The position numbers and the translations under genes were made by a program. A stretch of 64,000 bases of DNA from Enterobacteriaceae endosymbiont of Macroplea appendiculata (GTDB taxonomy: Bacteria > Pseudomonadota > Gammaproteobacteria > Enterobacterales > Enterobacteriaceae): the NCBI RefSeq assembly GCF_012571605.1, contig NZ_CP046220.1, positions 250,318-314,317 of the forward strand. The letters run 5' to 3'. Positions 1 through 64,000 of the stretch are shown piece after piece. Under the pieces are notes generated by a model. It was not told the origin of the DNA, did no database searches, and saw only the letters and a list, made by a program, of their open reading frames with translations. Position 1 is the first letter of the stretch, and every line of letters starts with the position of its first letter.

Positions 1-100
1 TAAAATATCTAGCTATATAAAAATGTCCATATTCATGTATGATAATTAATATACATAAAGTAATCATTAACATGATTATATCCCATAAAATATTTAACAA
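1..100 (-). CDS. rseP: RseP site-2 zinc metalloprotease, N-terminal fragment (runs off the window)
   Basis: The minus strand from position 100 is open to the window edge and encodes 33 residues with a hydrophobic first membrane segment followed by HEYGH, the HExxH zinc-binding motif of site-2 proteases, and then IARYF, as in E. coli RseP (LITVHEFGHFWVAR). RseP is an inner-membrane protease that cleaves anti-sigma factor RseA and residual signal peptides. The start is inferred to be TTG at 98-100: the SD-like AGGAG lies 8 bases upstream and the TTG places a Leu-Trp-Asp segment where E. coli has it. An ATG at codon 10 is the alternative but would cut into the homologous region. It sits directly downstream of uppS; cdsA, which separates the two in E. 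coli, is missing. Only the N-terminus can be judged. Confidence 0.85.
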   Translation of the reverse strand, partial: MLNILWDIIMLMITLCILIIIHEYGHFYIARYF

Positions 101-158
101 AATTGTATACTCCTATTAAAAATAATAAATTTACATAAATACATACATATAATCAATA

Positions 159-899
159 TTATATAGCTACATTACCACCAAAACGACGTTGTCTTTGACA
201 ATAATTTTCCAGTGCATGTAAAAAACATTTTTCATTAAAATCAGGCCATAATATATTAGTAAAATATAATTCCGCATAAGCAATTTGCCATATAAAAAAA
301 TTACTAATACGTATATTACCACCTGTACGTATAACTAAATCTATTGGTGGTACATCATGTAATGCTAAATATTTTGTAAAAGTTTTTTCAGTAATATCTT
401 GTATGGTAATTTTTTTTTTATATACTTGTTTAATAATATTTTTAATACCGTAAATAATATCACTTTTACCACCATAATTTATTGCTAAATTTACTATTAA
501 CACATGATTATGTTTAGTTAATTTTTCTGCTCTTATAATAGATTTTTGTAAATCAGTATCTAATACTGTTTTGTCTCCAATAACATTAATTTTAATTCTA
601 TATTTAATAAAATTATTAATTTCGTTATTTAAAATATATTTAAATAATTTCATAATAAATATTATTTCTGAAGGTGAACGTTTCCAATTTTCACTACTAA
701 AAGCATATAATGTTAAAACTTTTAACTTGTATTTTATACATGAATGAATAATTGTTTTTACTACATTAACACCAGCTTTGTGACCTATAATACCTTTTTT
801 ACCTTGTTTTTGTGCCCAACGCCTATTACCATCCATAATAATAGCAATATGTTGAGGACATTTTTTTTTATTTAAAATGTTTATTGCTTGCATATTCAT
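159..899 (-). CDS. uppS: Undecaprenyl diphosphate synthase
   Basis: UppS adds eight isopentenyl units in cis configuration to farnesyl diphosphate, making the C55 carrier lipid for peptidoglycan and other wall polymers. At 246 residues it is close to the E. coli length of 253. The catalytic Asp and phosphate-binding loop IIMDGNRRWA lie near residue 20, followed by GHKAG, SSENW (about residue 72) and the C-terminal RTGGNIRISNF and AELYF blocks with the conserved Arg residues that bind the isopentenyl diphosphate. It lies 13 bases downstream of dxr in the order frr-dxr-uppS-rseP, so it is probably cotranscribed. No strong SD precedes the ATG. All catalytic residues I know are present, which contrasts with the eroded DXR upstream. 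A run of 10 T (410-419) lies inside the gene. Confidence 0.97.
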   Translation of the reverse strand: MNMQAINILNKKKCPQHIAIIMDGNRRWAQKQGKKGIIGHKAGVNVVKTIIHSCIKYKLKVLTLYAFSSENWKRSPSEIIFIMKLFKYILNNEINNFIKYRIKINVIGDKTVLDTDLQKSIIRAEKLTKHNHVLIVNLAINYGGKSDIIYGIKNIIKQVYKKKITIQDITEKTFTKYLALHDVPPIDLVIRTGGNIRISNFFIWQIAYAELYFTNILWPDFNEKCFLHALENYCQRQRRFGGNVAI

Positions 900-912
900 A
901 TAATTTAAAGTA

Positions 913-2133
913 TTAATACTTAATGTTAATTTTATGTATATTACTATATTTTTTTTTTTTTATAAAATAATGCGTATATTGACGTACATAATTATCTATC
1001 CACAATACTTCATAAATATTTTTAGGCTTATTAAAAGATAATTTATCTAAAATAATACTATTTATATGAGCAATATCTATAAATGATATCTTTTTATTTA
1101 AACATAATTCAGTAGTAATATCATTAACTGCATTTAATATAATAAATGCCGATAATCCTTCATAACTAGCTTCTATTGCTAATTTTAAACATGGATATTT
1201 AATTAAATCTGGTTTTAAAAAAGTTAAGGATTGTATATCATAAAAATTTACTGGTTTATTATCAGTATTAATTTTATATGGCCATTCCAACATACTAGCA
1301 ATAGTAACTTGTATATTAGGATAATTTAATTTAGCATTAACACTATTATTTTTTAAACGTACCATTGCTGCAATAATAGATTCTGGATTAATAATAATTT
1401 CTATTTGCTCTTTTTTTGCATTAAATAAATATTTAGTAGCAATATATTCAAAACCTTGTGATATCATAGTAGACATATTAATCATATTTTTATGATTTAC
1501 AAAAGGTGTAGTTATACAAGATTTAATATCAATATATTTAAATTTTTCTATAGGTAAATATAAAAATAATCCTCCAGAACCAATTAAGATAATGCTATTA
1601 ATATCATTTTTATATAAGTTACATATACCCATTTTATTTTGTATATTATTCGGCATGAGCTCATAAATTGCACTATGACTATTGTTAATAGGTAAGATTT
1701 TCGCTTTAAATCTATATATATCTTTAATTAAGAGACTATGTATTATTATTAATAATTCTATACTAGTTAATAAAACTACTTTACTAGATTTAATCGCCTC
1801 TTTTATATATAAAAGTCCGATAATACTTTTAATAGTAATAATAATTTGATCAACATCATCTAAAGCTGTAATTTCTATTATTTTACGTTTACCAAATAAA
1901 ATTTTTGTTTTAATACCAATATTTTGTAAATTATTATGTAAAATTATAGCATGACTTTTTTTATACATAATTGCATAATCTGGATTAAATAATATACACT
2001 GTTTAATCATTAATTCAACATTATGTTTTGCTACTAAAACTTTAATTTTATATAAATTAGGATTAGTTAATATTACAGACAAAATATTACGTCCAAAATA
2101 TCCAGTAGAACCTAATATAGTTAGGTATTTCAT
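913..2133 (-). CDS. dxr: 1-deoxy-D-xylulose 5-phosphate reductoisomerase homologue with a degraded active site
   Basis: This is the DXR homologue by length (406 residues; E. coli 398), start LTILGSTG, the block CLKLAIEA near residue 315, and position between frr and uppS. DXR normally makes MEP, the first committed intermediate of bacterial isoprenoid synthesis. The active site is badly changed relative to E. coli. Metal ligands Asp150 and Glu152 in VDSEH are Asn150 and Ser152 (INNSH). Lys125 in ANKE is Ile (TSIE). His209 and Trp212 of HPNW are Thr and Val (TPFV). Asn227-Lys228 are Ser-Gln, with a two-residue deletion just before. Only the third ligand (E. coli Glu231, GFEYI here) and Ser186 (GSGG) remain. 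The frame is intact but a run of 13 T (949-961) near the C-terminus invites slippage. It may be a pseudogene in the making, an inactive protein, or repurposed. SD AGGATAAA precedes the start. Confidence 0.88.
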   Translation of the reverse strand: MKYLTILGSTGYFGRNILSVILTNPNLYKIKVLVAKHNVELMIKQCILFNPDYAIMYKKSHAIILHNNLQNIGIKTKILFGKRKIIEITALDDVDQIIITIKSIIGLLYIKEAIKSSKVVLLTSIELLIIIHSLLIKDIYRFKAKILPINNSHSAIYELMPNNIQNKMGICNLYKNDINSIILIGSGGLFLYLPIEKFKYIDIKSCITTPFVNHKNMINMSTMISQGFEYIATKYLFNAKKEQIEIIINPESIIAAMVRLKNNSVNAKLNYPNIQVTIASMLEWPYKINTDNKPVNFYDIQSLTFLKPDLIKYPCLKLAIEASYEGLSAFIILNAVNDITTELCLNKKISFIDIAHINSIILDKLSFNKPKNIYEVLWIDNYVRQYTHYFIKKKKYSNIHKINIKY

Positions 2134-2180
2134 ATAATTTATCCTATTTAAAAAATTAAATTAAATAACATAAATAATAT

Positions 2181-2741
2181 TTAATATTGTAATATATCTT
2201 TTTCTTTTTGTTTTAAATAATTAGATATACATGTTATATAATGTACTGTATGTTTTTGAATGATATGTTGAAGTTTTTTTTCTACATTTTCACTAATTTC
2301 TTTATTTTTTAAATATAATTTGATTTTATTATTTGTTTTTCTTCGAATAGTACGTATGCAAATACGAAATAATTCCGTTTCTGTTTTAATTCTTTGTAAA
2401 AGTTTTATTTTCCGTGATTCAGTAATAATTGGCATAGTAATATAAATACTTAAATTTATAATTTGAGTACTAACATCTAAGTTAGCAGTTAAAATAGCTT
2501 TTTCAATATTTTTAATAATTTTTTTATCAAATGGTGTTACTTTTAACGTATTAACATTATGTACTATTATAGTGGCTATATGATGTATAGGTATTGTTTT
2601 ATTATATACAGAGGTAACTACAACATGTTCTAATAATTGAGGTGTGACTCTATTCATAGACATTATATTAATTTTATTTTTAAAATTATTAAAACATTGT
2701 TGCATACTTTGTTCATTATTTTTTATAATATCATTATACAT
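2181..2741 (-). CDS. frr: Ribosome recycling factor
   Basis: RRF acts with EF-G to split the post-termination ribosome. From the ATG at 2741 the protein has 186 residues (E. coli 185) and aligns from its first residue (MYNDI against MISDI). A GGA-containing SD lies about 9 bases upstream. A longer form from an ATG at 2771 is possible but lacks homology in its first ten residues. The C-terminal helix of domain I, including the Arg-Arg pair in IRTIRRKTNNKIK that contacts rRNA, is kept. The normally near-invariant RTGRASP segment is SMNRVTP here, and domain II is very divergent. The gene lies between pyrH and dxr, as in E. coli. Essential family, so probably functional despite fast evolution. 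Confidence 0.93.
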   Translation of the reverse strand: MYNDIIKNNEQSMQQCFNNFKNKINIMSMNRVTPQLLEHVVVTSVYNKTIPIHHIATIIVHNVNTLKVTPFDKKIIKNIEKAILTANLDVSTQIINLSIYITMPIITESRKIKLLQRIKTETELFRICIRTIRRKTNNKIKLYLKNKEISENVEKKLQHIIQKHTVHYITCISNYLKQKEKDILQY

Positions 2742-2784
2742 ATTTACATTTTCCAAATTGTGTTTTTCCATATATACAAAAGTT

Positions 2785-3531
2785 TTATATATTGGTAATT
2801 AATGTGCCTATTACCTCTCCTTTGATACTACATCCAGTAATAATTTGCTGTAAAAAACCTATTTTATTAATATTTAGAATGTGTATAGGTATATTCGCAT
2901 CTCGTGATAAAATAATAGAAGTATGATCCATAATATTTAATTGTCTATATAAAATAAAATTATAATCTATTTTTTTATAAAATTTAGCATGAGGAAATTT
3001 AATAGGATCTTGTGCAAACACTCCATTAACTTTAGTAATTTTAAAAATAGCATCAGCTTCTAATTCTATGCCTCTTAAACATGCTGCTGTATCAGTAGTA
3101 AATGCAGGACAACCAAGACCACCAACAAAAATAATAATATGATTATTTTTAATTAAATTTAATGCTTTAATAATATTATATTCATCACAAATATTTTTTA
3201 TAGCTACAGCAGACATAATGACAGTATTGATATTATGTAAATTCATTTGAGAACATAATAATAATCCGTTAATAATAGTCGATAATATACCAATATGATC
3301 TCCTAATACTGTTTTAATATTATTATTTTGTGCAAGTTTTTTACCTTTAAATATACTACCTCCGCCAATTACAATACCAATTTGTACACCTAATGGTATA
3401 ATATTTTTAATTACTGTAATAAAATTATTTATTAAATCATTATTGACATCTAAATAATTATCTTTTTGTAAAAAATCACCACTTATTTTTAATATTATTC
3501 TATTATAAATTATTTTTTTTTTAAGATTCAT
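2785..3531 (-). CDS. pyrH: Uridylate kinase (UMP kinase)
   Basis: PyrH phosphorylates UMP to UDP and belongs to the amino-acid kinase fold, not the NMP kinase fold. The 248-residue protein (E. coli 241) shows the phosphate loop LKISGDF near residue 15, the glycine-rich VIGGGSIFKG, GDHIG, the FTTDTAACLRGIELEAD block around residue 150 that binds UMP and ATP, and the C-terminal GTLITN. The Arg in the regulatory FRG segment is Lys, and E. coli GNPFFTTD reads GCPAFTTD. The order is rpsB-tsf-pyrH-frr as in E. coli, with 18 bases between it and tsf. Confidence 0.96.
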   Translation of the reverse strand: MNLKKKIIYNRIILKISGDFLQKDNYLDVNNDLINNFITVIKNIIPLGVQIGIVIGGGSIFKGKKLAQNNNIKTVLGDHIGILSTIINGLLLCSQMNLHNINTVIMSAVAIKNICDEYNIIKALNLIKNNHIIIFVGGLGCPAFTTDTAACLRGIELEADAIFKITKVNGVFAQDPIKFPHAKFYKKIDYNFILYRQLNIMDHTSIILSRDANIPIHILNINKIGFLQQIITGCSIKGEVIGTLITNI

Positions 3532-3549
3532 ATTTTTATTATTTATCTA

Positions 3550-4356
3550 TTAATATATTTTTGTGTTTTGTCCTAATTCTAAATATAAAAATTTTGTAAT
3601 AACCATATTATTTTCGTGTAAATAATTTGCAACTAATTTTGTTGTATCTAGTAAAAAATATTGATTATTTAATGTAATATTATTAATAAACTTATTTATA
3701 CGTCCATTAATTATTTTGTTAAGAATCATTTTTGGTTTATTTAAAGTTTGTACAAGGCTTTTTTGTATTTGATATTCTTTATCTATTATATTTTGAGGTA
3801 TGTCATGTTTAGAAATATAACGAGGTTTTAAAACAGCTATATGCATAGCAATTTTTTTCATAATAGATTGATTATCTAAATTAGATTGTAATATGACACC
3901 TATACGTTTATTATGATGTATATATGATCCAATAAATACTCCTTGAATAATTTCTAATTGTGTAAGAATAATATTTTCTTTGATAATATTTATTAAATAT
4001 AATAATTTTTTCTTAAATATATTACGTATTTTTATAATATTAGTATTTGGATGTTGTTTAACATATTGTAAAATATCATTAGCAAAATTATATAAATGTG
4101 TATTACGAGCTACAAAATCTGTTTGACAATTAATTTCTAGTAATATACCAAGATCTTTCGTAATTAATCCAATAATAAAACCTTCAGTAGTTGTTTGACT
4201 TATATTATTTAAAATATGTAATTTTAAATTTTTTCTGATATAGTCTACTGCTAAGGCAATATCACCTTTAGTTTGCAATAAAGCTTGTTTACATTCGATA
4301 ATACCAATTCCTGTAAGAGCACGTAATTTTTTAATTTTTGTAACTGTAATTTTCAT
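3550..4356 (-). CDS. tsf: Elongation factor Ts
   Basis: EF-Ts exchanges GDP for GTP on EF-Tu. Starting at ATG 4356 the protein has 268 residues (E. coli 283) and begins KITVTKIKKLRALTGIG, matching the N-terminal helix-turn-helix with the TGxG motif. The signature CQTDFVA, which inserts into EF-Tu and displaces the Mg, is present near residue 80. The C-terminal coiled region is shorter than in E. coli, ending soon after the FLYLELG block. An upstream ATG at 4395 would overlap rpsB and add 13 non-homologous residues, so I reject it. The gene follows rpsB after 19 bases and is almost certainly cotranscribed. Confidence 0.96.
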   Translation of the reverse strand: MKITVTKIKKLRALTGIGIIECKQALLQTKGDIALAVDYIRKNLKLHILNNISQTTTEGFIIGLITKDLGILLEINCQTDFVARNTHLYNFANDILQYVKQHPNTNIIKIRNIFKKKLLYLINIIKENIILTQLEIIQGVFIGSYIHHNKRIGVILQSNLDNQSIMKKIAMHIAVLKPRYISKHDIPQNIIDKEYQIQKSLVQTLNKPKMILNKIINGRINKFINNITLNNQYFLLDTTKLVANYLHENNMVITKFLYLELGQNTKIY

Positions 4357-4375
4357 TATATTATTATTCTCAAAA

Positions 4376-5098
4376 TCATATTGTTTGATGTACAATATTA
4401 TTATTTTTTATTGTTAAATGTGATGTTTTTTGCATGGTTAATATTTTTGTAACATTTAATAAATATAATTTTATCGCTCTTACTGCATCATCATTACCTG
4501 GAATAACATAATTAATATTATCTGGATTAGAATTAGTATCAACAATAGCAAAGATAGGAATATTTAATTTTTTAGCTTCTTGTATAGCTATTTTTTCATG
4601 ATTAGCATCAATAATAAAAATGGCATCTGGTAAGCCTCCCATGTTCTTAATACCACCTAAACTTTTTTCTAATTTTAATAACATTTTATTACGTATTAAA
4701 GCTTCTTTTTTGGTTAATTGGTTAAATGTACCATTTTTACTCTGTATTTCAAGATTTTTTAATCTTTTAATAGATTGTTTTACTGTTTTCCAATTAGTTA
4801 ACATGCCTCCTAACCAACGATGATTAACAAAAAATTGGTTACAAATCTGTGCAGTTTTTTTTACTAAAATAGATGCAGATTTTTTAGTACCAACAAATAA
4901 AATTTTACCTTTACGTTGATTAATTTTTTTTAGTTCTAATAATGCTTTATTAAAATTAATTAATGTTTTATCTAAATTAATAATATGTACTTTTTTAACA
5001 TGACTAAAAATAAATTTTTTCATTTTAGGATTCCAATAGCGTGTTTGGTGTCCAAAATGAACTCCTACCTTAAACATTTCTTGAATAGTTAAAGACAT
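4376..5098 (-). CDS. rpsB: 30S ribosomal protein S2
   Basis: S2 binds the back of the 30S subunit between head and body and helps to dock S1. The 240 residues match E. coli (241) with the hallmark [16 protein letters not shown] at the N-terminus, [14 protein letters not shown] in the middle, [11 protein letters not shown] and the C-terminal [13 protein letters not shown] clear SD (AAGGAA) lies 8 bases before the ATG. It heads the rpsB-tsf-pyrH-frr-dxr-uppS-rseP gene string and is divergent from map across 157 bases of nearly pure A/T, where its promoter must be. The acidic C-terminal tail of E. coli S2 is replaced by a short neutral one. Confidence 0.98.
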
Positions 5099-5255
5099 TG
5101 TTATATTCCTTAAAATAAATATTTATATATTTACTATTATATAGTAACTTAGTATTCTAATAAATACATATTTACACTTGTAAAATATTGTATATACAGT
5201 ATTTTTTATAAAAAAATATAGACAAATAACTAATATTAATAATTTAACAATAACT

Positions 5256-6041
5256 ATGAATATTTTAATTAAAAAAGCTAGTGAAATAAATAAAATTATA
5301 CAATCTTGTAAATTAGCTACTGAAGTTTTAGAAATGATTGATTTATATATCATACCAGGTATTAGCACAGAACAACTTAATTGTATATGTCATGATTATA
5401 TAATAAATGTGCAAAAAGCAAAACCTGCAACTTTAGGATATAAAGGATATCCTAAATCAGTATGTATTTCTCGTAATGATGTTGTTTGTCATGGCATACC
5501 TAATAAAAACGAAATTTTATGTAATGGTGATATTATTAACATTGATGTTACAGTATTATATAATGGATATTATGGTGATACTTCTAAAATGTTTTATGTT
5601 GGTAACAATATTTCATCAAAATTACGAAAATTATGTAACGTAACACAAAATAGTTTATATAAAGCAATAAAAATTATTAAGCCAGGATTAAGATTATATT
5701 TAATTGGTAAAACAATACAACAATATGTAGAAAATGAAAATTTTTCTGTAGTACGTAATTATTGTGGTCATGGTATTGGTAAAAATTTTCATGAAGAACC
5801 ACAAATATTACATTATAATGCTTATGATTATGGTGTTATTTTACAAGAAGGTATGATTTTTACAATAGAACCAATGGTTAACATAGGTAGTAAAGATGTA
5901 TATGTAGCAAATGATGGTTGGACAGTAAAGACTCAAGACAAATCTTTTTCTGCACAATATGAACATACTATATTAGTAACGAAAAATGGTTATCAAATTT
6001 TAACATTAAGACAAGAAGAAAAAAATATATTACTAAAATAG
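5256..6041 (+). CDS. map: Methionine aminopeptidase, type I
   Basis: MAP removes the initiator Met from nascent proteins after deformylation by Def (encoded at 20766). The 261 residues (E. coli 264) carry all five metal ligands of the pita-bread fold: Asp97 (NIDVTVL), Asp108 (GDTSK), His172 (GHGIG), Glu205 (TIEPMVN) and Glu236 (YEHT), plus the substrate-binding His79 (VCHGIP). It is divergent from rpsB as in E. coli and converges on rpoD 43 bases further on. The start has only a weak upstream purine stretch, but the homology begins within the first few residues. One of the best conserved proteins in the window. Confidence 0.98.
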   Translation: MNILIKKASEINKIIQSCKLATEVLEMIDLYIIPGISTEQLNCICHDYIINVQKAKPATLGYKGYPKSVCISRNDVVCHGIPNKNEILCNGDIINIDVTVLYNGYYGDTSKMFYVGNNISSKLRKLCNVTQNSLYKAIKIIKPGLRLYLIGKTIQQYVENENFSVVRNYCGHGIGKNFHEEPQILHYNAYDYGVILQEGMIFTIEPMVNIGSKDVYVANDGWTVKTQDKSFSAQYEHTILVTKNGYQILTLRQEEKNILLK

Positions 6042-6083
6042 AAAATGATATATATACTTAAATCTTTAAATATATAAATTATT

Positions 6084-7721
6084 TTATTCATCTAAAAAAC
6101 TTTTTAAAATATCGGAACGACTAGGATGTCTTAATTTACGTAATGCTTTAGCTTCTATTTGTCGTATTCTTTCTCTTGTAACATCGAATTGTTTACCTAC
6201 TTCTTCTAATGTATGATCTGTATTCATATCTATCCCAAATCTCATTCTTAATACTTTAGCTTCTCGAGGTGTTAAACTAGATAAAATATTATATGTAGCT
6301 ATACGTAAACTTTCAGAAGTAGCAGATTCTAATGGTAATTTAGACGTATTATCTTCAATAAAATCTCCTAAATGTGAATCTTCATCATCACCAATAGGTG
6401 TTTCCATAGATATTGGTTCTTTAGCAATTTTTAATACTTTTCGAATTTTTTCTTCAGGTATCATTAAATATTCTGATAATTCTTCTGGAGTAGGTTCTCT
6501 ACCAATTTCTTGCAAAATTTTTCTTGATATTCGATTTAGTTTATTTATTGTTTCAATCATATGTACTGGTATACGTATAGTTCTAGCTTGATCAGCAATA
6601 GATCTGGTAATAGCTTGTCTAATCCACCAAGTGGCATAAGTAGAAAACTTATATCCTCTTTTATATTCAAATTTATCTACAGCTTTCATTAAACCAATAT
6701 TACCTTCTTGTATTAAGTCTAAAAACTGCAATCCTCTATTTGTATATTTTTTAGCAATAGAAATAACTAGTCTCAAATTTGCTTCGACCATTTCTTTCTT
6801 AGCTTTTTGTGCTTTTATTTCACCTATATGTATTTTTTTATAAATTTTTTTTATTTGTGCTATAGTTAATTTTGTTTTTTTTTCAATTTTTTTTAATGTT
6901 AAAAAAATTTTATATAATTTTTCGTATATAGCATTTGTGAAATATTGTTGACATAATTTATATTTTTGTAGTTTAGAAAAAATATATTGTTCATTAGATT
7001 CATGATTTTTATAAAAAATTAAAAATTGTTTTTTAGTAATATTATAATGTTTAATAAAAAAATTTATGATTTTATTTTCTTGTTTTCTAATATAAAATAT
7101 TTTTTTACGGATATTATTAACTAAAAAATAAAATTCTTTAGAAATTAATCTAAATTGTATAAAAATTTTAATAAGGTTATCTATTTCAATTAATGTTTTT
7201 TTATGATAATATCCCTCGTTGCATATTAAATTATATGTTTTATAAAATTGATTACGTAATAGTATAAATTTTTTTTTAGCTAATATAGGATCAATAAGAT
7301 GATCATTATTTGTTAATAAATTATGTTCAGATGATAATAAAAATCTATTATTATTTAAATTATCTTTTGGTTGTATGGTATGTGTAAAACCATAGATAAT
7401 ATCCGAAAACTTTTTTTCCCCAGACATTATTAAATCGTACTGATATAATATATGCATGATAGTATTAGGATATTCTGCCATAGCACATTGAATTTGATTC
7501 ATACCAGCTTCTATTTTTTTTGCGATATCTATTTCACCAGTTCTAGTTAATAATGATACTGTACCCATTTCGCGCATATATATACGTACAGGATCTGTTG
7601 TTTTCCCTAAATCACTGTCATTATTATTTGTTAAAACTTGTTGTGTTATTTCTTCTGGAATATGTTCTTGATTTAAAATAAAATCTTCTTCAAGTGTTTC
7701 CTGTATTATTTTAATAGTCAT
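6084..7721 (-). CDS. rpoD: RNA polymerase primary sigma factor (sigma70), region 1.1 mostly missing
   Basis: Regions 1.2 to 4.2 are nearly identical to E. coli: [11 protein letters not shown] (residue about 42), the non-conserved insert, region 2 ([47 protein letters not shown]), region 3 (GREPTPEEL) and the region 4 helix-turn-helix ([20 protein letters not shown]). The protein has 545 residues against 613, and the difference lies in two places. Only about 40 residues precede the TTDPV start of region 1.2, where E. coli has about 95, so most of autoinhibitory region 1.1 is gone; HIPEEI may be a relic of HLPEDI. The acidic part of the non-conserved region is also shorter. No frameshifted remnant of region 1.1 is visible upstream. 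It is the last gene of rpsU-dnaG-rpoD, separated by a 206-base A/T gap with its own candidate promoter. Confidence 0.97.
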
Positions 7722-7809
7722 GTATTTTATCTTCTTTATAATATTTAAAATGAAATTTTTAATTATTAAATTTTTCTTAATATGAAATAAATTATTTTTT
7801 ATATTTATA

Positions 7810-7839
7810 AAAATAAAATTCTACTTTATATAAAGTCAA
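7810..7839 (-). promoter_or_regulatory. Candidate sigma70 promoter for rpoD
   Basis: On the minus strand TTGACT (7834-7839) is followed after 18 bases by TATTTT (7810-7815), about 90 bases upstream of the rpoD start. The -35 box matches the consensus at five of six positions; the -10 box at four. It would give rpoD expression independent of rpsU and dnaG, as in E. coli where rpoD has extra internal promoters. In DNA this A/T-rich a -10 match means little; the G and C of the -35 box are the better evidence. No heat-shock (sigma32) promoter sequence is visible in the gap. Confidence 0.35.
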
Positions 7840-7927
7840 CATAAAAATATATGTTAATGATTATCATACTAAAAGTTTTATTAAAAAAAATATTTATGTA
7901 TATAACAAACATTGTTTATTTATAATA

Positions 7928-9673
7928 TTATTTTTTAGCTAATCTTTTAGTTAAAAACCATAATTCTTTTCTTTCATCTATATTTAATCCTATAGTACGT
8001 TCTACAGATATTAAATAATTTTGTCTATCTTCTAAAATTTGAATTTTTAATTTATGTATTAATTGCATAAAAAAGAATTTTATTTGTTTATTAGGAATCA
8101 TATGATTCCATAAGGCAAGTATTTCAAGGTATTGTTTTAATTTAGTAAATCTATATTTTTCTATAATTTGTATAGTAGTAATATTTTTACTATTACACAA
8201 TTGAATTAAATGAATGAAAAATGACAAACCATGCACCTTAGTAGTAAGGTATACATGTATTTTAGGAACTAAACAAGATAACTGTGGATGTTGTATTAAT
8301 AAACTAATTAATAAACGTATAGTAGTTTTTTTAAGAAAATTATCATTTTTTTGAATATTATAAATATGATTATTTTGAATATTATTTTGATAAATATCTA
8401 ATAAATTCATTAGGCCAATTTTATTACCTAATTGTTTAACTAAATTTATTTGAAATAAATAATCAGGAATCATTCGAATCAAAGATAATGCCATATAACT
8501 TAATTTAGTTTTACCTTCACAGGTATTAATATTAATTTTAGATAACAATATTTGAAAAAAAAAATCTGAAAATAACAAAATATTATTAATACGTTTTTCA
8601 AATAAAATAGTACCTTCTTTTCTAATTAAACTATCTGGATCTTCATTATTAGGTAAAATCATAAAACCAATACTTTTACCATGTACCATATGGATTAAAC
8701 TATTTTTTAGTGACTTCCAATGTGCTTTCATACCAGCAGCATCACCATCATAACAATAAATGATCATATTTGTTATGCAAAACAATTTTTTAATATGAAT
8801 ACTACTAATATGTGCACCTAATACTGCAACAACATATTTAATATTAAATTGAAATAAACTGATAACATCAGTATAACCTTCAACTACTAATATATGTTTT
8901 ATGTGTTTCTTATGTTGAGTAATTTCATATAAACCATATAGTTCATGATTTTTATGAAAAATAATACTATCAGAAGAATTAATATATTTTGGTATTTTAT
9001 TTTGTTGTATAATACGACCGCCAAAACCTACAATATAACCTTGTAAATTTTTTATAGGAAAAATAATACGGTTATGAAAAATATCATAATATTTTTTAGT
9101 TAATGTATGTAAATTAATGATTTTTAATTTATATTGTAAAATATTTAATAGTGTTGTATTTAACAAAATTTTTTGATGTATTATACTAGGGGAATAACCG
9201 ATAGAAAAATATCGTATAATATTATTATTATATCCTCTTTTTAAGAGATACTGATAAGCTATTTTGCCTTCATTACAAGTATATAAAACATACTTATAAT
9301 ATTGATGTATATATATTAAATATTTATATAATAGGTTTTTTTGTATAAAATTTTTATTAGTTATTATATTTTGTGTGCTACTAATAATCGTAATATTAAA
9401 AAATTCGATAATTAATGTAATACTTTGTATAAATGACAAATGATCATAATGCATAACAAAATCAATAATATTACCATGAGCACCACAACCGAAACAATGA
9501 TATAGTTTTTTTATTTCATTAACAACAAACGAAGGATTTTTTTCTAAATGAAAAGGACAAATACCAAAAAAATTTTGTCCTTTTTTGTATAATTTAATTT
9601 TATTTTTAATAAAAAATACAATATTAGCTTTGTCTAATACATAATTGATAAGATCACGGGAAAAATATTTCAT
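7928..9673 (-). CDS. dnaG: DNA primase
   Basis: DnaG makes RNA primers at the replication fork. It is exactly the E. coli length, 581 residues. The N-terminal CHC2 zinc finger (Cys39, His42, Cys60, Cys63; CPFH and CFGC) is intact. The core has FPIKNLQGYIVGFGGR and the TOPRIM residues: the acidic Glu of VVEGYTDV and the DGD of CYDGDAAG. The C-terminal helicase-binding domain from about residue 440 is recognisable mainly by length and is highly diverged, as usual in endosymbionts. The gene follows rpsU after 67 bases in the macromolecular synthesis operon. Confidence 0.97.
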   Translation of the reverse strand: MKYFSRDLINYVLDKANIVFFIKNKIKLYKKGQNFFGICPFHLEKNPSFVVNEIKKLYHCFGCGAHGNIIDFVMHYDHLSFIQSITLIIEFFNITIISSTQNIITNKNFIQKNLLYKYLIYIHQYYKYVLYTCNEGKIAYQYLLKRGYNNNIIRYFSIGYSPSIIHQKILLNTTLLNILQYKLKIINLHTLTKKYYDIFHNRIIFPIKNLQGYIVGFGGRIIQQNKIPKYINSSDSIIFHKNHELYGLYEITQHKKHIKHILVVEGYTDVISLFQFNIKYVVAVLGAHISSIHIKKLFCITNMIIYCYDGDAAGMKAHWKSLKNSLIHMVHGKSIGFMILPNNEDPDSLIRKEGTILFEKRINNILLFSDFFFQILLSKININTCEGKTKLSYMALSLIRMIPDYLFQINLVKQLGNKIGLMNLLDIYQNNIQNNHIYNIQKNDNFLKKTTIRLLISLLIQHPQLSCLVPKIHVYLTTKVHGLSFFIHLIQLCNSKNITTIQIIEKYRFTKLKQYLEILALWNHMIPNKQIKFFFMQLIHKLKIQILEDRQNYLISVERTIGLNIDERKELWFLTKRLAKK

Positions 9674-9740
9674 AATATGTATTATTTACAATAATATACT
9701 GGTATTAATAAATTATGATATGTTATTCATAATATTTTTA

Positions 9741-9956
9741 TTAAAATAAACGTGTTCGTTTCAATTTTTCTCTAGAAATTTTTTTCATATGTCTTTTAAT
9801 AGCAGAAGCTTTAGATCGTTTTCTAATTGTAGTAGGCTTTTCATAAAATTCTCTACGACGCACTTCTGCTAAAATACCTGCTTTTTCACAAGAACGTTTA
9901 AATCGTCTTAAAGCTAAATCAAATGGTTCATTTTCACGTACTCTAATAACTGGCAT
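9741..9956 (-). CDS. rpsU: 30S ribosomal protein S21
   Basis: S21 is a small basic protein near the anti-Shine-Dalgarno end of 16S rRNA that helps initiation on natural mRNAs. From ATG 9956 it has 71 residues, identical in length to E. coli and highly similar throughout ([30 protein letters not shown]). An ATG five codons upstream (9971) adds residues without homology and is rejected. It is the first gene of rpsU-dnaG-rpoD and is divergent from tsaD, the same arrangement as in E. coli. Confidence 0.97.
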
Positions 9957-10048
9957 ATAATTTTTACTCACAAAATAATATATAATATTAATTATATATT
10001 ATATATATATATTTTGTTATATTATATACGAAAAAACTTAAAAATATT

Positions 10049-11065
10049 ATGTTAATTCTAGGAATAGAAACTTCTTGTGATGATACAGCAATAGCTATAT
10101 ATGATAGTAATTACGGTATTTTATGTAATTATATTAAAATACAAAAAATACACCATAAATATGGTGGTATTGTACCTGAAATAGCAGCAAGATATCATTT
10201 AAAAAACATTATTACTGTAATTAATAAAGTTTTAAAAAAAACCAATAAAAAATTACATGACATAGATGGTATTGCTTACACCTGTGGACCTGGTTTAATA
10301 AATTCTTTAATAGTTGGTGCAACTTTTGGTCATGCATTAGCATTTTCTTTAAATATTCCTATTATACCTATTAATCATATGGAAGGACATTTATTATCTA
10401 TAATGTTATCAAAAAAAAAACCATCATATCCATTTTTAGGATTATTAATTTCTGGAGGACATACCCAATTAATATATGCATATCAATTAGGTAAATATAA
10501 GATTATTGGAACTAATATTGATGATGCTATCGGTGAAGTATATGATAAAGTTTCTAAATTTTTAAAATTACAATATCTAGGCGGAAAATATCTTAGTAAG
10601 ATAGCTAAACTAGCTATACCTTGTCAGATAAAATTTCCTAGACCTATGACATCTGATAAAAATAATTTTAATTTTAGTTTTTCGGGTATTAAAACTGCAG
10701 TAAAAAAATTTATAGATGCTAATAACATACATGATATACAAATGAAAGCTAACATTGCTTATGCTTTTGAAGAAGCGATAATAGAAACATTATTCATAAA
10801 AAGTTTTTATGCACTTAAAAAATATAATATACATCAACTTGTTATAGCAGGGGGTGTTAGTTCTAATGATACTTTAAGAAAATATTTTTTTAACCAATTA
10901 AAATCACATAAAATACAATTATTTACTAGTAAAATTAATTATTGTATAGATAATGCAGCTATGATAGCATATGTTGGCATGCAAAAAATTTCAGAACAAA
11001 ATCAGTATCAATCTTCTAGTATTATGATTAATCCCAAACTAACTCTGAATGACATTATTACATAA
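10049..11065 (+). CDS. tsaD: tRNA threonylcarbamoyladenosine transferase subunit TsaD
   Basis: TsaD, with TsaB and TsaE, transfers the threonylcarbamoyl group to A37 of ANN-decoding tRNAs. The 338 residues match E. coli (337): GIETSCDDTA at the N-terminus, the metal-binding His110 and His114 in NHMEGHLLS, ISGGHTQL, and the GGVSSNDTLR and CIDNAAMIAYVG blocks that bind ATP and metal. Position next to divergent rpsU is conserved. TsaC, its substrate-making partner, lies beside aroE in E. coli but is not next to aroE here (see 20444-20765); it may be elsewhere on the chromosome. Confidence 0.97.
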   Translation: MLILGIETSCDDTAIAIYDSNYGILCNYIKIQKIHHKYGGIVPEIAARYHLKNIITVINKVLKKTNKKLHDIDGIAYTCGPGLINSLIVGATFGHALAFSLNIPIIPINHMEGHLLSIMLSKKKPSYPFLGLLISGGHTQLIYAYQLGKYKIIGTNIDDAIGEVYDKVSKFLKLQYLGGKYLSKIAKLAIPCQIKFPRPMTSDKNNFNFSFSGIKTAVKKFIDANNIHDIQMKANIAYAFEEAIIETLFIKSFYALKKYNIHQLVIAGGVSSNDTLRKYFFNQLKSHKIQLFTSKINYCIDNAAMIAYVGMQKISEQNQYQSSSIMINPKLTLNDIIT

Positions 11066-11092
11066 AAAATATGCATAGGAAAATTATTATAT

Positions 11093-11905
11093 ATGTTAAT
11101 ACAATATAAGCTCTATAAAATCATGTTTTTAAGCATTATACAAGGTTTAACAGAATTTTTACCTATATCTTCTACAGCACATATTATTATATTATCCAAA
11201 TTATTTCATATATCATGTAATGATTTTTTCAAACTTTTTGTTACTGTTATACAACTAGGATCAATGATAGCAACATGTATATTTTTCAGAACAAATATTA
11301 TAGATATTTTAAATAATACTCTTAAATACAACATTATTACGAACAAAAAATTTAATTTAATACATATTATTCTTGTAACATTACCAATTGTAATATGTGG
11401 TTTATTTTTATATAAATATATTAAACATATTACAAATATTAAAAATATAATTTATGGTTTATTAATAGGTAGTATATTAATATGTCTAGCAGAAATATTT
11501 AAACCTAAAAATAATATTATATATTCTTTAAATAATATAAATTATCAGAAATTATATATTATTGGTTTAATGCAATGTTTATCTTTAATACCAGGTTTTT
11601 CCAGATCTGGTGCTGTATTGTCTATTAATTTATTATTAGGTATAAAACGTACTTTAGCAACTAAATTATGTTTTATAATGGCTATTCCAGTAATTTTAGG
11701 AGCAAGTTGTTTAGATTTATATAAAAATCACACATTACTTAACATTAATAATATATTACTATTATTTGAAAGTTTATTAGTATCATTTATTATTAGTTTA
11801 TTAACTATTAAAATATCTTTATTTTTAATTAATCATATATCATGGTTATATTTTGTTATTTATCGATTAATAATCTTAATAATTATATATATAAATTATA
11901 TATAA
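11093..11905 (+). CDS. uppP: Undecaprenyl-diphosphate phosphatase
   Basis: UppP (BacA) removes one phosphate from undecaprenyl diphosphate so the carrier lipid can be reloaded for wall synthesis. The protein is integral to the membrane, with 270 residues (E. coli 273). The two catalytic motifs are present: QGLTEFLPISSTAH, with the essential Glu of TEF at residue 21, and PGFSRSGAVLS near residue 168 with the Ser and Arg. The first Glu of the E. coli EGLTEF motif is Gln, a variant I recall in many functional family members. It follows tsaD by 27 bases (plsY and folB lost between) and ends 4 bases before the convergent cca. It complements UppS at 159-899. Confidence 0.96.
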   Translation: MLIQYKLYKIMFLSIIQGLTEFLPISSTAHIIILSKLFHISCNDFFKLFVTVIQLGSMIATCIFFRTNIIDILNNTLKYNIITNKKFNLIHIILVTLPIVICGLFLYKYIKHITNIKNIIYGLLIGSILICLAEIFKPKNNIIYSLNNINYQKLYIIGLMQCLSLIPGFSRSGAVLSINLLLGIKRTLATKLCFIMAIPVILGASCLDLYKNHTLLNINNILLLFESLLVSFIISLLTIKISLFLINHISWLYFVIYRLIILIIIYINYI

Positions 11906-11909
11906 TTTT

Positions 11910-13145
11910 TTATTTTTTTTGTAAAAATTTTTTTAATAATTGCAATCTTTGATTATATATAATATTTTTAATATCACAACCTTTGTGTACAAGAATATTA
12001 TTTTGTGAAATAATTTTTTGGATATTCATCTTACGTAAATATTGATAAATTTTTATAAAATATTTACCCTGTATATAATTGATATTTTCAAATGTTTTAC
12101 GGCCTCTAGCATCTGATTCACTAATTAAGGCAATTTGTTTTACTCTTTGAGGATTACGCCAAGCATCTATGACATTATATATATCTAATATCGTTTTAGG
12201 TGAATGTTTATGAATATTATGTAATAAATCATGTGTTTTAACAGCTAATACAGATAATGTTTTAATATTATTTGGTACTTTTAAACGATGACATAATCTT
12301 TGAATGATAGGCACGCCTAATTTGTTATGTCCATAATGACTTGGCCATAAAGTTTTAGGAGTTACACCTTTACCAATATCATGACATAAAGATGCAAAAC
12401 GTACTGAAATATCTGTTGTTAATTTTGATATAACTTTTAAAGTTAACATAGTATGTATGCCAGTATCTATTTCAGGATGCCATTTTTTTGGTGCAGGTAT
12501 TCCATATAATTTATCAATTTCAGGAAATAAAATAGATAGAGCACCACATTTACGTAAAACTTGAAAATATATATGCGGATTTAATGTTTTTAAAGCATTT
12601 ACTGTTTCTTTCCAAATACGTTCAGGTGTTAAATATAATAATTCTCCAGAATTACACATATTTTTCATCATATCTAATGTACTATGATGAATATGGAATT
12701 TTAAATGTGCAAATTTAGCTGCAAATCTTGCTACACGTAATATTCTTAAAGGATCATCTTGAAATGATACTGAAATATGTTTTAAAGTTTTATTTTTAAT
12801 ATCACAAATTCCATTAAATGGATCATGAAAATATCCTAATTCGTCTTGTGCTATAGCATTGATAGTTAAATCTCTACGTAATAAATCTTCTTCCAAAGTA
12901 ACTTGTTCAGTTTTATAAGAAAAACCTGTATAACCATGACCAATTTTACGTTCCGTACGTGCTAAAGCATATTCTTCATGTGTTTTGGGATGTAAAAATA
13001 CTGGAAAATCTTTGCCAACTAATTTATAACCTAATTTTATCATTTTATTAATATTAGAACCTACAACTAACCAATCGCGATCAGTAACTTTTAAATTTAA
13101 AAGTAAATCTCGGACTGCTCCACCTACTAAATATGTTTTCACCAT
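11910..13145 (-). CDS. cca: CCA-adding tRNA nucleotidyltransferase with HD domain
   Basis: This enzyme adds or repairs the 3' CCA of tRNAs. It is about the E. coli length (412). The class II nucleotidyltransferase head has YLVGGAVRDLLL with the flexible loop, DRDWLVVGS with the catalytic Asp pair, and RRDLTINAIA; the C-terminal HD phosphohydrolase domain has CHDIGKG near residue 255. The start is ambiguous: GGAG lies three bases before ATG 13145 and six before GTG 13142, which would match the E. coli N-terminus exactly; ATG 13154 has no SD. None of the eight tRNA genes in this window encodes CCA, so the enzyme should be essential here, unlike in E. coli. Confidence 0.97.
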   Translation of the reverse strand: MVKTYLVGGAVRDLLLNLKVTDRDWLVVGSNINKMIKLGYKLVGKDFPVFLHPKTHEEYALARTERKIGHGYTGFSYKTEQVTLEEDLLRRDLTINAIAQDELGYFHDPFNGICDIKNKTLKHISVSFQDDPLRILRVARFAAKFAHLKFHIHHSTLDMMKNMCNSGELLYLTPERIWKETVNALKTLNPHIYFQVLRKCGALSILFPEIDKLYGIPAPKKWHPEIDTGIHTMLTLKVISKLTTDISVRFASLCHDIGKGVTPKTLWPSHYGHNKLGVPIIQRLCHRLKVPNNIKTLSVLAVKTHDLLHNIHKHSPKTILDIYNVIDAWRNPQRVKQIALISESDARGRKTFENINYIQGKYFIKIYQYLRKMNIQKIISQNNILVHKGCDIKNIIYNQRLQLLKKFLQKK

Positions 13146-13360
13146 ATTCTCCATAAAAATTTAAACTTATCATAATAATTATAATATATAATATAACTAA
13201 TAAGCTCAAATTTTTGAGTTTGATCAAAATGTAATATATATCATCATTTTATTATTAATTTTTATTTAAAAATATTTTACTAAAAAAATATTTTATAAGT
13301 ATAAATTAGATACTAATATATTAATTATTATGCATATAAAATATATATTTAATTAATTTT

Positions 13361-14032
13361 ATGACACGAAAAAAAATATTAGATCATTATTTTGGAAACT
13401 ATTTGATTAGAATTAATAATGCTATTTATAGTTTATACAATAAACAAGGTATTATCATCATGGATGATCAACATAGAGAAAATGAGAGTGATATTATTTT
13501 TTCTGCTGAAACTATTTCTATACCACAAATAGCTTTTGCAATCCGTTATAGTAGCGGTATTATTTGTTTATGCATTACAGAAAATTTACGTAAAAAACTT
13601 GAGTTGCCCATGATGGTACAAAATAATACTAGTAAATATCAAACAGGTTTTACAGTAACTATTGAGGCAGCTAAAGGAGTTACTACAGGAGTATCTGCTA
13701 AAGATAGATATACTACAATTAAAACAGCAACAGCATATAATGCTAAACCAACAGATTTACATCGTCCAGGACATGTATTTCCTTTAAGGGCGTTATCTGG
13801 TGGTGTTTTAATAAGACCTGGACATACAGAAGCTACAATTGATATATTAAAAATAGCACATAAAAATCCTATAGGAATTTTATGTGAATTAACTAATTCA
13901 AACGGTACAATGGCAGATATATATGACACAATAAATTTTGCCAAAAAACATAATATGATAGTTGTAACAGTTAATGATATTAAAAAATATATTATGAAAC
14001 ATAATATATTTTTATACAAAGATATAATTTAA
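13361..14032 (+). CDS. ribB: 3,4-dihydroxy-2-butanone 4-phosphate synthase
   Basis: RibB converts ribulose 5-phosphate to the four-carbon precursor of riboflavin. The 223 residues (E. coli 217) retain the acidic catalytic loop DDQHRENESD, the NNTSKYQTGFTVTIEA block, GVTTGVSAKDR, RPGHVFPLRA and GHTEATIDI with the catalytic His, and CELTNSNGTMA. It is the stand-alone RibB, without a RibA fusion. The FMN riboswitch that precedes ribB in E. coli is not visible in the 200 bases upstream, so expression is probably unregulated by flavin. Riboflavin is a vitamin insects often need from symbionts; that role is an inference. Confidence 0.96.
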   Translation: MTRKKILDHYFGNYLIRINNAIYSLYNKQGIIIMDDQHRENESDIIFSAETISIPQIAFAIRYSSGIICLCITENLRKKLELPMMVQNNTSKYQTGFTVTIEAAKGVTTGVSAKDRYTTIKTATAYNAKPTDLHRPGHVFPLRALSGGVLIRPGHTEATIDILKIAHKNPIGILCELTNSNGTMADIYDTINFAKKHNMIVVTVNDIKKYIMKHNIFLYKDII

Positions 14033-14053
14033 TAAATAAAATCATATTTTTAA

Positions 14054-14127
14054 TCGGCGAGAGAGGATTTGAACCTCTGACCCACTGGTCCCAAACCAGT
14101 TGCGCTGCCAAACTGCGCTACTCACCG
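14054..14127 (-). tRNA. proM: tRNA-Pro (anticodon UGG)
   Basis: The minus strand folds into a full cloverleaf: acceptor CGGTGAG/CTCGCCG with one G-U pair, a D arm, anticodon stem CTGGT/ACCAG around TTTGGGA (anticodon TGG), and T arm GAGGTTCAAATCCTC. It is close to E. coli proM. Discriminator A is followed by TTA, so CCA is not encoded. Third gene of the argX-hisR-(leuT)-proM string. Confidence 0.96.
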
Positions 14128-14161
14128 AATATAATAATTATATTATTTTTAGTTATTCTTG

Positions 14162-14235
14162 GGTGGCTAATGGGATTTGAACCCATGACAACCGGAACCA
14201 CAATCCAGTGCTCTACCATCTGAGCTATAGCCACC
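14162..14235 (-). tRNA. hisR: tRNA-His (anticodon GUG)
   Basis: The minus strand gives an eight-base-pair acceptor GGTGGCTA/TAGCCACC, which includes the extra G-1:C73 pair that HisRS needs, an anticodon loop with GTG, and T arm ATGGGTTCAAATCCCAT. Nearly identical to E. coli hisR. The 3' end continues CAA rather than CCA. The 34 bases to tRNA-Pro are where leuT lies in E. coli; nothing of it remains. Confidence 0.96.
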
Positions 14236-14279
14236 ATCATAAACTATTTTAGAATATTACTATAAATACAGAATTAACT

Positions 14280-14353
14280 TACACCCGACAGGAATTGAAC
14301 CTGAGTCCACTGTTTTCGGAAAACAGTACTCTATCCTACTGAGCTACGGGTGT
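14280..14353 (-). tRNA. argX: tRNA-Arg (anticodon CCG)
   Basis: Acceptor ACACCCG/CGGGTGT is fully paired; the anticodon stem CTGTT/AACAG encloses TTCCGAA, giving CCG, and the T arm CAGGTTCAATTCCTG is intact. This is the first gene of the cluster, as argX is in E. coli. CCA is not encoded. It reads CGG codons, which should be very rare in so A/T-rich a genome. Confidence 0.95.
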
Positions 14354-14363
14354 ACACAACAAG

Positions 14364-14391
14364 GTTATATTAACAAAAAATTTATGTTAAA
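14364..14391 (-). promoter_or_regulatory. Candidate promoter of the Arg-His-Pro tRNA cluster
   Basis: On the minus strand TTTAAC (14386-14391), a 16-base spacer and TATAAC (14364-14369) end 11 bases before the first base of tRNA-Arg. Position, spacing and the match of both boxes (four and five of six) fit a sigma70 tRNA promoter with a very short leader. Confidence 0.45.
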
Positions 14392-14505
14392 GTCTAGAAA
14401 TATTTACATATTTTTTATAAAAAAACATTAGTAAATATTTTACAACATATATATTAATATATAAATAAAATATATATGTTGTAAAAACATATTTAATTTT
14501 ATAAA

Positions 14506-15765
14506 TTATGATCTTTTCATCATATGGAAAAAATCATTATTAGTTTTCGTCATTGATAATTTATTAATTAAAAATTCCATTGCATCTATTTCGCTCATTG
14601 GATGTATAATTTTTCTTAAAATCCACATTTTTTGTAATTCTTCAGTAGAACTTAATAGCTCTTCTTTTCTAGTTCCAGATCTATTATAATCAATTGCTGG
14701 AAATACTCTTTTTTCAGCAATTTTACGAGATAAATGTAATTCCATATTACCTGTTCCTTTAAATTCCTCATAAATAACATCATCCATTTTAGAACCGGTA
14801 TCAATTAATGCAGTAGCAATAATAGTTAAACTACCTCCTTCTTCTACATTTCTTGCAGCACCAAAAAAACGTTTTGGTCTATGCAATGCATTTGCATCTA
14901 CACCACCTGTTAAAACTTTACCGGAAGCAGGTGCCACAGTATTATAAGCGCGTGCTAAACGTGTAATAGAATCTAATAAAATAATAACATCAGTTTTATG
15001 TTCTACTAATCTTTTAGCTTTTTCAATAACCATTTCTGATACCTGAACATGTCTTAAAGATGGTTCATCAAAAGTTGATGCAATAACTTCACCTTTGACT
15101 AATCTCTGCATTTCTGTTACTTCTTCAGGACGTTCATCAATTAATAATACTATTAATATACAGTCAGGATGATTATATGCAATACTTTGTGCTATATTTT
15201 GTAATAACATTGTTTTGCCTGCTTTAGGAGGTGCTACAATTAATCCTCGTTGTCCTCTACCAATTGGAGAAGCTAAGTCTAAAACACGTGATGTTAGATC
15301 TTCAGTAGAACCATTACCTCTTTCCATACTTAAACGATTATTAGCATGTAATGGTGTTAAATTTTCAAACAAAATTTTATTTCTTGCATTTTCCGGTTTA
15401 TCAAAATTAACTGTATTTACTTTTAATAATGCAAAATATCTTTCTCCTTCTTTTGGAGGACGTATTTTCCCTGAAATAGTATCGCCTGTCCGTAAATTAA
15501 AACGTCTAATTTGACTAGGAGAAACATATATATCATCTGGACCTGCTAAATAAGAACTATCAGAAGAACGCAAAAATCCAAATCCATCTTGTAATATTTC
15601 TAATATTCCATCACCAAAAATATCTTCGCCAATTTTGGAATGTTGTTTTAATATAGTAAAAATAATATCTTGTTTACGCATTCTAGCTAAATTAGCCAAA
15701 TCAATACTTTCACCTAATTTTATTAATTCAGATATTGTTTTTTTTTTTAATTCGGTAAGATTCAT
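14506..15765 (-). CDS. rho: Transcription termination factor Rho
   Basis: Rho is the hexameric RNA helicase that ends transcription at C-rich unstructured sites. The 419 residues equal the E. coli length and the protein is among the best conserved here. The N-terminal Rho domain runs to about residue 47; the cold-shock RNA-binding fold has [20 protein letters not shown]. The ATPase core carries Walker [10 protein letters not shown], Walker [14 protein letters not shown] with the Q- and R-loop segments, and [10 protein letters not shown]. It lies downstream of trxA in the E. coli order. The bases before the ATG (GACCCCACCATT) hold no SD but are unusually C-rich for this DNA, which may be a relic of the autoregulated leader. 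Confidence 0.98.
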
Positions 15766-15935
15766 AATGGTGGGGTCTTAATTTTGAATGATTCTTGAAG
15801 GTTTCTTGTAAAATAATATATTTATTATATAATAAATAAAACAAACATATATTAATATGTATATTCAAACTTAAATTAATATAAACATCAATTAATATAT
15901 CATGATAATACTCTCCTACTTGTAAAATAAGATGT

Positions 15936-15957
15936 TAATACTAACACTATAGTATTA
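15936..15957 (-). terminator. Small hairpin after trxA
   Basis: An 8-bp perfect A/T-rich stem (TAATACTA/TAGTATTA) with a 6-base loop lies about 20 bases beyond the trxA stop codon. No clean U-run follows, so termination function is only a possibility. Confidence 0.2.
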
Positions 15958-15974
15958 TAATATTGTTTTTTATA

Positions 15975-16301
15975 TTACGTTGTATATTTATTTAAAAAAT
16001 CTTGTAATTGTTGTTGTTGTATTGAACCAACCATCTTATCAATTAATTTCCCTTGTTTAAATAAGCAAATTGTTGGTATACTCCGAATATTATATTCTTG
16101 TGCGATTTGTGGATATTTTTCAATATTTAATTTAGCAAATAGAATATTATTATAGTGTGGTTGTACAGCTACAAATACAGAAGAAAATATTTTACATGGA
16201 TTACACCAATCTGCCCAAAAATCTACTAAAACAAACATATTAAGATTAATTTTTGTTGTAAAATTTATATTTGTTAAATTAATTATAGCAGTATTATTCA
16301 T
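15975..16301 (-). CDS. trxA: Thioredoxin 1 with a CNPC active site
   Basis: Thioredoxin reduces disulfides in cytoplasmic proteins. From ATG 16301 the protein has 108 residues (E. coli 109) with SD AAGGA about 12 bases upstream; an upstream ATG at 16358 adds 19 non-homologous residues and is rejected. The fold is intact: buried Asp in LVDFWADWC, cis-Pro in RSIPT, and the central strand LFKQGK. The active site reads WCNPC (Cys33-Asn34-Pro35-Cys36) instead of the near-universal WCGPC, and the Pro that kinks helix 2 five residues later is Ser. Both changes should alter redox potential or partner binding. It is upstream of rho as in E. coli. Confidence 0.95.
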   Translation of the reverse strand: MNNTAIINLTNINFTTKINLNMFVLVDFWADWCNPCKIFSSVFVAVQPHYNNILFAKLNIEKYPQIAQEYNIRSIPTICLFKQGKLIDKMVGSIQQQQLQDFLNKYTT

Positions 16302-16642
16302 ATTAAATAATGATCCTTTAAATAAAAAACATGAAAATTTTAAATATTTTAAGTACAAGAATATATTTAAATCTTATTAATAAGATGTTTTATCATTTAA
16401 AAACAATTTTATATGATTAATAATCATATTACAAGTTAAATCACATATATAATTTTATATAAAACATCATTTATCTATTTTAACATAATTATTATCCATA
16501 GTTTTCATATTATATTTTGAATAATATAAATAAGTTATTTGAATATATAAAAAAATATGTTTTTTCAACTATAGTTCTGTTAAACTAGATCATTAATTAA
16601 TATTTTTATGATATCTTACGCACATCATTATGGAATCTTGTT
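16302..16642. other. 341-base A/T-rich divergent intergenic region
   Basis: This region separates divergent trxA and dksA. I find no ORF, tRNA or conserved RNA. It contains a 9-bp perfect inverted repeat ATATGATTA/TAATCATAT with a one-base centre (16411-16429), not unusual for this base composition. Promoters for both genes must lie here but no box pair stands out. Confidence 0.6.
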
Positions 16643-17092
16643 ATGAATAAAAAATGTACATTATCATCATTAAATATTTTATCTATCGCAGGAGTACAAC
16701 CTTACCAACTACAACCTCATGAAAAGTATATGAATCATAAACAATTATTACATTTTAAACAAATATTACAAGCATGGTGTAATAAATTAAAAAGTAATAA
16801 AAAATTAACCATTAGATATATAAAAAACAAAACATCCAATTATCCAGATCTTATAGATCGTGCTGTACAAGAAGAAGAATTAAATTTAACATTACGTAAT
16901 CAAGAAAGAGAACAAACACTTATTAAGCAAATTGAACATACTTTAAGCAAATTAAATACTAATAATTTTGGTTATTGTGATATTTGTGCAGTAGAAATTG
17001 GTATAAAAAGATTAGAAGCTAGACCAACAGCTAATTTGTGTATTGATTGTAAAACATTATCTGAAATTAGAGAAAAACAAATGATAGAATAA
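16643..17092 (+). CDS. dksA: RNA polymerase-binding transcription factor DksA
   Basis: DksA enters the RNA polymerase secondary channel and, with ppGpp, tunes rRNA and amino-acid promoters. The 149 residues (E. coli 151) include the coiled-coil tip with the two essential Asp and the Ala (PDLIDRA near residue 72), then the zinc finger CDIC...CIDC with the [11 protein letters not shown] linker. The first ten residues of the E. coli protein are shortened. It begins with a GGAA-type SD eight bases before ATG. Retention suggests that promoter control by DksA still matters; whether RelA or SpoT exists cannot be seen from this window. Confidence 0.97.
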
Positions 17093-17148
17093 TTTTGTAT
17101 ACTATTAAATAAATAACAATCATCTTTAAAAAATTATCTATATATTTT

Positions 17149-17178
17149 AATATAAAAAACAAAAATATTTTTTATATT
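17149..17178. terminator. Possible bidirectional terminator between dksA and yadH
   Basis: An 11-bp perfect A/T-only stem (AATATAAAAAA/TTTTTTATATT) with an 8-base loop lies between the convergent dksA and yadH and covers the yadH stop codon. On the plus strand the 3' arm supplies a T-run. The absence of G-C pairs makes it a weak hairpin. Confidence 0.25.
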
Positions 17179-17942
17179 TTCAAATTTTTTCTTTTATTTA
17201 TTAATTTATAACACATAAGATATATTAATATAATAAAATGTATTAACATACTTATTGTCATCCACATAGATTTCACATTAATTCCTAAAAAACTATATCT
17301 AAATCCAGAAACAATATAAAAAATTGGGTTTATACTTGATATTTTTTGCCAGAATACAGGCAAAAAATCATTGGAATAAAATACTCCACCTAAATAAGTT
17401 AAAGGTGTTAAAATAAATGTTGGTATAAAATTAATATCATCAAAATTTTTAGCTAATATTGCATTTAATAAACCTAATAAAGCGAATAACATCGCTGTTA
17501 ATAAAAGAATTATAATAAATAAAATCCATGAATATATTTTTAATGTAATAAACAACATAGAAATACACATTAAAATGATACAAATGGTTATACTACGGAC
17601 AATACCACCTCCAATATATCCTAAAATAATAACATGGGTAGATACTGGTGCTATAAGTAATTCTTCTATATTATGTTGAAATTTTGCACTAAAAAATGAA
17701 GCAGAAACATTAGCATATGCATTATTAATAATACTCATTATAATTAGTCCTGGTACAATAAATTGAATATAACTAAAACTACTAAATTGTTTTATATGTT
17801 TACTCATTAAATTACCAAATACTATAAAATATAATGATATTGTAATAATAGGTGGCACCAGTGTTTGTATCCAGATACGACGAAAACGGTTAATTTCTTT
17901 AATCCATATTGTTTTTAGTGCTACTAAATTAGTATAAATCAT
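17172..17942 (-). CDS. yadH: ABC-2 type transporter permease YadH
   Basis: This is the membrane half of a two-gene ABC-2 exporter. The 256 residues equal the E. coli YadH length, with six predicted membrane spans, an N-terminal amphipathic segment (IWIKEINRFRRIW) and the ABC-2 signature region LTPLTYLGGVFYSNDFLP before the last spans. SD AAGGG precedes the ATG. It follows yadG by 23 bases, so the pair forms an operon. The substrate of YadGH is not established in E. coli; the relatives are exporters of drugs, polysaccharides or lipids. Its survival in a small genome suggests a wall or envelope role. Confidence 0.92.
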   Translation of the reverse strand: MIYTNLVALKTIWIKEINRFRRIWIQTLVPPIITISLYFIVFGNLMSKHIKQFSSFSYIQFIVPGLIIMSIINNAYANVSASFFSAKFQHNIEELLIAPVSTHVIILGYIGGGIVRSITICIILMCISMLFITLKIYSWILFIIILLLTAMLFALLGLLNAILAKNFDDINFIPTFILTPLTYLGGVFYSNDFLPVFWQKISSINPIFYIVSGFRYSFLGINVKSMWMTISMLIHFIILIYLMCYKLINKRKNLKI

Positions 17943-17965
17943 ATTTAACCCTTTTATAAAATAAA

Positions 17966-18877
17966 TTATTGAGTCGAATTTATAAAAAATGCTTCTAACC
18001 TACTATATTTATTTTGGATACTAATGATATTAATATTTTGTTTTATAAATTGTTGAAATACATTATTTAACCCTTGTTCTTTGATCACTATAATTTCTAC
18101 TGAAGAAGTATTAATAAATTTATGTTTATAACCAATAATATTAGGTTGTTGTAATGTATTACTACTATAAGAAATAATAAATATTTCAAATTTTAATTTT
18201 TTAAACAAATCTTTAATTGAACAATTTTCTATTAAAACACCATGATTAATAATACCTATATTACGACATAATAGTTCTGCTTCTTCTAAATAATGTGTAG
18301 TTAAAATAATCGTTATGCCAATTTTATTAATTTGTTTAAAAAAATCCCATAAATAATGTCTTAATTCAATATCAATACCTGCAGTAGGTTCATCTAAAAT
18401 TAACAAAGAAGGATTATGTATTAGTGCCCTAATAATCATTAAACAACGTTTCATACCACCAGATAATTTTTGTGCTTTTGTATTTCTTTTTTCCCATAAA
18501 TTTAGCATTTTTAAATATTTGCATATTTTAGTATATGCAATTTTTTTAGTAACGCCATAGTAGCCTGCTTGATTCGTTAAAATTTGTATAACAGTTTCAA
18601 AAGGATTAAAATTAAATTCTTGCGGTACTAAACCAATTTTTTTTTTAGCTTGAAACATATCATTAATAATATCATAACCAAAAATTTTCACTGTGCCAGA
18701 AGTTTTATCTATTAAAGAACTTATAATCCCTATTAATGTTGTTTTCCCAGCACCATTTGGGCCTAATAAAGCATAGAAATCACCTTTCATAATATTAAGA
18801 TTAAATGTTTTTAAAGCTTGATATTGATTTAAATACATTTTATTTAAATTTTTAATTTCAAGTGCATACTCATGCAT
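17966..18877 (-). CDS. yadG: ABC transporter ATP-binding protein YadG
   Basis: This is the ATPase partner of YadH. The 303 residues (E. coli 308) show Walker A GPNGAGKTT near residue 40, Q-loop LVPQEFNFNPFE, ABC signature LSGGMKR, Walker B LLILDEPTAG and the H-loop TTHYLEEAE. The C-terminal 80 residues, typical of YadG, remain recognisable to the end (SRLEAFF). All catalytic residues are present, so the transporter should be active. The gene lies 95 bases after sodA, behind a strong inverted repeat. Confidence 0.95.
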   Translation of the reverse strand: MHEYALEIKNLNKMYLNQYQALKTFNLNIMKGDFYALLGPNGAGKTTLIGIISSLIDKTSGTVKIFGYDIINDMFQAKKKIGLVPQEFNFNPFETVIQILTNQAGYYGVTKKIAYTKICKYLKMLNLWEKRNTKAQKLSGGMKRCLMIIRALIHNPSLLILDEPTAGIDIELRHYLWDFFKQINKIGITIILTTHYLEEAELLCRNIGIINHGVLIENCSIKDLFKKLKFEIFIISYSSNTLQQPNIIGYKHKFINTSSVEIIVIKEQGLNNVFQQFIKQNINIISIQNKYSRLEAFFINSTQ

Positions 18878-18928
18878 GATGTTTTCTCTATAAAATAAAA
18901 ATTCTAAAAAATATTTTTTTGACGTATA

Positions 18929-18966
18929 ATGATATACTTTATCAATGTCACAATAAAGTATATCAT
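18929..18966. repeat. 14-bp perfect inverted repeat between sodA and yadG
   Basis: ATGATATACTTTAT and its exact complement ATAAAGTATATCAT flank a 10-base loop that contains the only G/C-rich bases of the gap. It begins six bases past the sodA stop. No U-run follows on the minus strand, so it looks less like an intrinsic terminator than an mRNA-stabilising hairpin or an operator near the yadG promoter. Confidence 0.55.
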
Positions 18967-18972
18967 AGCATG

Positions 18973-19596
18973 TTATGAATTATTCTTAAGAAAAAGTTCT
19001 GTTACTTTATCCCAATTAATTACATGCCAAAAAGATTGAATATATAAATTACGATTATTTTGATATTTTAAATAATATGCATGTTCCCAAAGATCTAATG
19101 CTAATATAGGTTCACCTAAAATATTATTTTTAATATGTATCCAAGGATTATTTTGATTCATAGTAGTTGTAATTTGTAATGTATTATTTTGTTTAATTAA
19201 CCATATCCATCCCGAACCAAATACGTTTAATGCTTGTTGTTCAAATATTTTTTGAAAAAAATTAATACTGCCAAAATTATTTATTAATGCTTTAGTTATA
19301 ATATCATTCATTTTAGTGTTCTTTTTTAAGATCTTCCAAAAAAAATTATGATTAGCATGTCCACCAGCATTATTATATAACAATGTTTGTTGTTGTGTAT
19401 TTAAATGATAAGTATGTATTGAAGATAATAATTCTTTAATTGGAATATGTGTGATATTATTATTTTTTAATAATATATTAGTATTATTAATATAATTTTG
19501 ATGATGTTTAGTATGGTGTATTTTCATAGTTTGATAATCAAAAAATGGTTCTAAAGCATCATAATTATAATTTAAAATAGGTAATTTGTAAGTCAT
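18973..19596 (-). CDS. sodA: Superoxide dismutase, Mn type
   Basis: SodA converts superoxide to hydrogen peroxide and oxygen in the cytoplasm. From ATG 19596 it has 207 residues (E. coli 206). The metal ligands are in HHTKHHQ, GGHANHNFFW, and DLWEHAYY (Asp and second His). GGHANH and NQNNPW are typical of the Mn-dependent form rather than the Fe form. The longer ORF start at 19608 would overlap aroE, so the second ATG, which matches the E. coli start, is preferred. It is downstream of aroE with 4 bases between, an arrangement made by loss of intervening genes. Confidence 0.95.
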   Translation of the reverse strand: MTYKLPILNYNYDALEPFFDYQTMKIHHTKHHQNYINNTNILLKNNNITHIPIKELLSSIHTYHLNTQQQTLLYNNAGGHANHNFFWKILKKNTKMNDIITKALINNFGSINFFQKIFEQQALNVFGSGWIWLIKQNNTLQITTTMNQNNPWIHIKNNILGEPILALDLWEHAYYLKYQNNRNLYIQSFWHVINWDKVTELFLKNNS

Positions 19597-19600
19597 AATT

Positions 19601-20443
19601 TTATCCATTATTAATATATATTTGTTTAAATGTTTTTATAATATCTGTTGTTATTGGCATAATACCATGCCATAAATAAAAAGAATATGCTGCTTGTTCA
19701 ATTAACATACCGATGCCATCAGATATATTTCTTGCACCATGAATATTACACCATTGTAAAAATGTTGTTAATTTTGTACTGTAAAAAAGATCATAACAAA
19801 AAATATCAGGATGAATAATATTTTCCGGTAAAGGAAAAAGTTTATTTTTCATACTAGTAGATGATGCATTAATAACTAAATCATATTTTTTATTATTCAA
19901 ATATACATTTTGTAAATCTTCTTGTTTTATACAAGATAACTGTTTTATATTATGAAAATTTTTTACAAGATTACAGGCATTTAGATAATTTCTATTAACT
20001 ATTGTAATAAAATGGTTATTTTGTATTAATAAGTCTAAAATACCTTTTACAGCTCCTCCAGCACCTAATATAAGAATATTGCTATTACTCTTAGGTTGTA
20101 AAAAACCTTGATTAATTAAGTCAGTATATAAACCAATACCATCAGTATTATCACCTAAAATTTTTGATGATAGCATTTTTAATGTATTAACTACACCACA
20201 TTTTTGTGCTCTTTTTGTTAAAATATCACATATATGATAAGCATGTTGTTTAAATGGTACTGTAATATTAGCACCATAACCGCCATTTTTAAAAAAATTC
20301 AAAATAACATTATTAAAATTGTTTAGAGGAACATAAATTTTTTGATAATTTTGTTTAATTTTTAATTGTTGTGCAAATAATTCATGTATTATAGGTGATT
20401 TACTATGATGAATTGGATTACCAAATACAGCTAATTGTTTCAT
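19601..20443 (-). CDS. aroE: Shikimate dehydrogenase
   Basis: AroE reduces 3-dehydroshikimate to shikimate with NADPH, step four of the chorismate pathway. The 280 residues (E. coli 272) have the substrate site FGNPIHHSKSPIIH, catalytic Lys in GANITVPFK, catalytic Asp in GDNTDGIGL, the nucleotide loop GAGGAVKGIL and an NADP-type NRN. SD AAGG precedes the ATG. AroA is encoded at 46141, so at least two steps of aromatic synthesis are kept. The E. coli neighbours tsaC, yrdD, smg and dprA, between aroE and def, are all missing. Confidence 0.96.
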   Translation of the reverse strand: MKQLAVFGNPIHHSKSPIIHELFAQQLKIKQNYQKIYVPLNNFNNVILNFFKNGGYGANITVPFKQHAYHICDILTKRAQKCGVVNTLKMLSSKILGDNTDGIGLYTDLINQGFLQPKSNSNILILGAGGAVKGILDLLIQNNHFITIVNRNYLNACNLVKNFHNIKQLSCIKQEDLQNVYLNNKKYDLVINASSTSMKNKLFPLPENIIHPDIFCYDLFYSTKLTTFLQWCNIHGARNISDGIGMLIEQAAYSFYLWHGIMPITTDIIKTFKQIYINNG

Positions 20444-20765
20444 ATATTTTAACCTTAATATACAAAATGTTTAATATTATTAAATAATATTTAAATAATT
20501 TTTCTACTGCTAAAAAGCATATATTATTAATATAAATAAAAATATAAATATTATTTATAAATATATATGATTACATTTTATTATCAAATTTATATTTATC
20601 ATAACAAATTTTATTTACTAAATATATTTATGTATAAATATTCATTTGTAATAACATTAAGATTAAAAATTTACTATATATTATTTATATAATTATATTA
20701 TATAAATAATATAAACGATGTATAATAAAATATACCTAATATATATAATATAAATGATCATATAA
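20444..20765. other. 322-base, almost pure A/T divergent gap between aroE and def
   Basis: I see no gene or RNA. In E. coli, tsaC, yrdD, smg and dprA fill this interval; no readable trace of them remains. The one structure is a 17-bp perfect inverted repeat (TATATTATTTATATAAT and complement, 3-base centre) at 20677-20713, about 50 bases before the def start. Promoters for aroE and def are presumably here but cannot be chosen. Confidence 0.6.
20677..20713. repeat. 17-bp perfect inverted repeat upstream of def
   Basis: Both 17-base arms are A/T only and the centre is TAT, giving a near-palindrome of 37 bases. Such length is unexpected even here, but the local composition is almost entirely A and T, so it could arise by chance or local duplication. 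Confidence 0.5.
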
Positions 20766-21263
20766 ATGAAGTTATTATATTTTCCTGATAATAAATTAAG
20801 ACTGATAGCACAATACATACAGGATATTAATATTGATACTAAATATTTAAGTATTAAAATGTTAGATCTTATGTATGAATTTGGTGGTATAGGATTAGCA
20901 GCTACTCAAATTGGCATACATAAACGGATTATAGTAATAGATATAACATCATCACAAAATAATCCATTAGTTTGTATTAATCCAACTATCATATCACATA
21001 GTAATGAACAAATGAATAGCTTAGAAGGTTGTTTATCAATACCCCAAGAACGACATAATATTTTAAGATATAAAACCATACAAATGAAATTTACAACATT
21101 AACACATAAAACTATGATTATAAAAGCACAACACATATTATCATCATGTATACAACATGAAATAGATCATTTAAATGGCATTTTATTTATTGATTATTTA
21201 TCTAATTTAAAATATAAACGTATTTATGATAAAATGTATAAAAAACAAACAAAAAAAATATAA
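20766..21263 (+). CDS. def: Peptide deformylase
   Basis: Def removes the formyl group from the N-terminal Met of new proteins. The 165 residues (E. coli 169) carry all three motifs: GIGLAATQIG (residue about 42), EGCLSIP with the metal-binding Cys, and QHEIDHLNG with the two His ligands and catalytic Glu. It is paired with fmt immediately downstream, one base apart, so formylation and deformylation are retained as a unit. Map at 5256 carries out the next step. Confidence 0.97.
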   Translation: MKLLYFPDNKLRLIAQYIQDINIDTKYLSIKMLDLMYEFGGIGLAATQIGIHKRIIVIDITSSQNNPLVCINPTIISHSNEQMNSLEGCLSIPQERHNILRYKTIQMKFTTLTHKTMIIKAQHILSSCIQHEIDHLNGILFIDYLSNLKYKRIYDKMYKKQTKKI

Positions 21264-21264
21264 A

Positions 21265-22224
21265 ATGAATATTATCTTTATGGGGACTTCTTTATTTGCA
21301 TCTATACACTTACAAAAATTATTAATTAAATATAATATTTCTTGTGTTATTACTAAACCTAATATTTGTACTAAAAAAAGAAATCGTGTAATTAATAATC
21401 CAGTAACAACGATAGCATTAGAAAATGGTATTGATATTTTACAAACTTTAGAACCAAATAGTTTACTATTTATTAATAGTATCAAACAATACAGGTGTGA
21501 TATTATCATTGTTGTGGATTATGGTATAATTATTTCACAGGATATACTTGATATACCTCGTATGTTTTGCATGAATGTACATGCATCCTTATTACCACGT
21601 TGGCGAGGCGCGGCACCAATACAAAGAGCATTATTAGCTAACGATAATTATACAGGTATTACTATTATTAAAATGGATGCATTACTAGATCATGGTGATA
21701 TTATATATCAATATATATATCGTATTCATTCTAATGACAATTATGGTTTTTTATATAAAAAATTATCTACTTATGGTATTAATGGATTAATCTTTATTTT
21801 AAATAAGATTAAAAATAGAGAAAAAATATCTTTGATAATACAAAAAAAAACCTATATTAAAACTACTTATGCTGCTAAAATAAACAAAAAAGAATGTGAG
21901 ATTAAGTGGTTATGGTCAGCTTATAAAATAAATAGTATGATCCGTGCTTTTAATCCTTATCCTGGAGCTTATTTTATAGCTTATGATGAAAGATATAAAA
22001 TATTAATATCAGAAGTTATTTTATATACTAATAAAATAATGCATCCTTATGGATGTATTTTATCCATCAATAAATATGGAATGCAAATTAATACATCCGA
22101 TGGCGTTCTAAATGTTAAAATAATACAACCAAGTAATAAGAAAAAAATGGATATGATTACTTTTATAAATTTTATTAAAAATAAACATATTTTTCATATA
22201 GGTAGTAGATTAAATAATCTGTAA
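21265..22224 (+). CDS. fmt: Methionyl-tRNA formyltransferase
   Basis: Fmt puts the formyl group on initiator Met-tRNA. From ATG 21265, one base after the def stop codon, it has 319 residues (E. coli 315). The catalytic core is present: NVHASLLPRWRGAAPIQ with the Asn and His, and MDALLDHGD with the catalytic Asp; Gly of HGSLLP is Ala. The C-terminal tRNA-binding domain from about residue 205 is divergent but complete (AFNPYPGAY). An earlier ATG at 21226 lies inside def and is rejected. It converges on rplQ with 16 bases between; trkA, rsmB and mscL, found here in E. coli, are lost. Confidence 0.96.
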   Translation: MNIIFMGTSLFASIHLQKLLIKYNISCVITKPNICTKKRNRVINNPVTTIALENGIDILQTLEPNSLLFINSIKQYRCDIIIVVDYGIIISQDILDIPRMFCMNVHASLLPRWRGAAPIQRALLANDNYTGITIIKMDALLDHGDIIYQYIYRIHSNDNYGFLYKKLSTYGINGLIFILNKIKNREKISLIIQKKTYIKTTYAAKINKKECEIKWLWSAYKINSMIRAFNPYPGAYFIAYDERYKILISEVILYTNKIMHPYGCILSINKYGMQINTSDGVLNVKIIQPSNKKKMDMITFINFIKNKHIFHIGSRLNNL

Positions 22225-22240
22225 AAAAACATACTTTATT

Positions 22241-22603
22241 TTATTTTTCCCTATCCATAAGCTCTATATAAGCTAGAGGAGCATGATCACCAGCTCTAAA
22301 ACCACATTTAATAATTCGTGTATAACCCCCCATTCTATTATGAAATCTTACTGATAAGACAGCAAATAATTTGATAAGATTAACTTTATTATTAATTTTA
22401 GTACGGATAAATCTTTTATTAGCAATAGTATTTCTTTTTGCTTTAGTAATTAAAGGTTCAATTACACGTCTTAATTCTTTTGCTCTAACTAAAGTTGTTT
22501 TAATAATTTCTTTATCAATTAAAGCATTGACTAAATTAATAAATAATGATCTACGTTGACTACCATTCATATTTAAATAACGACCTGTTTTTCTATGACG
22601 CAT
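22241..22603 (-). CDS. rplQ: 50S ribosomal protein L17
   Basis: L17 sits near the peptide exit tunnel. From ATG 22603 it has 120 residues (E. coli 127) with [19 protein letters not shown] at the start and [18 protein letters not shown] at the end. SD GGAGG lies about 12 bases upstream; the earlier ATG codons of the longer frame precede the SD and lack homology. It is the last gene of the alpha operon. Confidence 0.97.
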
Positions 22604-22685
22604 AAAAATTAAAACCTCCACTTTCATCATTAACATAATTATATATATCGAAGATTATCGTGTATAATATCATTTATAATACATT

Positions 22686-23690
22686 TTATTTTTTATCTAT
22701 ATTGTTTTTAGAAGGCCAATTTTTTAATCTCATTCCTAATGTTAATCCTTTAGTTGCTAATATATCTTTTATTTCTGTCAAAGATTTTTTACCTAGATTT
22801 GGTGTTTTTAACAATTCTACTTCTGTCCGTTGTACTAAATCACCAATTAATTGTATTTCTTCTGCTTTTAAACAATTTGCTGATCTAACAGTTAATTCTA
22901 AGTCATCTACTGAATGTAGTAAAATAGGATCAAAAGCTGGTTTTTCTTCTTTTATTTCTTCTTGTTTAATATCACTCAAGTTAACGAATGTTTGTAATTG
23001 TTCAGAAAGAATGGTTGCTGCTTTTCTAATAGCTTCTTCTGGATCTATAGTCCCATTAGTTTCTAATTCTATAATTAATTTATCTAAATCAGTTCTTTGT
23101 TGTACCCGTGCAGATTCAATATAATAAATAACACGTTCTATCGGACTAAAAGATGCATCTACTAATAAGACTCCTATAGGTCTATTACTACTAGATTCTT
23201 TATTTTGCATTCTAGTTTGTGCAGATACATATCCTCGACCTAATTCTATTTTTAATTTTATTTTAATTGTAGTGTTTTTGTCTGTTATATTACAAATAAT
23301 ATTATCAGGATTAATAATTTCTATATCATTATTATGTATAATATCAGCATTTTTTACTACACCAATACCATATTTATCAATATGTAATATCATTTCTTTT
23401 TTATTATTGTGTGTTTTAATAGCTAAATTTTTTAAATTTAATAATACTTCAATAATATCTTCCTGTATGCCTTCTTTTGCACTGAATTCATGTAATATAC
23501 CTTCAATTTCAACTTCTGTAACTGCATATCCAGGCATAGAAGATAATAATATTCTTCTTAATGCATTACCTAATGTATGTCCAAAACCACGTTCTAAAGG
23601 TGATAATGTTACTCGTACTATCTTAGTAGTAATGTATTTAATATCTACTAAACGTGGTTTTAAAAATTCTGTAATAGAATTATATTGCAT
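22686..23690 (-). CDS. rpoA: RNA polymerase alpha subunit
   Basis: Alpha dimerises to seed RNA polymerase assembly, and its C-terminal domain contacts UP elements and activators. From ATG 23690 it has 334 residues (E. coli 329). The N-terminal domain has [10 protein letters not shown] and [18 protein letters not shown]; after a linker near residue 235 the C-terminal domain keeps the DNA-contact residues in RSANCLKAE and [10 protein letters not shown]. Homology ends at NWPSKN, close to the E. coli end. Start chosen by homology and by GAGAA upstream. Intact C-terminal domain implies UP-element recognition is still possible. Confidence 0.98.
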
Positions 23691-23723
23691 GTATGTATTC
23701 TCTATATATAATATTATCAAAAA

Positions 23724-24344
23724 TTATTTTGAATATAATTCAACAATTAAATGTTCATTAATATCTGATGATAATTCTAATCTTTCTGGCAATCTTGTAA
23801 ATACACCTTCCATTTTTTTCTTATCAGTTGTAATCCAAACACAATTTTCAATTTGTTGAGATAATTCTAAAGCTGCATTAATACGTAATTGTTTTTTAGA
23901 TTTTTCTACAACAGCTATTTTGTCTGTAGGAGTAACTTGATAAGAAGGAATGTTAACAACATGATCATTAATTTGTATACATTTATGATTAATTAATTGT
24001 CGTGCTTCAGCTCTTGTCGTACTAAAACCCATTCTATATACAATATTATCTAGTCTTCTTTCTAATAAACATAATAAATTATAACCAGTATTACCTTTTG
24101 AGCGTAAAGCTTTTATATAATAATTACGAAATTGTTTTTCTAATACACCATATATTCTACGTAATTTTTGTTTTTCGCGTAATTGTATACCATAATCCGA
24201 TAATCTTGGTTTTTTAAAACCATGTTGTCCAGGAATTTGTTCTAATTTACATTTTGTATTAATATCACGTACATTAGATTTTAAAAATAAATCTGTTCCC
24301 TCACGTCTGCTTAATTTTAATTTTGGCCCTAAATATTTTGCCAT
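23724..24344 (-). CDS. rpsD: 30S ribosomal protein S4
   Basis: S4 is a primary 16S-binding protein and, in E. coli, the translational repressor of the alpha operon. The 206 residues match E. coli exactly in length, with [19 protein letters not shown] at the start, the S4 RNA-binding domain [11 protein letters not shown]...TRAEARQLI, and [22 protein letters not shown] at the end. SD AGGAGA precedes the ATG. I cannot recognise the S4-binding pseudoknot in the 61 bases before rpsM. Confidence 0.98.
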
Positions 24345-24373
24345 ATTAATTCTCCTTTATTTAAATAGTATAT

Positions 24374-24769
24374 TTATACTCTTCTTTTTTTGGGAGGACG
24401 ACAACCATTATGTGGTATTGGTGTCACATCTGTTATATTAGTAATATGAAAACCTGCATTATTTAATGCACGTATAGTAGATTCTCTACCTGGACCAGGT
24501 CCTTTGATCATAACTTCCAAATTTTTAATACCATAATTCCTAATATTTTCTATACATTTTTCTGTTGCTACTTGTGCAGCAAATGGTGTAGATTTACGTG
24601 AACCTCTGAAACCAGAACCTCCAGCTGTCGCACATCCTAATATATTTCCTTGTCTATCTGTGATACTAATAATAGTATTATTAAAAGAAGCATGAATATG
24701 TGCAATACCATCTATAATATTTTTTCTAGTATTTTTTTTATTTTGTTTTTCTGTTTTTATCTTAGCCAT
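24374..24769 (-). CDS. rpsK: 30S ribosomal protein S11
   Basis: S11 forms part of the platform beside the mRNA exit channel. From ATG 24769 it has 131 residues (E. coli 129). The conserved blocks [34 protein letters not shown] and [13 protein letters not shown] and the end [13 protein letters not shown] are nearly unchanged; only the N-terminal basic tail differs. Start chosen at MAKIK, with GAG upstream, over an ATG four codons earlier. Confidence 0.98.
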
Positions 24770-24791
24770 ATTTTTTCTCACAAAACATATA

Positions 24792-25148
24792 TTATTTTTT
24801 CATATATTTACTATTTTTTTTACTAGTATGTGCATTAGTTTTAGTACGTTGCCCTCTTACAGGTAAACCTTTACGATGTCTTAAACCTCTATAACATCCT
24901 AAATCTACTAATCTTTTAATATTTAAACTTGTCTTGCGTCTTAAATCTCCTTCTATAACAAATTTAGATACTTCTATCCTTAGAAGCTCTATTTGTTTTT
25001 CTGTTAATTGGTTTATTTTAGTGTTTAAAGAAATATTAATATTTTTACAAATTTTTAATGAATAAGACTTACCTATACCATAAATATATTTAATGGCAAT
25101 AATAGTTCTTTTATTATCTGGTATATTAGTTCCTGCTATTCTAACCAT
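24792..25148 (-). CDS. rpsM: 30S ribosomal protein S13
   Basis: S13 lies at the head of the small subunit and bridges to the 50S. The 118 residues equal the E. coli length. [15 protein letters not shown] begins it, GIGKSYS follows, and the basic tail [15 protein letters not shown] contacts the P-site tRNA. It is the first gene of the alpha operon; 61 bases separate it from rpmJ, the normal place of the alpha promoter and S4 target. Confidence 0.97.
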
Positions 25149-25209
25149 TGTGATATGCCTTTATATAATTTAAAATAAAAAATTTGATAATCTAAATATA
25201 TTTTTATTA

Positions 25210-25326
25210 TTATCCTTGTCGTTGTTTATGTTTAGGATCTACATTACAAACCACATAAACAATTCTATTCCTACGAATAATTTTACAATTTCGACATAAT
25301 TTTTTCACTGAAGTACGTACTTTCAT
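25210..25326 (-). CDS. rpmJ: 50S ribosomal protein L36
   Basis: This 38-residue gene is too short for a simple ORF search but is unmistakable. On the minus strand ATG at 25326 starts [19 protein letters not shown] and the protein ends [12 protein letters not shown] before TAA at 25210-25212. It has the Cys-Cys-Cys-His zinc site of the C+ type (CRNC, C, H) and the same length as E. coli RpmJ. It lies between secY and rpsM as in the E. coli spc operon. A second in-frame ATG just upstream is a less likely start. Confidence 0.97.
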
Positions 25327-25355
25327 CATATAATCCTATTTAAATAACATAAATA

Positions 25356-26684
25356 TTATCTTTTAAAATTAATTTTTTTCATAATAGAGTCATATTGTTT
25401 AGATATCATAATGGTTTGTACTTGAATAATTAATTCTATCATTACTACTACTATTATTAGTAATGAAGTACCGCCAAAATATAGTGTAATATGGGTTAAA
25501 TTATGTATAATAGTAGGTACTAAACATATAAAACTAATATATAAACTACCAGAAAAATTTAATCTAGACATAATGGTAAAAATATATTTTGATGTTTGTA
25601 TTCCTGGTCTAATACCTGGTATATATGCCCCGGTTTTTTTTAAATTATCTGCAATTTCTTTAGGATTAAAAATAATTAAAGTATAAAAAAAACAAAAAAA
25701 CAATACCGTACATATATATAATAAAATATATAATGGTTTCCCTGGTTGTAAAGATATAGCAATTTTATAAAAACAATATAAATATGGAAAATGTCCTAAC
25801 CAGAAAAAAATAGTAGAAGCAAATAAAAGAATACTTGCAGAAAAAATAGCAGGCATTACCCCAGCCATATTAATTTTTAGTGGTAAATGGGTAATATTAG
25901 ACATACTATACATATATTTATTGTAATGTTGTTTTGCATAATGTACAATAATTTTTCTTTGGCCTTGTTCTATAAAAACAATAATGTATATTAATAATAA
26001 TATTATTATACACATAAACGATATTAAATAAAAATTTAAGTTTCCATGTTTAATGTGTGCTAACATTATTTTTATATGTATTGGTATACTAGAAATAATA
26101 CCCATAACAATCATAATAGAAATACCATTACCAATACCACGATGAGTTATTTGGTTGCCTAGCCATGTTAAAAACATTGTACCAGTTACTAATGTTAATA
26201 CAGATACACATATAAATCTAATGCCAGGGTGTAATACTAGATTTTCCATTCCTGGTATATGTGGCAAACCAGTAGAAATACCTATTGCTTGTATAATAGC
26301 TAATAATAATGTTGTATATTTTATATATTTATTAATTTTTTTTCTGCCTAACGCTCCATCTTTTTTTATTTTTATTAATTTAGGATGTATTGATGTTAAT
26401 ATTTGTAAAATAATGGAAGCAGAAATATATGGCATAACACCTAATACAAAAATAGATGATCTACTTAATGCACCACCAGAAAATATATTAAATAAATTTA
26501 GTATAGTATTATTTTGTTGGAAAAAAATATGATTTAATATATCAATATTAATCCCTGGTATAGGGATAAAAGATCCTATACGAAAAATTATTAATGCACC
26601 TAATAGAAATAATAATCTTTCTTTTAATTCATGAAAATTTTGTTTAGTATTTTGTAGTATAGATTGTTTAAATGGTTTAATCAT
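25356..26684 (-). CDS. secY: Protein translocase subunit SecY
   Basis: SecY is the channel of the Sec translocon. The 442 residues (E. coli 443) have ten membrane segments, FRIGSFIPIPGI and NLFNIFSGGAL near the N-terminus with the plug helix, MLTWLGNQITHRGIGNG in the cytoplasmic loop, and the ribosome- and SecA-binding loops with NPKEIADNLKKTGAYIPGIRPG. The last TM segments are more variable. The gene lies in the spc operon between rplO (8 bases) and rpmJ. Presence of a full SecY fits with exported products such as MrdA in this window. Confidence 0.98.
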   Translation of the reverse strand: MIKPFKQSILQNTKQNFHELKERLLFLLGALIIFRIGSFIPIPGINIDILNHIFFQQNNTILNLFNIFSGGALSRSSIFVLGVMPYISASIILQILTSIHPKLIKIKKDGALGRKKINKYIKYTTLLLAIIQAIGISTGLPHIPGMENLVLHPGIRFICVSVLTLVTGTMFLTWLGNQITHRGIGNGISIMIVMGIISSIPIHIKIMLAHIKHGNLNFYLISFMCIIILLLIYIIVFIEQGQRKIIVHYAKQHYNKYMYSMSNITHLPLKINMAGVMPAIFSASILLFASTIFFWLGHFPYLYCFYKIAISLQPGKPLYILLYICTVLFFCFFYTLIIFNPKEIADNLKKTGAYIPGIRPGIQTSKYIFTIMSRLNFSGSLYISFICLVPTIIHNLTHITLYFGGTSLLIIVVVMIELIIQVQTIMISKQYDSIMKKINFKR

Positions 26685-26692
26685 GTATTTAT

Positions 26693-27127
26693 TTATTCCT
26701 TAATTTTACCACCTAACTTTATAAGTATATTTTTAACACTATTAGTACAAGAAAGATTGAAAATATTTTTACTATTATTAAGTATGCCAGTATTTATAAT
26801 TTTAACATGTTTTATTTTTTTATTAATTATTTTACAATATCGTAATACTTGTAAAGTAACATCTTTTGTATCTATTTTCGATAAATCATTTAAATTAATT
26901 TCTTTGCAGTATTTTTTGCGTTTTGATATAAAGCCAAATTTAGGTAATCTTCTATGTAAAGGAGTTTGACCGCCTTCAAAAGATCTATTAATTTTATGAC
27001 CTGCACGTGCTTTTTGTCCTTTATGTCCTTTACCACATGTTTTACCTGTTCCAGAACCAATACCACGTCCTAATCTTTTTTTATGTTTTTTTATGTCTGG
27101 ATTAATATGAAAAGTATTTACATACAT
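26693..27127 (-). CDS. rplO: 50S ribosomal protein L15
   Basis: L15 is a late-assembly 23S-binding protein. The 144 residues equal the E. coli length. The glycine-rich N-terminal half (GRGIGSGTGKTCGKGHKGQKAR and RSFEGGQTPLHRRLPKFGF, given in part) is strongly conserved; the C-terminal globular half is much diverged with extra Lys, Asn and Ile, the usual drift in this genome. One base separates it from rpmD. Confidence 0.97.
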   Translation of the reverse strand: MYVNTFHINPDIKKHKKRLGRGIGSGTGKTCGKGHKGQKARAGHKINRSFEGGQTPLHRRLPKFGFISKRKKYCKEINLNDLSKIDTKDVTLQVLRYCKIINKKIKHVKIINTGILNNSKNIFNLSCTNSVKNILIKLGGKIKE

Positions 27128-27128
27128 C

Positions 27129-27308
27129 TTAATTACTCACTTTTAACATATAAGAAATTTTACGTATCATACCTAAAATAATAGGTGTATTTTTTTTTGT
27201 AACGGTATGTCCAATATATTTTAAACCTAAACTAACTAAAATACGTTTATGTTTAGGTAATCTACCTATAGCACTTTTAGTTTGTGTAATATAAATATTT
27301 TTTAACAT
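27129..27308 (-). CDS. rpmD: 50S ribosomal protein L30
   Basis: This 59-residue protein, the E. coli length, runs from ATG at 27306-27308 to TAA at 27129-27131. The sequence [18 protein letters not shown] near the start and GHTV...NTPIILGMI near the end match L30. It was not found by a longer-ORF search. Its first 32 bases overlap the end of rpsE in another frame, where the two genes are separate in E. coli. Confidence 0.96.
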
Positions 27309-27822
27309 TACTAATATTTCTCTCTATTTCTTTAATAGTTTTATTTCTTTTTGCAGCAATCATATTAATGTCTTTCATTGTAGATAAACATTTCATAGTA
27401 GCTTTAACAACATTAATTGGATTAGTGGAACCATAAGTTTTAGCAAGAATATTATAAATTCCTGCTACTTCTAATAAAGATCTCATGGCGCCACCTGCAA
27501 TAATACCAGTACCTTCTGATGCTGGTTGCATAAACACATATGTTCCGGTATGATGTCCTTTCATTGGATATTGTATAGTTTGTTGATTTAAACAAACATT
27601 AATCATGTTCTTTTTAGCATATTCCATAGCTTTTTGGATAGCATTAGGAACTTCACGTGCTTTACCATATCCAAAACCTACACGACCTTTACCATTACCT
27701 ATTACAGTTAAAGCAGTAAAAGAAAAAATTCTACCCCCTTTTACTGTTTTAGATACTCTATTAACATTAATTAATTTTTCTTTATATTCAAAACTATTAT
27801 CTTTAGAATGATAATGTATCAT
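27277..27822 (-). CDS. rpsE: 30S ribosomal protein S5 with a C-terminal extension
   Basis: S5 helps decoding accuracy and mRNA unwinding at the entry channel. The double-stranded RNA-binding domain [19 protein letters not shown] and the [35 protein letters not shown] and [13 protein letters not shown] blocks are close to E. coli. The protein has 181 residues against 167: the frame runs about ten residues past the normal end ([19 protein letters not shown]) and overlaps rpmD by 32 bases. The extension looks like stop-codon loss with read-on into the next gene. Confidence 0.97.
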
Positions 27823-27853
27823 CCATAACTCCTTTTTTTATTAAAAATTAAAT

Positions 27854-28210
27854 TTAAAATTGCAAACCTGAACTACGTGCTGCTTCTGCTAAAGCTTGAA
27901 TACGTCCATGATATTTAAAACCAGAACGATCAAATGATATCTTAATAATACCTTTTTTTATAGCTCTTTTTGCTATTTGTTGCCCTATTAAACCTGCAGC
28001 TTTAATATTACCAGTATAGGATAATGTAATTTTATTATTTTTTTCTACTGTAGAAGAAGTTACTAATACTATATTTTGTGAATTAAAAATTTGTGCATAG
28101 ATATGACGTGAAGTACGATGTATAACTAAACGTACATTTTTATTATTTGCTAATTTTTTTCTTAATTTTTTTGCTCGTTTCATACGAGCAAGATTTTTTT
28201 TAATAATCAT
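27854..28210 (-). CDS. rplR: 50S ribosomal protein L18
   Basis: L18 binds 5S rRNA with L5 and L25. The 118 residues (E. coli 117) have RLVIHRTSRHIYAQI, STVEKNN and the C-terminal ISFDRSGFKYHGRIQALAEAAR, ending GLQF as in E. coli. The N-terminal basic tail is Lys-rich. Located between rpsE and rplF in the spc operon with short gaps of 31 and 16 bases. Confidence 0.97.
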   Translation of the reverse strand: MIIKKNLARMKRAKKLRKKLANNKNVRLVIHRTSRHIYAQIFNSQNIVLVTSSTVEKNNKITLSYTGNIKAAGLIGQQIAKRAIKKGIIKISFDRSGFKYHGRIQALAEAARSSGLQF

Positions 28211-28226
28211 ATATATTATATTTATC

Positions 28227-28760
28227 CTATTTTTTTTTAGTTTCTTTTATTATTAATTTTTCATTATCATAACGTATTCCTTTACCTTTATATGGTTCTG
28301 GTGGTTTATGTGCTCTAATATCTGATGCTACTTGTCCTAAAAGTTGTTTATCAAAACTATGTAATATAATCTCATTTTGATTAACACATTTTCCAACTAC
28401 ACTATTAGGTAATTTATATAATATTGGATGTGAAAAACCTAATAATAAATGTATAGTATTGTCTTTTAATGTAGCTTTATATCCTATACCAGATAAAATT
28501 AATTTTTTCATAAAACCTTGTGTTACTCCAATAATCATTGAATTTACAATAGATCTTGCAGTACCAGCATGTGCCCATGCATTAACGTATTTATGTCTAG
28601 GAAGAAATAATATTGTTTGATTTTTTAAAATAATTTGGACAGATATATGAAATGTTTTTTTTAAAAAACTTTTATTACCTATTATTGTTACTGTTTGCTT
28701 ATGAATAGTTACTTCTATATTATTATTAATGATAATAGGTTTTTTAGCTATTCTAGACAT
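28227..28760 (-). CDS. rplF: 50S ribosomal protein L6
   Basis: L6 lies near the sarcin-ricin loop and factor-binding site. From ATG 28760 it has 177 residues, exactly the E. coli length, starting MSRIAKKPI and ending with RPEPYKGKGIRYDNE in modified form (KPPEPYKGKGIRY). AAGGG precedes this ATG. The frame stays open upstream into rpsH, but those 32 residues have no homology, so the earlier start is rejected. Confidence 0.97.
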   Translation of the reverse strand: MSRIAKKPIIINNNIEVTIHKQTVTIIGNKSFLKKTFHISVQIILKNQTILFLPRHKYVNAWAHAGTARSIVNSMIIGVTQGFMKKLILSGIGYKATLKDNTIHLLLGFSHPILYKLPNSVVGKCVNQNEIILHSFDKQLLGQVASDIRAHKPPEPYKGKGIRYDNEKLIIKETKKK

Positions 28761-28788
28761 CTTTATATATTTTCCCTTATAATAATGA

Positions 28789-29181
28789 TTAAGCAACGTA
28801 ACAAATAATTTCGCCGCCAACACCATATTTGCGAGCTGTATAATCTGTGATGACACCTTTTGATGTAGAAATAATAGTAATACCTAAACCAGTCATTACT
28901 CTAGGTAATTTATTCTTTTTTTTATATATTCTTAATCCTGGTTTACTAACATAATTAATAGTTTCAATAACTCCTGTACCGTTAAAATATTTTAAAATAA
29001 TGCCAAGTTGTATATGTTTTTTTTTTATGATAAAAAAATTTTTAATATAACCTTCATTTTGTAAAATTTGCGCAATAGCTTGTTTATATTTTGAATATTG
29101 CATGATTACTTCAGATTTTTTAGATAATTGACCATTGCGAATACGTGTTAACATATCAGCAATAGGATCTTGTATACTCAT
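28789..29181 (-). CDS. rpsH: 30S ribosomal protein S8
   Basis: S8 binds the 16S central domain and, in E. coli, represses the spc operon by binding rplE mRNA. The 130 residues equal E. coli. [18 protein letters not shown] is at the start, [18 protein letters not shown] and [15 protein letters not shown] at the end. The repressor site that should lie at the rpsN-rplE boundary was not identified. Confidence 0.97.
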
Positions 29182-29214
29182 ATTAATATAGCCTCTAATT
29201 TATAAAATTTATAC

Positions 29215-29520
29215 TTACCAGCTAGATTTTTTTAATCCTGGGATATCACCCTTCATTGCAGCTTCTCGTAATTTCATTCGACTTAATCCAAATTTTCTTA
29301 AATAAGCATGTGGTCTTCCTGTTAATTGACATCTATTTCTTTGACGTGTAATACTAGAATCTCGTGGCAAGGATTGTAATTTAAAAATAGCATCCCAACG
29401 TTTTTTTTCTGTAGTATTTACATTAGAAATAATTTTTTTTAATTTTTTTCTTTTTAAAAAAAATTTATTACCTAATTTGATACGTTTTTTTTCACGAGCT
29501 TTAATAGATTCTTTAGCCAT
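29215..29520 (-). CDS. rpsN: 30S ribosomal protein S14 (zinc-free form)
   Basis: S14 is a head protein near S3 and S10. The 101 residues equal E. coli. [13 protein letters not shown] is at the start and [19 protein letters not shown] near the end. Like the E. coli long form, it lacks the four Cys of the zinc-ribbon version. Its start overlaps the end of rplE by 8 bases, suggesting translational coupling. Confidence 0.97.
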
Positions 29521-30067
29521 AATTTTTCATATCCTTAAATGGAAAATTAAACGCAGATAATAATTCATATCCTTCTTTATTAGTTTGACAACTAGTATTA
29601 ATTGTAATATTTAAACCACATATATGATCTATCTTATCAAAATTAATTTCTGGGAAAATAATATGTTCCTTTATTCCTATATTATAATTACCAAAACCAT
29701 CAAAAGATCTAGGAGAAAAACCACGAAAATCTCTAATACGTGGTATTGCTATCCATAATAAACGTTCAAAAAAATACCACATGTTTATTTTTCTCAATGT
29801 TACTTTACATCCAATATAATCACCTTTACGAATTTTAAAACCAGCGATTGATTTTCTTGATTGTGTTTTAATGGCTTTTTGACCGCTAATAATTGTTAAA
29901 TTTTGTATTGCATTATCTAATAATTTTTTATTACTAATTACTTTGCCTATACCTATATTAAGCACTATTTTTTTAATACATGGTACTTGCATAATAGAAT
30001 GATATTTAAAATAAGACATTAATTTTGGTATTATTTTTTTTTTATATTTATGATATATTTGTGACAT
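29513..30067 (-). CDS. rplE: 50S ribosomal protein L5
   Basis: L5 holds 5S rRNA and contacts P-site tRNA. The 184 residues (E. coli 179) show [39 protein letters not shown], and [30 protein letters not shown] (quoted in pieces in the protein). The C-terminal Thr-Lys-rich block ending AFNFPF is modified from ALLAAFDFPF. Overlaps rpsN by 8 bases. Confidence 0.97.
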
Positions 30068-30079
30068 ACATATTTTTTC

Positions 30080-30400
30080 CTATTTATCATCAATATTGAC
30101 ATGATTTGATTTTAAAAAACGTATTTTTTTATTTTTCTGTATTTTAAAACCAATACGATCAGATTTACCAGTTTGGTTATTAAATATAGCAATATTAGAA
30201 ATATGTATATAAGCTTCTTGTTGGACAATACCACCAGGATAAGAAATTTTTGGATTTGGTTTATTATGTTTTTTAACAAAATTAATACCTTCTATAAGAA
30301 CATATTGTGTTTTTTTGAAAGATTTAATATGTCCTGTTTTACCTTTATCTTTACCTGTGATAACAACAACCATGTCATTAATATGTAATTTATTTGCCAT
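30080..30400 (-). CDS. rplX: 50S ribosomal protein L24
   Basis: L24 initiates 50S assembly and lies near the tunnel exit. The 106 residues (E. coli 104) contain the KOW motif DMVVVITGKDKGKTGHIKSF, the GINFVKKHNKPNP loop and PGGIVQQEAYIHISNIAIFN. Small N- and C-terminal differences only. Twelve bases upstream of rplE and 17 downstream of rplN. Confidence 0.97.
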   Translation of the reverse strand: MANKLHINDMVVVITGKDKGKTGHIKSFKKTQYVLIEGINFVKKHNKPNPKISYPGGIVQQEAYIHISNIAIFNNQTGKSDRIGFKIQKNKKIRFLKSNHVNIDDK

Positions 30401-30417
30401 AAATTTTTCTCTATAAT

Positions 30418-30789
30418 TTAAATAACTTCTGGTGCTAAAGAAATTATTTTCATAAATTTATCTGTTCTTAGTTCTCTAGTAATAGGTCCAAATACTCGCG
30501 TACCAATTAATTGTTCATTACTATCATTTAGTAATACACAAGAATTATGATCGAAACGTATATAAGAACCATCAAAACGGCTAATACCTTTTTTAGTACG
30601 GACAATAACAGCTTTTAAAACATCTCCTTTTTTTACTTTACCTCTAGGAATGGCTTCCTTAATAGTTATTTTAATAATATCACCGATATTAGCATAACGA
30701 CGTTTAGAACCTCCTAGAATTTTTATACACATTACACTACGTGCACCAGAATTATCAGCTACATTTAGTATGGTATTTGTTTGTATCAT
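30418..30789 (-). CDS. rplN: 50S ribosomal protein L14
   Basis: L14 forms an intersubunit bridge with 16S helix 14. The 123 residues equal E. coli: [53 protein letters not shown] and [19 protein letters not shown]. One of the best conserved proteins here. It is the first gene of the spc operon; the 76 bases between it and rpsQ are the normal place of the spc promoter but no box pair stands out. Confidence 0.98.
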
Positions 30790-30865
30790 AATATATAATT
30801 TCCCATGTAATATTTATATATCAAAAATAATGTTATTATAATTTTATTAAAGTTTATTCCAATAT

Positions 30866-31120
30866 TTATACTGTGATAGAATGAATAATATTGTCTAATA
30901 TCCATGATTTAGTTTTAGATAATGGTCGACATTCTTTTATAGATACAATATCACCAATATTACAAGAATTGGTTTCATCATGAACATGTAATTTTGTTGT
31001 ACGATTAATAAATTTACCATAAATAGGATGTTTAATTAATTTACTAATTTTAACAACAATAGTTTTATTCATTTTATTACTTACTACTGTACCTTTTAAA
31101 GTTCGAATATTTTTTATCAT
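30866..31120 (-). CDS. rpsQ: 30S ribosomal protein S17
   Basis: S17 is an OB-fold primary binder of 16S rRNA. The 84 residues equal E. coli: [46 protein letters not shown] and RPLSKTKSW. Last gene of the S10 operon. Eleven bases to rpmC. Confidence 0.97.
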
Positions 31121-31130
31121 ATATTAAACC

Positions 31131-31322
31131 TTATTTAATATTTTTTTGTAATAAAATTGTTTTAATGCGAGCAATATTTCTTCTTACTTTTTTTAATAAA
31201 TGTGTTTGTTTTAATTGTCCTGATTGTAATTGTATTTTTAAATTAAATTGTTCTTTAAATAAAGCTAATAATTCTTTTTGTAATTCTGGTATATTATGTT
31301 CTAATATTTCTTTTGTATTCAT
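31131..31322 (-). CDS. rpmC: 50S ribosomal protein L29
   Basis: L29 lies near the tunnel exit and the trigger factor and SRP docking site. The 63 residues equal E. coli. The two-helix hairpin has ELQKELLALFKEQFNLKIQ, SGQLKQTHLLKKVRRNIAR and ends ILLQK. Usual position between rplP and rpsQ. Confidence 0.96.
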   Translation of the reverse strand: MNTKEILEHNIPELQKELLALFKEQFNLKIQLQSGQLKQTHLLKKVRRNIARIKTILLQKNIK

Positions 31323-31335
31323 ATTATGATAAACA

Positions 31336-31737
31336 CTAATTTTTGTTTAAAAATATTGTTTTTACTGGTAATTTAGCAGTACCTAAACGAAATGCATTGC
31401 GTGCTATTTCTTCAGTTACGCCATCAATTTCGTATAATATTCTTCCAGGTTGTATTAAAGATACCCAATATTCTACATTACCTTTCCCCTTACCCATACG
31501 AACTTCTAATGGTTTTTTAGTAATAGGTTTATCAGGAAAAACACGTATCCAAATTTTTCCTTGACGTTTAATAGCTCTACTAATTGCCCTCCTGGCTGAT
31601 TCTATTTGTTTAGAAGTTATACGTCCTCTACTAATTGCTTTTAATGCATATAAACCAAATGCGATATGCATGGTAATAGTACCACGATTACGTCCTTTTT
31701 GCATTTTTCTAAATTTTGTACGTTTTGGTTGTAACAT
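31336..31737 (-). CDS. rplP: 50S ribosomal protein L16
   Basis: L16 organises the A-site region and the peptidyl transferase centre. The 133 residues (E. coli 136) start [19 protein letters not shown] and include [18 protein letters not shown] and [19 protein letters not shown]. The loop near residue 20 is three residues shorter than in E. coli and loses DVSFGSF-type residues (TMHIAFG). Otherwise very conserved. Confidence 0.97.
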
Positions 31738-31753
31738 AATATCAAAACCTCAA

Positions 31754-32458
31754 TTATTTCCGTATTTTACGATAAAATTTATAAGAATTATTTTTTAATT
31801 TAGGTACTATATTTGTATCATGTACAACTTTATTTAAAATTTCTCCTTTAAAAATCCATACCTTAACACCTATAATACCAAAAGTTGTGTTAGCTTCTGA
31901 AAAACTATAATCTATATCAGCTCTTAACGTATGTAGAGGAACTCTTCCTTCTCTATGCCATTCAGTACGTGCAATTTCTACTCCTCCTAAACGTCCACTA
32001 ATTTCTATTTTAATACCCTGTGCACCTAATCTCATAGTATTTTGTATTGCTCTTTTCATAGCTCTTCTAAACATAATTCTTTTTTCTAATTGTACTGCTA
32101 TAATATCAGCTACTAATTTAGCTTCTAATTCTGGTTTTCTAATTTCTGTAATATTAATTTGTGTTGGTACTTGAGTAATTTTAAAAATTTCTTTTCTAAG
32201 CTTTTCTACATCTTCACCTTTTTTACCAATAACAATACCGGGACGAGCAGTATAAATAGTTACTTTAATACTTTTTGATGGTCTTTCAATTAAAATACGT
32301 GTAATCGAAGCTTTCATTAATTTTTTATATAAAAATTGTCGTACTTTATAATCATTATATAAATAATTTGCAAAATTTTTTGTGCTTGCAAACCAAGTAG
32401 AATTCCATGTTTTAATAATACCTAATCTAAGACCATTAGGATGTGTTTTTTGTCCCAT
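31754..32458 (-). CDS. rpsC: 30S ribosomal protein S3
   Basis: S3 is part of the mRNA entry helicase. The 234 residues (E. coli 233) contain [14 protein letters not shown], the KH domain with [15 protein letters not shown] near residue 80, and the C-terminal domain [30 protein letters not shown], in pieces, with [10 protein letters not shown]. Basic Arg131 and Arg132-type residues in RRAMKRA, which help unwinding, are kept. Confidence 0.97.
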
Positions 32459-32470
32459 AAATATGTTTCC

Positions 32471-32809
32471 TTATTTGATATTATTAGATAAAATAATAGT
32501 AATATGACTAGTATATTTTAATATACGATCTGAACGTCCTTTAGCTCTTGGCATAATACGTTTCATATTAGTACCTATATCTATAAAAATTTTAGATATT
32601 ATTAAATGGTCAATATTAATACCATAATTATGTTCAGCATTAGATATTGCAGAATTTAATACCTTTTTTATTAATAAAGATGCTTTTTTTGGAGAAAAAT
32701 TGAGAACATCTAATGCATTAGACATATTCATACCGCGAATTATATTAGCAATTAATCTTAATTTTTGTGCTGAAGAACGTGCATATTTATGTTTTGCAAT
32801 AATTTCCAT
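32471..32809 (-). CDS. rplV: 50S ribosomal protein L22
   Basis: L22 extends a beta hairpin into the peptide exit tunnel. The 112 residues (E. coli 110) have [39 protein letters not shown] and the hairpin [19 protein letters not shown]. No deletion in the tunnel loop. Between rpsS and rpsC, normal order. Confidence 0.97.
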
Positions 32810-32837
32810 TTATCCTCTTTATATATCAATGATTATT

Positions 32838-33122
32838 TTATTTTACAATTTTTTTAATTTTTTTATCTGCAATATGACCACGATATGTTCTAGTAGGTGC
32901 AAATTCACCTAATTTATGTCCTACCATTTCATCAGTAATAAATATTGGTAAATGTTGTCTACCATTATGTACAGAAATAGTTAAACCAATCATATTAGGT
33001 AATATTGTAGAACGTCTTGACCAAGTACGTATTATTTTTTTAGTACCCGTATTAATATTATGTTCAATTTTTTTTAATAAATGTCGATCGATAAACGGAC
33101 CTTTTTTTAAAGAACGTGGCAT
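32838..33122 (-). CDS. rpsS: 30S ribosomal protein S19
   Basis: S19 pairs with S13 at the head. The 94 residues (E. coli 92) begin [18 protein letters not shown] and contain [40 protein letters not shown] and TRTYRGH. Well conserved; only the C-terminal Lys-rich end differs. SD-like AGG upstream. Confidence 0.97.
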
Positions 33123-33159
33123 ATCAATTAACCTTTTTAAATTACATGATTAAATAAAT

Positions 33160-33981
33160 TTATTTATGACGATGTTTGATAATATATTTTTCTGTTTTTT
33201 TATTTTTCCGTGTTTTTTTACCTTTTGTTTGTATTCCCCATGGGGTTACTGGATGTTTACCAAAATTTTTACCTTCACCACCGCCATGTGGATGATCAAT
33301 AGGATTCATTGCAGTACCTCTGACTGTTGGCCTAATACCAATCCAACGTTTAGCTCCTGCTTTACCAAATGATCTTAACATATGTTTATTATTACTAACT
33401 TCACCTATAGTACCTCTACATGCTGATTGAATTTTTCTAATTTCTCCTGAACGTAATCTTATACTAACATAAGAATCTTCCCGTGCTATTAGTTGTACAT
33501 AAGAACCAGCAGAACGTGCAATTTGGCCGCCTTTACCAGGTTTTATTTCAACATTATGTAATATAGTACCAATAGGAATATTTTTTATTGGTAACGTATT
33601 ACCGTATTTAATATCTACATTTTCCCCAGATTGTATCATATCACCAGTTTTGCAATTTTTTGGTAATAAAATATAACGTCTTTCACCATCTGCGTATATA
33701 ATTAAAGCAATATGAGACGTACGATTTGGATCGTATTCAATACGTTCTATTGTACCAGGAATATTATCTTTATTACGTTTAAAATCTATAATTCTATAAA
33801 CTTGTTTATGTCCACCACCAATATGTCTAGTGGTAATACGTCCATTATTATTACGTCCACCAGTTTTACTTTTTTTTTCTGTTTTTAATTTATATGGTGC
33901 ACCTTTATATAAAAATGAATTTCTGATTTTAACCATATGACGACGTCCAGGAGACGTAGGTTTATATTTTTTAATTATCAT
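33160..33981 (-). CDS. rplB: 50S ribosomal protein L2
   Basis: L2 is the largest conserved core protein, needed for subunit joining and peptidyl transfer. From ATG 33981 it has 273 residues, the E. coli length. It contains [32 protein letters not shown], the SH3-like domain and the catalytic-core loop [15 protein letters not shown] with the conserved His. A GTG three codons upstream in the same frame is a weaker start. Confidence 0.98.
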
Positions 33982-33998
33982 ATTATACACTGCCCATA

Positions 33999-34298
33999 CT
34001 AATGAATATTAATATTAAAATCGATATTGTAATTTTTTTGTAAAGTTATATATGCTTTTTTCCAGGTAGGATAAAAATAATTATTTTTTTTATTTTTTTT
34101 AAATTTTCCTTTAATGATAAGAGTATTAATACTTTTAACTTTTACATTAAAAATTTTTTCAATAGATATTTGTATATCTTTTTTGGAAGCTTTTTTTAAA
34201 ATTTTTATTATTACAATATTTTTTTTTTTTGAATTGTAAGATACTTTTTCGGATATATGTGGTGCTTGTAAAATTGTAAAATAATTATGCATCATCAT
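33999..34298 (-). CDS. rplW: 50S ribosomal protein L23
   Basis: L23 is the docking site for trigger factor and SRP at the tunnel exit. The 99 residues (E. coli 100) show [34 protein letters not shown] and WKKAYITL. The start overlaps the rplD stop by 4 bases (ATGA type), with three consecutive possible Met codons. A run of 12 A in the mRNA (34219-34230) encodes the Ser-Lys-Lys-Lys-Asn stretch and is a potential slippage site in an essential gene. Confidence 0.96.
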
Positions 34299-34903
34299 GA
34301 TTGTAATTGTTCTTCTAAATGTTGAATAGCATTTATAGTAATTAAAGTATGTTGTTTTGTAATCAAATAAACTGGATTAATATTAATAGAATTCGAGACT
34401 TGTATATAATACAGATTTCGTGATGCTAAAAACAAATTTCTATCTATTAAAGTAGTAATAATAAATGCTTGTTTTATATCTAATATTTTTAATTTAGTTA
34501 TTAAAACTTTAGTTTTGGGTTGTGTAATTACAAAATCTTGTAATAAAATTAATCTATTAGTTCTATGTAATTCTGAAAAAATTATTTTTAATGCATTACG
34601 ATACATCTTTTTATTTATTTTTGGTTTATAAATTTTATTTTTTGTAGCAAAAGTTACACCTCCAGAACGCCAAAGTGGACTTTTGACAGTTCCTGCTCTC
34701 GCTTTACCAGTACCTTTTTGCTTCCATGGTTTTTTGCCAGATCCTTTAACTTCACCTCTACTTTTTTGTGCTTTTGTTCCTTGACGTCCTATATTTTGAT
34801 AATATTTAATAACTTGATGTATTAAAGATGAATTATAAGTTTTATTAAAAATATTATCAGAAATAATTATTTTTTCTTTAGTATCTCTTGTTATTATTTC
34901 CAT
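34295..34903 (-). CDS. rplD: 50S ribosomal protein L4
   Basis: L4 lines the exit tunnel and, in E. coli, represses the S10 operon by attenuation and translation control. The 202 residues (E. coli 201) include the tunnel loop TKAQKSRGEVKGSGKKPWKQ with KGTGKARAGTVKSPLWRSGG. The C-terminal half, which carries the regulatory surface, is considerably diverged. Whether regulation survives cannot be told. Confidence 0.97.
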   Translation of the reverse strand: MEIITRDTKEKIIISDNIFNKTYNSSLIHQVIKYYQNIGRQGTKAQKSRGEVKGSGKKPWKQKGTGKARAGTVKSPLWRSGGVTFATKNKIYKPKINKKMYRNALKIIFSELHRTNRLILLQDFVITQPKTKVLITKLKILDIKQAFIITTLIDRNLFLASRNLYYIQVSNSININPVYLITKQHTLITINAIQHLEEQLQS

Positions 34904-34936
34904 AATATATATCCTGTAAAATATTGTATTTGATAA

Positions 34937-35575
34937 TTATATAGGATAATGTTTGATTGCTGGTTTAACTAGAACATTAGTACCTGTAAAACCTGGTGTA
35001 GAACCTTTTATTAAAATAATATTTTTTTTAATATCTAATTTAATAACTTTTAAATTTTGGACAGTAACTTTTTTATTGCCTAATTGTCCAGACATTTTTT
35101 TACCTTTAAAAACTTTACCTGGAGTTTGATTTTGTCCAATTGATCCAGGTACTCTATGTGATAGAGAATTACCATGACTAGCATCTTGCATACTAAAATT
35201 CCATCTTTTAACAGTACCAGAAAATCCTTTACCTTTAGATAAACTTGTGACATCAACTTTATAAATTTCTTGAAAAACTGAAATACTAATTTTTTGGCCT
35301 ATATGATAAGATTGTATATTATTTAAACTAGTTTCCCATAAAATAGATCCAACATTAGTTTTTGCTTGAGCAAAATGTCCAGTTTCAGCTTTATTTACAC
35401 GATTATTTTTTTTTATTCCTGTTGTCATCTGAATGGCATTATATCCATCATTAGTTATAGTTTTAATTTGTATTACATAAATATTTTCAAATTGTATAAC
35501 TGTTATTGGAATAGATAAACCATCTTCAGTAAAAATTCGTGTCATCCCTTTTTTTTTACCGATTAAACTTATCAT
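34937..35575 (-). CDS. rplC: 50S ribosomal protein L3
   Basis: L3 is an early assembly protein reaching the peptidyl transferase centre. The 212 residues (E. coli 209) begin [19 protein letters not shown]. The finger loop [20 protein letters not shown] keeps the Gln that PrmB methylates in the family, followed by [17 protein letters not shown]. Between rpsJ and rplD. Confidence 0.97.
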
Positions 35576-35624
35576 GATATATGACCACCATTTTAAAAAA
35601 TATATTTTATTCTATGGGTAATAA

Positions 35625-35948
<324 letters not shown>

Positions 35949-35970
35949 TCATATTATAAAATTAAAATGA

Positions 35971-35998
35971 CCTCTAAAAATTTCAGTATTTTAAGAGG
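35971..35998 (-). promoter_or_regulatory. Hairpin in the S10 operon leader
   Basis: An 11-bp stem with one A-A mismatch (CCTCTAAAAAT against ATTTTAAGAGG) and a 6-base loop lies 35 bases before rpsJ. Four G-C pairs at its base stand out in this DNA. In E. coli the S10 leader ends in hairpins through which L4 acts; this could be the remnant, or a leader stabiliser. Confidence 0.45.
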
Positions 35999-36233
35999 AC
36001 CAGTATTACTATTTTGTATTAATAAATTAACGACGATTTTAACATTATGGTTGATAAAACACAAATAAAGCAACAAATAAATATATTTAATATTATTTAT
36101 TGGTTAAAATTATATTAATAAATATTTTAGAACTTATTAACTATAAAATAATTAATCTTTTATTTGTTAAATATAAAAAGATATCTTAACATATAATTTA
36201 TTACAAAAAACATATCTAATATAAAAATATATT

Positions 36234-36647
36234 ATGACTATAATAGCATTTGATTACGGCACCAAAAACATAGGTGTTGCTGTAGGGCAAACAATAATAA
36301 AAATTGCTCATGCTTTAAAAGTAATTAAAAATAAAAAACAAAATGGAAAAATTAATTGGTTAATATTAGGTCAGTTAATAAATACTTGGCAACCTAAAAA
36401 AATGATTGTTGGCTTACCGTTAAATATGGATGGTAGTACACAATATACTACAATATTAACTAAAAAATTTGCATATAATTTAAACAGTAAATTTAAGATT
36501 CATGTAGAATTATATGATGAACGATTAAGTACTGTAGAAGCTAAAAATATGATTTTTGCTGATGGAGGATGGAAAAAATTATATAAATATGATATTGATG
36601 CTATATCAGCTTCTATTATTTTACAAAGTTGGTTTAATACTAGATAA
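36234..36647 (+). CDS. ruvX: RuvX / YqgF, Holliday junction resolvase-like 16S rRNA processing nuclease
   Basis: YqgF has an RNase H fold and is needed for 5' maturation of 16S rRNA; a junction-resolving role has also been proposed. The 137 residues (E. coli 138) carry the catalytic Asp in AFDYGTKNIGVAVG, the VGLPLNMDGS loop, ELYDERLSTVEA with the catalytic Glu, and DIDAISASIIL with the last Asp. Located at the end of the gap next to rpsJ, it is an isolated plus-strand gene followed by yggT. Confidence 0.95.
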   Translation: MTIIAFDYGTKNIGVAVGQTIIKIAHALKVIKNKKQNGKINWLILGQLINTWQPKKMIVGLPLNMDGSTQYTTILTKKFAYNLNSKFKIHVELYDERLSTVEAKNMIFADGGWKKLYKYDIDAISASIILQSWFNTR

Positions 36648-36756
36648 TCTTATTGATGTAGAATTTAGTATTAAAATAAATACATAAACATTTTCTATAT
36701 CATAATAGTTATTATTTATATAGTAATTTTTATCATAAAATATGAGGTTTATAAAT

Positions 36757-37317
36757 ATGTCAGTTGTAATATTTTTATTTCGTAATGTAATTGATATCTT
36801 AATTTTAATGTTAATATTAAGAATATGGATTTTTTATACGATACAAAATACATATAATACTTTTGCGACATTTATTAATATGTTATCTAAACCAATAGTC
36901 CAACCTATTAAAACTTTTTTCCCTAATATAAAAAATATAGAATTATCGTCAATAATAATTTTAGTTGTATTAATTAATATTAAATATCCTATTTTAATGT
37001 TATTAAATACTAAAAATATACCATTTCATAATTTTATTACATTAATTTTTATTGGTTTCCTTGTATTATGTAAATCCTTAGGATATTTAATATTTTGGTT
37101 AATAACTATACGTTCTGTATTTAGTTGGTTTAATAGAAAATCTAATGACTTTGATTATATATTAATTGTTTTAACAAATCAAATAATACAACCAATACAA
37201 AAAATTATATTACCTATTGGTAATGTAGATATTACTCCATTTATTATTAGTTTAATGTTATATTGTATGAATTTTGTGGCTATGGATCTTTTCCCACAAT
37301 TATGGTTTATAATATAA
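36757..37317 (+). CDS. yggT: YggT family membrane protein
   Basis: YggT has two repeated YGGT domains, each with two membrane segments, and is linked to osmotic or envelope functions in E. coli; its molecular role is uncertain. The 186 residues (E. coli 188) show four hydrophobic segments, and each half contains the signature ending in PI-P-R/K-I (PIVQPIKTFFPNI and PIQKIILPIGNVDITPF). An ATG at 36742 is in frame, but GAGG at 36744-36747 is ideally placed for the ATG at 36757, so I use that start. The gene lies between ruvX and hemW, as yggT lies near hemW in E. coli with yggU and rdgB lost. Confidence 0.88.
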   Translation: MSVVIFLFRNVIDILILMLILRIWIFYTIQNTYNTFATFINMLSKPIVQPIKTFFPNIKNIELSSIIILVVLINIKYPILMLLNTKNIPFHNFITLIFIGFLVLCKSLGYLIFWLITIRSVFSWFNRKSNDFDYILIVLTNQIIQPIQKIILPIGNVDITPFIISLMLYCMNFVAMDLFPQLWFII

Positions 37318-37329
37318 AATTTACATTTT

Positions 37330-38472
37330 ATGTATATGAATAAATATATTAATTGTAGTTTATACATACATATCCCTTGGTGTATTAAAAAATGTTGGTA
37401 TTGTGATTTTTATTCCATAAATATTACTAATAAAAATACATATGAAACAATACAAAAAAAATATATAGATCATATGATTTTAGATCTAAAAAATACTTTG
37501 TTTTTTTTAAAACAACATATATATGTTACAAGTATTTTTTTTGGGGGAGGAACACCAAATTTAATAAAAACAGAATTTATACAGTATTTTTTGCATGAAA
37601 TAAAAAAATTAATATATATTCCACCAAATATAGAAGTATCTATGGAAATCAATCCAACACATAAAAATAATTATAATATGATACAATATAGTAATCAAAT
37701 TAATCGTATTTCTATTGGGGCCCAGAGTTTTAATAAAAAATATTTACATATCTTAGGAAGAATACATACTGTTACAGATATTTATAATACCATAAATATT
37801 TTAACTACAAAACATATAAATAATATTAATATAGATTTAATGTATGGTTTGCCAGGACAAACTTTAGAAGAAATGTCAAGTGATTTACAACAGGCATTAT
37901 CTTTAAACCCAAACCATATTTCGTGGTATCAATTAAGTGTTAAAAATAGTCAGTATAAATATTATCAGTTACCACATGAAGAATTATTATGGGATATGTT
38001 TATATCAGGTCATAAAATTTTTAATAAACATAAATATATACATTATGAAATTTCTTCATTTTCTAAAAGTAAAAAAGATAAATGTCAGCATAATTTAAAT
38101 TATTGGTATAATAAAGATTATTTAGGATTAGGTTGTTCTGCACATAGCAAAATTACAGATATAAACTTTCAAACTATACATATTATGAAAACTAAAAATT
38201 TTCAACAATATATATTAGGTAATTATGTTTCTTATATAAACTATTTTTCTAAAAAAGATAAATTATTTAACTTTTTTTTAAATAGAGCACGTTTGTTTAA
38301 AAAAATAAAAAAAACAGAACTGATAATCAATACTAAATTAACTATGTCTTTTGTTCTGCCATTTATTACACAAGCTATATTATATGGATATTTAAAACAA
38401 AATAATAAATATTTTATAATAACAAAAAAAGGGTATTTATTTCTAAATGATTTTTTAGAAATTTTTATTTAA
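37330..38472 (+). CDS. hemW: HemW, radical SAM heme chaperone-like protein
   Basis: HemW is the radical SAM protein once annotated as an oxygen-independent coproporphyrinogen oxidase; it is now regarded as a heme chaperone. The 380 residues (E. coli 378) have the CxxxCxxC iron-sulfur motif in IPWCIKKCWYCDF, GGGTPN, NRISIGAQSF, LGRIH and DLMYGLPGQTLEE. NLNYWYNKDYLGLGCSAHS and the C-terminal HemN-like domain are present. Its last 8 bases overlap the convergent trmB. Whether this organism still makes or uses heme is not visible from this window. Confidence 0.95.
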   Translation: MYMNKYINCSLYIHIPWCIKKCWYCDFYSINITNKNTYETIQKKYIDHMILDLKNTLFFLKQHIYVTSIFFGGGTPNLIKTEFIQYFLHEIKKLIYIPPNIEVSMEINPTHKNNYNMIQYSNQINRISIGAQSFNKKYLHILGRIHTVTDIYNTINILTTKHINNINIDLMYGLPGQTLEEMSSDLQQALSLNPNHISWYQLSVKNSQYKYYQLPHEELLWDMFISGHKIFNKHKYIHYEISSFSKSKKDKCQHNLNYWYNKDYLGLGCSAHSKITDINFQTIHIMKTKNFQQYILGNYVSYINYFSKKDKLFNFFLNRARLFKKIKKTELIINTKLTMSFVLPFITQAILYGYLKQNNKYFIITKKGYLFLNDFLEIFI

Positions 38473-39163
38473 TTAAAATATATTTTTTATATTCTAAAAA
38501 ATATATTTTACAATTGTTTGTCTTAGCTTTTTTCCAAAATTTTGTTATAAATAAAAATTTTTGTTTATTGATTTTATACATATGTTGATATTCTGTCGAT
38601 GGGTTTACCACATAATTATAATAATGAATATTTTGTATGCATAATCTTATTTTTAAATAATATGTATACGAATCTGTTACTATATATAGTAGTCCATTAT
38701 TTTTAATAAGATTAAAAATAATATTAAGATAATATTGATTAATTAATCTACGTTTATTATGTTTTTGTTTATTCCAAGGATCAGGAAAATATATTTGTAT
38801 TATACTAATAGATTCATTAGCTAACATATATTTTAAAACATAAAAAGCATCATGATATATAAATTTAATATTATTAATATTATGATAAATAACTTGTTGT
38901 AAACATTGAATAATACCTCGTAAATAAACTTCAATACCAATAAAATTATATTGTTGATTATATTTACATAAATTAATGAGTAATTCACCTGAACCAAAAC
39001 CAATATCTAAAATTATTGGTTTTGTATTATTAAATATATATGATAAATTTATTTTTTTTTTTATATATTTAATTTGAAAGATATAAAAATATTTTTGATA
39101 AAATATTTTTATATGGTGACTTATCTTACGAGATCGTTTTACAAAACTTTTAATATAAAACAT
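38465..39163 (-). CDS. trmB: tRNA (guanine-N7-)-methyltransferase
   Basis: TrmB methylates G46 in the tRNA variable loop. The 232 residues (E. coli 239) keep the SAM site ILDIGFGSGELLINL, GIEVYLRGI, the HDA motif and the catalytic/tRNA-binding IYFPDPWNKQKHNKRR. The N-terminal 40 residues are rich in Lys and Tyr and poorly conserved. It is convergent with hemW (8-base overlap) and divergent from yggX across 84 bases; mutY, next to it in E. coli, is missing. Confidence 0.94.
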   Translation of the reverse strand: MFYIKSFVKRSRKISHHIKIFYQKYFYIFQIKYIKKKINLSYIFNNTKPIILDIGFGSGELLINLCKYNQQYNFIGIEVYLRGIIQCLQQVIYHNINNIKFIYHDAFYVLKYMLANESISIIQIYFPDPWNKQKHNKRRLINQYYLNIIFNLIKNNGLLYIVTDSYTYYLKIRLCIQNIHYYNYVVNPSTEYQHMYKINKQKFLFITKFWKKAKTNNCKIYFLEYKKYILIK

Positions 39164-39247
39164 AATCTTTTTCCATTTATATAAACAAAAACACTATTAA
39201 TATAGTATATTAATATTTATCAATATAAATAAAGAGAATATTATATA

Positions 39248-39478
39248 ATGAGAAAAATTTTTTGTCACCATTATAACATGTTATTAATTGGATTAGAACA
39301 TGTTGTATATCCTGGTAAATTAGGAGAAAAAATATTTCATCAAATATCACGTAAAGCATGGGATAAATGGTTGATACAACAAACTAAACTAATTAATGAA
39401 CATAATTTAAATATGAATAATATTAAACATATTGAATTCTTAGAACAAAAGATGACAGATTTTTTATTTAAAAAATAA
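39248..39478 (+). CDS. yggX: YggX-type iron-trafficking / Fe-S protection protein, shortened
   Basis: YggX protects iron-sulfur clusters against oxidative damage. The protein has 76 residues against 91 in E. coli: IFCHHY with the conserved Cys, VVYPGKLGEKIFHQISRKAW, KQTKLINEHNLNM and LEQKMTDFLF are all recognisable, and the frame then ends, losing about 13 C-terminal residues of the acidic tail. The conserved fold ends about there, so it may be functional. It fits the presence of MiaB and HemW, which need Fe-S clusters. Confidence 0.92.
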   Translation: MRKIFCHHYNMLLIGLEHVVYPGKLGEKIFHQISRKAWDKWLIQQTKLINEHNLNMNNIKHIEFLEQKMTDFLFKK

Positions 39479-39494
39479 TATTGTAAAAATTTTG

Positions 39495-39567
39495 TGGAGC
39501 TAAGCGGATTTGAACCGCTGACCCTCTGTGTGCAAAACAGATGCTCTACCAACTGAGCTATAGCCCC
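39495..39567 (-). tRNA. alaT: tRNA-Ala (anticodon UGC)
   Basis: Acceptor GGGGCTA/TAGCTCC with one G-U pair, the identity pair G3-U70 present, anticodon stem TCTGT/ACAGA around TTTGCAC (anticodon TGC), T arm GCGGTTCAAATCCGC. It is followed by ACAA, so CCA is not encoded. It lies 15 bases after tRNA-Ile in the order of the rRNA spacer, but no rRNA gene follows. Confidence 0.97.
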
Positions 39568-39582
39568 ATAAAATCTATTTAA

Positions 39583-39656
39583 TAGGCTTGAGTGGATTCG
39601 AACCACCGACCTCACCCTTATCAGGGGTGTGCTCTAACCATCTGAGCTACAAGCCT
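39583..39656 (-). tRNA. ileT: tRNA-Ile (anticodon GAU)
   Basis: Acceptor AGGCTTG/CAAGCCT, D arm, anticodon stem CACCC/GGGTG around CTGATAA (anticodon GAT), T arm GGTGGTTCGAATCCACT. Nearly identical to the E. coli tRNA-Ile of the rrn spacer. CCA is absent. In E. coli the Ile-Ala pair sits between 16S and 23S rRNA; here rmuC lies 81 bases upstream on the opposite strand. Confidence 0.97.
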
Positions 39657-39674
39657 AATATTCATTATATGATA

Positions 39675-39703
39675 ATTAACCCATATTTATTACTAAATGT
39701 CAA
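39675..39703 (-). promoter_or_regulatory. Candidate promoter of the orphan Ile-Ala tRNA pair
   Basis: On the minus strand a perfect TTGACA (39698-39703) is followed after 17 bases by GTTAAT (39675-39680), 19 bases before tRNA-Ile. The perfect -35 box, rare in this composition, supports an independent transcription unit. Confidence 0.5.
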
Positions 39704-39737
39704 CTGAAATATTAATTAAACAAGGTTTATATTTAAC

Positions 39738-41153
39738 ATGATATTAATAAATTATAAATATATCTTTTTGTTAATAGAAATATTCACACTAATAATTTTT
39801 AAATTTCTTTATCAAAAACAATATATTAATTTTATGCATAAATTATGTCAAAAAAAAAAGATAATAAATACATATATATCCAAAGAACATAAATATAATG
39901 TTATAAAAAATAAAATAATAAAATACAAAGAAAAAAATATATTTTTAAAAAGAAAATTTAAAAAAGTTGAAATAATATGTATTCAAAATACAGAAAAATT
40001 AGAATATCTAAAATCTTGTCAACAAGATAATATAAATTTTAAAAATATTATTTTACAACAAACAAATAAAATAGCGGAGTTAAAATCTGAAATTAAAGTT
40101 GTCACGAATAAATTTTATGATAACAAAATTTATTTTCATCAAAAAGAAAAATTTATTACAGATAATTATAATAAATTATACGAACAGTTTCAAAAATTAA
40201 CTAATAAAATTGACGAACAAAATAATAATGATATGATTAATAATTTATATCCTTTTAAAAAACAGATCGAAACATTTCAAAAAATTATTGAAGAAAATAT
40301 ACATAAAGAATCTATAGAACGTAATATTTTTATATATGAATTAAAAAAATTAAAAAAATTAAATATGCACATTTCACAAGAAGCTAATAATTTGACTCAA
40401 GCTTTAAAAGGTAATAATAAATTACAAGGTAATTGGGGTGAATTTATTTTAATAAAAATATTAGAAGAATCTGGTTTAAGACAAGGACATGAGTATGAAC
40501 TGCAAAAAAAAATATATATAATAGAACATGAAAAAACTTTACAACCAGATGTAATTATTAAATTACCTAATAATAATAATATTATTATTGATGCTAAAGT
40601 AACATTGGTTTCTTATGAAGAATATTATAATAGTGATGATAAAATTATACGTAAACAAGCTTTAAATAAATATATTTTATCTATTAAGAACCATCTACGT
40701 TTATTATATAATAAAAATTATCATGATTTATATAATGTTACAGCATTAGATTATATTATAATGTTCATTCCAATAGAATCTGCATTTTTATTAGCTATTA
40801 ATCATACACCTTCAATGTTATATGAAGCACTTAAATATAATATTATGATTACTTGTCCAACAACATTAATGATTGCATTAAAAACTATTTATAATTTATG
40901 GACTGTAGATAAAAAAAATGAAAATGCTATTTTATTAGCTAATAAAGCAACAAAATTATATAATAAAATTAAATTATTTATAGATGATATATTAACTTTT
41001 GAAAAAAATTTAAATAAATTACAACATAATTATAGTATTATTATGAAAAAATTATTACAAGGAAGAAGTAATATTGTTACACAAGCTGAAAGTTTTAAAG
41101 ATTTAGGTATTGAAGTGACTAAAAAAATTAATACAAATTTTATTAATAAATAA
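39738..41153 (+). CDS. rmuC: RmuC-family DNA recombination protein
   Basis: RmuC limits recombination between inverted repeats in E. coli and carries a PD-(D/E)XK nuclease-like fold. The 471 residues (E. coli 475) have an N-terminal membrane segment, a long Lys/Asn/Gln-rich coiled-coil stretch from about residue 50 to 220, then the conserved domain with GNWGEFILIKILEESGLRQG, QPDVIIKLPNNNNIIIDAK and MFIPIESAF. The IIDAK supplies the Asp and Lys of the nuclease motif. SD AAGG precedes ATG. Its retention in so small a genome is notable because most recombination genes are usually lost. Confidence 0.92.
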   Translation: MILINYKYIFLLIEIFTLIIFKFLYQKQYINFMHKLCQKKKIINTYISKEHKYNVIKNKIIKYKEKNIFLKRKFKKVEIICIQNTEKLEYLKSCQQDNINFKNIILQQTNKIAELKSEIKVVTNKFYDNKIYFHQKEKFITDNYNKLYEQFQKLTNKIDEQNNNDMINNLYPFKKQIETFQKIIEENIHKESIERNIFIYELKKLKKLNMHISQEANNLTQALKGNNKLQGNWGEFILIKILEESGLRQGHEYELQKKIYIIEHEKTLQPDVIIKLPNNNNIIIDAKVTLVSYEEYYNSDDKIIRKQALNKYILSIKNHLRLLYNKNYHDLYNVTALDYIIMFIPIESAFLLAINHTPSMLYEALKYNIMITCPTTLMIALKTIYNLWTVDKKNENAILLANKATKLYNKIKLFIDDILTFEKNLNKLQHNYSIIMKKLLQGRSNIVTQAESFKDLGIEVTKKINTNFINK

Positions 41154-41171
41154 ATTTTTGGATCAAAATAT

Positions 41172-41963
41172 ATGTTTGATATTAGTGTTAATTTAACTCA
41201 TGTACGATTTAGTAAAGATAGAGAACTAATAATTAATCGAGCGATACAAAATAATATTAACGGTATGTTAATTATTGGAAGTACTATTCAAGATAGTAAA
41301 TTAGCATGTCGTATTGCTATGGAATATACATTTTGTTGGTCATCAGTTGGTATACATCCTCATTATGCTAATTTATGGACCAAAAATTCATCTAAAAAAA
41401 TATCTTCTTTAATAGAACATAATACTATTAAAATAATTATGTTAGGAGAATGCGGCTTAGATTATTATAGAAACTATTCTTCTATAAAAGAACAATTATA
41501 TGTTTTTCATGCACAATTAGAATTAGCTGAACAATATAATTTACCTGTATTATTACATTGTCGTAATGCGTTTAGTGATTTTACTACTATACTCCAAAAA
41601 TGGATAGGTAGAATACCTATGTCAATTATACACTGTTTTTCAGGAAATCAATATGAATTAGAAAAATGTTTAGACATAAATCTAGCTATTGGTATCTCAG
41701 AAACATTTTTTAATAAAAAATATCGTTTAGCATCGTATGATGATATTCTTTTAATACCGCAAAATAAGCTTGTTACTGGATCTGATTCTCCATATTTATT
41801 ATTTAAAGATAAATATCCTAATATATATACAAAATACAAAGGACGTAACGAACCTTCTTTACTATATAATTTAGTAAAAAAAATTTCTTTATACAGAAAT
41901 GAAGATTTTTATACGTTGCAACATATAACAGAACGTAATGCACGTGTTTTATTACGTATTTAA
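41172..41963 (+). CDS. tatD: TatD-family metal-dependent deoxyribonuclease
   Basis: TatD is a TIM-barrel hydrolase with DNase activity (3'-5' exonuclease in E. coli). The 263 residues (E. coli 260) show VGIHPHYA, GECGLDYYRN, LLHCRNA, IHCFSGN and the last Asp in GSDSPYLL. E. coli has ETDAPYLL there, so the Glu is Gly but the metal Asp remains. MFDISVNLT, without the HxH of the broader family, is the TatD type. It follows rmuC by 18 bases; tatABC are not in the window. Confidence 0.94.
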   Translation: MFDISVNLTHVRFSKDRELIINRAIQNNINGMLIIGSTIQDSKLACRIAMEYTFCWSSVGIHPHYANLWTKNSSKKISSLIEHNTIKIIMLGECGLDYYRNYSSIKEQLYVFHAQLELAEQYNLPVLLHCRNAFSDFTTILQKWIGRIPMSIIHCFSGNQYELEKCLDINLAIGISETFFNKKYRLASYDDILLIPQNKLVTGSDSPYLLFKDKYPNIYTKYKGRNEPSLLYNLVKKISLYRNEDFYTLQHITERNARVLLRI

Positions 41964-42060
41964 AAAATTGCAAATGATTATATATTTAATTATTATGTTA
42001 TAAAAAATAATAACAACATTACTATAGATTTTATTTATTAAAATTAAGGAAAAATTAATA

Positions 42061-43464
42061 ATGGAATTATTAACTAATATAGTTGACATAATATCAGAAA
42101 AAATTACGGTTGACACTAAAATTATTATAAAAGGTTGGGTACGTTGTAAAAGACATTCTAAAAATAATATATCTTTTATTGATGTATATGATGGTTCTTG
42201 TCCACAAGATATGCAAATTATTGTAAAGAAAAAAGATATTCATAACTATGATCATGAAATACTATTAATAACTACTGGATGCTCTATAAGTATTACTGGT
42301 AAACTTAGTTTATCACTGAAAAAAAAACAAAAATATGAAGTATATGCAAAAAAAATAAAAATTTTAGGTTGGGTCAAAAATCCTGGTACATATCCTATTT
42401 CAACAAAACAACATACTTTAGAATATTTACGAGAAGTTGCTCATTTACGTGCAAGAACTAAAATTATTAGTAGTATTATGCGTTTGAAACATAATATTAT
42501 TATGTATATACAACATTTTTTACATAAAAAAAATTTTTTTTGGATACATACACCTATTATTACTACTTTAGATACTGAAGGATGTAGTAAAATGTTTAAT
42601 ATCACAACTTTAAACAATAATATGATTCAAAATAATACTCATGATACAATTAATAAATATCATTTCTTTAATAAAAAATCATTTTTAACAGTATCAGGAC
42701 AGTTACATTTGGAAACATACGCATGTGCAATGTCAAAAGTATATACTTTTGGTCCAACATTTAGAGCAGAAAATTCTAATACAACACGACATTTAGCTGA
42801 ATTTTGGATGTTAGAAATTGAAATAGCATTTGCTACATTATTTGATATAATACATTTTGTAAAAAAAATGTTACAGTATGTTTGCAAAAAACTATTAAGA
42901 AATAATCTTGATGAAATTAATTTTTTATCTTCTAAAACTAAACAAAATTTATTAGAAAAAATTAATAAGATACAATTAAAAAAATATTATACTATAGAAT
43001 ATACAAAAGCTATAGATATTTTACAAGAAAGTAAAATATCAGGATTAAATGCAATTTCTTGGGGAGAAGATTTATCTATAGAACATGAAAAATATTTAAC
43101 AAATCAATATTTTAATAATCCAGTTATAATATATAATTATCCAAAACATATTAAAGCATTTTATATGTATTTAAATACAGATAATAAAACTGTAGCTTCA
43201 ATGGATATATTATTTCCTGGTATTGGAGAAATAATTGGTGGATCACAAAGAGAACACAGAATTAATATTTTAGATCAAAGATTATCAGAAAAAAATTTAG
43301 ATAAAACAAACTATTGGTGGTATAGAGATATAAGAAAATATGGTACAGTCCAACATTCTGGTTGTGGAATAGGTTTTGAACGGTTAGTATCATACTTAAC
43401 TGGTATAAAAAATATAAAAGATATTATTCCATATGCACGTACACCACATAATGCATTATTTTAA
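42061..43464 (+). CDS. asnS: Asparaginyl-tRNA synthetase
   Basis: AsnS charges tRNA-Asn. The 467 residues (E. coli 466) comprise an N-terminal OB-fold anticodon domain (KGWVRCKRHSKNNISFIDV) and a class II catalytic core: motif 1 region in the HTPIITTLDTEG segment, motif 2 TFRAENSNTTRHLAEFWM and motif 3 GIGFERLVSYLTG. SD AAGGAA stands 10 bases before the ATG. The last 4 bases overlap the convergent gloC. The presence of AsnS means Asn-tRNA does not depend on an amidotransferase. Confidence 0.97.
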   Translation: MELLTNIVDIISEKITVDTKIIIKGWVRCKRHSKNNISFIDVYDGSCPQDMQIIVKKKDIHNYDHEILLITTGCSISITGKLSLSLKKKQKYEVYAKKIKILGWVKNPGTYPISTKQHTLEYLREVAHLRARTKIISSIMRLKHNIIMYIQHFLHKKNFFWIHTPIITTLDTEGCSKMFNITTLNNNMIQNNTHDTINKYHFFNKKSFLTVSGQLHLETYACAMSKVYTFGPTFRAENSNTTRHLAEFWMLEIEIAFATLFDIIHFVKKMLQYVCKKLLRNNLDEINFLSSKTKQNLLEKINKIQLKKYYTIEYTKAIDILQESKISGLNAISWGEDLSIEHEKYLTNQYFNNPVIIYNYPKHIKAFYMYLNTDNKTVASMDILFPGIGEIIGGSQREHRINILDQRLSEKNLDKTNYWWYRDIRKYGTVQHSGCGIGFERLVSYLTGIKNIKDIIPYARTPHNALF

Positions 43465-44129
43465 ATATAATTTATATTTTTATTTTTTAAAATTTTTATA
43501 ATATGTTGGTTATATTTTTTTATTTTAAATAAATATATTGGTTTTTCGTGTCCTGGTAAAATTAAAGTTTGTGAATTTAAAGATAAAATATACTGTTTTA
43601 TTGATGTTAATAATTTTAAATAATTACTATAAGGGAAATCAGTTCTACCAATACTATTTGGAAATAGTATATCTCCAGATATTAAAATGTTTGTTGTTTG
43701 ATTATAATATATAACATGTCCTGGTGTATGTCCTGGACAATGATACACAATAAATAATATTTGTCCTAAATAAATATTTTGTTTGTGTTTAACCCAATAA
43801 TTATCTTTATATATACAATATGGTAAATTAAAATACATGGCTTGAAATTTTAAATTTTTTATCAAAATAATATCATTTTCATGTGGTCCGATTATTGGAA
43901 TATGATATTTTTTAGATAAAACATATGCAGTACCAATATGATCTAAATGACAATGTGTAATTAATATAATTTTAATCAGTAATTTATATTGACGTAATAA
44001 ATTATCAATAATATTACTAATATTACTACTGCTACCTGGATCAATAATAGCTGCACACAATGTTTTTTTACACCATACTATATAACAATTTTGTTTAAAC
44101 GATGTTAAAACAATTCTAATATAATTCAT
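43461..44129 (-). CDS. gloC: Metallo-beta-lactamase fold hydrolase, hydroxyacylglutathione hydrolase type II (GloC/YcbL)
   Basis: GloC hydrolyses S-lactoylglutathione in the glyoxalase path. The 222 residues (E. coli YcbL 215) align end to end: SFKQNCYIVWC, the dinuclear zinc motif THCHLDHIGTA, YHCPGHTPGHV, ISGDILF with the bridging Asp, and LPGHEKP with the last His. It is YcbL rather than GloB by length and because it lacks the C-terminal HAGH domain. asnS is near ycbL in E. coli too. The exact physiological substrate here is uncertain. Confidence 0.9.
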   Translation of the reverse strand: MNYIRIVLTSFKQNCYIVWCKKTLCAAIIDPGSSSNISNIIDNLLRQYKLLIKIILITHCHLDHIGTAYVLSKKYHIPIIGPHENDIILIKNLKFQAMYFNLPYCIYKDNYWVKHKQNIYLGQILFIVYHCPGHTPGHVIYYNQTTNILISGDILFPNSIGRTDFPYSNYLKLLTSIKQYILSLNSQTLILPGHEKPIYLFKIKKYNQHIIKILKNKNINYI

Positions 44130-44183
44130 ATATTGTTTTTTTTAATAAAAGACAGATTTTATTAGGTTTATTAAAATAATATT

Positions 44184-45848
44184 TTATTCACATTTAGCTG
44201 CTTTAAAAGCTTCTGTCATAACATTAGTAAATTTTTCAGTTTGTTTATTATTTATATTATGTTTAACAGATGATTCAATATCTTTCAAACGTAATTTTAT
44301 ATGTACCACACGATTTTTTTTATCTATAGAATTTATTTTACCTTCTATATTTTCACCAATTTTAAAATATTTTTGTATATGTTGATTACTATAATTATCA
44401 TGGTCACTAAATTTAACATATCCAAGAATATTATTACTTAATTGTATAGTTACAGTTTTATTTTTAATAACAATAATTTTACCAATAACTATATTATTTT
44501 GTTTTAATTTTTTATAATATAAATCTAAAGGATCATCTTGTAATTGTTTAATACCTAATGATATTCTTTCACGTTCGGAGTCTACTTGTAATACAATAGC
44601 AGATATATTATCACCTTTTTTATATTGTTTAACAACTTCTTCACTATTTTGTTCCCAAGATAAATCTGAAATATGTACTAAACCATCTATACCGCCTTCT
44701 AAACCAATAAAAATACCAAAATCTGTTATCGATTTTATTTTTCCTTGTACTTTTTCTCCTTTGTGATGTTTTTTAGCAAATGATAACCAAGGATTAACGG
44801 TACATTGCTTAATGCCTAATGATATTCTTCTACGTTCTTCATCGATATCTAAAACCATTACTTCTACATGATGATTAACTTGTACTTTTTTAGTAGGATG
44901 AATATTCTTATTCGTCCAATCCATTTCAGAAATATGTACTAAACCTTCAATACCATTTTCAATTTCTACAAAACAACCATAATCAGTTAAATTAGTTACT
45001 TTACCTGTTAATTTAGTATTAATTGGATAACGTTTAGAAATAGAAATCCATGGATCTTCTCCTAGTTGTTTTAATCCTAAAGATACACGTGTTTTTTCTT
45101 TATCAAATTTTAAAATTTTAACAAATATTTCTTCACCTATACTAACTATTTCACTAGGATGTTTAACGCGTTTCCAGGACATATCAGTAATATGTAATAA
45201 ACCATCTACACCACCTAAATCTACAAAAGCGCCATAATCTGTTAAATTTTTTACTAAACCTTTAATTTTTAATCCTTCATTTAAACTATTAAGTAATTGT
45301 TCTCTCTCAGCACTATGTTCAGATTCTATTACGGCTTTTCTAGAAACAACTACATTATTACGTTTTTGATCTAGTTTAATTACTTTAAATTCTAATTCTT
45401 TACCTTCTAAATGGAAACTATCTTTTATAGGTCTAATATCCACTAATGAACCTGGTAAAAAAGCACGTATACCATTTAAATCAACGGTAAAACCTCCTTT
45501 TACTTTACCATTAATAATACCATTAATATTAGTTTTACCCAATTGTGCTTTTTCTAATAGCATCCAAGATTCGTATCTTTTAGCTTTTTCTCTTGAAAGG
45601 ATAGTTTCACCAAAACCATCTTCTATGGCATCTAGAGCAACATCAATAGTATCTCCTTGCTTAATTTCTAATAAACCTTGATTATTTTTAAATTGTTCTA
45701 TAGGTATAGAAGATTCAGATTTAAATCCAGCATCAACTAATACAATATCTTTTTTTATAGAAATAACAGTTCCTTTAACAATCGAACCAATATTAGTAAT
45801 TTGTTTTTTTATTGTTTTTTCAAATAATTGAGTAAAAGATTCAACCAT
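44184..45848 (-). CDS. rpsA: 30S ribosomal protein S1
   Basis: S1 binds mRNA leaders and is needed for initiation on structured or weakly SD-led mRNAs. The 554 residues (E. coli 557) contain six S1 repeats, the first two degenerate and ribosome-binding, the next four with typical G-F/Y-G-hFV-hHIS motifs ([60 protein letters not shown]). The end EAFKAAKCE corresponds to E. coli EAFKAAKGE, so it is complete. cmk upstream and ihfB downstream, its E. coli neighbours, are missing. Many genes here lack strong SD sequences, which makes S1 important. Confidence 0.98.
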
Positions 45849-46140
45849 ATTATTAACTTTTTATTTTTATTAATAATGCTTACATCATATTAAGTATTAT
45901 TAAAAATAGAAAGCATAAAATTCCATTTCATGCATATATGATTACATATTTTTTAAAAAAATATATAACTAATATATATTATTAATTGTAATATTATGTA
46001 TTTATCACATGAATATATATACATTAATAATTATTTATGTATAAATTTAATTTAACATATAATAATATGTTTCTGCAACCATCTCATCAACTTTATATAA
46101 GATATTATGATTATTATAAATACTTTATTATTAATAAAAC
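45849..46140. other. 292-base A/T-rich gap between aroA and rpsA
   Basis: In E. coli cmk lies here. I could find no readable cytidylate kinase remnant, no RNA gene and no strong hairpin. The rpsA promoter and leader must be in this stretch. Confidence 0.55.
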
Positions 46141-47427
46141 TTATTTATACAAACTAATTTTTTTAAAATCTTTAAAATAATTAGGATATGTTTTATTAAT
46201 ACAATTAGGATTAATAATGTTAATGATAACATTAGATAATGATAATAATGTAAAACACATCGCCATACGATGGTCATTATATGTTTCAATGGTAACTTCT
46301 GGTATAGTTATTGGAGGCTGTATGATAATATAATCTTTACCTTCAATAATATAAGCACCTGTTTTCCTTAATTCTGTTGTCATTGCAGCTAAACGATCTG
46401 TTTCTTTAACACGCCAATTATAAATATTACTAATAATTGTAGTACCCTGTGCAAATAAACTTGTTACTGCAATAGTCATTGCAACATCAGGAATATGATT
46501 CATGTCCATTTGTATTGCTTTTAATGTCTTGTGATATTGACATGTAATATAGTTGTCACCATAAAAAATTTTTGCACCCATTTTTTCTAAAATAGAAACA
46601 TATTGCATATCACCTTGTATACTATATTTATTAATATTATATAATGTAACAGTACCGCCTTTTATAGCAGCTGCTGATAAAAAATAAGAAGCAGAAGAAG
46701 CATCACCTTCAATAATATATTCTCCAGGAGAATAATATCTCTGATTACCATAAATAATAAATTTTTGATAATTATCATTATCAATCATAACACCAAATTT
46801 TTTCATTAACGCTATAGTAATATCAATATATGGTTTAGAAACTAAATTATTTTTAATATAAATGACTGTATTATGTTTCATTAAAGGAGATATGATTAAT
46901 AAAGATGTTAAAAATTGACTAGAAATAGAACCATCAATAATTAATTTTTTTTTACCTAAAAAACCTCCATATAATTTTAATGGCGGATAATTTTGTTTTT
47001 CTAAATAAATGATTTTAGCTCCTCCGGATCTTAAAACATCAACTAAATGTTTTATAGGTCGTTCTTTCATTCGAGATTCACCAGTTATTGTAATATTACA
47101 CTGTATATTAAGTGATAAGATTGCAGTTAATGGTCTAAATACTGTACCCGCATTACCTACATACAACATATTATTTTTAGTATTAAAAACACCATTATTA
47201 CCAATAATATAACAATTATTATTGGTTATTTGAATGTTAATCCCACACATTTTTAATGCTTGTATCATATAACGTGTATCATCACTATCTAATAAATTTA
47301 TTAAATTAGTTTTGCCCTTTGCTAAAGAAGCTAATAGTAATGCTCTATTAGATATACTTTTAGATCCTGGCAAAGTTACAGTACCATTAATTTTTTTAAT
47401 AGGATATAAAGTTAATATTTTTTTCAT
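46141..47427 (-). CDS. aroA: 3-phosphoshikimate 1-carboxyvinyltransferase (EPSP synthase)
   Basis: AroA joins PEP to shikimate 3-phosphate. The 428 residues (E. coli 427) keep [15 protein letters not shown] with the Lys and Arg of the substrate site, [29 protein letters not shown], the catalytic Asp in [17 protein letters not shown] and YNDHRMAM. The Ala-Met of the E. coli GTAMRPL loop is Val-Phe, near the glyphosate-sensitive region but common drift. Follows serC by 39 bases, the classical serC-aroA operon. Confidence 0.97.
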
Positions 47428-47466
47428 TATGCATTTTTTGTTGTATTATTTTACGCATTATAACAT

Positions 47467-48561
47467 TTATGCATATAACTTTTCAAAAGTATTCATACAA
47501 TATTCTAATTTTTGTATTCCTTCTAACGGCATCGCATTATATATGGATACTCTAATACCTCCTATAGCACTATGTCCTTTTAAAAATAAAAGTCCTTCTT
47601 TTTTTGTATATTTTAAAAATAACTGTTCAAGATGAATATTAGGTAAAGTAAAAACAATATTAGTTAAAGATCTATTTTGTAAATTAATATTATTATTATA
47701 AATACTACTTTGATCTATCACATTATATATAATTGATGCTTTTTGTTGATTAATATTATATATTTTTGTCATTCCTTGTTTCTTTAACCATTTAAATACT
47801 AAACTAGCAATGTATAATGAAAATGTTGGAGGTGTATTAAACATAGAATTATGTTGAGCTATAATACTATAATTAAAAGCTGAAGGTAATTCTTTTCTTT
47901 TATAATATATATTATTAGTTAACAAATCTTTACGTATTATAATAAATGTTAATCCAGCAGGTCCAATATTTTTTTGTGCACTTGCATAAATTAGTCCATA
48001 ATTTTTTATTTCAATCTTTTTAGTTAAAATATAAGAAGATAAATCAGCAATAATAATTTTATTATTAATTTTAATATCTTCATTAATTGCAATCCCTTCA
48101 ATAGTTTCATTAGGACAATAATGTATATATTTAGTGTTATTTGAAAAATTCCATTTTTCTATTGGTTTAATATAATGTATATTATTTTTTTTTTCTCTCA
48201 CATTAATAATGTATGGTATACAATATTTTTTTGCTTCTTCTATAGCTTTATCAGACCAAAATCCAGTATGTATATATTCTGCATTTTCATGATAATCTAA
48301 TAAATTCATAGGAATAGCAGCAAATTGTGTTCTTGCACCTCCTTGACAAAATAAAATATCATAATTTTCTGGTATATTCATTAATTCTCTAAAATCATCT
48401 TTTAAAATATTTGTTAATTTCATAAAATATTTACTACGATGACTAATTTCCATAACAGATATATGCAAATTATGCCAATTTAACAGTTCTTTTTGAGCTT
48501 GCTGCAAAACCTCATGTGGTAATATTGCTGGACCAGGACTAAAATTAAATATTTGATTCAT
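47467..48561 (-). CDS. serC: Phosphoserine aminotransferase
   Basis: SerC makes 3-phosphoserine, and 4-phosphohydroxythreonine for vitamin B6. The 364 residues (E. coli 362) start FNFSPGPAILP and hold the PLP Lys in SAQKNIGPAGLT, CQGGARTQFAAIPMNLL for cofactor binding and HSAIGGIRVSIYNAMP at the C-terminus. SD AGGAA precedes the ATG. First of the serC-aroA pair, 34 bases after mrdB. Whether it serves serine or pyridoxine synthesis depends on genes outside the window. Confidence 0.96.
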   Translation of the reverse strand: MNQIFNFSPGPAILPHEVLQQAQKELLNWHNLHISVMEISHRSKYFMKLTNILKDDFRELMNIPENYDILFCQGGARTQFAAIPMNLLDYHENAEYIHTGFWSDKAIEEAKKYCIPYIINVREKKNNIHYIKPIEKWNFSNNTKYIHYCPNETIEGIAINEDIKINNKIIIADLSSYILTKKIEIKNYGLIYASAQKNIGPAGLTFIIIRKDLLTNNIYYKRKELPSAFNYSIIAQHNSMFNTPPTFSLYIASLVFKWLKKQGMTKIYNINQQKASIIYNVIDQSSIYNNNINLQNRSLTNIVFTLPNIHLEQLFLKYTKKEGLLFLKGHSAIGGIRVSIYNAMPLEGIQKLEYCMNTFEKLYA

Positions 48562-48595
48562 AAATAGTAATTCCTATATAAATGATTTTATCAAT

Positions 48596-49714
48596 TTATA
48601 AAATATAATGCTTCATTAAATCATCTGTATGTGTACATAAAGACATAATAATACCAAAATTAATCATAAACATTATTAATGAAGTGCCACCATAACTTAA
48701 TAATGGTAATGGGATGCCAACTATAGGTAATAAGCCACTTACCATACTAATATTTATAAATATGCAACTAAAAAAAAGTAATATCATGCTATATATCACA
48801 ATTTGTTTTAACATATTTCGTGTTCGGATAGCTAAGATAATTCCTCGTAATATTAATGATATATATGTCATTATAAGACTAAAAACACCTATAAAACCAA
48901 ATTCTTCTGCTATAACAGAAAAAATAAAATCAGTGTATTTTTCTGGTAAAAATTTTAATTGTGTTTGCGTGCCATGCAACCAACCTTTTCCAAACCAACC
49001 ACCAGACCCAATAGCAATTTTAGATTGTAAAATATGATAACCTGCACCTAAAGCATCTTTTTCAGGATTTAATAGAATTAATATTCTAGTTCTTTGATAA
49101 TCATGCATAATAAAAAACCATAATATTGGTAAACAAATTGATATTAGTATTAAACTCATAATAATTAAACGCCAAGATAATCCTGATAAAAATAAAATAA
49201 TCGTACTAGCTAAGATAATTAAAATTGCAGTACCGAGATCTGGTTGTTTAATAACTAAAAAAGTTGGGATAGCAATAATAATAATACTAATAATAAAATT
49301 TTTTATATTTATCATATAATTAATTTTATGTAAACGATAAGTTAAAAATAATGGCATAATAGTTTTACTAATCTCAGACGGTTGAAATTTCATAAAACTT
49401 ATTTTTAACCATCTTTTAGCTCCATTAATAGGAATACCAGTAAAATATACTACTAATAATAATATTATAAAAATTATATATAATATAAAAATATTTTTAA
49501 AAAAAAAATTTGGAGGTATTTGGGCAACTAATAACATTATAGTAAAACCAATACATATTTGTATAATTTTATTATATAAAATATTTTTATTCTGACCAGA
49601 TGCACTCCAGATTGCAAAAATACTAAAGAATAATAATAAACTAATAAAAAACATAAAAATTATGTCTATATGTAATTTTTTATGTATATAATTTAAAATA
49701 TTTTGTTTATGCAT
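48596..49714 (-). CDS. mrdB: RodA, SEDS peptidoglycan glycosyltransferase of the elongasome
   Basis: RodA polymerises lipid II glycans with PBP2 during cell elongation. The 372 residues (E. coli 370) have about ten membrane segments, WLKISFMKFQPSEISK with the conserved loop, VIKQPDLGTA near residue 160, the catalytic Asp region and GYHILQSKIAIGSGGWFGKG, LPEKYTDFIFSVIAEEFGF, and GLLPIVGIPLPLLSYGGTS. mrdA is immediately upstream (15 bases). Together with uppS, uppP and mrdA this shows that a rod-type wall is being made. Confidence 0.96.
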   Translation of the reverse strand: MHKQNILNYIHKKLHIDIIFMFFISLLLFFSIFAIWSASGQNKNILYNKIIQICIGFTIMLLVAQIPPNFFFKNIFILYIIFIILLLVVYFTGIPINGAKRWLKISFMKFQPSEISKTIMPLFLTYRLHKINYMINIKNFIISIIIIAIPTFLVIKQPDLGTAILIILASTIILFLSGLSWRLIIMSLILISICLPILWFFIMHDYQRTRILILLNPEKDALGAGYHILQSKIAIGSGGWFGKGWLHGTQTQLKFLPEKYTDFIFSVIAEEFGFIGVFSLIMTYISLILRGIILAIRTRNMLKQIVIYSMILLFFSCIFINISMVSGLLPIVGIPLPLLSYGGTSLIMFMINFGIIMSLCTHTDDLMKHYIL

Positions 49715-49729
49715 AATGTGATTTATATA

Positions 49730-51598
49730 TTAAATGTTAAAATCTTTATGATGTTGAAAAATATAGTCAAAAATTTTTCTAATTAAATGTCCTAGAATGA
49801 TTTCGCGATTATTGTGATTTTCTATGACAATAGAAATTGCAACTGTGGGATTATTTATAGGAGCAAAAGCAATAATTAATTTATGATCACTTAATTTATT
49901 TTGTAATCTTTGCATATTGTTAATATGTTTATTTTTTAAATTATAAACCTGTGCTGTTCCTGTTTTAGCAGCTATTTTATATTTTGCACCTCTAAAATAT
50001 ATATACATTGTTCCATGACGTGTATGTGCTACTTTACACATTCCTTGTTTAACAAGATACCAGAATTGTTGATTGATATTATTAATAATTTTTATAGGTT
50101 TTGGTTTTATAAAACATTTATTGTTATTAATTTTAAGAGATTGTAAAATATGCAGTTTTTTTAAAACACCATTATTAATGAGTATGGTAAGCATTTTATT
50201 CATTTGTATTGGAGTAGCATTCCAATAACTTTGTCCAATACCTACAGAAATTGTATCACCTGTATGCCATTGAACATTCCTTTTTTTTGTTTCTACATAT
50301 TTATTTGGTAAATTACCAGGCATTTCATTATTTAAATCAATATCAGTTTTACGTCCAAAACCAAATTTAGACATCCAATAAAATATTTTATCAATACCCA
50401 TATTATAAGCAATTTTATAGAAAAAAACATCAGAAGATTCTGCTAAAGCATGAATAATATTGATATATCCATGTCCATAACGTTTCCAATCTTTAAATAA
50501 TTGATGTTGTACAGGTATTTTCCACCATCCTGGATCAAAAATAATAGTATGTTGATTAATAATACCTTCAGTCAATGCAGCTATAGCTAAATAAGGTTTT
50601 ACTGTAGATGCTGGAGGATATATTCCTTGTGTTACTCTATTAAGTAAGGGTTTATGAGGATTATTTTTTAGAATATTAAATTGTTTTTGTGTAATGTTAT
50701 GACTAAAAATATTAGGATTAAAAGTTGGATTAGAAATTAATGCTAACACATCCCCATTTTGGGGATTACTAATAATTATCGCTATACGATAATTAGATAT
50801 TAATGATGTAATATATTTTTGTAATTTAACGTCTAACGTAAGATAAATATCATTACCATTATGAGCATGTTGAATAATATTTTGATATATAATATGTCCT
50901 TTATTATTCATAATATTTTTTTTATAACCTATTTTACCATGTAAAATATTTTCATAATATTGTTCTATACCAATTTTCCCTACAAAAGGTATGTTATGAA
51001 CATGATAATCTGTATCAATGTTATTAATATTATTTTCTGCAGACATTCGTGTTACATAACCTACCGTATGCGCAAATAATGACCCAAAAGGATACAAACG
51101 TTTCATATATGCTTGTAAATATACTCCAGGTAATCTGTATTTATTAGCTACAAAAATTGCTATCTGTTTTTCATTTAAATTTTTCATTAAAACTATAGGA
51201 ATAGTATCGTTATTTCTATTTTTTTTTTTAAAATTGTTAATATCATCGATATTAATCGTAATATTCAATATTTTTTTTAAAACAAATGTTGTATTTTGAA
51301 TATTAGTTATATTTCTTGGAATAATTATTAATTGATAATATGCTTGATTAATAGCTAAAGGAATATTATTCCTATCATAAATAAAACCTCTGCTAGGAAT
51401 AATCTTTACTAATTTGCTATAATTATTTTGTGAAGCTATATTATATTTTTGAAATAATGTTATTTGTAAATAATATAAATTATATATTAATATGATTACT
51501 AATAATATAGAAATACTACATGCTAGTAATATTCTATTTAAGAATGTTTTGTAATGTAATTCTTTATAACTTTGAAATATATATTTATTAAATTTCAT
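49730..51598 (-). CDS. mrdA: Penicillin-binding protein 2 (peptidoglycan transpeptidase)
   Basis: PBP2 cross-links peptidoglycan in the elongasome. The 622 residues (E. coli 633) have one N-terminal membrane anchor (about residues 25-47), a dimerisation domain with PSRGFIYDRNNIPLA, and the transpeptidase domain with SxxK in PPASTVKPY (Ser331, Lys334), SSD at the SxN position in ESSDVFFY and KTG in AAKTGTAQV. All catalytic motifs are intact. A run of 11 T occurs near 51219-51229. rsfS and rlmH, upstream in E. coli, are lost, so holA is now the direct neighbour. Confidence 0.97.
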   Translation of the reverse strand: MKFNKYIFQSYKELHYKTFLNRILLACSISILLVIILIYNLYYLQITLFQKYNIASQNNYSKLVKIIPSRGFIYDRNNIPLAINQAYYQLIIIPRNITNIQNTTFVLKKILNITINIDDINNFKKKNRNNDTIPIVLMKNLNEKQIAIFVANKYRLPGVYLQAYMKRLYPFGSLFAHTVGYVTRMSAENNINNIDTDYHVHNIPFVGKIGIEQYYENILHGKIGYKKNIMNNKGHIIYQNIIQHAHNGNDIYLTLDVKLQKYITSLISNYRIAIIISNPQNGDVLALISNPTFNPNIFSHNITQKQFNILKNNPHKPLLNRVTQGIYPPASTVKPYLAIAALTEGIINQHTIIFDPGWWKIPVQHQLFKDWKRYGHGYINIIHALAESSDVFFYKIAYNMGIDKIFYWMSKFGFGRKTDIDLNNEMPGNLPNKYVETKKRNVQWHTGDTISVGIGQSYWNATPIQMNKMLTILINNGVLKKLHILQSLKINNNKCFIKPKPIKIINNINQQFWYLVKQGMCKVAHTRHGTMYIYFRGAKYKIAAKTGTAQVYNLKNKHINNMQRLQNKLSDHKLIIAFAPINNPTVAISIVIENHNNREIILGHLIRKIFDYIFQHHKDFNI

Positions 51599-51631
51599 TA
51601 TCTATAAAATTATTATTTATGGTCATATTAT

Positions 51632-52657
51632 TCATATAAATAAAAAAACTAATTTTTCTAAATCTATCCAAAAAGATCTTTCACAATATAAATTAATATT
51701 ATTATTTTTGATGTTTATTTCCATAACAGATAATAATTTTATACACAAATATATTTTTTCTATTGTAATAGTAGGTAATAATTGTATAAAAGTATTATAC
51801 TTATGTTGGGATATATATAAATTGTTAAATAAATTATTATTCATAATATTTTTTTTTATCAACATTAAACATACAATATCATGTGATAGATTTTTTATAA
51901 TAAAAATAGGATTATATTTATATAATTTTATCTTATGTATAATACATAAACTCTTATACACTTGTTTAGTTAAAATAGTATCAAGTAAATTATCATATTT
52001 AATAAGAATAAATGTATTTGTATAAAAAGTTAATTGTTTTACTGTCACTAATTTTTTTTGACTTAAATTTATATTTAAAAGTATTTGATTTAATAATGAT
52101 AAATTCTTGTTGTAAAATGTATACATTAAATCAATAGCATCATGATTAATATTTAGAGTTAATGTTTTACATCTTGATATTAACCATTTTTTAAATTGTG
52201 TATAATTTAATGTAACACATAGAATAAATTTAATACATAATGATATTATGTTTAGATTATTTATCATATATTTCTTATATATATCACATTTCATAATATT
52301 ATGTATTTCTATAATTAATATTATTTTATCATGTAAAAATAATAATAATTTTTGTATATATTTGATATGTTTAGTAACATCACTTTTGTTTAAAAAAATA
52401 ATATTGATTATTTTTTTAGTAAAAAATAAATTTAAACAACAAAATTTAGTAAATATCTGGGTCCAATTTGGATTAGCATCAATTATAATAGTAATATGTT
52501 CTTTATATTGTTGTTTGTGTAATATTAAAAATAATTTTTTTATATATTCTTTAATATGATAAAAATCGCTACCTATAATAATATAACAAAGATACTTTGT
52601 GTTAGTCTTATTTAGGTTCAAATCACTATTTTTTTTCAAGTTAATCAACCCTAACAT
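51632..52657 (-). CDS. holA: DNA polymerase III delta subunit
   Basis: Delta opens the beta clamp during loading. The 341 residues (E. coli 343) are very diverged, with high Ile, Asn and Lys, but co-linear: YIIIGSD near residue 30, IDANPNWTQIF then LNLFFTKKIINIIFL (E. coli IDPNTDWNAIF and MSLFASRQTLLLLL), and a C-terminal RSFWIDLEKLVFLF (SVWAELEGLSLLL). The position after leuS confirms the call; lptE between them and nadD after them are lost. Fast-evolving but intact. Confidence 0.9.
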   Translation of the reverse strand: MLGLINLKKNSDLNLNKTNTKYLCYIIIGSDFYHIKEYIKKLFLILHKQQYKEHITIIIDANPNWTQIFTKFCCLNLFFTKKIINIIFLNKSDVTKHIKYIQKLLLFLHDKIILIIEIHNIMKCDIYKKYMINNLNIISLCIKFILCVTLNYTQFKKWLISRCKTLTLNINHDAIDLMYTFYNKNLSLLNQILLNINLSQKKLVTVKQLTFYTNTFILIKYDNLLDTILTKQVYKSLCIIHKIKLYKYNPIFIIKNLSHDIVCLMLIKKNIMNNNLFNNLYISQHKYNTFIQLLPTITIEKIYLCIKLLSVMEINIKNNNINLYCERSFWIDLEKLVFLFI

Positions 52658-52736
52658 AAAAAATGTTTTTTTACAAATATGAATAATATTAATAGTATTT
52701 GGTTAAAAATAACACATATTTTACATAAATAATACT

Positions 52737-55253
52737 TTATTTTAAAGTAACGATATTAAATATTTTTTTATATATATATATAGTTTTTATAATTTTTATT
52801 TTTTCAAGATGTTTTGAAATTTTATTATTTTTATATACGATTTGTTTAATTTTTTTTTTATTATTTGCATCTACTATTGGAATAGTTGTAACATACTTTT
52901 TTTTTCCATTAATTTGAATTACTAAATTAAATGAAACAGTAAATTGGTTATTATGTATAGGAAATAATTTTGGCCATTGTAAAAAATCAATATTTTTATT
53001 ACCAAAATATTCTAATAAAACATAACTAAAATGCGGGGCAAAGGGATATAATAATTTTAAAATTATATTTAATGCATAATATACTATATTATAATCTATT
53101 AAATTATTTATGTTATATTTCATTATATAATTTACTAAAGACATAATAGAGGATATTGCTGTATTAAATATTTGACGTTCATGTATATCATTAGATACTT
53201 GTTGTATTGTCTTATTGATTATATTATGTAATTCAAATTGTTTTTGATTATAATTATTAGATAATTGTGTAATATTTACAGAAATACTAATGTTATATGG
53301 TAATAACCGATATTGGTAAATAAAACACCATAATTTTTTTAAAAACTTTAACATCCCATTTATTCCTGATGCTCGCCATTCTAATGATATTGTTGGTGGT
53401 GCCGCGAACATTAAAAACAAACGTAAAGTATCTGCGCCATATTTTTTAATAATACTATTAGGGTCAATCCCATTTTTTTTTGACTTAGACATTTTTATCA
53501 TTTTATGTCTTGTTAGTATTCTGTTTTTATTATCTATAAAAATTTTATTTAGATTATTATCATCATATTTTACATGTACATTTTTATAACTAACCCATTT
53601 TTTATTATGATTACTATCAATATAATAAAAAGCATCTGATAAAACCATTCCTTGACATAATAAATTTTTTACAGGTTCATCATTATATACTAAACCTAAA
53701 TCTCGCATTAATTTATGAAAAAAACGTAAATAAATTAAATGCATCGTAGCATGTTCTATCCCACCAATATATTGATTGACTGGTAACCAGTATTTAATAT
53801 CATCAGCATTCAATATTCCTTTATTATAATTTGGACAAGTATATCTTGCATAATACCAAGAAGATTCGATAAAAGTATCAAAAGTATCTATTTCTCTTTT
53901 AGCATATTGACCATTATAATTATAATTAAACCATGTAAGATTTATAATTTTTTTTTGATTATAATCAAATTTTTTATATTGATCGAATAAATATTTAGGA
54001 AATTTTATTGGTAAATCCTGTTCTTTTAAAGGGATAATCTCACCATTAGTTAATGTAATAACTGGTATGGGTGTACCCCATAAACGTTGTCTAGAAATAC
54101 ACCAATCATTTAAAGAATAAAATGTTTTTTGTTGACAAAATAATGGTTTTAGATTGGATTTTATATCACTAGAATGTAATAAATGATTAATATTATTTTC
54201 TGTATATGTTATTAAATTATATTTATGTGCAATAACATAATCTTCAGAATTATATAAAGGTGTACCAATACTTGCCATAATATTATGTGGCATAATATTA
54301 ACTATAATAATAGGAATTTTATTATTTAAATGATCTATAACAAACAAATTACTATGAATAAAAGATAATGTATTATCTTTTAATGATGTTTGATAAATAT
54401 ACATATCGAGAAATTTTTTTACTGTTACATTATGTACAGATATTTTTTTACAAAAATCATGTCGTAATGATAATTTTATAAAACTAATATTATGCATATA
54501 TTGTTTTTTTTGTATAAAAATTTTTAGTATGGTATTAGTTTTATATACTTTATAATTAATCTCTATACCTTCTTTTTTTCCTATCCAATTTTGTTGCATG
54601 CGTTTGACTTGTTTAGGCCAACCATTTAATTTACTTAAACCATATAGTAATTCTTCAGCATAATTAGTAATTTTTAAAAACCATTGTAACATTTGTTTTG
54701 ATTCTATTGTATTACCACAACGCCAACAAGTATTTTTATAAACTTGTTCATTAGCTAATACTGTTTTATCATTTGGACACCAATTTACTATTGTGTTTTT
54801 TTTATATACAAGACCTAATTTATATAATTTTAAAAATAATAATTGTTCCCAACGATAATACTGATCGTTACATGTAGTAATTTCACGATTCCAATCAAAA
54901 CTAAAACCTAAAAATTTTAATTGTTGTTTCATGTATTTAATATTTTGTTTTGTCCATATATCAGGAGATATCTTGTGATTTATTGCTGCAATTTCCGCTG
55001 GTAATCCAAAAGCATCCCATCCTATGGGATGTAAAACATTTTCACCTAACATACGATGATAACGAGCAATAACATCACTAATAGTATAATTACGTACATG
55101 GCCCATATGTAAATTACCAGAAGGGTAAGGTAACATGGATAAGCAATAAAATTTTTTTTTATTATAATCAATATTTACATGAAAAGTATTATGTTTTTCC
55201 CATTGTTTTTGTACATATTGTTCCACAATATGTGGATAGTATTCTTTTTCCAT
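52737..55253 (-). CDS. leuS: Leucyl-tRNA synthetase with an eroded CP1 editing domain
   Basis: LeuS charges tRNA-Leu. The 838 residues (E. coli 860) have an intact synthetic core: PYPSGNLHMGHVRNYT with HMGH at residues 49-52, the zinc knuckle CWRCG near 176, SRQRLWGTPIP at 388, and KMSKS at 587-591. The CP1 editing domain, about residues 228-355 (54189-54572), is not the usual sequence: the TTRPDT motif is absent (IQKKQYMHN in its place), and GTGAVMAVPGHDQRD is MASIGTPLYNSED, keeping only the last Asp. Post-transfer editing of mischarged Ile, Val or norvaline is probably lost. SD AGGA precedes ATG. Confidence 0.97.
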   Translation of the reverse strand: MEKEYYPHIVEQYVQKQWEKHNTFHVNIDYNKKKFYCLSMLPYPSGNLHMGHVRNYTISDVIARYHRMLGENVLHPIGWDAFGLPAEIAAINHKISPDIWTKQNIKYMKQQLKFLGFSFDWNREITTCNDQYYRWEQLLFLKLYKLGLVYKKNTIVNWCPNDKTVLANEQVYKNTCWRCGNTIESKQMLQWFLKITNYAEELLYGLSKLNGWPKQVKRMQQNWIGKKEGIEINYKVYKTNTILKIFIQKKQYMHNISFIKLSLRHDFCKKISVHNVTVKKFLDMYIYQTSLKDNTLSFIHSNLFVIDHLNNKIPIIIVNIMPHNIMASIGTPLYNSEDYVIAHKYNLITYTENNINHLLHSSDIKSNLKPLFCQQKTFYSLNDWCISRQRLWGTPIPVITLTNGEIIPLKEQDLPIKFPKYLFDQYKKFDYNQKKIINLTWFNYNYNGQYAKREIDTFDTFIESSWYYARYTCPNYNKGILNADDIKYWLPVNQYIGGIEHATMHLIYLRFFHKLMRDLGLVYNDEPVKNLLCQGMVLSDAFYYIDSNHNKKWVSYKNVHVKYDDNNLNKIFIDNKNRILTRHKMIKMSKSKKNGIDPNSIIKKYGADTLRLFLMFAAPPTISLEWRASGINGMLKFLKKLWCFIYQYRLLPYNISISVNITQLSNNYNQKQFELHNIINKTIQQVSNDIHERQIFNTAISSIMSLVNYIMKYNINNLIDYNIVYYALNIILKLLYPFAPHFSYVLLEYFGNKNIDFLQWPKLFPIHNNQFTVSFNLVIQINGKKKYVTTIPIVDANNKKKIKQIVYKNNKISKHLEKIKIIKTIYIYKKIFNIVTLK

Positions 55254-55364
55254 ATCATGTAATCCTATAAAAATTTTATTGTTATTCTATTAATCATATT
55301 ATGTATTATAAGGATTGTTAATATTACTTATAGTATAGTAAAAAATAAGCATGATCGTATAATG

Positions 55365-55823
55365 TTATTTTATATAAGGATTTGTATATCCTAAAATATG
55401 TAAAAGATTAATTTCTTGCTTTATCATGACAGTAGTATTATATTCATTGTCATGGTCAAATGTAAATAAATGTAATATACTATGAATTATTAAATGTGCA
55501 TAATGTGCTATAATTTGTTTATGATATTGTATTGTTTCTTGATATATTATATCTGGGCATAATATAATTTCTCCTAAAAATAGTATGTTGTTTTTATATA
55601 CTTTACTAGGGAAACTTAAAACATTTGTAGTTTTATTTATCTTTAGAAATTGATAATTTAACATTTTTATATGTTTTTTATTAACAATACATATTGTGAT
55701 TTCAATAGGTTTTTTTATAAAATAAGGTAAAATAATACTTAACCAATGGTATAGCATGCTTTTACATGGTATAAAAGCATTACATTTATGGTAATGGTAA
55801 TAATGTAAAATGATTTTTTGCAT
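55365..55823 (-). CDS. ybeY: Endoribonuclease YbeY
   Basis: YbeY is a zinc endonuclease for 16S rRNA 3' maturation and 70S quality control. The 152 residues (E. coli 155) include TTNVLSFPSKV (E. coli PTNVLSFPFEV), LGEIILCPD and the metal motif HSILHLFTFDH (HxxxHxxxxxH). C-terminal ILGYTNPYIK ends as in the family. ybeZ, its usual neighbour between miaB and ybeY, is lost, as is lnt downstream. Confidence 0.94.
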   Translation of the reverse strand: MQKIILHYYHYHKCNAFIPCKSMLYHWLSIILPYFIKKPIEITICIVNKKHIKMLNYQFLKINKTTNVLSFPSKVYKNNILFLGEIILCPDIIYQETIQYHKQIIAHYAHLIIHSILHLFTFDHDNEYNTTVMIKQEINLLHILGYTNPYIK

Positions 55824-55885
55824 ATATCTGTACTAAATAAAATAATTTTTATTATAATCTCAGTTTAATGTTTAATGAAAAAAAA

Positions 55886-57217
55886 TTAATGCATGCTAAC
55901 AAATGTAGCATATAAAGTATATAAATAAAAATTATTAATATATACCTTTACTATTTTACCGACACAATTATATGTACTTTTAAAAAAAACAATTCTATTA
56001 TTTTCTGTTTTACCAAAAAAAAATTGATTATGTTTAGATATTCCTTCTACTAAAACAGTTTGTATAGAATGTAACATATATGAACTAAATTTTTTTGTTT
56101 GTTGTTGGATATAATCTTGTAAAATATATAATCTGCGTTTTTTTTCTTGCAAACTAACATTATCTACCATTTTACTAGCAATAGTACCAGGTCTAGCAGA
56201 ATATATAAAACTATAACTCATATCAATATCCATATCTAGAATTAATTGTATAGTTTGATTAAAATCTTCTTGTGTTTCACCAGGAAACCCTACTATAAAA
56301 TCAGAACTAATATGTATATTAGGTCTTATTTTTTTTAGTTGGTATATAATATTTTTATATTGTGTTAAAGAATATCTTCGTTTCATTAAAGATAGAATTT
56401 TTTCTGAACCACTTTGTACGGGAAGATGCAAAAAATTTACTAACTGTGGTATTTTACCATATACATTAATTAAACCTTGAGTAAAATCTTGAGGATTGCT
56501 AGTAGTATATCTAATTCTATAGATACCTTTAATATTTGAAATCATAATTAATAACTTATCAAAGGTAATAATATTATTATCAATATCTATATATTTATAA
56601 GAATTAACATTTTGTCCTAATAAATGTATTTCTTTGATACCTTGAATAATTAATTGTTGTATTTCTAATAATATATCTTTATATGGTCTACTAATTTCTT
56701 TACCTCTTGTAAAAGGTACAATGCAATACGTACAATATTTATTACATCCTTCAATAATAGTAACATAAGAAGTATGTTGAGTAGTTTTAATAACTGGTAA
56801 ATAATTAAATTTTTCAGTTTTAGGAAAACTAATATCAATTAATTTTTTTTTAAAATTATATACATCTTGTATCATTTTTGGTAATCTATGTATTGTTTGA
56901 GGTCCAAAAATAATATCTACATAACTTGCTCTTTTAAAAATTTTCTCACCTTCTTGTGCAGCCACACAACCACCAACACATATAATAATATTAGGATTAT
57001 TTTGTTTAAAAATTTTCCATCTACCTAATTGATGAAATAACTTTTCTTGAGCTTTTTCTCTAATAGAACATGTATTTAATATAAATATGTTAGCATGTTT
57101 TGCTATTGTTACAATAGCAAAATTTAATTCTTTGTTGATGTAATGTGATAACTTGGTAGAATCATATGTATTCATTTGACAACCCCAAGTTTTAATATAT
57201 ACTTTATTGCGTGACAT
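55886..57217 (-). CDS. miaB: tRNA-2-methylthio-N6-dimethylallyladenosine synthase
   Basis: MiaB adds the methylthio group to i6A37 in tRNAs that read UNN codons. The 443 residues (E. coli 474) have three domains: the N-terminal UPF0004 domain with Cys in KTWGCQMNTYDS, LNTCSIREKAQEK and GGCVAAQEG; the radical SAM triad in GCNKYCTYCIVPFTRG; and HLPVQSGSEKIL, SSDFIVGFPGET; then a TRAM domain. About 30 C-terminal residues past TRAM are missing. Its substrate i6A needs dimethylallyl-PP from isoprenoid synthesis, relevant to the DXR problem at 913-2133. Confidence 0.97.
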   Translation of the reverse strand: MSRNKVYIKTWGCQMNTYDSTKLSHYINKELNFAIVTIAKHANIFILNTCSIREKAQEKLFHQLGRWKIFKQNNPNIIICVGGCVAAQEGEKIFKRASYVDIIFGPQTIHRLPKMIQDVYNFKKKLIDISFPKTEKFNYLPVIKTTQHTSYVTIIEGCNKYCTYCIVPFTRGKEISRPYKDILLEIQQLIIQGIKEIHLLGQNVNSYKYIDIDNNIITFDKLLIMISNIKGIYRIRYTTSNPQDFTQGLINVYGKIPQLVNFLHLPVQSGSEKILSLMKRRYSLTQYKNIIYQLKKIRPNIHISSDFIVGFPGETQEDFNQTIQLILDMDIDMSYSFIYSARPGTIASKMVDNVSLQEKKRRLYILQDYIQQQTKKFSSYMLHSIQTVLVEGISKHNQFFFGKTENNRIVFFKSTYNCVGKIVKVYINNFYLYTLYATFVSMH

Positions 57218-57272
57218 AGTGATTATTTTATTTTATTGGTATAAACGTTAAACTATTAATAATTAATAATGC

Positions 57273-57346
57273 CTGGGGTACCTGGATTTGAACCAGGGAA
57301 ATGCCGGTATCAAAAACCGGTGCCTTAACCACTTGGCTATACCCCA
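57273..57346 (-). tRNA. glnU: tRNA-Gln (anticodon UUG)
   Basis: Acceptor TGGGGTA/TACCCCA, D arm, anticodon stem CCGGT/ACCGG around TTTTGAT giving TTG, T arm CTGGTTCAAATCCAG. Discriminator G is followed by GCA, not CCA. It is the third gene of metT-leuW-glnU; the other E. coli Gln and Met copies are lost. Confidence 0.97.
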
Positions 57347-57358
57347 AAAATAATTTTT

Positions 57359-57444
57359 TACGGAAGACGAGACTTGAACTCGTATACTATTTAAAAATAG
57401 CCAGAACCTAAATCTGGTGCGTCTACCTATTCCGCCACTTCCGT
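57359..57444 (-). tRNA. leuW: tRNA-Leu (anticodon UAG)
   Basis: An 86-base class II tRNA with acceptor ACGGAAG/CTTCCGT, anticodon stem CCAGA/TCTGG around TTTAGGT giving TAG, a long variable arm (CTATTTTTAAATAG) and T arm CGAGTTCAAGTCTCG. The variable-arm helix is A/T-rich. CCA not encoded. E. coli leuW order. Confidence 0.97.
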
Positions 57445-57462
57445 AAAAATAAATATATATAA

Positions 57463-57536
57463 TAGCTATGATGGGACTCGAACCCATAATCTCAGCGTTA
57501 TGAGTGCTGTGCTCTAACCATTTAAGCTACATAGCT
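57463..57536 (-). tRNA. metT: Elongator tRNA-Met (anticodon CAU)
   Basis: Acceptor AGCTATG/CATAGCT, anticodon loop CTCATAA, T arm ATGGGTTCGAGTCCCAT. The first acceptor pair A-T and the gene order show it is elongator Met, not initiator or lysidine-Ile. The base pair 31-39 next to the anticodon loop is A-C, whereas E. coli metT has A-T. CCA not encoded. First gene of the cluster. Confidence 0.93.
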
Positions 57537-57559
57537 TTATATAACGATTTTGTATGTAT

Positions 57560-57589
57560 ATTATGTAGTATATATAAGCATAACGTCAA
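57560..57589 (-). promoter_or_regulatory. Candidate promoter of the Met-Leu-Gln tRNA cluster
   Basis: On the minus strand TTGACG (57584-57589) is followed after 18 bases by CATAAT (57560-57565), 24 bases upstream of tRNA-Met. Each box matches five of six consensus positions. Good spacing and position for a tRNA operon promoter. Confidence 0.5.
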
Positions 57590-57636
57590 CTAATTTTATT
57601 AAAAAAATACAGTTTTCTTAAATCGAGTATAATCAT

Positions 57637-59286
57637 ATGAATAATTATCATAATTATAAAAAAAATTTTATTTTTCAAATAATAAAAAATGATATGAAAA
57701 ATAAGAAATATAATTTAATACATACACGATTTCCTCCTGAACCTAATGGTTATTTACATATTGGACATTTAAAATCTATATGCTTAAATTTTTTTATTGC
57801 TGAATATTTTCAAGGTAAATGTAATTTAAGAATTGATGATACTAATCCTTCTAAAGAAAATATGAAATATGTTGAACAAATTAAACAAGATTTAATTTGG
57901 TTAGGGTTTAAGTGGTTTAATAATATTAAATATACATCAGATTATTTTGATAATATTTATCAATATGCCATAGAACTAATTAAAAAAAACTTAGCATATG
58001 TTGATGAATTAAATGCATATGATATTACTAAGTATCGGGGCACATTATCTAATCCTGGAATTGATAGTCCATATAGAAATCGTAGTATTCAAGAAAATTT
58101 ATTTTTATTTCATAAAATGTTTTTAGGATATTTTAAAGAAGGTGATGTATCTTTAAGAGCTAAAATTAATATGCAATCCAATGTAATTATTATGAGAGAT
58201 CCAGTATTATATCGTATTAAATATATTACACATTATAAAACAGGTAATAAATGGTGTATATATCCTACATATGATTTTGCTCATTGTATATCTGATGCGT
58301 TAGAAGGTATTACACATTCTTTATGTACATTAGAGTTTCAAGATAATCGTATATTATATAATTGGATATTACAAAATATTAATATCAAAAATAAACCTCA
58401 ACAATATGAATTTTCTAAATTAAATATAGAATATGCTCTTCTTACAAAAAGAAAGATCAATATTTTATTACAAAATAAAATTATTAATAGTTGGGACGAT
58501 CCGCGTTTATTTACTATTTCTGGATTACGGAGAAGAGGTTATACATCTTCTGCATTAAGAAATTTTTGTTATAGTGTAGGTGTGACAAAACAAAATAATT
58601 TAATAGAAATTGCATATTTAGAATCATATATACGTAATGAATTAAATCAAAATGCTGTGAGAAGGATGGCAGTTTTACGTCCATTAAAACTTATTATAGT
58701 TAATTTTCCTGAAAATATTCAATATATTAAATTAACTGCTCCTAACCATCCAAATGATGTATCTAAAGGTTATCGAGATATTTTTTTTACAAAAGAAATT
58801 TATATAGATAAAACAGATTTTTTAGAACATGATAAAAAAAATAGTAAAAAACTTATTTTAGGTCATGAAATACGTTTGAGATATGCTTATGTTATTAAAG
58901 CAGTAAAAGTTCTAAAAGACACGTATAATAATATTATTTGTGTATATTGTAATTATGATATGCCTACTTTAGGGACTAAACTTAATAAATCAAGAGGTGT
59001 AAAAGGTGTTATACATTGGATTTCTACATCTTATGCAATTAAAGCATATTTTTATATATATGATTATTTATTTACACAAAAAAATATTAATTGCCTGAAA
59101 GATATTTTATCAGTTATTAAAAAAAAAACCTTAATACAATATTATGGTTTTATTGAACAAAATATATTATATGATTTAAAATTTACTAAACATTTTCAGT
59201 TTGAAAGAGAAGGATATTTTTTTTTAGATATAAAAAATAAAAAGCATAAAATAATATTTAATAGGATTACAACATTAAAAAAATAA
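57637..59286 (+). CDS. glnS: Glutaminyl-tRNA synthetase
   Basis: GlnS charges tRNA-Gln; the cognate tRNA gene lies 300 bases away. The 549 residues (E. coli 554) have RFPPEPNGYLHIGHLKS with HIGH near residue 45, RIDDTNP, CIYPTYDFAHCISDALEGI, and the second signature as LLTKRK where E. coli has VMSKRK. The C-terminal beta-barrel anticodon domain is complete (ISGLRRRGYTSSALRNF and NHPNDVSKGYRDIFF). The S-to-T change in the KMSKS-type loop is conservative. No strong SD; TATAAT lies just before ATG. Confidence 0.97.
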   Translation: MNNYHNYKKNFIFQIIKNDMKNKKYNLIHTRFPPEPNGYLHIGHLKSICLNFFIAEYFQGKCNLRIDDTNPSKENMKYVEQIKQDLIWLGFKWFNNIKYTSDYFDNIYQYAIELIKKNLAYVDELNAYDITKYRGTLSNPGIDSPYRNRSIQENLFLFHKMFLGYFKEGDVSLRAKINMQSNVIIMRDPVLYRIKYITHYKTGNKWCIYPTYDFAHCISDALEGITHSLCTLEFQDNRILYNWILQNINIKNKPQQYEFSKLNIEYALLTKRKINILLQNKIINSWDDPRLFTISGLRRRGYTSSALRNFCYSVGVTKQNNLIEIAYLESYIRNELNQNAVRRMAVLRPLKLIIVNFPENIQYIKLTAPNHPNDVSKGYRDIFFTKEIYIDKTDFLEHDKKNSKKLILGHEIRLRYAYVIKAVKVLKDTYNNIICVYCNYDMPTLGTKLNKSRGVKGVIHWISTSYAIKAYFYIYDYLFTQKNINCLKDILSVIKKKTLIQYYGFIEQNILYDLKFTKHFQFEREGYFFLDIKNKKHKIIFNRITTLKK

Positions 59287-59301
59287 GTTTACATTGTTAT
59301 T

Positions 59302-59343
59302 TTTAAAAATCAATTATATACGACCATATAATTGATTTTTAAA
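59302..59343. terminator. Bidirectional hairpin between glnS and fldA
   Basis: A perfect 18-bp stem (TTTAAAAATCAATTATAT and its complement) with loop ACGACC lies between the convergent glnS and fldA stop codons, 16 and 4 bases away. The arms carry A- and T-runs that would yield U-tails in either direction. It is the strongest terminator-like structure in the window. Confidence 0.65.
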
Positions 59344-59346
59344 CAT

Positions 59347-59865
59347 TTATTTTGATAATTTCAATTCTTTTAACAACTGTGTTGTCCATTTTTTAATACG
59401 AATATCTGTTAATTCGGATTGTCTATCCTCATCAAGTGGTAAACCAATAAAATAATTTTTATTTTTTAAACTTTTTGTTTTACGATGAAAATATCCGTGA
59501 TTAGGCCAATATCCAATAACATGTCCTTTATTTTTTTTAACAATATCGTATATAATACGTAAAGCATCACAAAAATATTCACCATAATCTTCTTGATCAC
59601 CACAACCAAATAAGGCAATTTTTTTATTTTGAAAATTAATTGTTTGTAATAAAGGTATAAAATTATCCCAATCATATTGTAAATCACCATAATACCATGT
59701 TGGTATGCCAAATAATAGAATATTAAAAGATTCAATATCTGTTTTTTTTGTGTTAGCAATGTTAAATATATTAACATGTAGATCATTGAAATAATTATAT
59801 ATTTTATAAGCAATCTTTTCAGTATTACCAGTATCACTCCCAAAAAAAATACCTATTTTAGACAT
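59347..59865 (-). CDS. fldA: Flavodoxin 1
   Basis: Flavodoxin is an FMN electron carrier for IspG/IspH, radical SAM enzymes such as MiaB, and others. The 172 residues (E. coli 176) have the FMN phosphate loop GSDTGNTEK near residue 10, PTWYYGDLQYDW with the stacking Trp, GCGDQEDYGEYFCDAL with the Tyr, and GLPLDEDRQ at the end. The SD AAGGAGATATAT is the most canonical in the window, which suggests high translation. fur, next to fldA in E. coli, is missing. Confidence 0.97.
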   Translation of the reverse strand: MSKIGIFFGSDTGNTEKIAYKIYNYFNDLHVNIFNIANTKKTDIESFNILLFGIPTWYYGDLQYDWDNFIPLLQTINFQNKKIALFGCGDQEDYGEYFCDALRIIYDIVKKNKGHVIGYWPNHGYFHRKTKSLKNKNYFIGLPLDEDRQSELTDIRIKKWTTQLLKELKLSK

Positions 59866-59891
59866 ATATATCTCCTTAAAATTTTTTAATA

Positions 59892-60662
59892 TTATTGTTC
59901 AAGAAAAATTAATATTTGTTGTAATACATCATATGTGTGAGTGATATGCATAAAATGTCCTGCATTAATATTATATATAATGGCATACGGAAATTGTTTA
60001 AATATTGTTTTATAATATTCAAGTTTAATATAATTAGACTGTTTTCCTTTTAAAAACATAATTTTTCCTAACCACGGATATATTAAATTCCAACCAGAAA
60101 TATTACGATATTGTTGTTGTATAAAAAACCAATTAAATTCCCAATGTCCATTATTAAACATATCTAATAATATATTAATTGTATAATGATCTGTAATATA
60201 TAATTTCATAATATTATAGGCTTGAATTTTTGTAGTGATATTCATATCATGTATTTTTTTAAAAGATAAAAAAATATTTTTTAAAGAAAAAACATACGTT
60301 ATAGGTGCAATATCTAAAATAATTATTTTATAAATAATATTTTTTAATAAAGTAGTTAAATACATAGCAACTTTACCACCCATAGAGTATCCAATTAAAA
60401 TTACTTTTTGATTAATATTTAAAAAATTTAATGTTTCAACAACATCATGAGCCATAGTACTATATCTCATATCCATATTATTAGTAGATTGGCCATGATT
60501 ACGCAAATCTAATAAAATAATAGGATAATTAATTTTTTGTTTTAGTAAATAACCTAATTGTAGTAAACTATTTTTATTACCAAATAATCCATGTAATATA
60601 ATAATAGTCATTATGTTATTTTTATTGTTTGTATAATTTAGTATTTTTTGTGATAAAATCAT
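59892..60662 (-). CDS. ybfF: Alpha/beta hydrolase YbfF
   Basis: YbfF is an esterase with preference for acyl-CoA type substrates in vitro; its physiological role is unclear. The 256 residues (E. coli 254) have ILHGLFGNKNSL with the oxyanion hole, LDLRNHGQS, nucleophile Ser in GYSMGGK, and the catalytic His in NAGHFMH. Gene order fldA-ybfF with ybfE and seqA lost supports the call. All three triad positions appear intact. Confidence 0.9.
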   Translation of the reverse strand: MILSQKILNYTNNKNNIMTIIILHGLFGNKNSLLQLGYLLKQKINYPIILLDLRNHGQSTNNMDMRYSTMAHDVVETLNFLNINQKVILIGYSMGGKVAMYLTTLLKNIIYKIIILDIAPITYVFSLKNIFLSFKKIHDMNITTKIQAYNIMKLYITDHYTINILLDMFNNGHWEFNWFFIQQQYRNISGWNLIYPWLGKIMFLKGKQSNYIKLEYYKTIFKQFPYAIIYNINAGHFMHITHTYDVLQQILIFLEQ

Positions 60663-60743
60663 ATGCTTTTAAAGCATCAAAAACCTAATTATGTTATTAT
60701 ATATAACAATTATACTTATATAAATGAATATGCATAATATTAT

Positions 60744-62360
60744 ATGAAAAATATTAATCCTACTAAAACTATATCTTGGAAAGCATTACAAAATCATATA
60801 TATGATATGAAACATATAACTCTGACACAACTTTTTCAGCAAGATCAAAAAAGGTTTTTAAATTTTTCTATCAATTTTGAAAACAAAATTTTATTTGATT
60901 TTTCTAAAAATATTATTAATTATAAAACCATGCATTATTTAACAAATTTAGCCAAAGAAATTAATTATCTTGATGCTATACATGATATGTTTTATGGGGA
61001 AAAAATAAATAAAACAGAACAACGTTCAGTTTTACATATAGCATTGAGAAACTATAATAATAATGATTTCTTATCACAAAATAATAATATTTATAATAAT
61101 ATAAATATTATTTTAAAAAAAATTAAGAATATATCCAATAATATTATTAATGGTATTTGGAAAGGATATACTAATCAACCTATAAAAAATATTATTAATG
61201 TTGGTATTGGGGGTTCACATTTAGGACCATTAATGACAATAGAAGCTTTAAAACATTATCAAAATCATTTAAATATATATTTTATATCTAGTTTAGATTC
61301 CATGCAATTAATTAATATTTTGAAAAAAATTAAACCTGAAAATAGCATTTTTATTATTTCTTCTAAAACCTTTACTACACAAGAAACAATAACAAATGCT
61401 TTATGTATAAAAGAATGGTTTATAGATAATAAATCTAACATTAATATTAATGAAATTATGCAAAAACATTTTATCGGTATTACTGCTAATACAGATAATG
61501 CTATTAATTTTGGTATTCCATATGATAATGTATTACCCATCTGGGAATGGGTAGGTGGTAGATTTTCTTTATGGTCATCTATTGGTTTAATTATATCATT
61601 ATCTATAGGTTTTAAACATTTTAAACATTTATTAGATGGTGCTGCAAAAATGGATCATCATTTTTTTTATAGTGATATTACACAAAATATGCCTATCATT
61701 ATGGCTTTAATTAGTATTTGGTATAATAATTTTTGGAATACTGAAACTGAAGCTTGCATACCATACTGTTATAATATGCGTTTTTTAATAAAATATTTAC
61801 AACAGTTAAATATGGAATCGAATGGGAAATCTATAGATAGGGTAGGTAATTATATTACTTATCAAACTAGTCCTATTATATGGGGTGATATAGGTACAGA
61901 TGGACAACATTCATTTTTTCAATTATTACATCAAGGAACTAAAATAATACCATGTGATTTTATTGCTCCTGTTATACCTACTATATATGTAAAAAATATT
62001 CATAATAAACTAATAGCTAATTATATTGCACAAACTAAAACATTAGCTTTTGGTAATATGCAAGAAAAAGGTAGTAATCAAAATATATATCAACAATGTA
62101 TTGGTAATCATCCAAGTAATTCAATTTTTATAAAAAAAATTACTCCATATAATTTAGGTCTATTAATAGCTTTATATGAACATAAAATTTTCATGCAAGG
62201 AGTTATTTTAAATATTTTTTCTTTTGATCAGTGGGGTGTAGAATTAGGTAAAAAATTTGCTACGTTAATATTAGATGATTTACATAATGATACACATAAT
62301 ATTAATAAATATGATGTTTCTACGAACGGACTAATTAATTTTTATAAATCATTTTTATAG
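60744..62360 (+). CDS. pgi: Glucose-6-phosphate isomerase
   Basis: PGI interconverts glucose 6-phosphate and fructose 6-phosphate. The 538 residues (E. coli 549) contain NVGIGGSHLGP, SSKTFTTQETITNA, GGRFSLWSSIGL, catalytic Glu in MESNGKS, catalytic His in DGQHSFFQLLHQG and the Lys in FDQWGVELGKKFA. E. coli GTNGQH reads GTDGQH here, a change next to the catalytic His. N-terminal NPTKTISWKAL matches E. coli. It supplies fructose 6-phosphate to glycolysis and to cell-wall amino sugars. Confidence 0.97.
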   Translation: MKNINPTKTISWKALQNHIYDMKHITLTQLFQQDQKRFLNFSINFENKILFDFSKNIINYKTMHYLTNLAKEINYLDAIHDMFYGEKINKTEQRSVLHIALRNYNNNDFLSQNNNIYNNINIILKKIKNISNNIINGIWKGYTNQPIKNIINVGIGGSHLGPLMTIEALKHYQNHLNIYFISSLDSMQLINILKKIKPENSIFIISSKTFTTQETITNALCIKEWFIDNKSNININEIMQKHFIGITANTDNAINFGIPYDNVLPIWEWVGGRFSLWSSIGLIISLSIGFKHFKHLLDGAAKMDHHFFYSDITQNMPIIMALISIWYNNFWNTETEACIPYCYNMRFLIKYLQQLNMESNGKSIDRVGNYITYQTSPIIWGDIGTDGQHSFFQLLHQGTKIIPCDFIAPVIPTIYVKNIHNKLIANYIAQTKTLAFGNMQEKGSNQNIYQQCIGNHPSNSIFIKKITPYNLGLLIALYEHKIFMQGVILNIFSFDQWGVELGKKFATLILDDLHNDTHNINKYDVSTNGLINFYKSFL

Positions 62361-62489
62361 AAATTATTACTGTATATTAATAAAAATTAATTAATCGTTT
62401 TTTTATACATTAAGTTATTTTATATAATAAATATATAACAAAATATATTATATATCTTTTATTGTTATTGCTAATAAAATCAAATTGAT

Positions 62490-64000
62490 TTAATAATGAT
62501 GTATTTCTTTAAAAGAAATTATTTTATTTAGAATTCTTATATTTGTTATTGATTTTATAGAATGAATGTTTTTTTTAGATAATTCTACGAGAGCATAATA
62601 ATCAAATAATTTAACATGACCAATATTATTACTAGGTATTAATATTTTATTAATAAAAGTACCTACTATATGACGTATTTCTACACCATCTTTTTTCCCT
62701 ATATTTATTTTATACATTATCATATTTTCATGTAAATTATTTTTTTTATTTGCACGTACAAATTTATTTTTAACAGAACTAACTTCTGGAGGAATAACTA
62801 AAGGCCTATTACCTTGCGCAATTTTTAATAATACGGCTGTTAATAATGTTTTATCTATAAATTCTTCAAATGGTTTTGTTAACAAAAGATTTTTATATTG
62901 TTCAATATCATGACTTTTTAATGTATTATGTATTTTTATAATAAATTTTTCTAATCTTTTTTGACTTAAAAAAGATGAATGAGGTATTTTTTTTTCTATA
63001 ATATTAAATTTAGTAAAATATGCAATATTTTTTAATAAACGTTTTTCTCTATATTCAACAAAAGTTAATGCTCTACCAGTACGTCCAGCCCTACCAGTAC
63101 GACCAATACGATGTATGTAAGATTCAGCATCCATAGGGATATCATAATTAATAACTAAATCAATTCTTTTAACATCTAATCCTCTAGCAGCTACATCTGT
63201 AGCTATTAAAATTTCTAGTTTAGCGTTTTTAAAATTATTTAGCGTTTTTTCTCTTATATTTTGATTCATATCACCATTTAATGGTGCACTATTATATCCA
63301 TAATTATTTAATATATGTGCTACTTCTAAAGTAGCATTTTTAGTTTTTACAAAAATTAATACAGCATCATAAGATTCAATTTCTAAAAATTTCATTAATA
63401 CATCTATTTTATTTACATATATCATACAATAACTTTGATTAATATGAGGTATAGTATTATTATCAGATTGTATTTTAATTTCATGTGGTTCATGCATAAA
63501 TTTTTTAGTAATTTTTTTTATTTTATATGGCATAGTTGCAGAGAATAATGCCGTTTGATACCCTTTAGGTATAACAGATAAAATTTGTTCAACATCTTCA
63601 ATAAAACCCATTCTTAACATTTCATCTGCTTCATCTAATACTAAACTAGTGGTAGTAGACAAGTTAATAGTTTTTCGTTTAATATGATCTAATAATCTCC
63701 CTGGTGTAGCAACAATGATTTGAGGTTTTAAACGTAAACCACGTAATTGTATATGATAAGATTGGCCACCATATAATGGTAATACATGTACACCATAAAT
63801 AAATTTAGAGAATAAAGATGTAAATGTTGCTATTTGTATAGCTAATTCTCTAGTTGGTGTTAAAATTAAAATTTGAATATTTTTTATATTGAGTTGCAAA
63901 TTATTTAATAGTGGTAATATAAATGCTGCAGTTTTACCACTACCAGTTTGTGCTATACCTAAAACATCTTTTTTTAATAATAAATATGGAATACATTCTT
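62490..64000 (-). CDS. deaD: ATP-dependent RNA helicase DeaD (CsdA), 5' end beyond the window
   Basis: The frame is open to the window edge; its first visible residues are ECIPYLLLKKDVLG, followed by AQTGSGKTAAF (Walker A), PTRELA, TPGRLLDH, LDEADEM (the DEAD box), FSATM, and HRIGRTGRAGRTGRA (motif VI). The C-terminal domain keeps the DbpA-like RNA-binding fold (KKDGVEIRHIVGTF, LFDYYALVEL) and stops at LNKIISFKEIHHY, without the long RGG-rich tail of E. coli DeaD. It helps ribosome assembly and mRNA unwinding. A start with TTG at 63899 would remove the Walker A motif and is not the real start. Confidence 0.96.
   Translation of the reverse strand, partial: ECIPYLLLKKDVLGIAQTGSGKTAAFILPLLNNLQLNIKNIQILILTPTRELAIQIATFTSLFSKFIYGVHVLPLYGGQSYHIQLRGLRLKPQIIVATPGRLLDHIKRKTINLSTTTSLVLDEADEMLRMGFIEDVEQILSVIPKGYQTALFSATMPYKIKKITKKFMHEPHEIKIQSDNNTIPHINQSYCMIYVNKIDVLMKFLEIESYDAVLIFVKTKNATLEVAHILNNYGYNSAPLNGDMNQNIREKTLNNFKNAKLEILIATDVAARGLDVKRIDLVINYDIPMDAESYIHRIGRTGRAGRTGRALTFVEYREKRLLKNIAYFTKFNIIEKKIPHSSFLSQKRLEKFIIKIHNTLKSHDIEQYKNLLLTKPFEEFIDKTLLTAVLLKIAQGNRPLVIPPEVSSVKNKFVRANKKNNLHENMIMYKINIGKKDGVEIRHIVGTFINKILIPSNNIGHVKLFDYYALVELSKKNIHSIKSITNIRILNKIISFKEIHHY

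Follow-up and report, generated by a model that had tools for sequence, protein, structure and literature searches.

In DXR, residues D150, E152 and E231 are described as holding the metal required for activity, S186, N227 and H209 as binding the phosphonate of fosmidomycin, and W212 as packing on the ligand in a pocket lined by M214 and M276 (PMC9782300). The isoprenoid precursors used by a bacterium can also come from outside: Rickettsia parkeri is described as obtaining them from its host cell (PMC6854040). Here, we analyzed a 64,000-nucleotide stretch of DNA (the window) from the symbiont of the reed beetle Macroplea appendiculata that encodes a DXR homologue without two of its three metal-binding acids. 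The genome of this symbiont has 472,781 bases in two contigs, one of 466,349 bases that carries the window and one of 6,432 bases, a replicon given as a plasmid of the symbiont in Table 1 of Reis et al. 2020 (PMC7289800).

The finding is a pseudoenzyme variant of the well-known DXR family. In a literature search whose coverage stopped short of subscription papers and supplements, we found no earlier report of a DXR pseudoenzyme, and the strings dxr and isopren have no occurrences in two reed-beetle papers. Three matches were set aside. The word pseudoenzyme in a reed-beetle expression paper belongs to a reference on beetle pectinases rather than to DXR, a match for dxr, endosymbiont and MEP concerns eukaryotic MEP genes by its title and abstract, and a match for uppS, endosymbiont and bacteriocyte concerns tick Coxiella.

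Results

A DXR homologue between frr and uppS lacks two metal ligands and most substrate contacts

The dxr gene lies in an operon between frr and uppS, with the following neighbors:

159..899, minus strand: uppS, undecaprenyl diphosphate synthase, the next gene downstream of dxr
913..2133, minus strand: dxr, ligand-less DXR homologue (putative pseudoenzyme) of 406 codons, called on homology, dN/dS and a structural model
2181..2771, minus strand: frr, ribosome recycling factor, the next gene upstream of dxr; selection control
2785..3531, minus strand: pyrH, a member of the amino acid kinase family identified as pyrH by operon position; selection control

The first-pass annotation of this DNA had described a complete frame of 406 codons, and the ORF listing and translation bear this out: the frame at 913-2133 is uninterrupted, on the minus strand. 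The encoded protein matches all three DXR Pfam domains (PF02670, PF08436 and PF13288), and E. coli DXR aligned with it nearly end to end (E 1.1e-84). Its closest database protein, among the best 120 of 419 matches, is 96% identical and comes from a Macroplea symbiont. However, the catalytic Pfam domain is weak, scoring 35.7 bits compared to 127 in a Dasytiphilus symbiont and 121 in Buchnera, both of which have intact ligands, and the protein falls under the cut-off of the NCBIfam DXR model TIGR00243 (295.3 vs 315.7 bits). Among the homologues from related symbionts, the Macroplea and Neohaemonia proteins are below this cut-off and the Plateumaris proteins are above it. The five Plateumaris proteins, themselves ligand-less, score 336-361 bits, and the cut-off of 315.7 alone would call them functional.

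Alignment with E. coli DXR, whose residue numbers are used here, revealed the substitutions K125I, D150N, S151N, E152S, H209T, S222M, N227S and K228Q, and placed W212 within a two-residue deletion in the flap. Among the contacts S151, S186, H209, W212, S222, N227 and K228, only S186 is retained, and the 148-156 loop contains no acidic residue. The first-pass annotation had already listed the changes at K125, D150, E152, H209, N227 and K228 and the retention of S186 and E231, all of which the alignment reproduces; its assignment of Val to position 212 was mistaken, as this residue is deleted. The relevant features are:

2092..2112, minus strand: Rossmann P-loop GSTGYFG, dxr codons 8-14, from the alignment
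1678..1686, minus strand: former metal/substrate loop, dxr codons 150-152, N-N-S in place of D-S-E, from the alignment
1495..1524, minus strand: former catalytic flap, dxr codons 204-213, two residues shorter than in E. coli
1447..1449, minus strand: Glu equivalent to E. coli E231, dxr codon 229, the sole metal ligand kept
955..1017, minus strand: last predicted helix, dxr codons 373-393, with W378, Y382, Y386 and Y389 invariant in the reed-beetle group

These losses are not a peculiarity of the window protein. An alignment with endosymbiont DXRs, suggested in the first-pass annotation, showed that D150, S151, E152, H209, W212 and K228 are lost in all eight dxr-bearing genomes of the genus, while E231 is kept. 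By contrast, D150, E152 and E231 are present in 175 of 175 other DXRs (E. coli, 157 database proteins and 17 loci, the database proteins being drawn from the best 120 of 419 and the best 120 of 415 listed matches). The full 11-residue signature is found in 173 of these, and the remaining two each differ at one site; further ligand-less DXRs may occur outside this set of 175. Loss of the ligands in eight of eight genomes and in none of 175 other proteins rules out chance or sequencing error. In the eight proteins, P-loop residues G8, S9, T10, G11 and G14 are conserved and S12 is replaced by Y throughout; E126, S186, G187, G188, K217 and E231 are also conserved in all eight. The H209 position, on the other hand, reads T, T, S, Y, Y, C, Q and K. 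Neohaemonia and four of the five Plateumaris proteins share the motif N150-K151-N152, which is therefore most simply ancestral, and the P. pusilla and P. sericea proteins carry a further change at H153 or E152. Finally, V102 and M276 are altered in all eight proteins and N124 in three. We take V102 and N124 to have roles in the NADPH site of DXR, and the changes at these three positions may weaken NADPH binding or alter the nicotinamide end. Judged by its sequence, the window protein fits the definition of a pseudoenzyme, an enzyme homologue without catalytic residues.

Within the genus, dxr was found in the symbionts of three host genera

Our sample of the symbiont genus comprised 24 genomes, covering 24 of the 26 published species (the symbionts of Donacia versicolorea and D. 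semicuprea are absent from the set). Profile searches identified dxr in eight of them, from two Macroplea, one Neohaemonia and five Plateumaris, and did not find it in the other 16, all of which are Donacia symbionts. In every bearer the dxr frame is open and uppS lies closely downstream. In the dxr-free genomes, a spacer of 43-91 bp separates frr from uppS in 15 cases, and one of 163 bp does so in the D. tomentosa symbiont. This longer spacer (L047 1293-1455, reverse) contains no recognisable dxr remnant (best tblastn E 3.6). A search of the genome contigs for related loci returned 41 pattern matches and no relative.

In the published host tree, as described, Plateumaris branches off first and Macroplea plus Neohaemonia forms the sister group of Donacia; the symbiont tree is reported to match this topology almost perfectly. 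Given this topology and the congruence of the trees, a single loss of dxr on the Donacia stem suffices. A three-gene tree, in which pyrH was missing for three genomes, unites the 16 dxr-free genomes, with an unsettled root and weak deep nodes (74 and 84). Separately, we observed that pyrH is missing from its usual place in the symbionts of D. clavipes and D. dentata: the few hundred bases between the elongation factor Ts gene and frr contain no open pyrH frame, unlike in a control locus.

Isoprenoid synthesis genes were not found and isoprenoid users are kept

The first-pass annotation had proposed a genome search for dxs and ispD-H. In profile searches whose controls matched as expected, none of these genes was found over cut-off in the 24 genomes. 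ispD, ispF, ispG and ispH were each found in 0 of 24. For dxs, all 24 genomes contain partial matches of at most 46 bits (vs 466), which we rejected: the one checked is a transketolase beside phosphoglycerate kinase, and the others were judged by their weak partial scores. Similarly, sub-cut-off matches to ispE in 19 of 24 genomes reach at most 38 bits (vs 139). The one that was checked is a GHMP kinase located between the threonine synthase and homoserine dehydrogenase genes, indicating that it is thrB, and the others are again weak partial matches. PF00348 prenyl synthases (the ispA/B family) and HMG-CoA reductase were likewise found in 0 of 24 genomes.

uppS and miaA exceeded their respective cut-offs in 24 of 24 genomes, and the window holds two more isoprenoid users:

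11093..11905, plus strand: uppP/bacA, undecaprenyl-diphosphate phosphatase, isoprenoid user
55886..57217, minus strand: miaB, isoprenoid (i6A) user

By profile match, UppS (159-899) and MiaB (55886-57217) are full-length members of their families, in agreement with the first-pass description of both as intact. Elsewhere in the window, a 191-residue ORF at 36742-37317 on the plus strand belongs to the YGGT family by Pfam (62.6 bits); it has no NCBIfam match and is flanked by a RuvX-family gene and a hemW-like gene.

Because no isoprenoid synthesis genes were found and uppS and miaA are kept throughout, IPP, DMAPP and FPP are probably supplied by the beetle host. Host supply and a new role for the protein had been posed as alternatives; the missing synthesis genes and retained users fit the former, the selection on a ligand-less DXR described below fits the latter, and the two fit together. 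A DRL-type replacement, a further suggestion, would be pointless, as dxs, ispD, ispE, ispF, ispG and ispH were not found in the 24 genomes. With the ligands lost in all eight bearers and searches for the pathway genes negative in all 24 genomes, the earlier view that the protein is probably dead for MEP synthesis gains support, and we regard it as very probably so. The contrary idea, a working DXR that uses other ligands in a pathway shared with the host, could draw on the full-length predicted DXR fold and the retained E231. However, it would have to operate with a 148-156 loop free of acidic residues, with no dxs to provide DXP and with no later MEP gene found in the 24 genomes. Insects are not known to have the MEP pathway, and we consider this idea scarcely credible.

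dxr is under purifying selection

We next consider how the gene has evolved. All omega values were calculated within genus only, and dS between genera is saturated. In the Macroplea pair, the dN/dS of dxr is 0.049 (2dlnL vs omega 1: 86.1), and the controls pyrH, frr and uppS gave 0.053, 0.079 and 0.055. For the five Plateumaris, a purpose-written codon likelihood on a fixed tree yielded 0.097 for dxr (2dlnL vs omega 1: 202.5) and 0.054, 0.140 and 0.120 for pyrH, frr and uppS. The N-terminal domain of DXR had an omega of 0.058 in Plateumaris and 0.014 in Macroplea. Between Macroplea and Neohaemonia, DXR is 68.6% identical, exceeding its three neighbors (64.5, 60.0 and 64.7%). When P. braccata is compared with either P. 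pusilla or P. sericea, by contrast, DXR identity is 84%, below that of the other three genes. Pairwise omegas for dxr in Plateumaris span 0.045-0.154, with those involving P. pusilla or P. sericea at 0.12-0.15. Constraint on dxr is looser in Plateumaris and selection is not uniform. Collectively, these values, which the first-pass annotation had suggested obtaining, indicate that dxr is under purifying selection comparable to that on pyrH, frr and uppS and is not decaying.

The lost ligands, the absence of dxr from 16 of 24 relatives and the drifting catalytic flap could be taken as signs of a slowly decaying pseudogene that is still open by chance. The omegas of 0.049 and 0.097, with 2dlnL values of 86.1 and 202.5 against 1, argue otherwise. 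Furthermore, in neutral simulations at matching dS an open frame survived in 0 of 2000 runs for the Macroplea pair and 0 of 1000 for the five Plateumaris; the real frame is open in eight of eight genomes. The five-taxon simulation used a tree with equal branches and the pair was run with extreme third-position base frequencies; a milder pair simulation at 22% GC also left 0 of 2000 frames open, with a mean of 15.7 stops. Decay is thus very improbable. Similarly, the closeness of uppS downstream in all eight bearers raises the idea that dxr is kept for a DNA or RNA reason, such as a promoter, transcript stability or translational coupling of uppS. Selection, however, acts on the protein (omega 0.05-0.10), and the 16 dxr-free genomes keep uppS after a spacer of 43-163 bp, making this explanation very improbable as well. 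Diversification of the reed-beetle hosts is placed at 75-100 million years by Reis et al. (PMC7289800).

Constraint has shifted away from the catalytic flap

Mean conservation among the eight ligand-less DXRs (0.69) is close to that of two sets of intact symbiont DXRs (0.71 and 0.71; eight sequences labelled Dasytiphilus and six Buchnera). However, conservation in the flap is 0.38 in the eight proteins compared to 0.82 and 0.80 in the intact sets, and for residues 31-60 it is 0.83 compared to 0.67 and 0.62. Per-site conservation in the eight correlates poorly with the intact sets (r 0.16 and 0.12), which correlate with each other at 0.47. At the eleven catalytic sites mean identity falls from 1.00 to 0.50, and none of 20,000 random eleven-site sets was as low. 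Only two segments stood out, the flap among the lowest 1.3% of windows and residues 31-60 among the highest 3.4%; the P-loop (16.8%), the C-terminal region (9.3%) and both metal stretches (11.9% and 19.6%) did not reach 5%. Forty positions, including Y12, W378, Y382, Y386 and Y389, carry a residue that all eight proteins share and that is rare among 122 other sequences, a pattern that may in part reflect the shared ancestry of the eight, for which the count has no control. AlphaFold2, from an input alignment of largely intact DXRs, predicted a confident DXR fold (pLDDT 91.8, pTM 0.90), and the closest solved structures to this model in Foldseek are DXRs (TM 0.93). The catalytic flap has thus been released from constraint, with the P-loop remaining invariant.

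The main rival to a non-catalytic role is a neofunctionalised enzyme that carries out NAD(P)H redox on a different substrate without the old metal site. Conservation of the P-loop and of E126, S186, G187, G188, K217 and E231 in eight of eight proteins, and the predicted DXR fold, are consistent with such an enzyme. Unlike an active site, however, the flap varies between species (identity 0.38, with a diverse H209 position). Reis et al. (PMC7289800), moreover, list no reductase missing from otherwise complete amino-acid pathways and describe a riboflavin pathway that misses just a dephosphorylation step. We consider a new catalytic activity unlikely. With an invariant P-loop, an N-terminal domain that is the most constrained and a substrate site that is drifting, binding of a nucleotide and a partner would be likelier than chemistry.

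Discussion

We propose that the ancestor of the reed-beetle symbionts would have lost the MEP pathway and taken isoprenoid precursors from the beetle. Its DXR would have lost metal and substrate binding, most simply via N150-K151-N152, and yet have been retained for another task. We infer that this task would be non-catalytic and use the nucleotide-binding domain, for example as a dimeric scaffold or sensor that would bind NADP(H) and might contact a partner through its N-terminal domain or through the Trp/Tyr helix near its C-terminus. The Donacia lineage, which lacks the gene, would have come to dispense with this task. The core of this model, that a dead DXR is kept for a role outside the MEP pathway, we hold with high confidence. 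The non-catalytic, nucleotide-binding mechanism is a suggestion drawn from patterns of conservation, about as doubtful as it is credible and leaning slightly to the doubtful side. Weighing core and mechanism together, we think it probable that an ancestral DXR pseudoenzyme was retained for work outside MEP synthesis, which might be that of a nucleotide-binding scaffold or a regulator. Several observations count against this reading: 16 of 24 relatives live without dxr, selection is looser in part of Plateumaris, the changes at V102, M276 and N124 may weaken NADPH binding, and neither the P-loop nor the C-terminal helix is significantly more conserved than other windows.

More tentatively, a central metabolic enzyme could here have become a regulator or structural partner that binds nucleotides without catalysis and has outlived its pathway by tens of millions of years, and such proteins could form a new functional class with the DXR fold. 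A regulator would be set in a genome smaller than half a megabase that has few transcription factors. Minimal genomes drop unneeded genes, so a dead enzyme under strong selection marks an unrecognised function. The genus offers a natural experiment, with eight genomes that have the protein and 16 that lack it on a common MEP-free background. In addition, the symbionts keep users of undecaprenyl and i6A with no isoprenoid synthesis found, which makes dependence on host isoprenoids testable. Finally, database annotation calls these ligand-less proteins DXR, and pathway reconstructions can misread them.

As described for Rickettsia (PMC6854040), the upstream MEP genes are gone and the downstream isoprenoid users stay. 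The reed-beetle symbionts differ from that account in also having no detected ispA/B-family synthase, in the persistence of an inactive DXR in a third of their genomes and in that host supply is inferred for them. NmrA-like proteins (PF05368) are NAD(P)-binding regulators. The Neohaemonia protein, alone among the five DXR proteins scanned with Pfam, matched this family over residues 2-117 through its GSTGYIG loop at 19.8 bits, below the cut-off of 27; with this score and an overall DXR fold we reject membership, and the likeness suggests at most a similar way of working. Compared to the E. coli type of DXR, the reed-beetle protein is without D150 and E152, most substrate contacts and the surrounding pathway, and it shares with that type its ancestry, full length, all three domains, a position between frr and uppS in the operon and the predicted fold.
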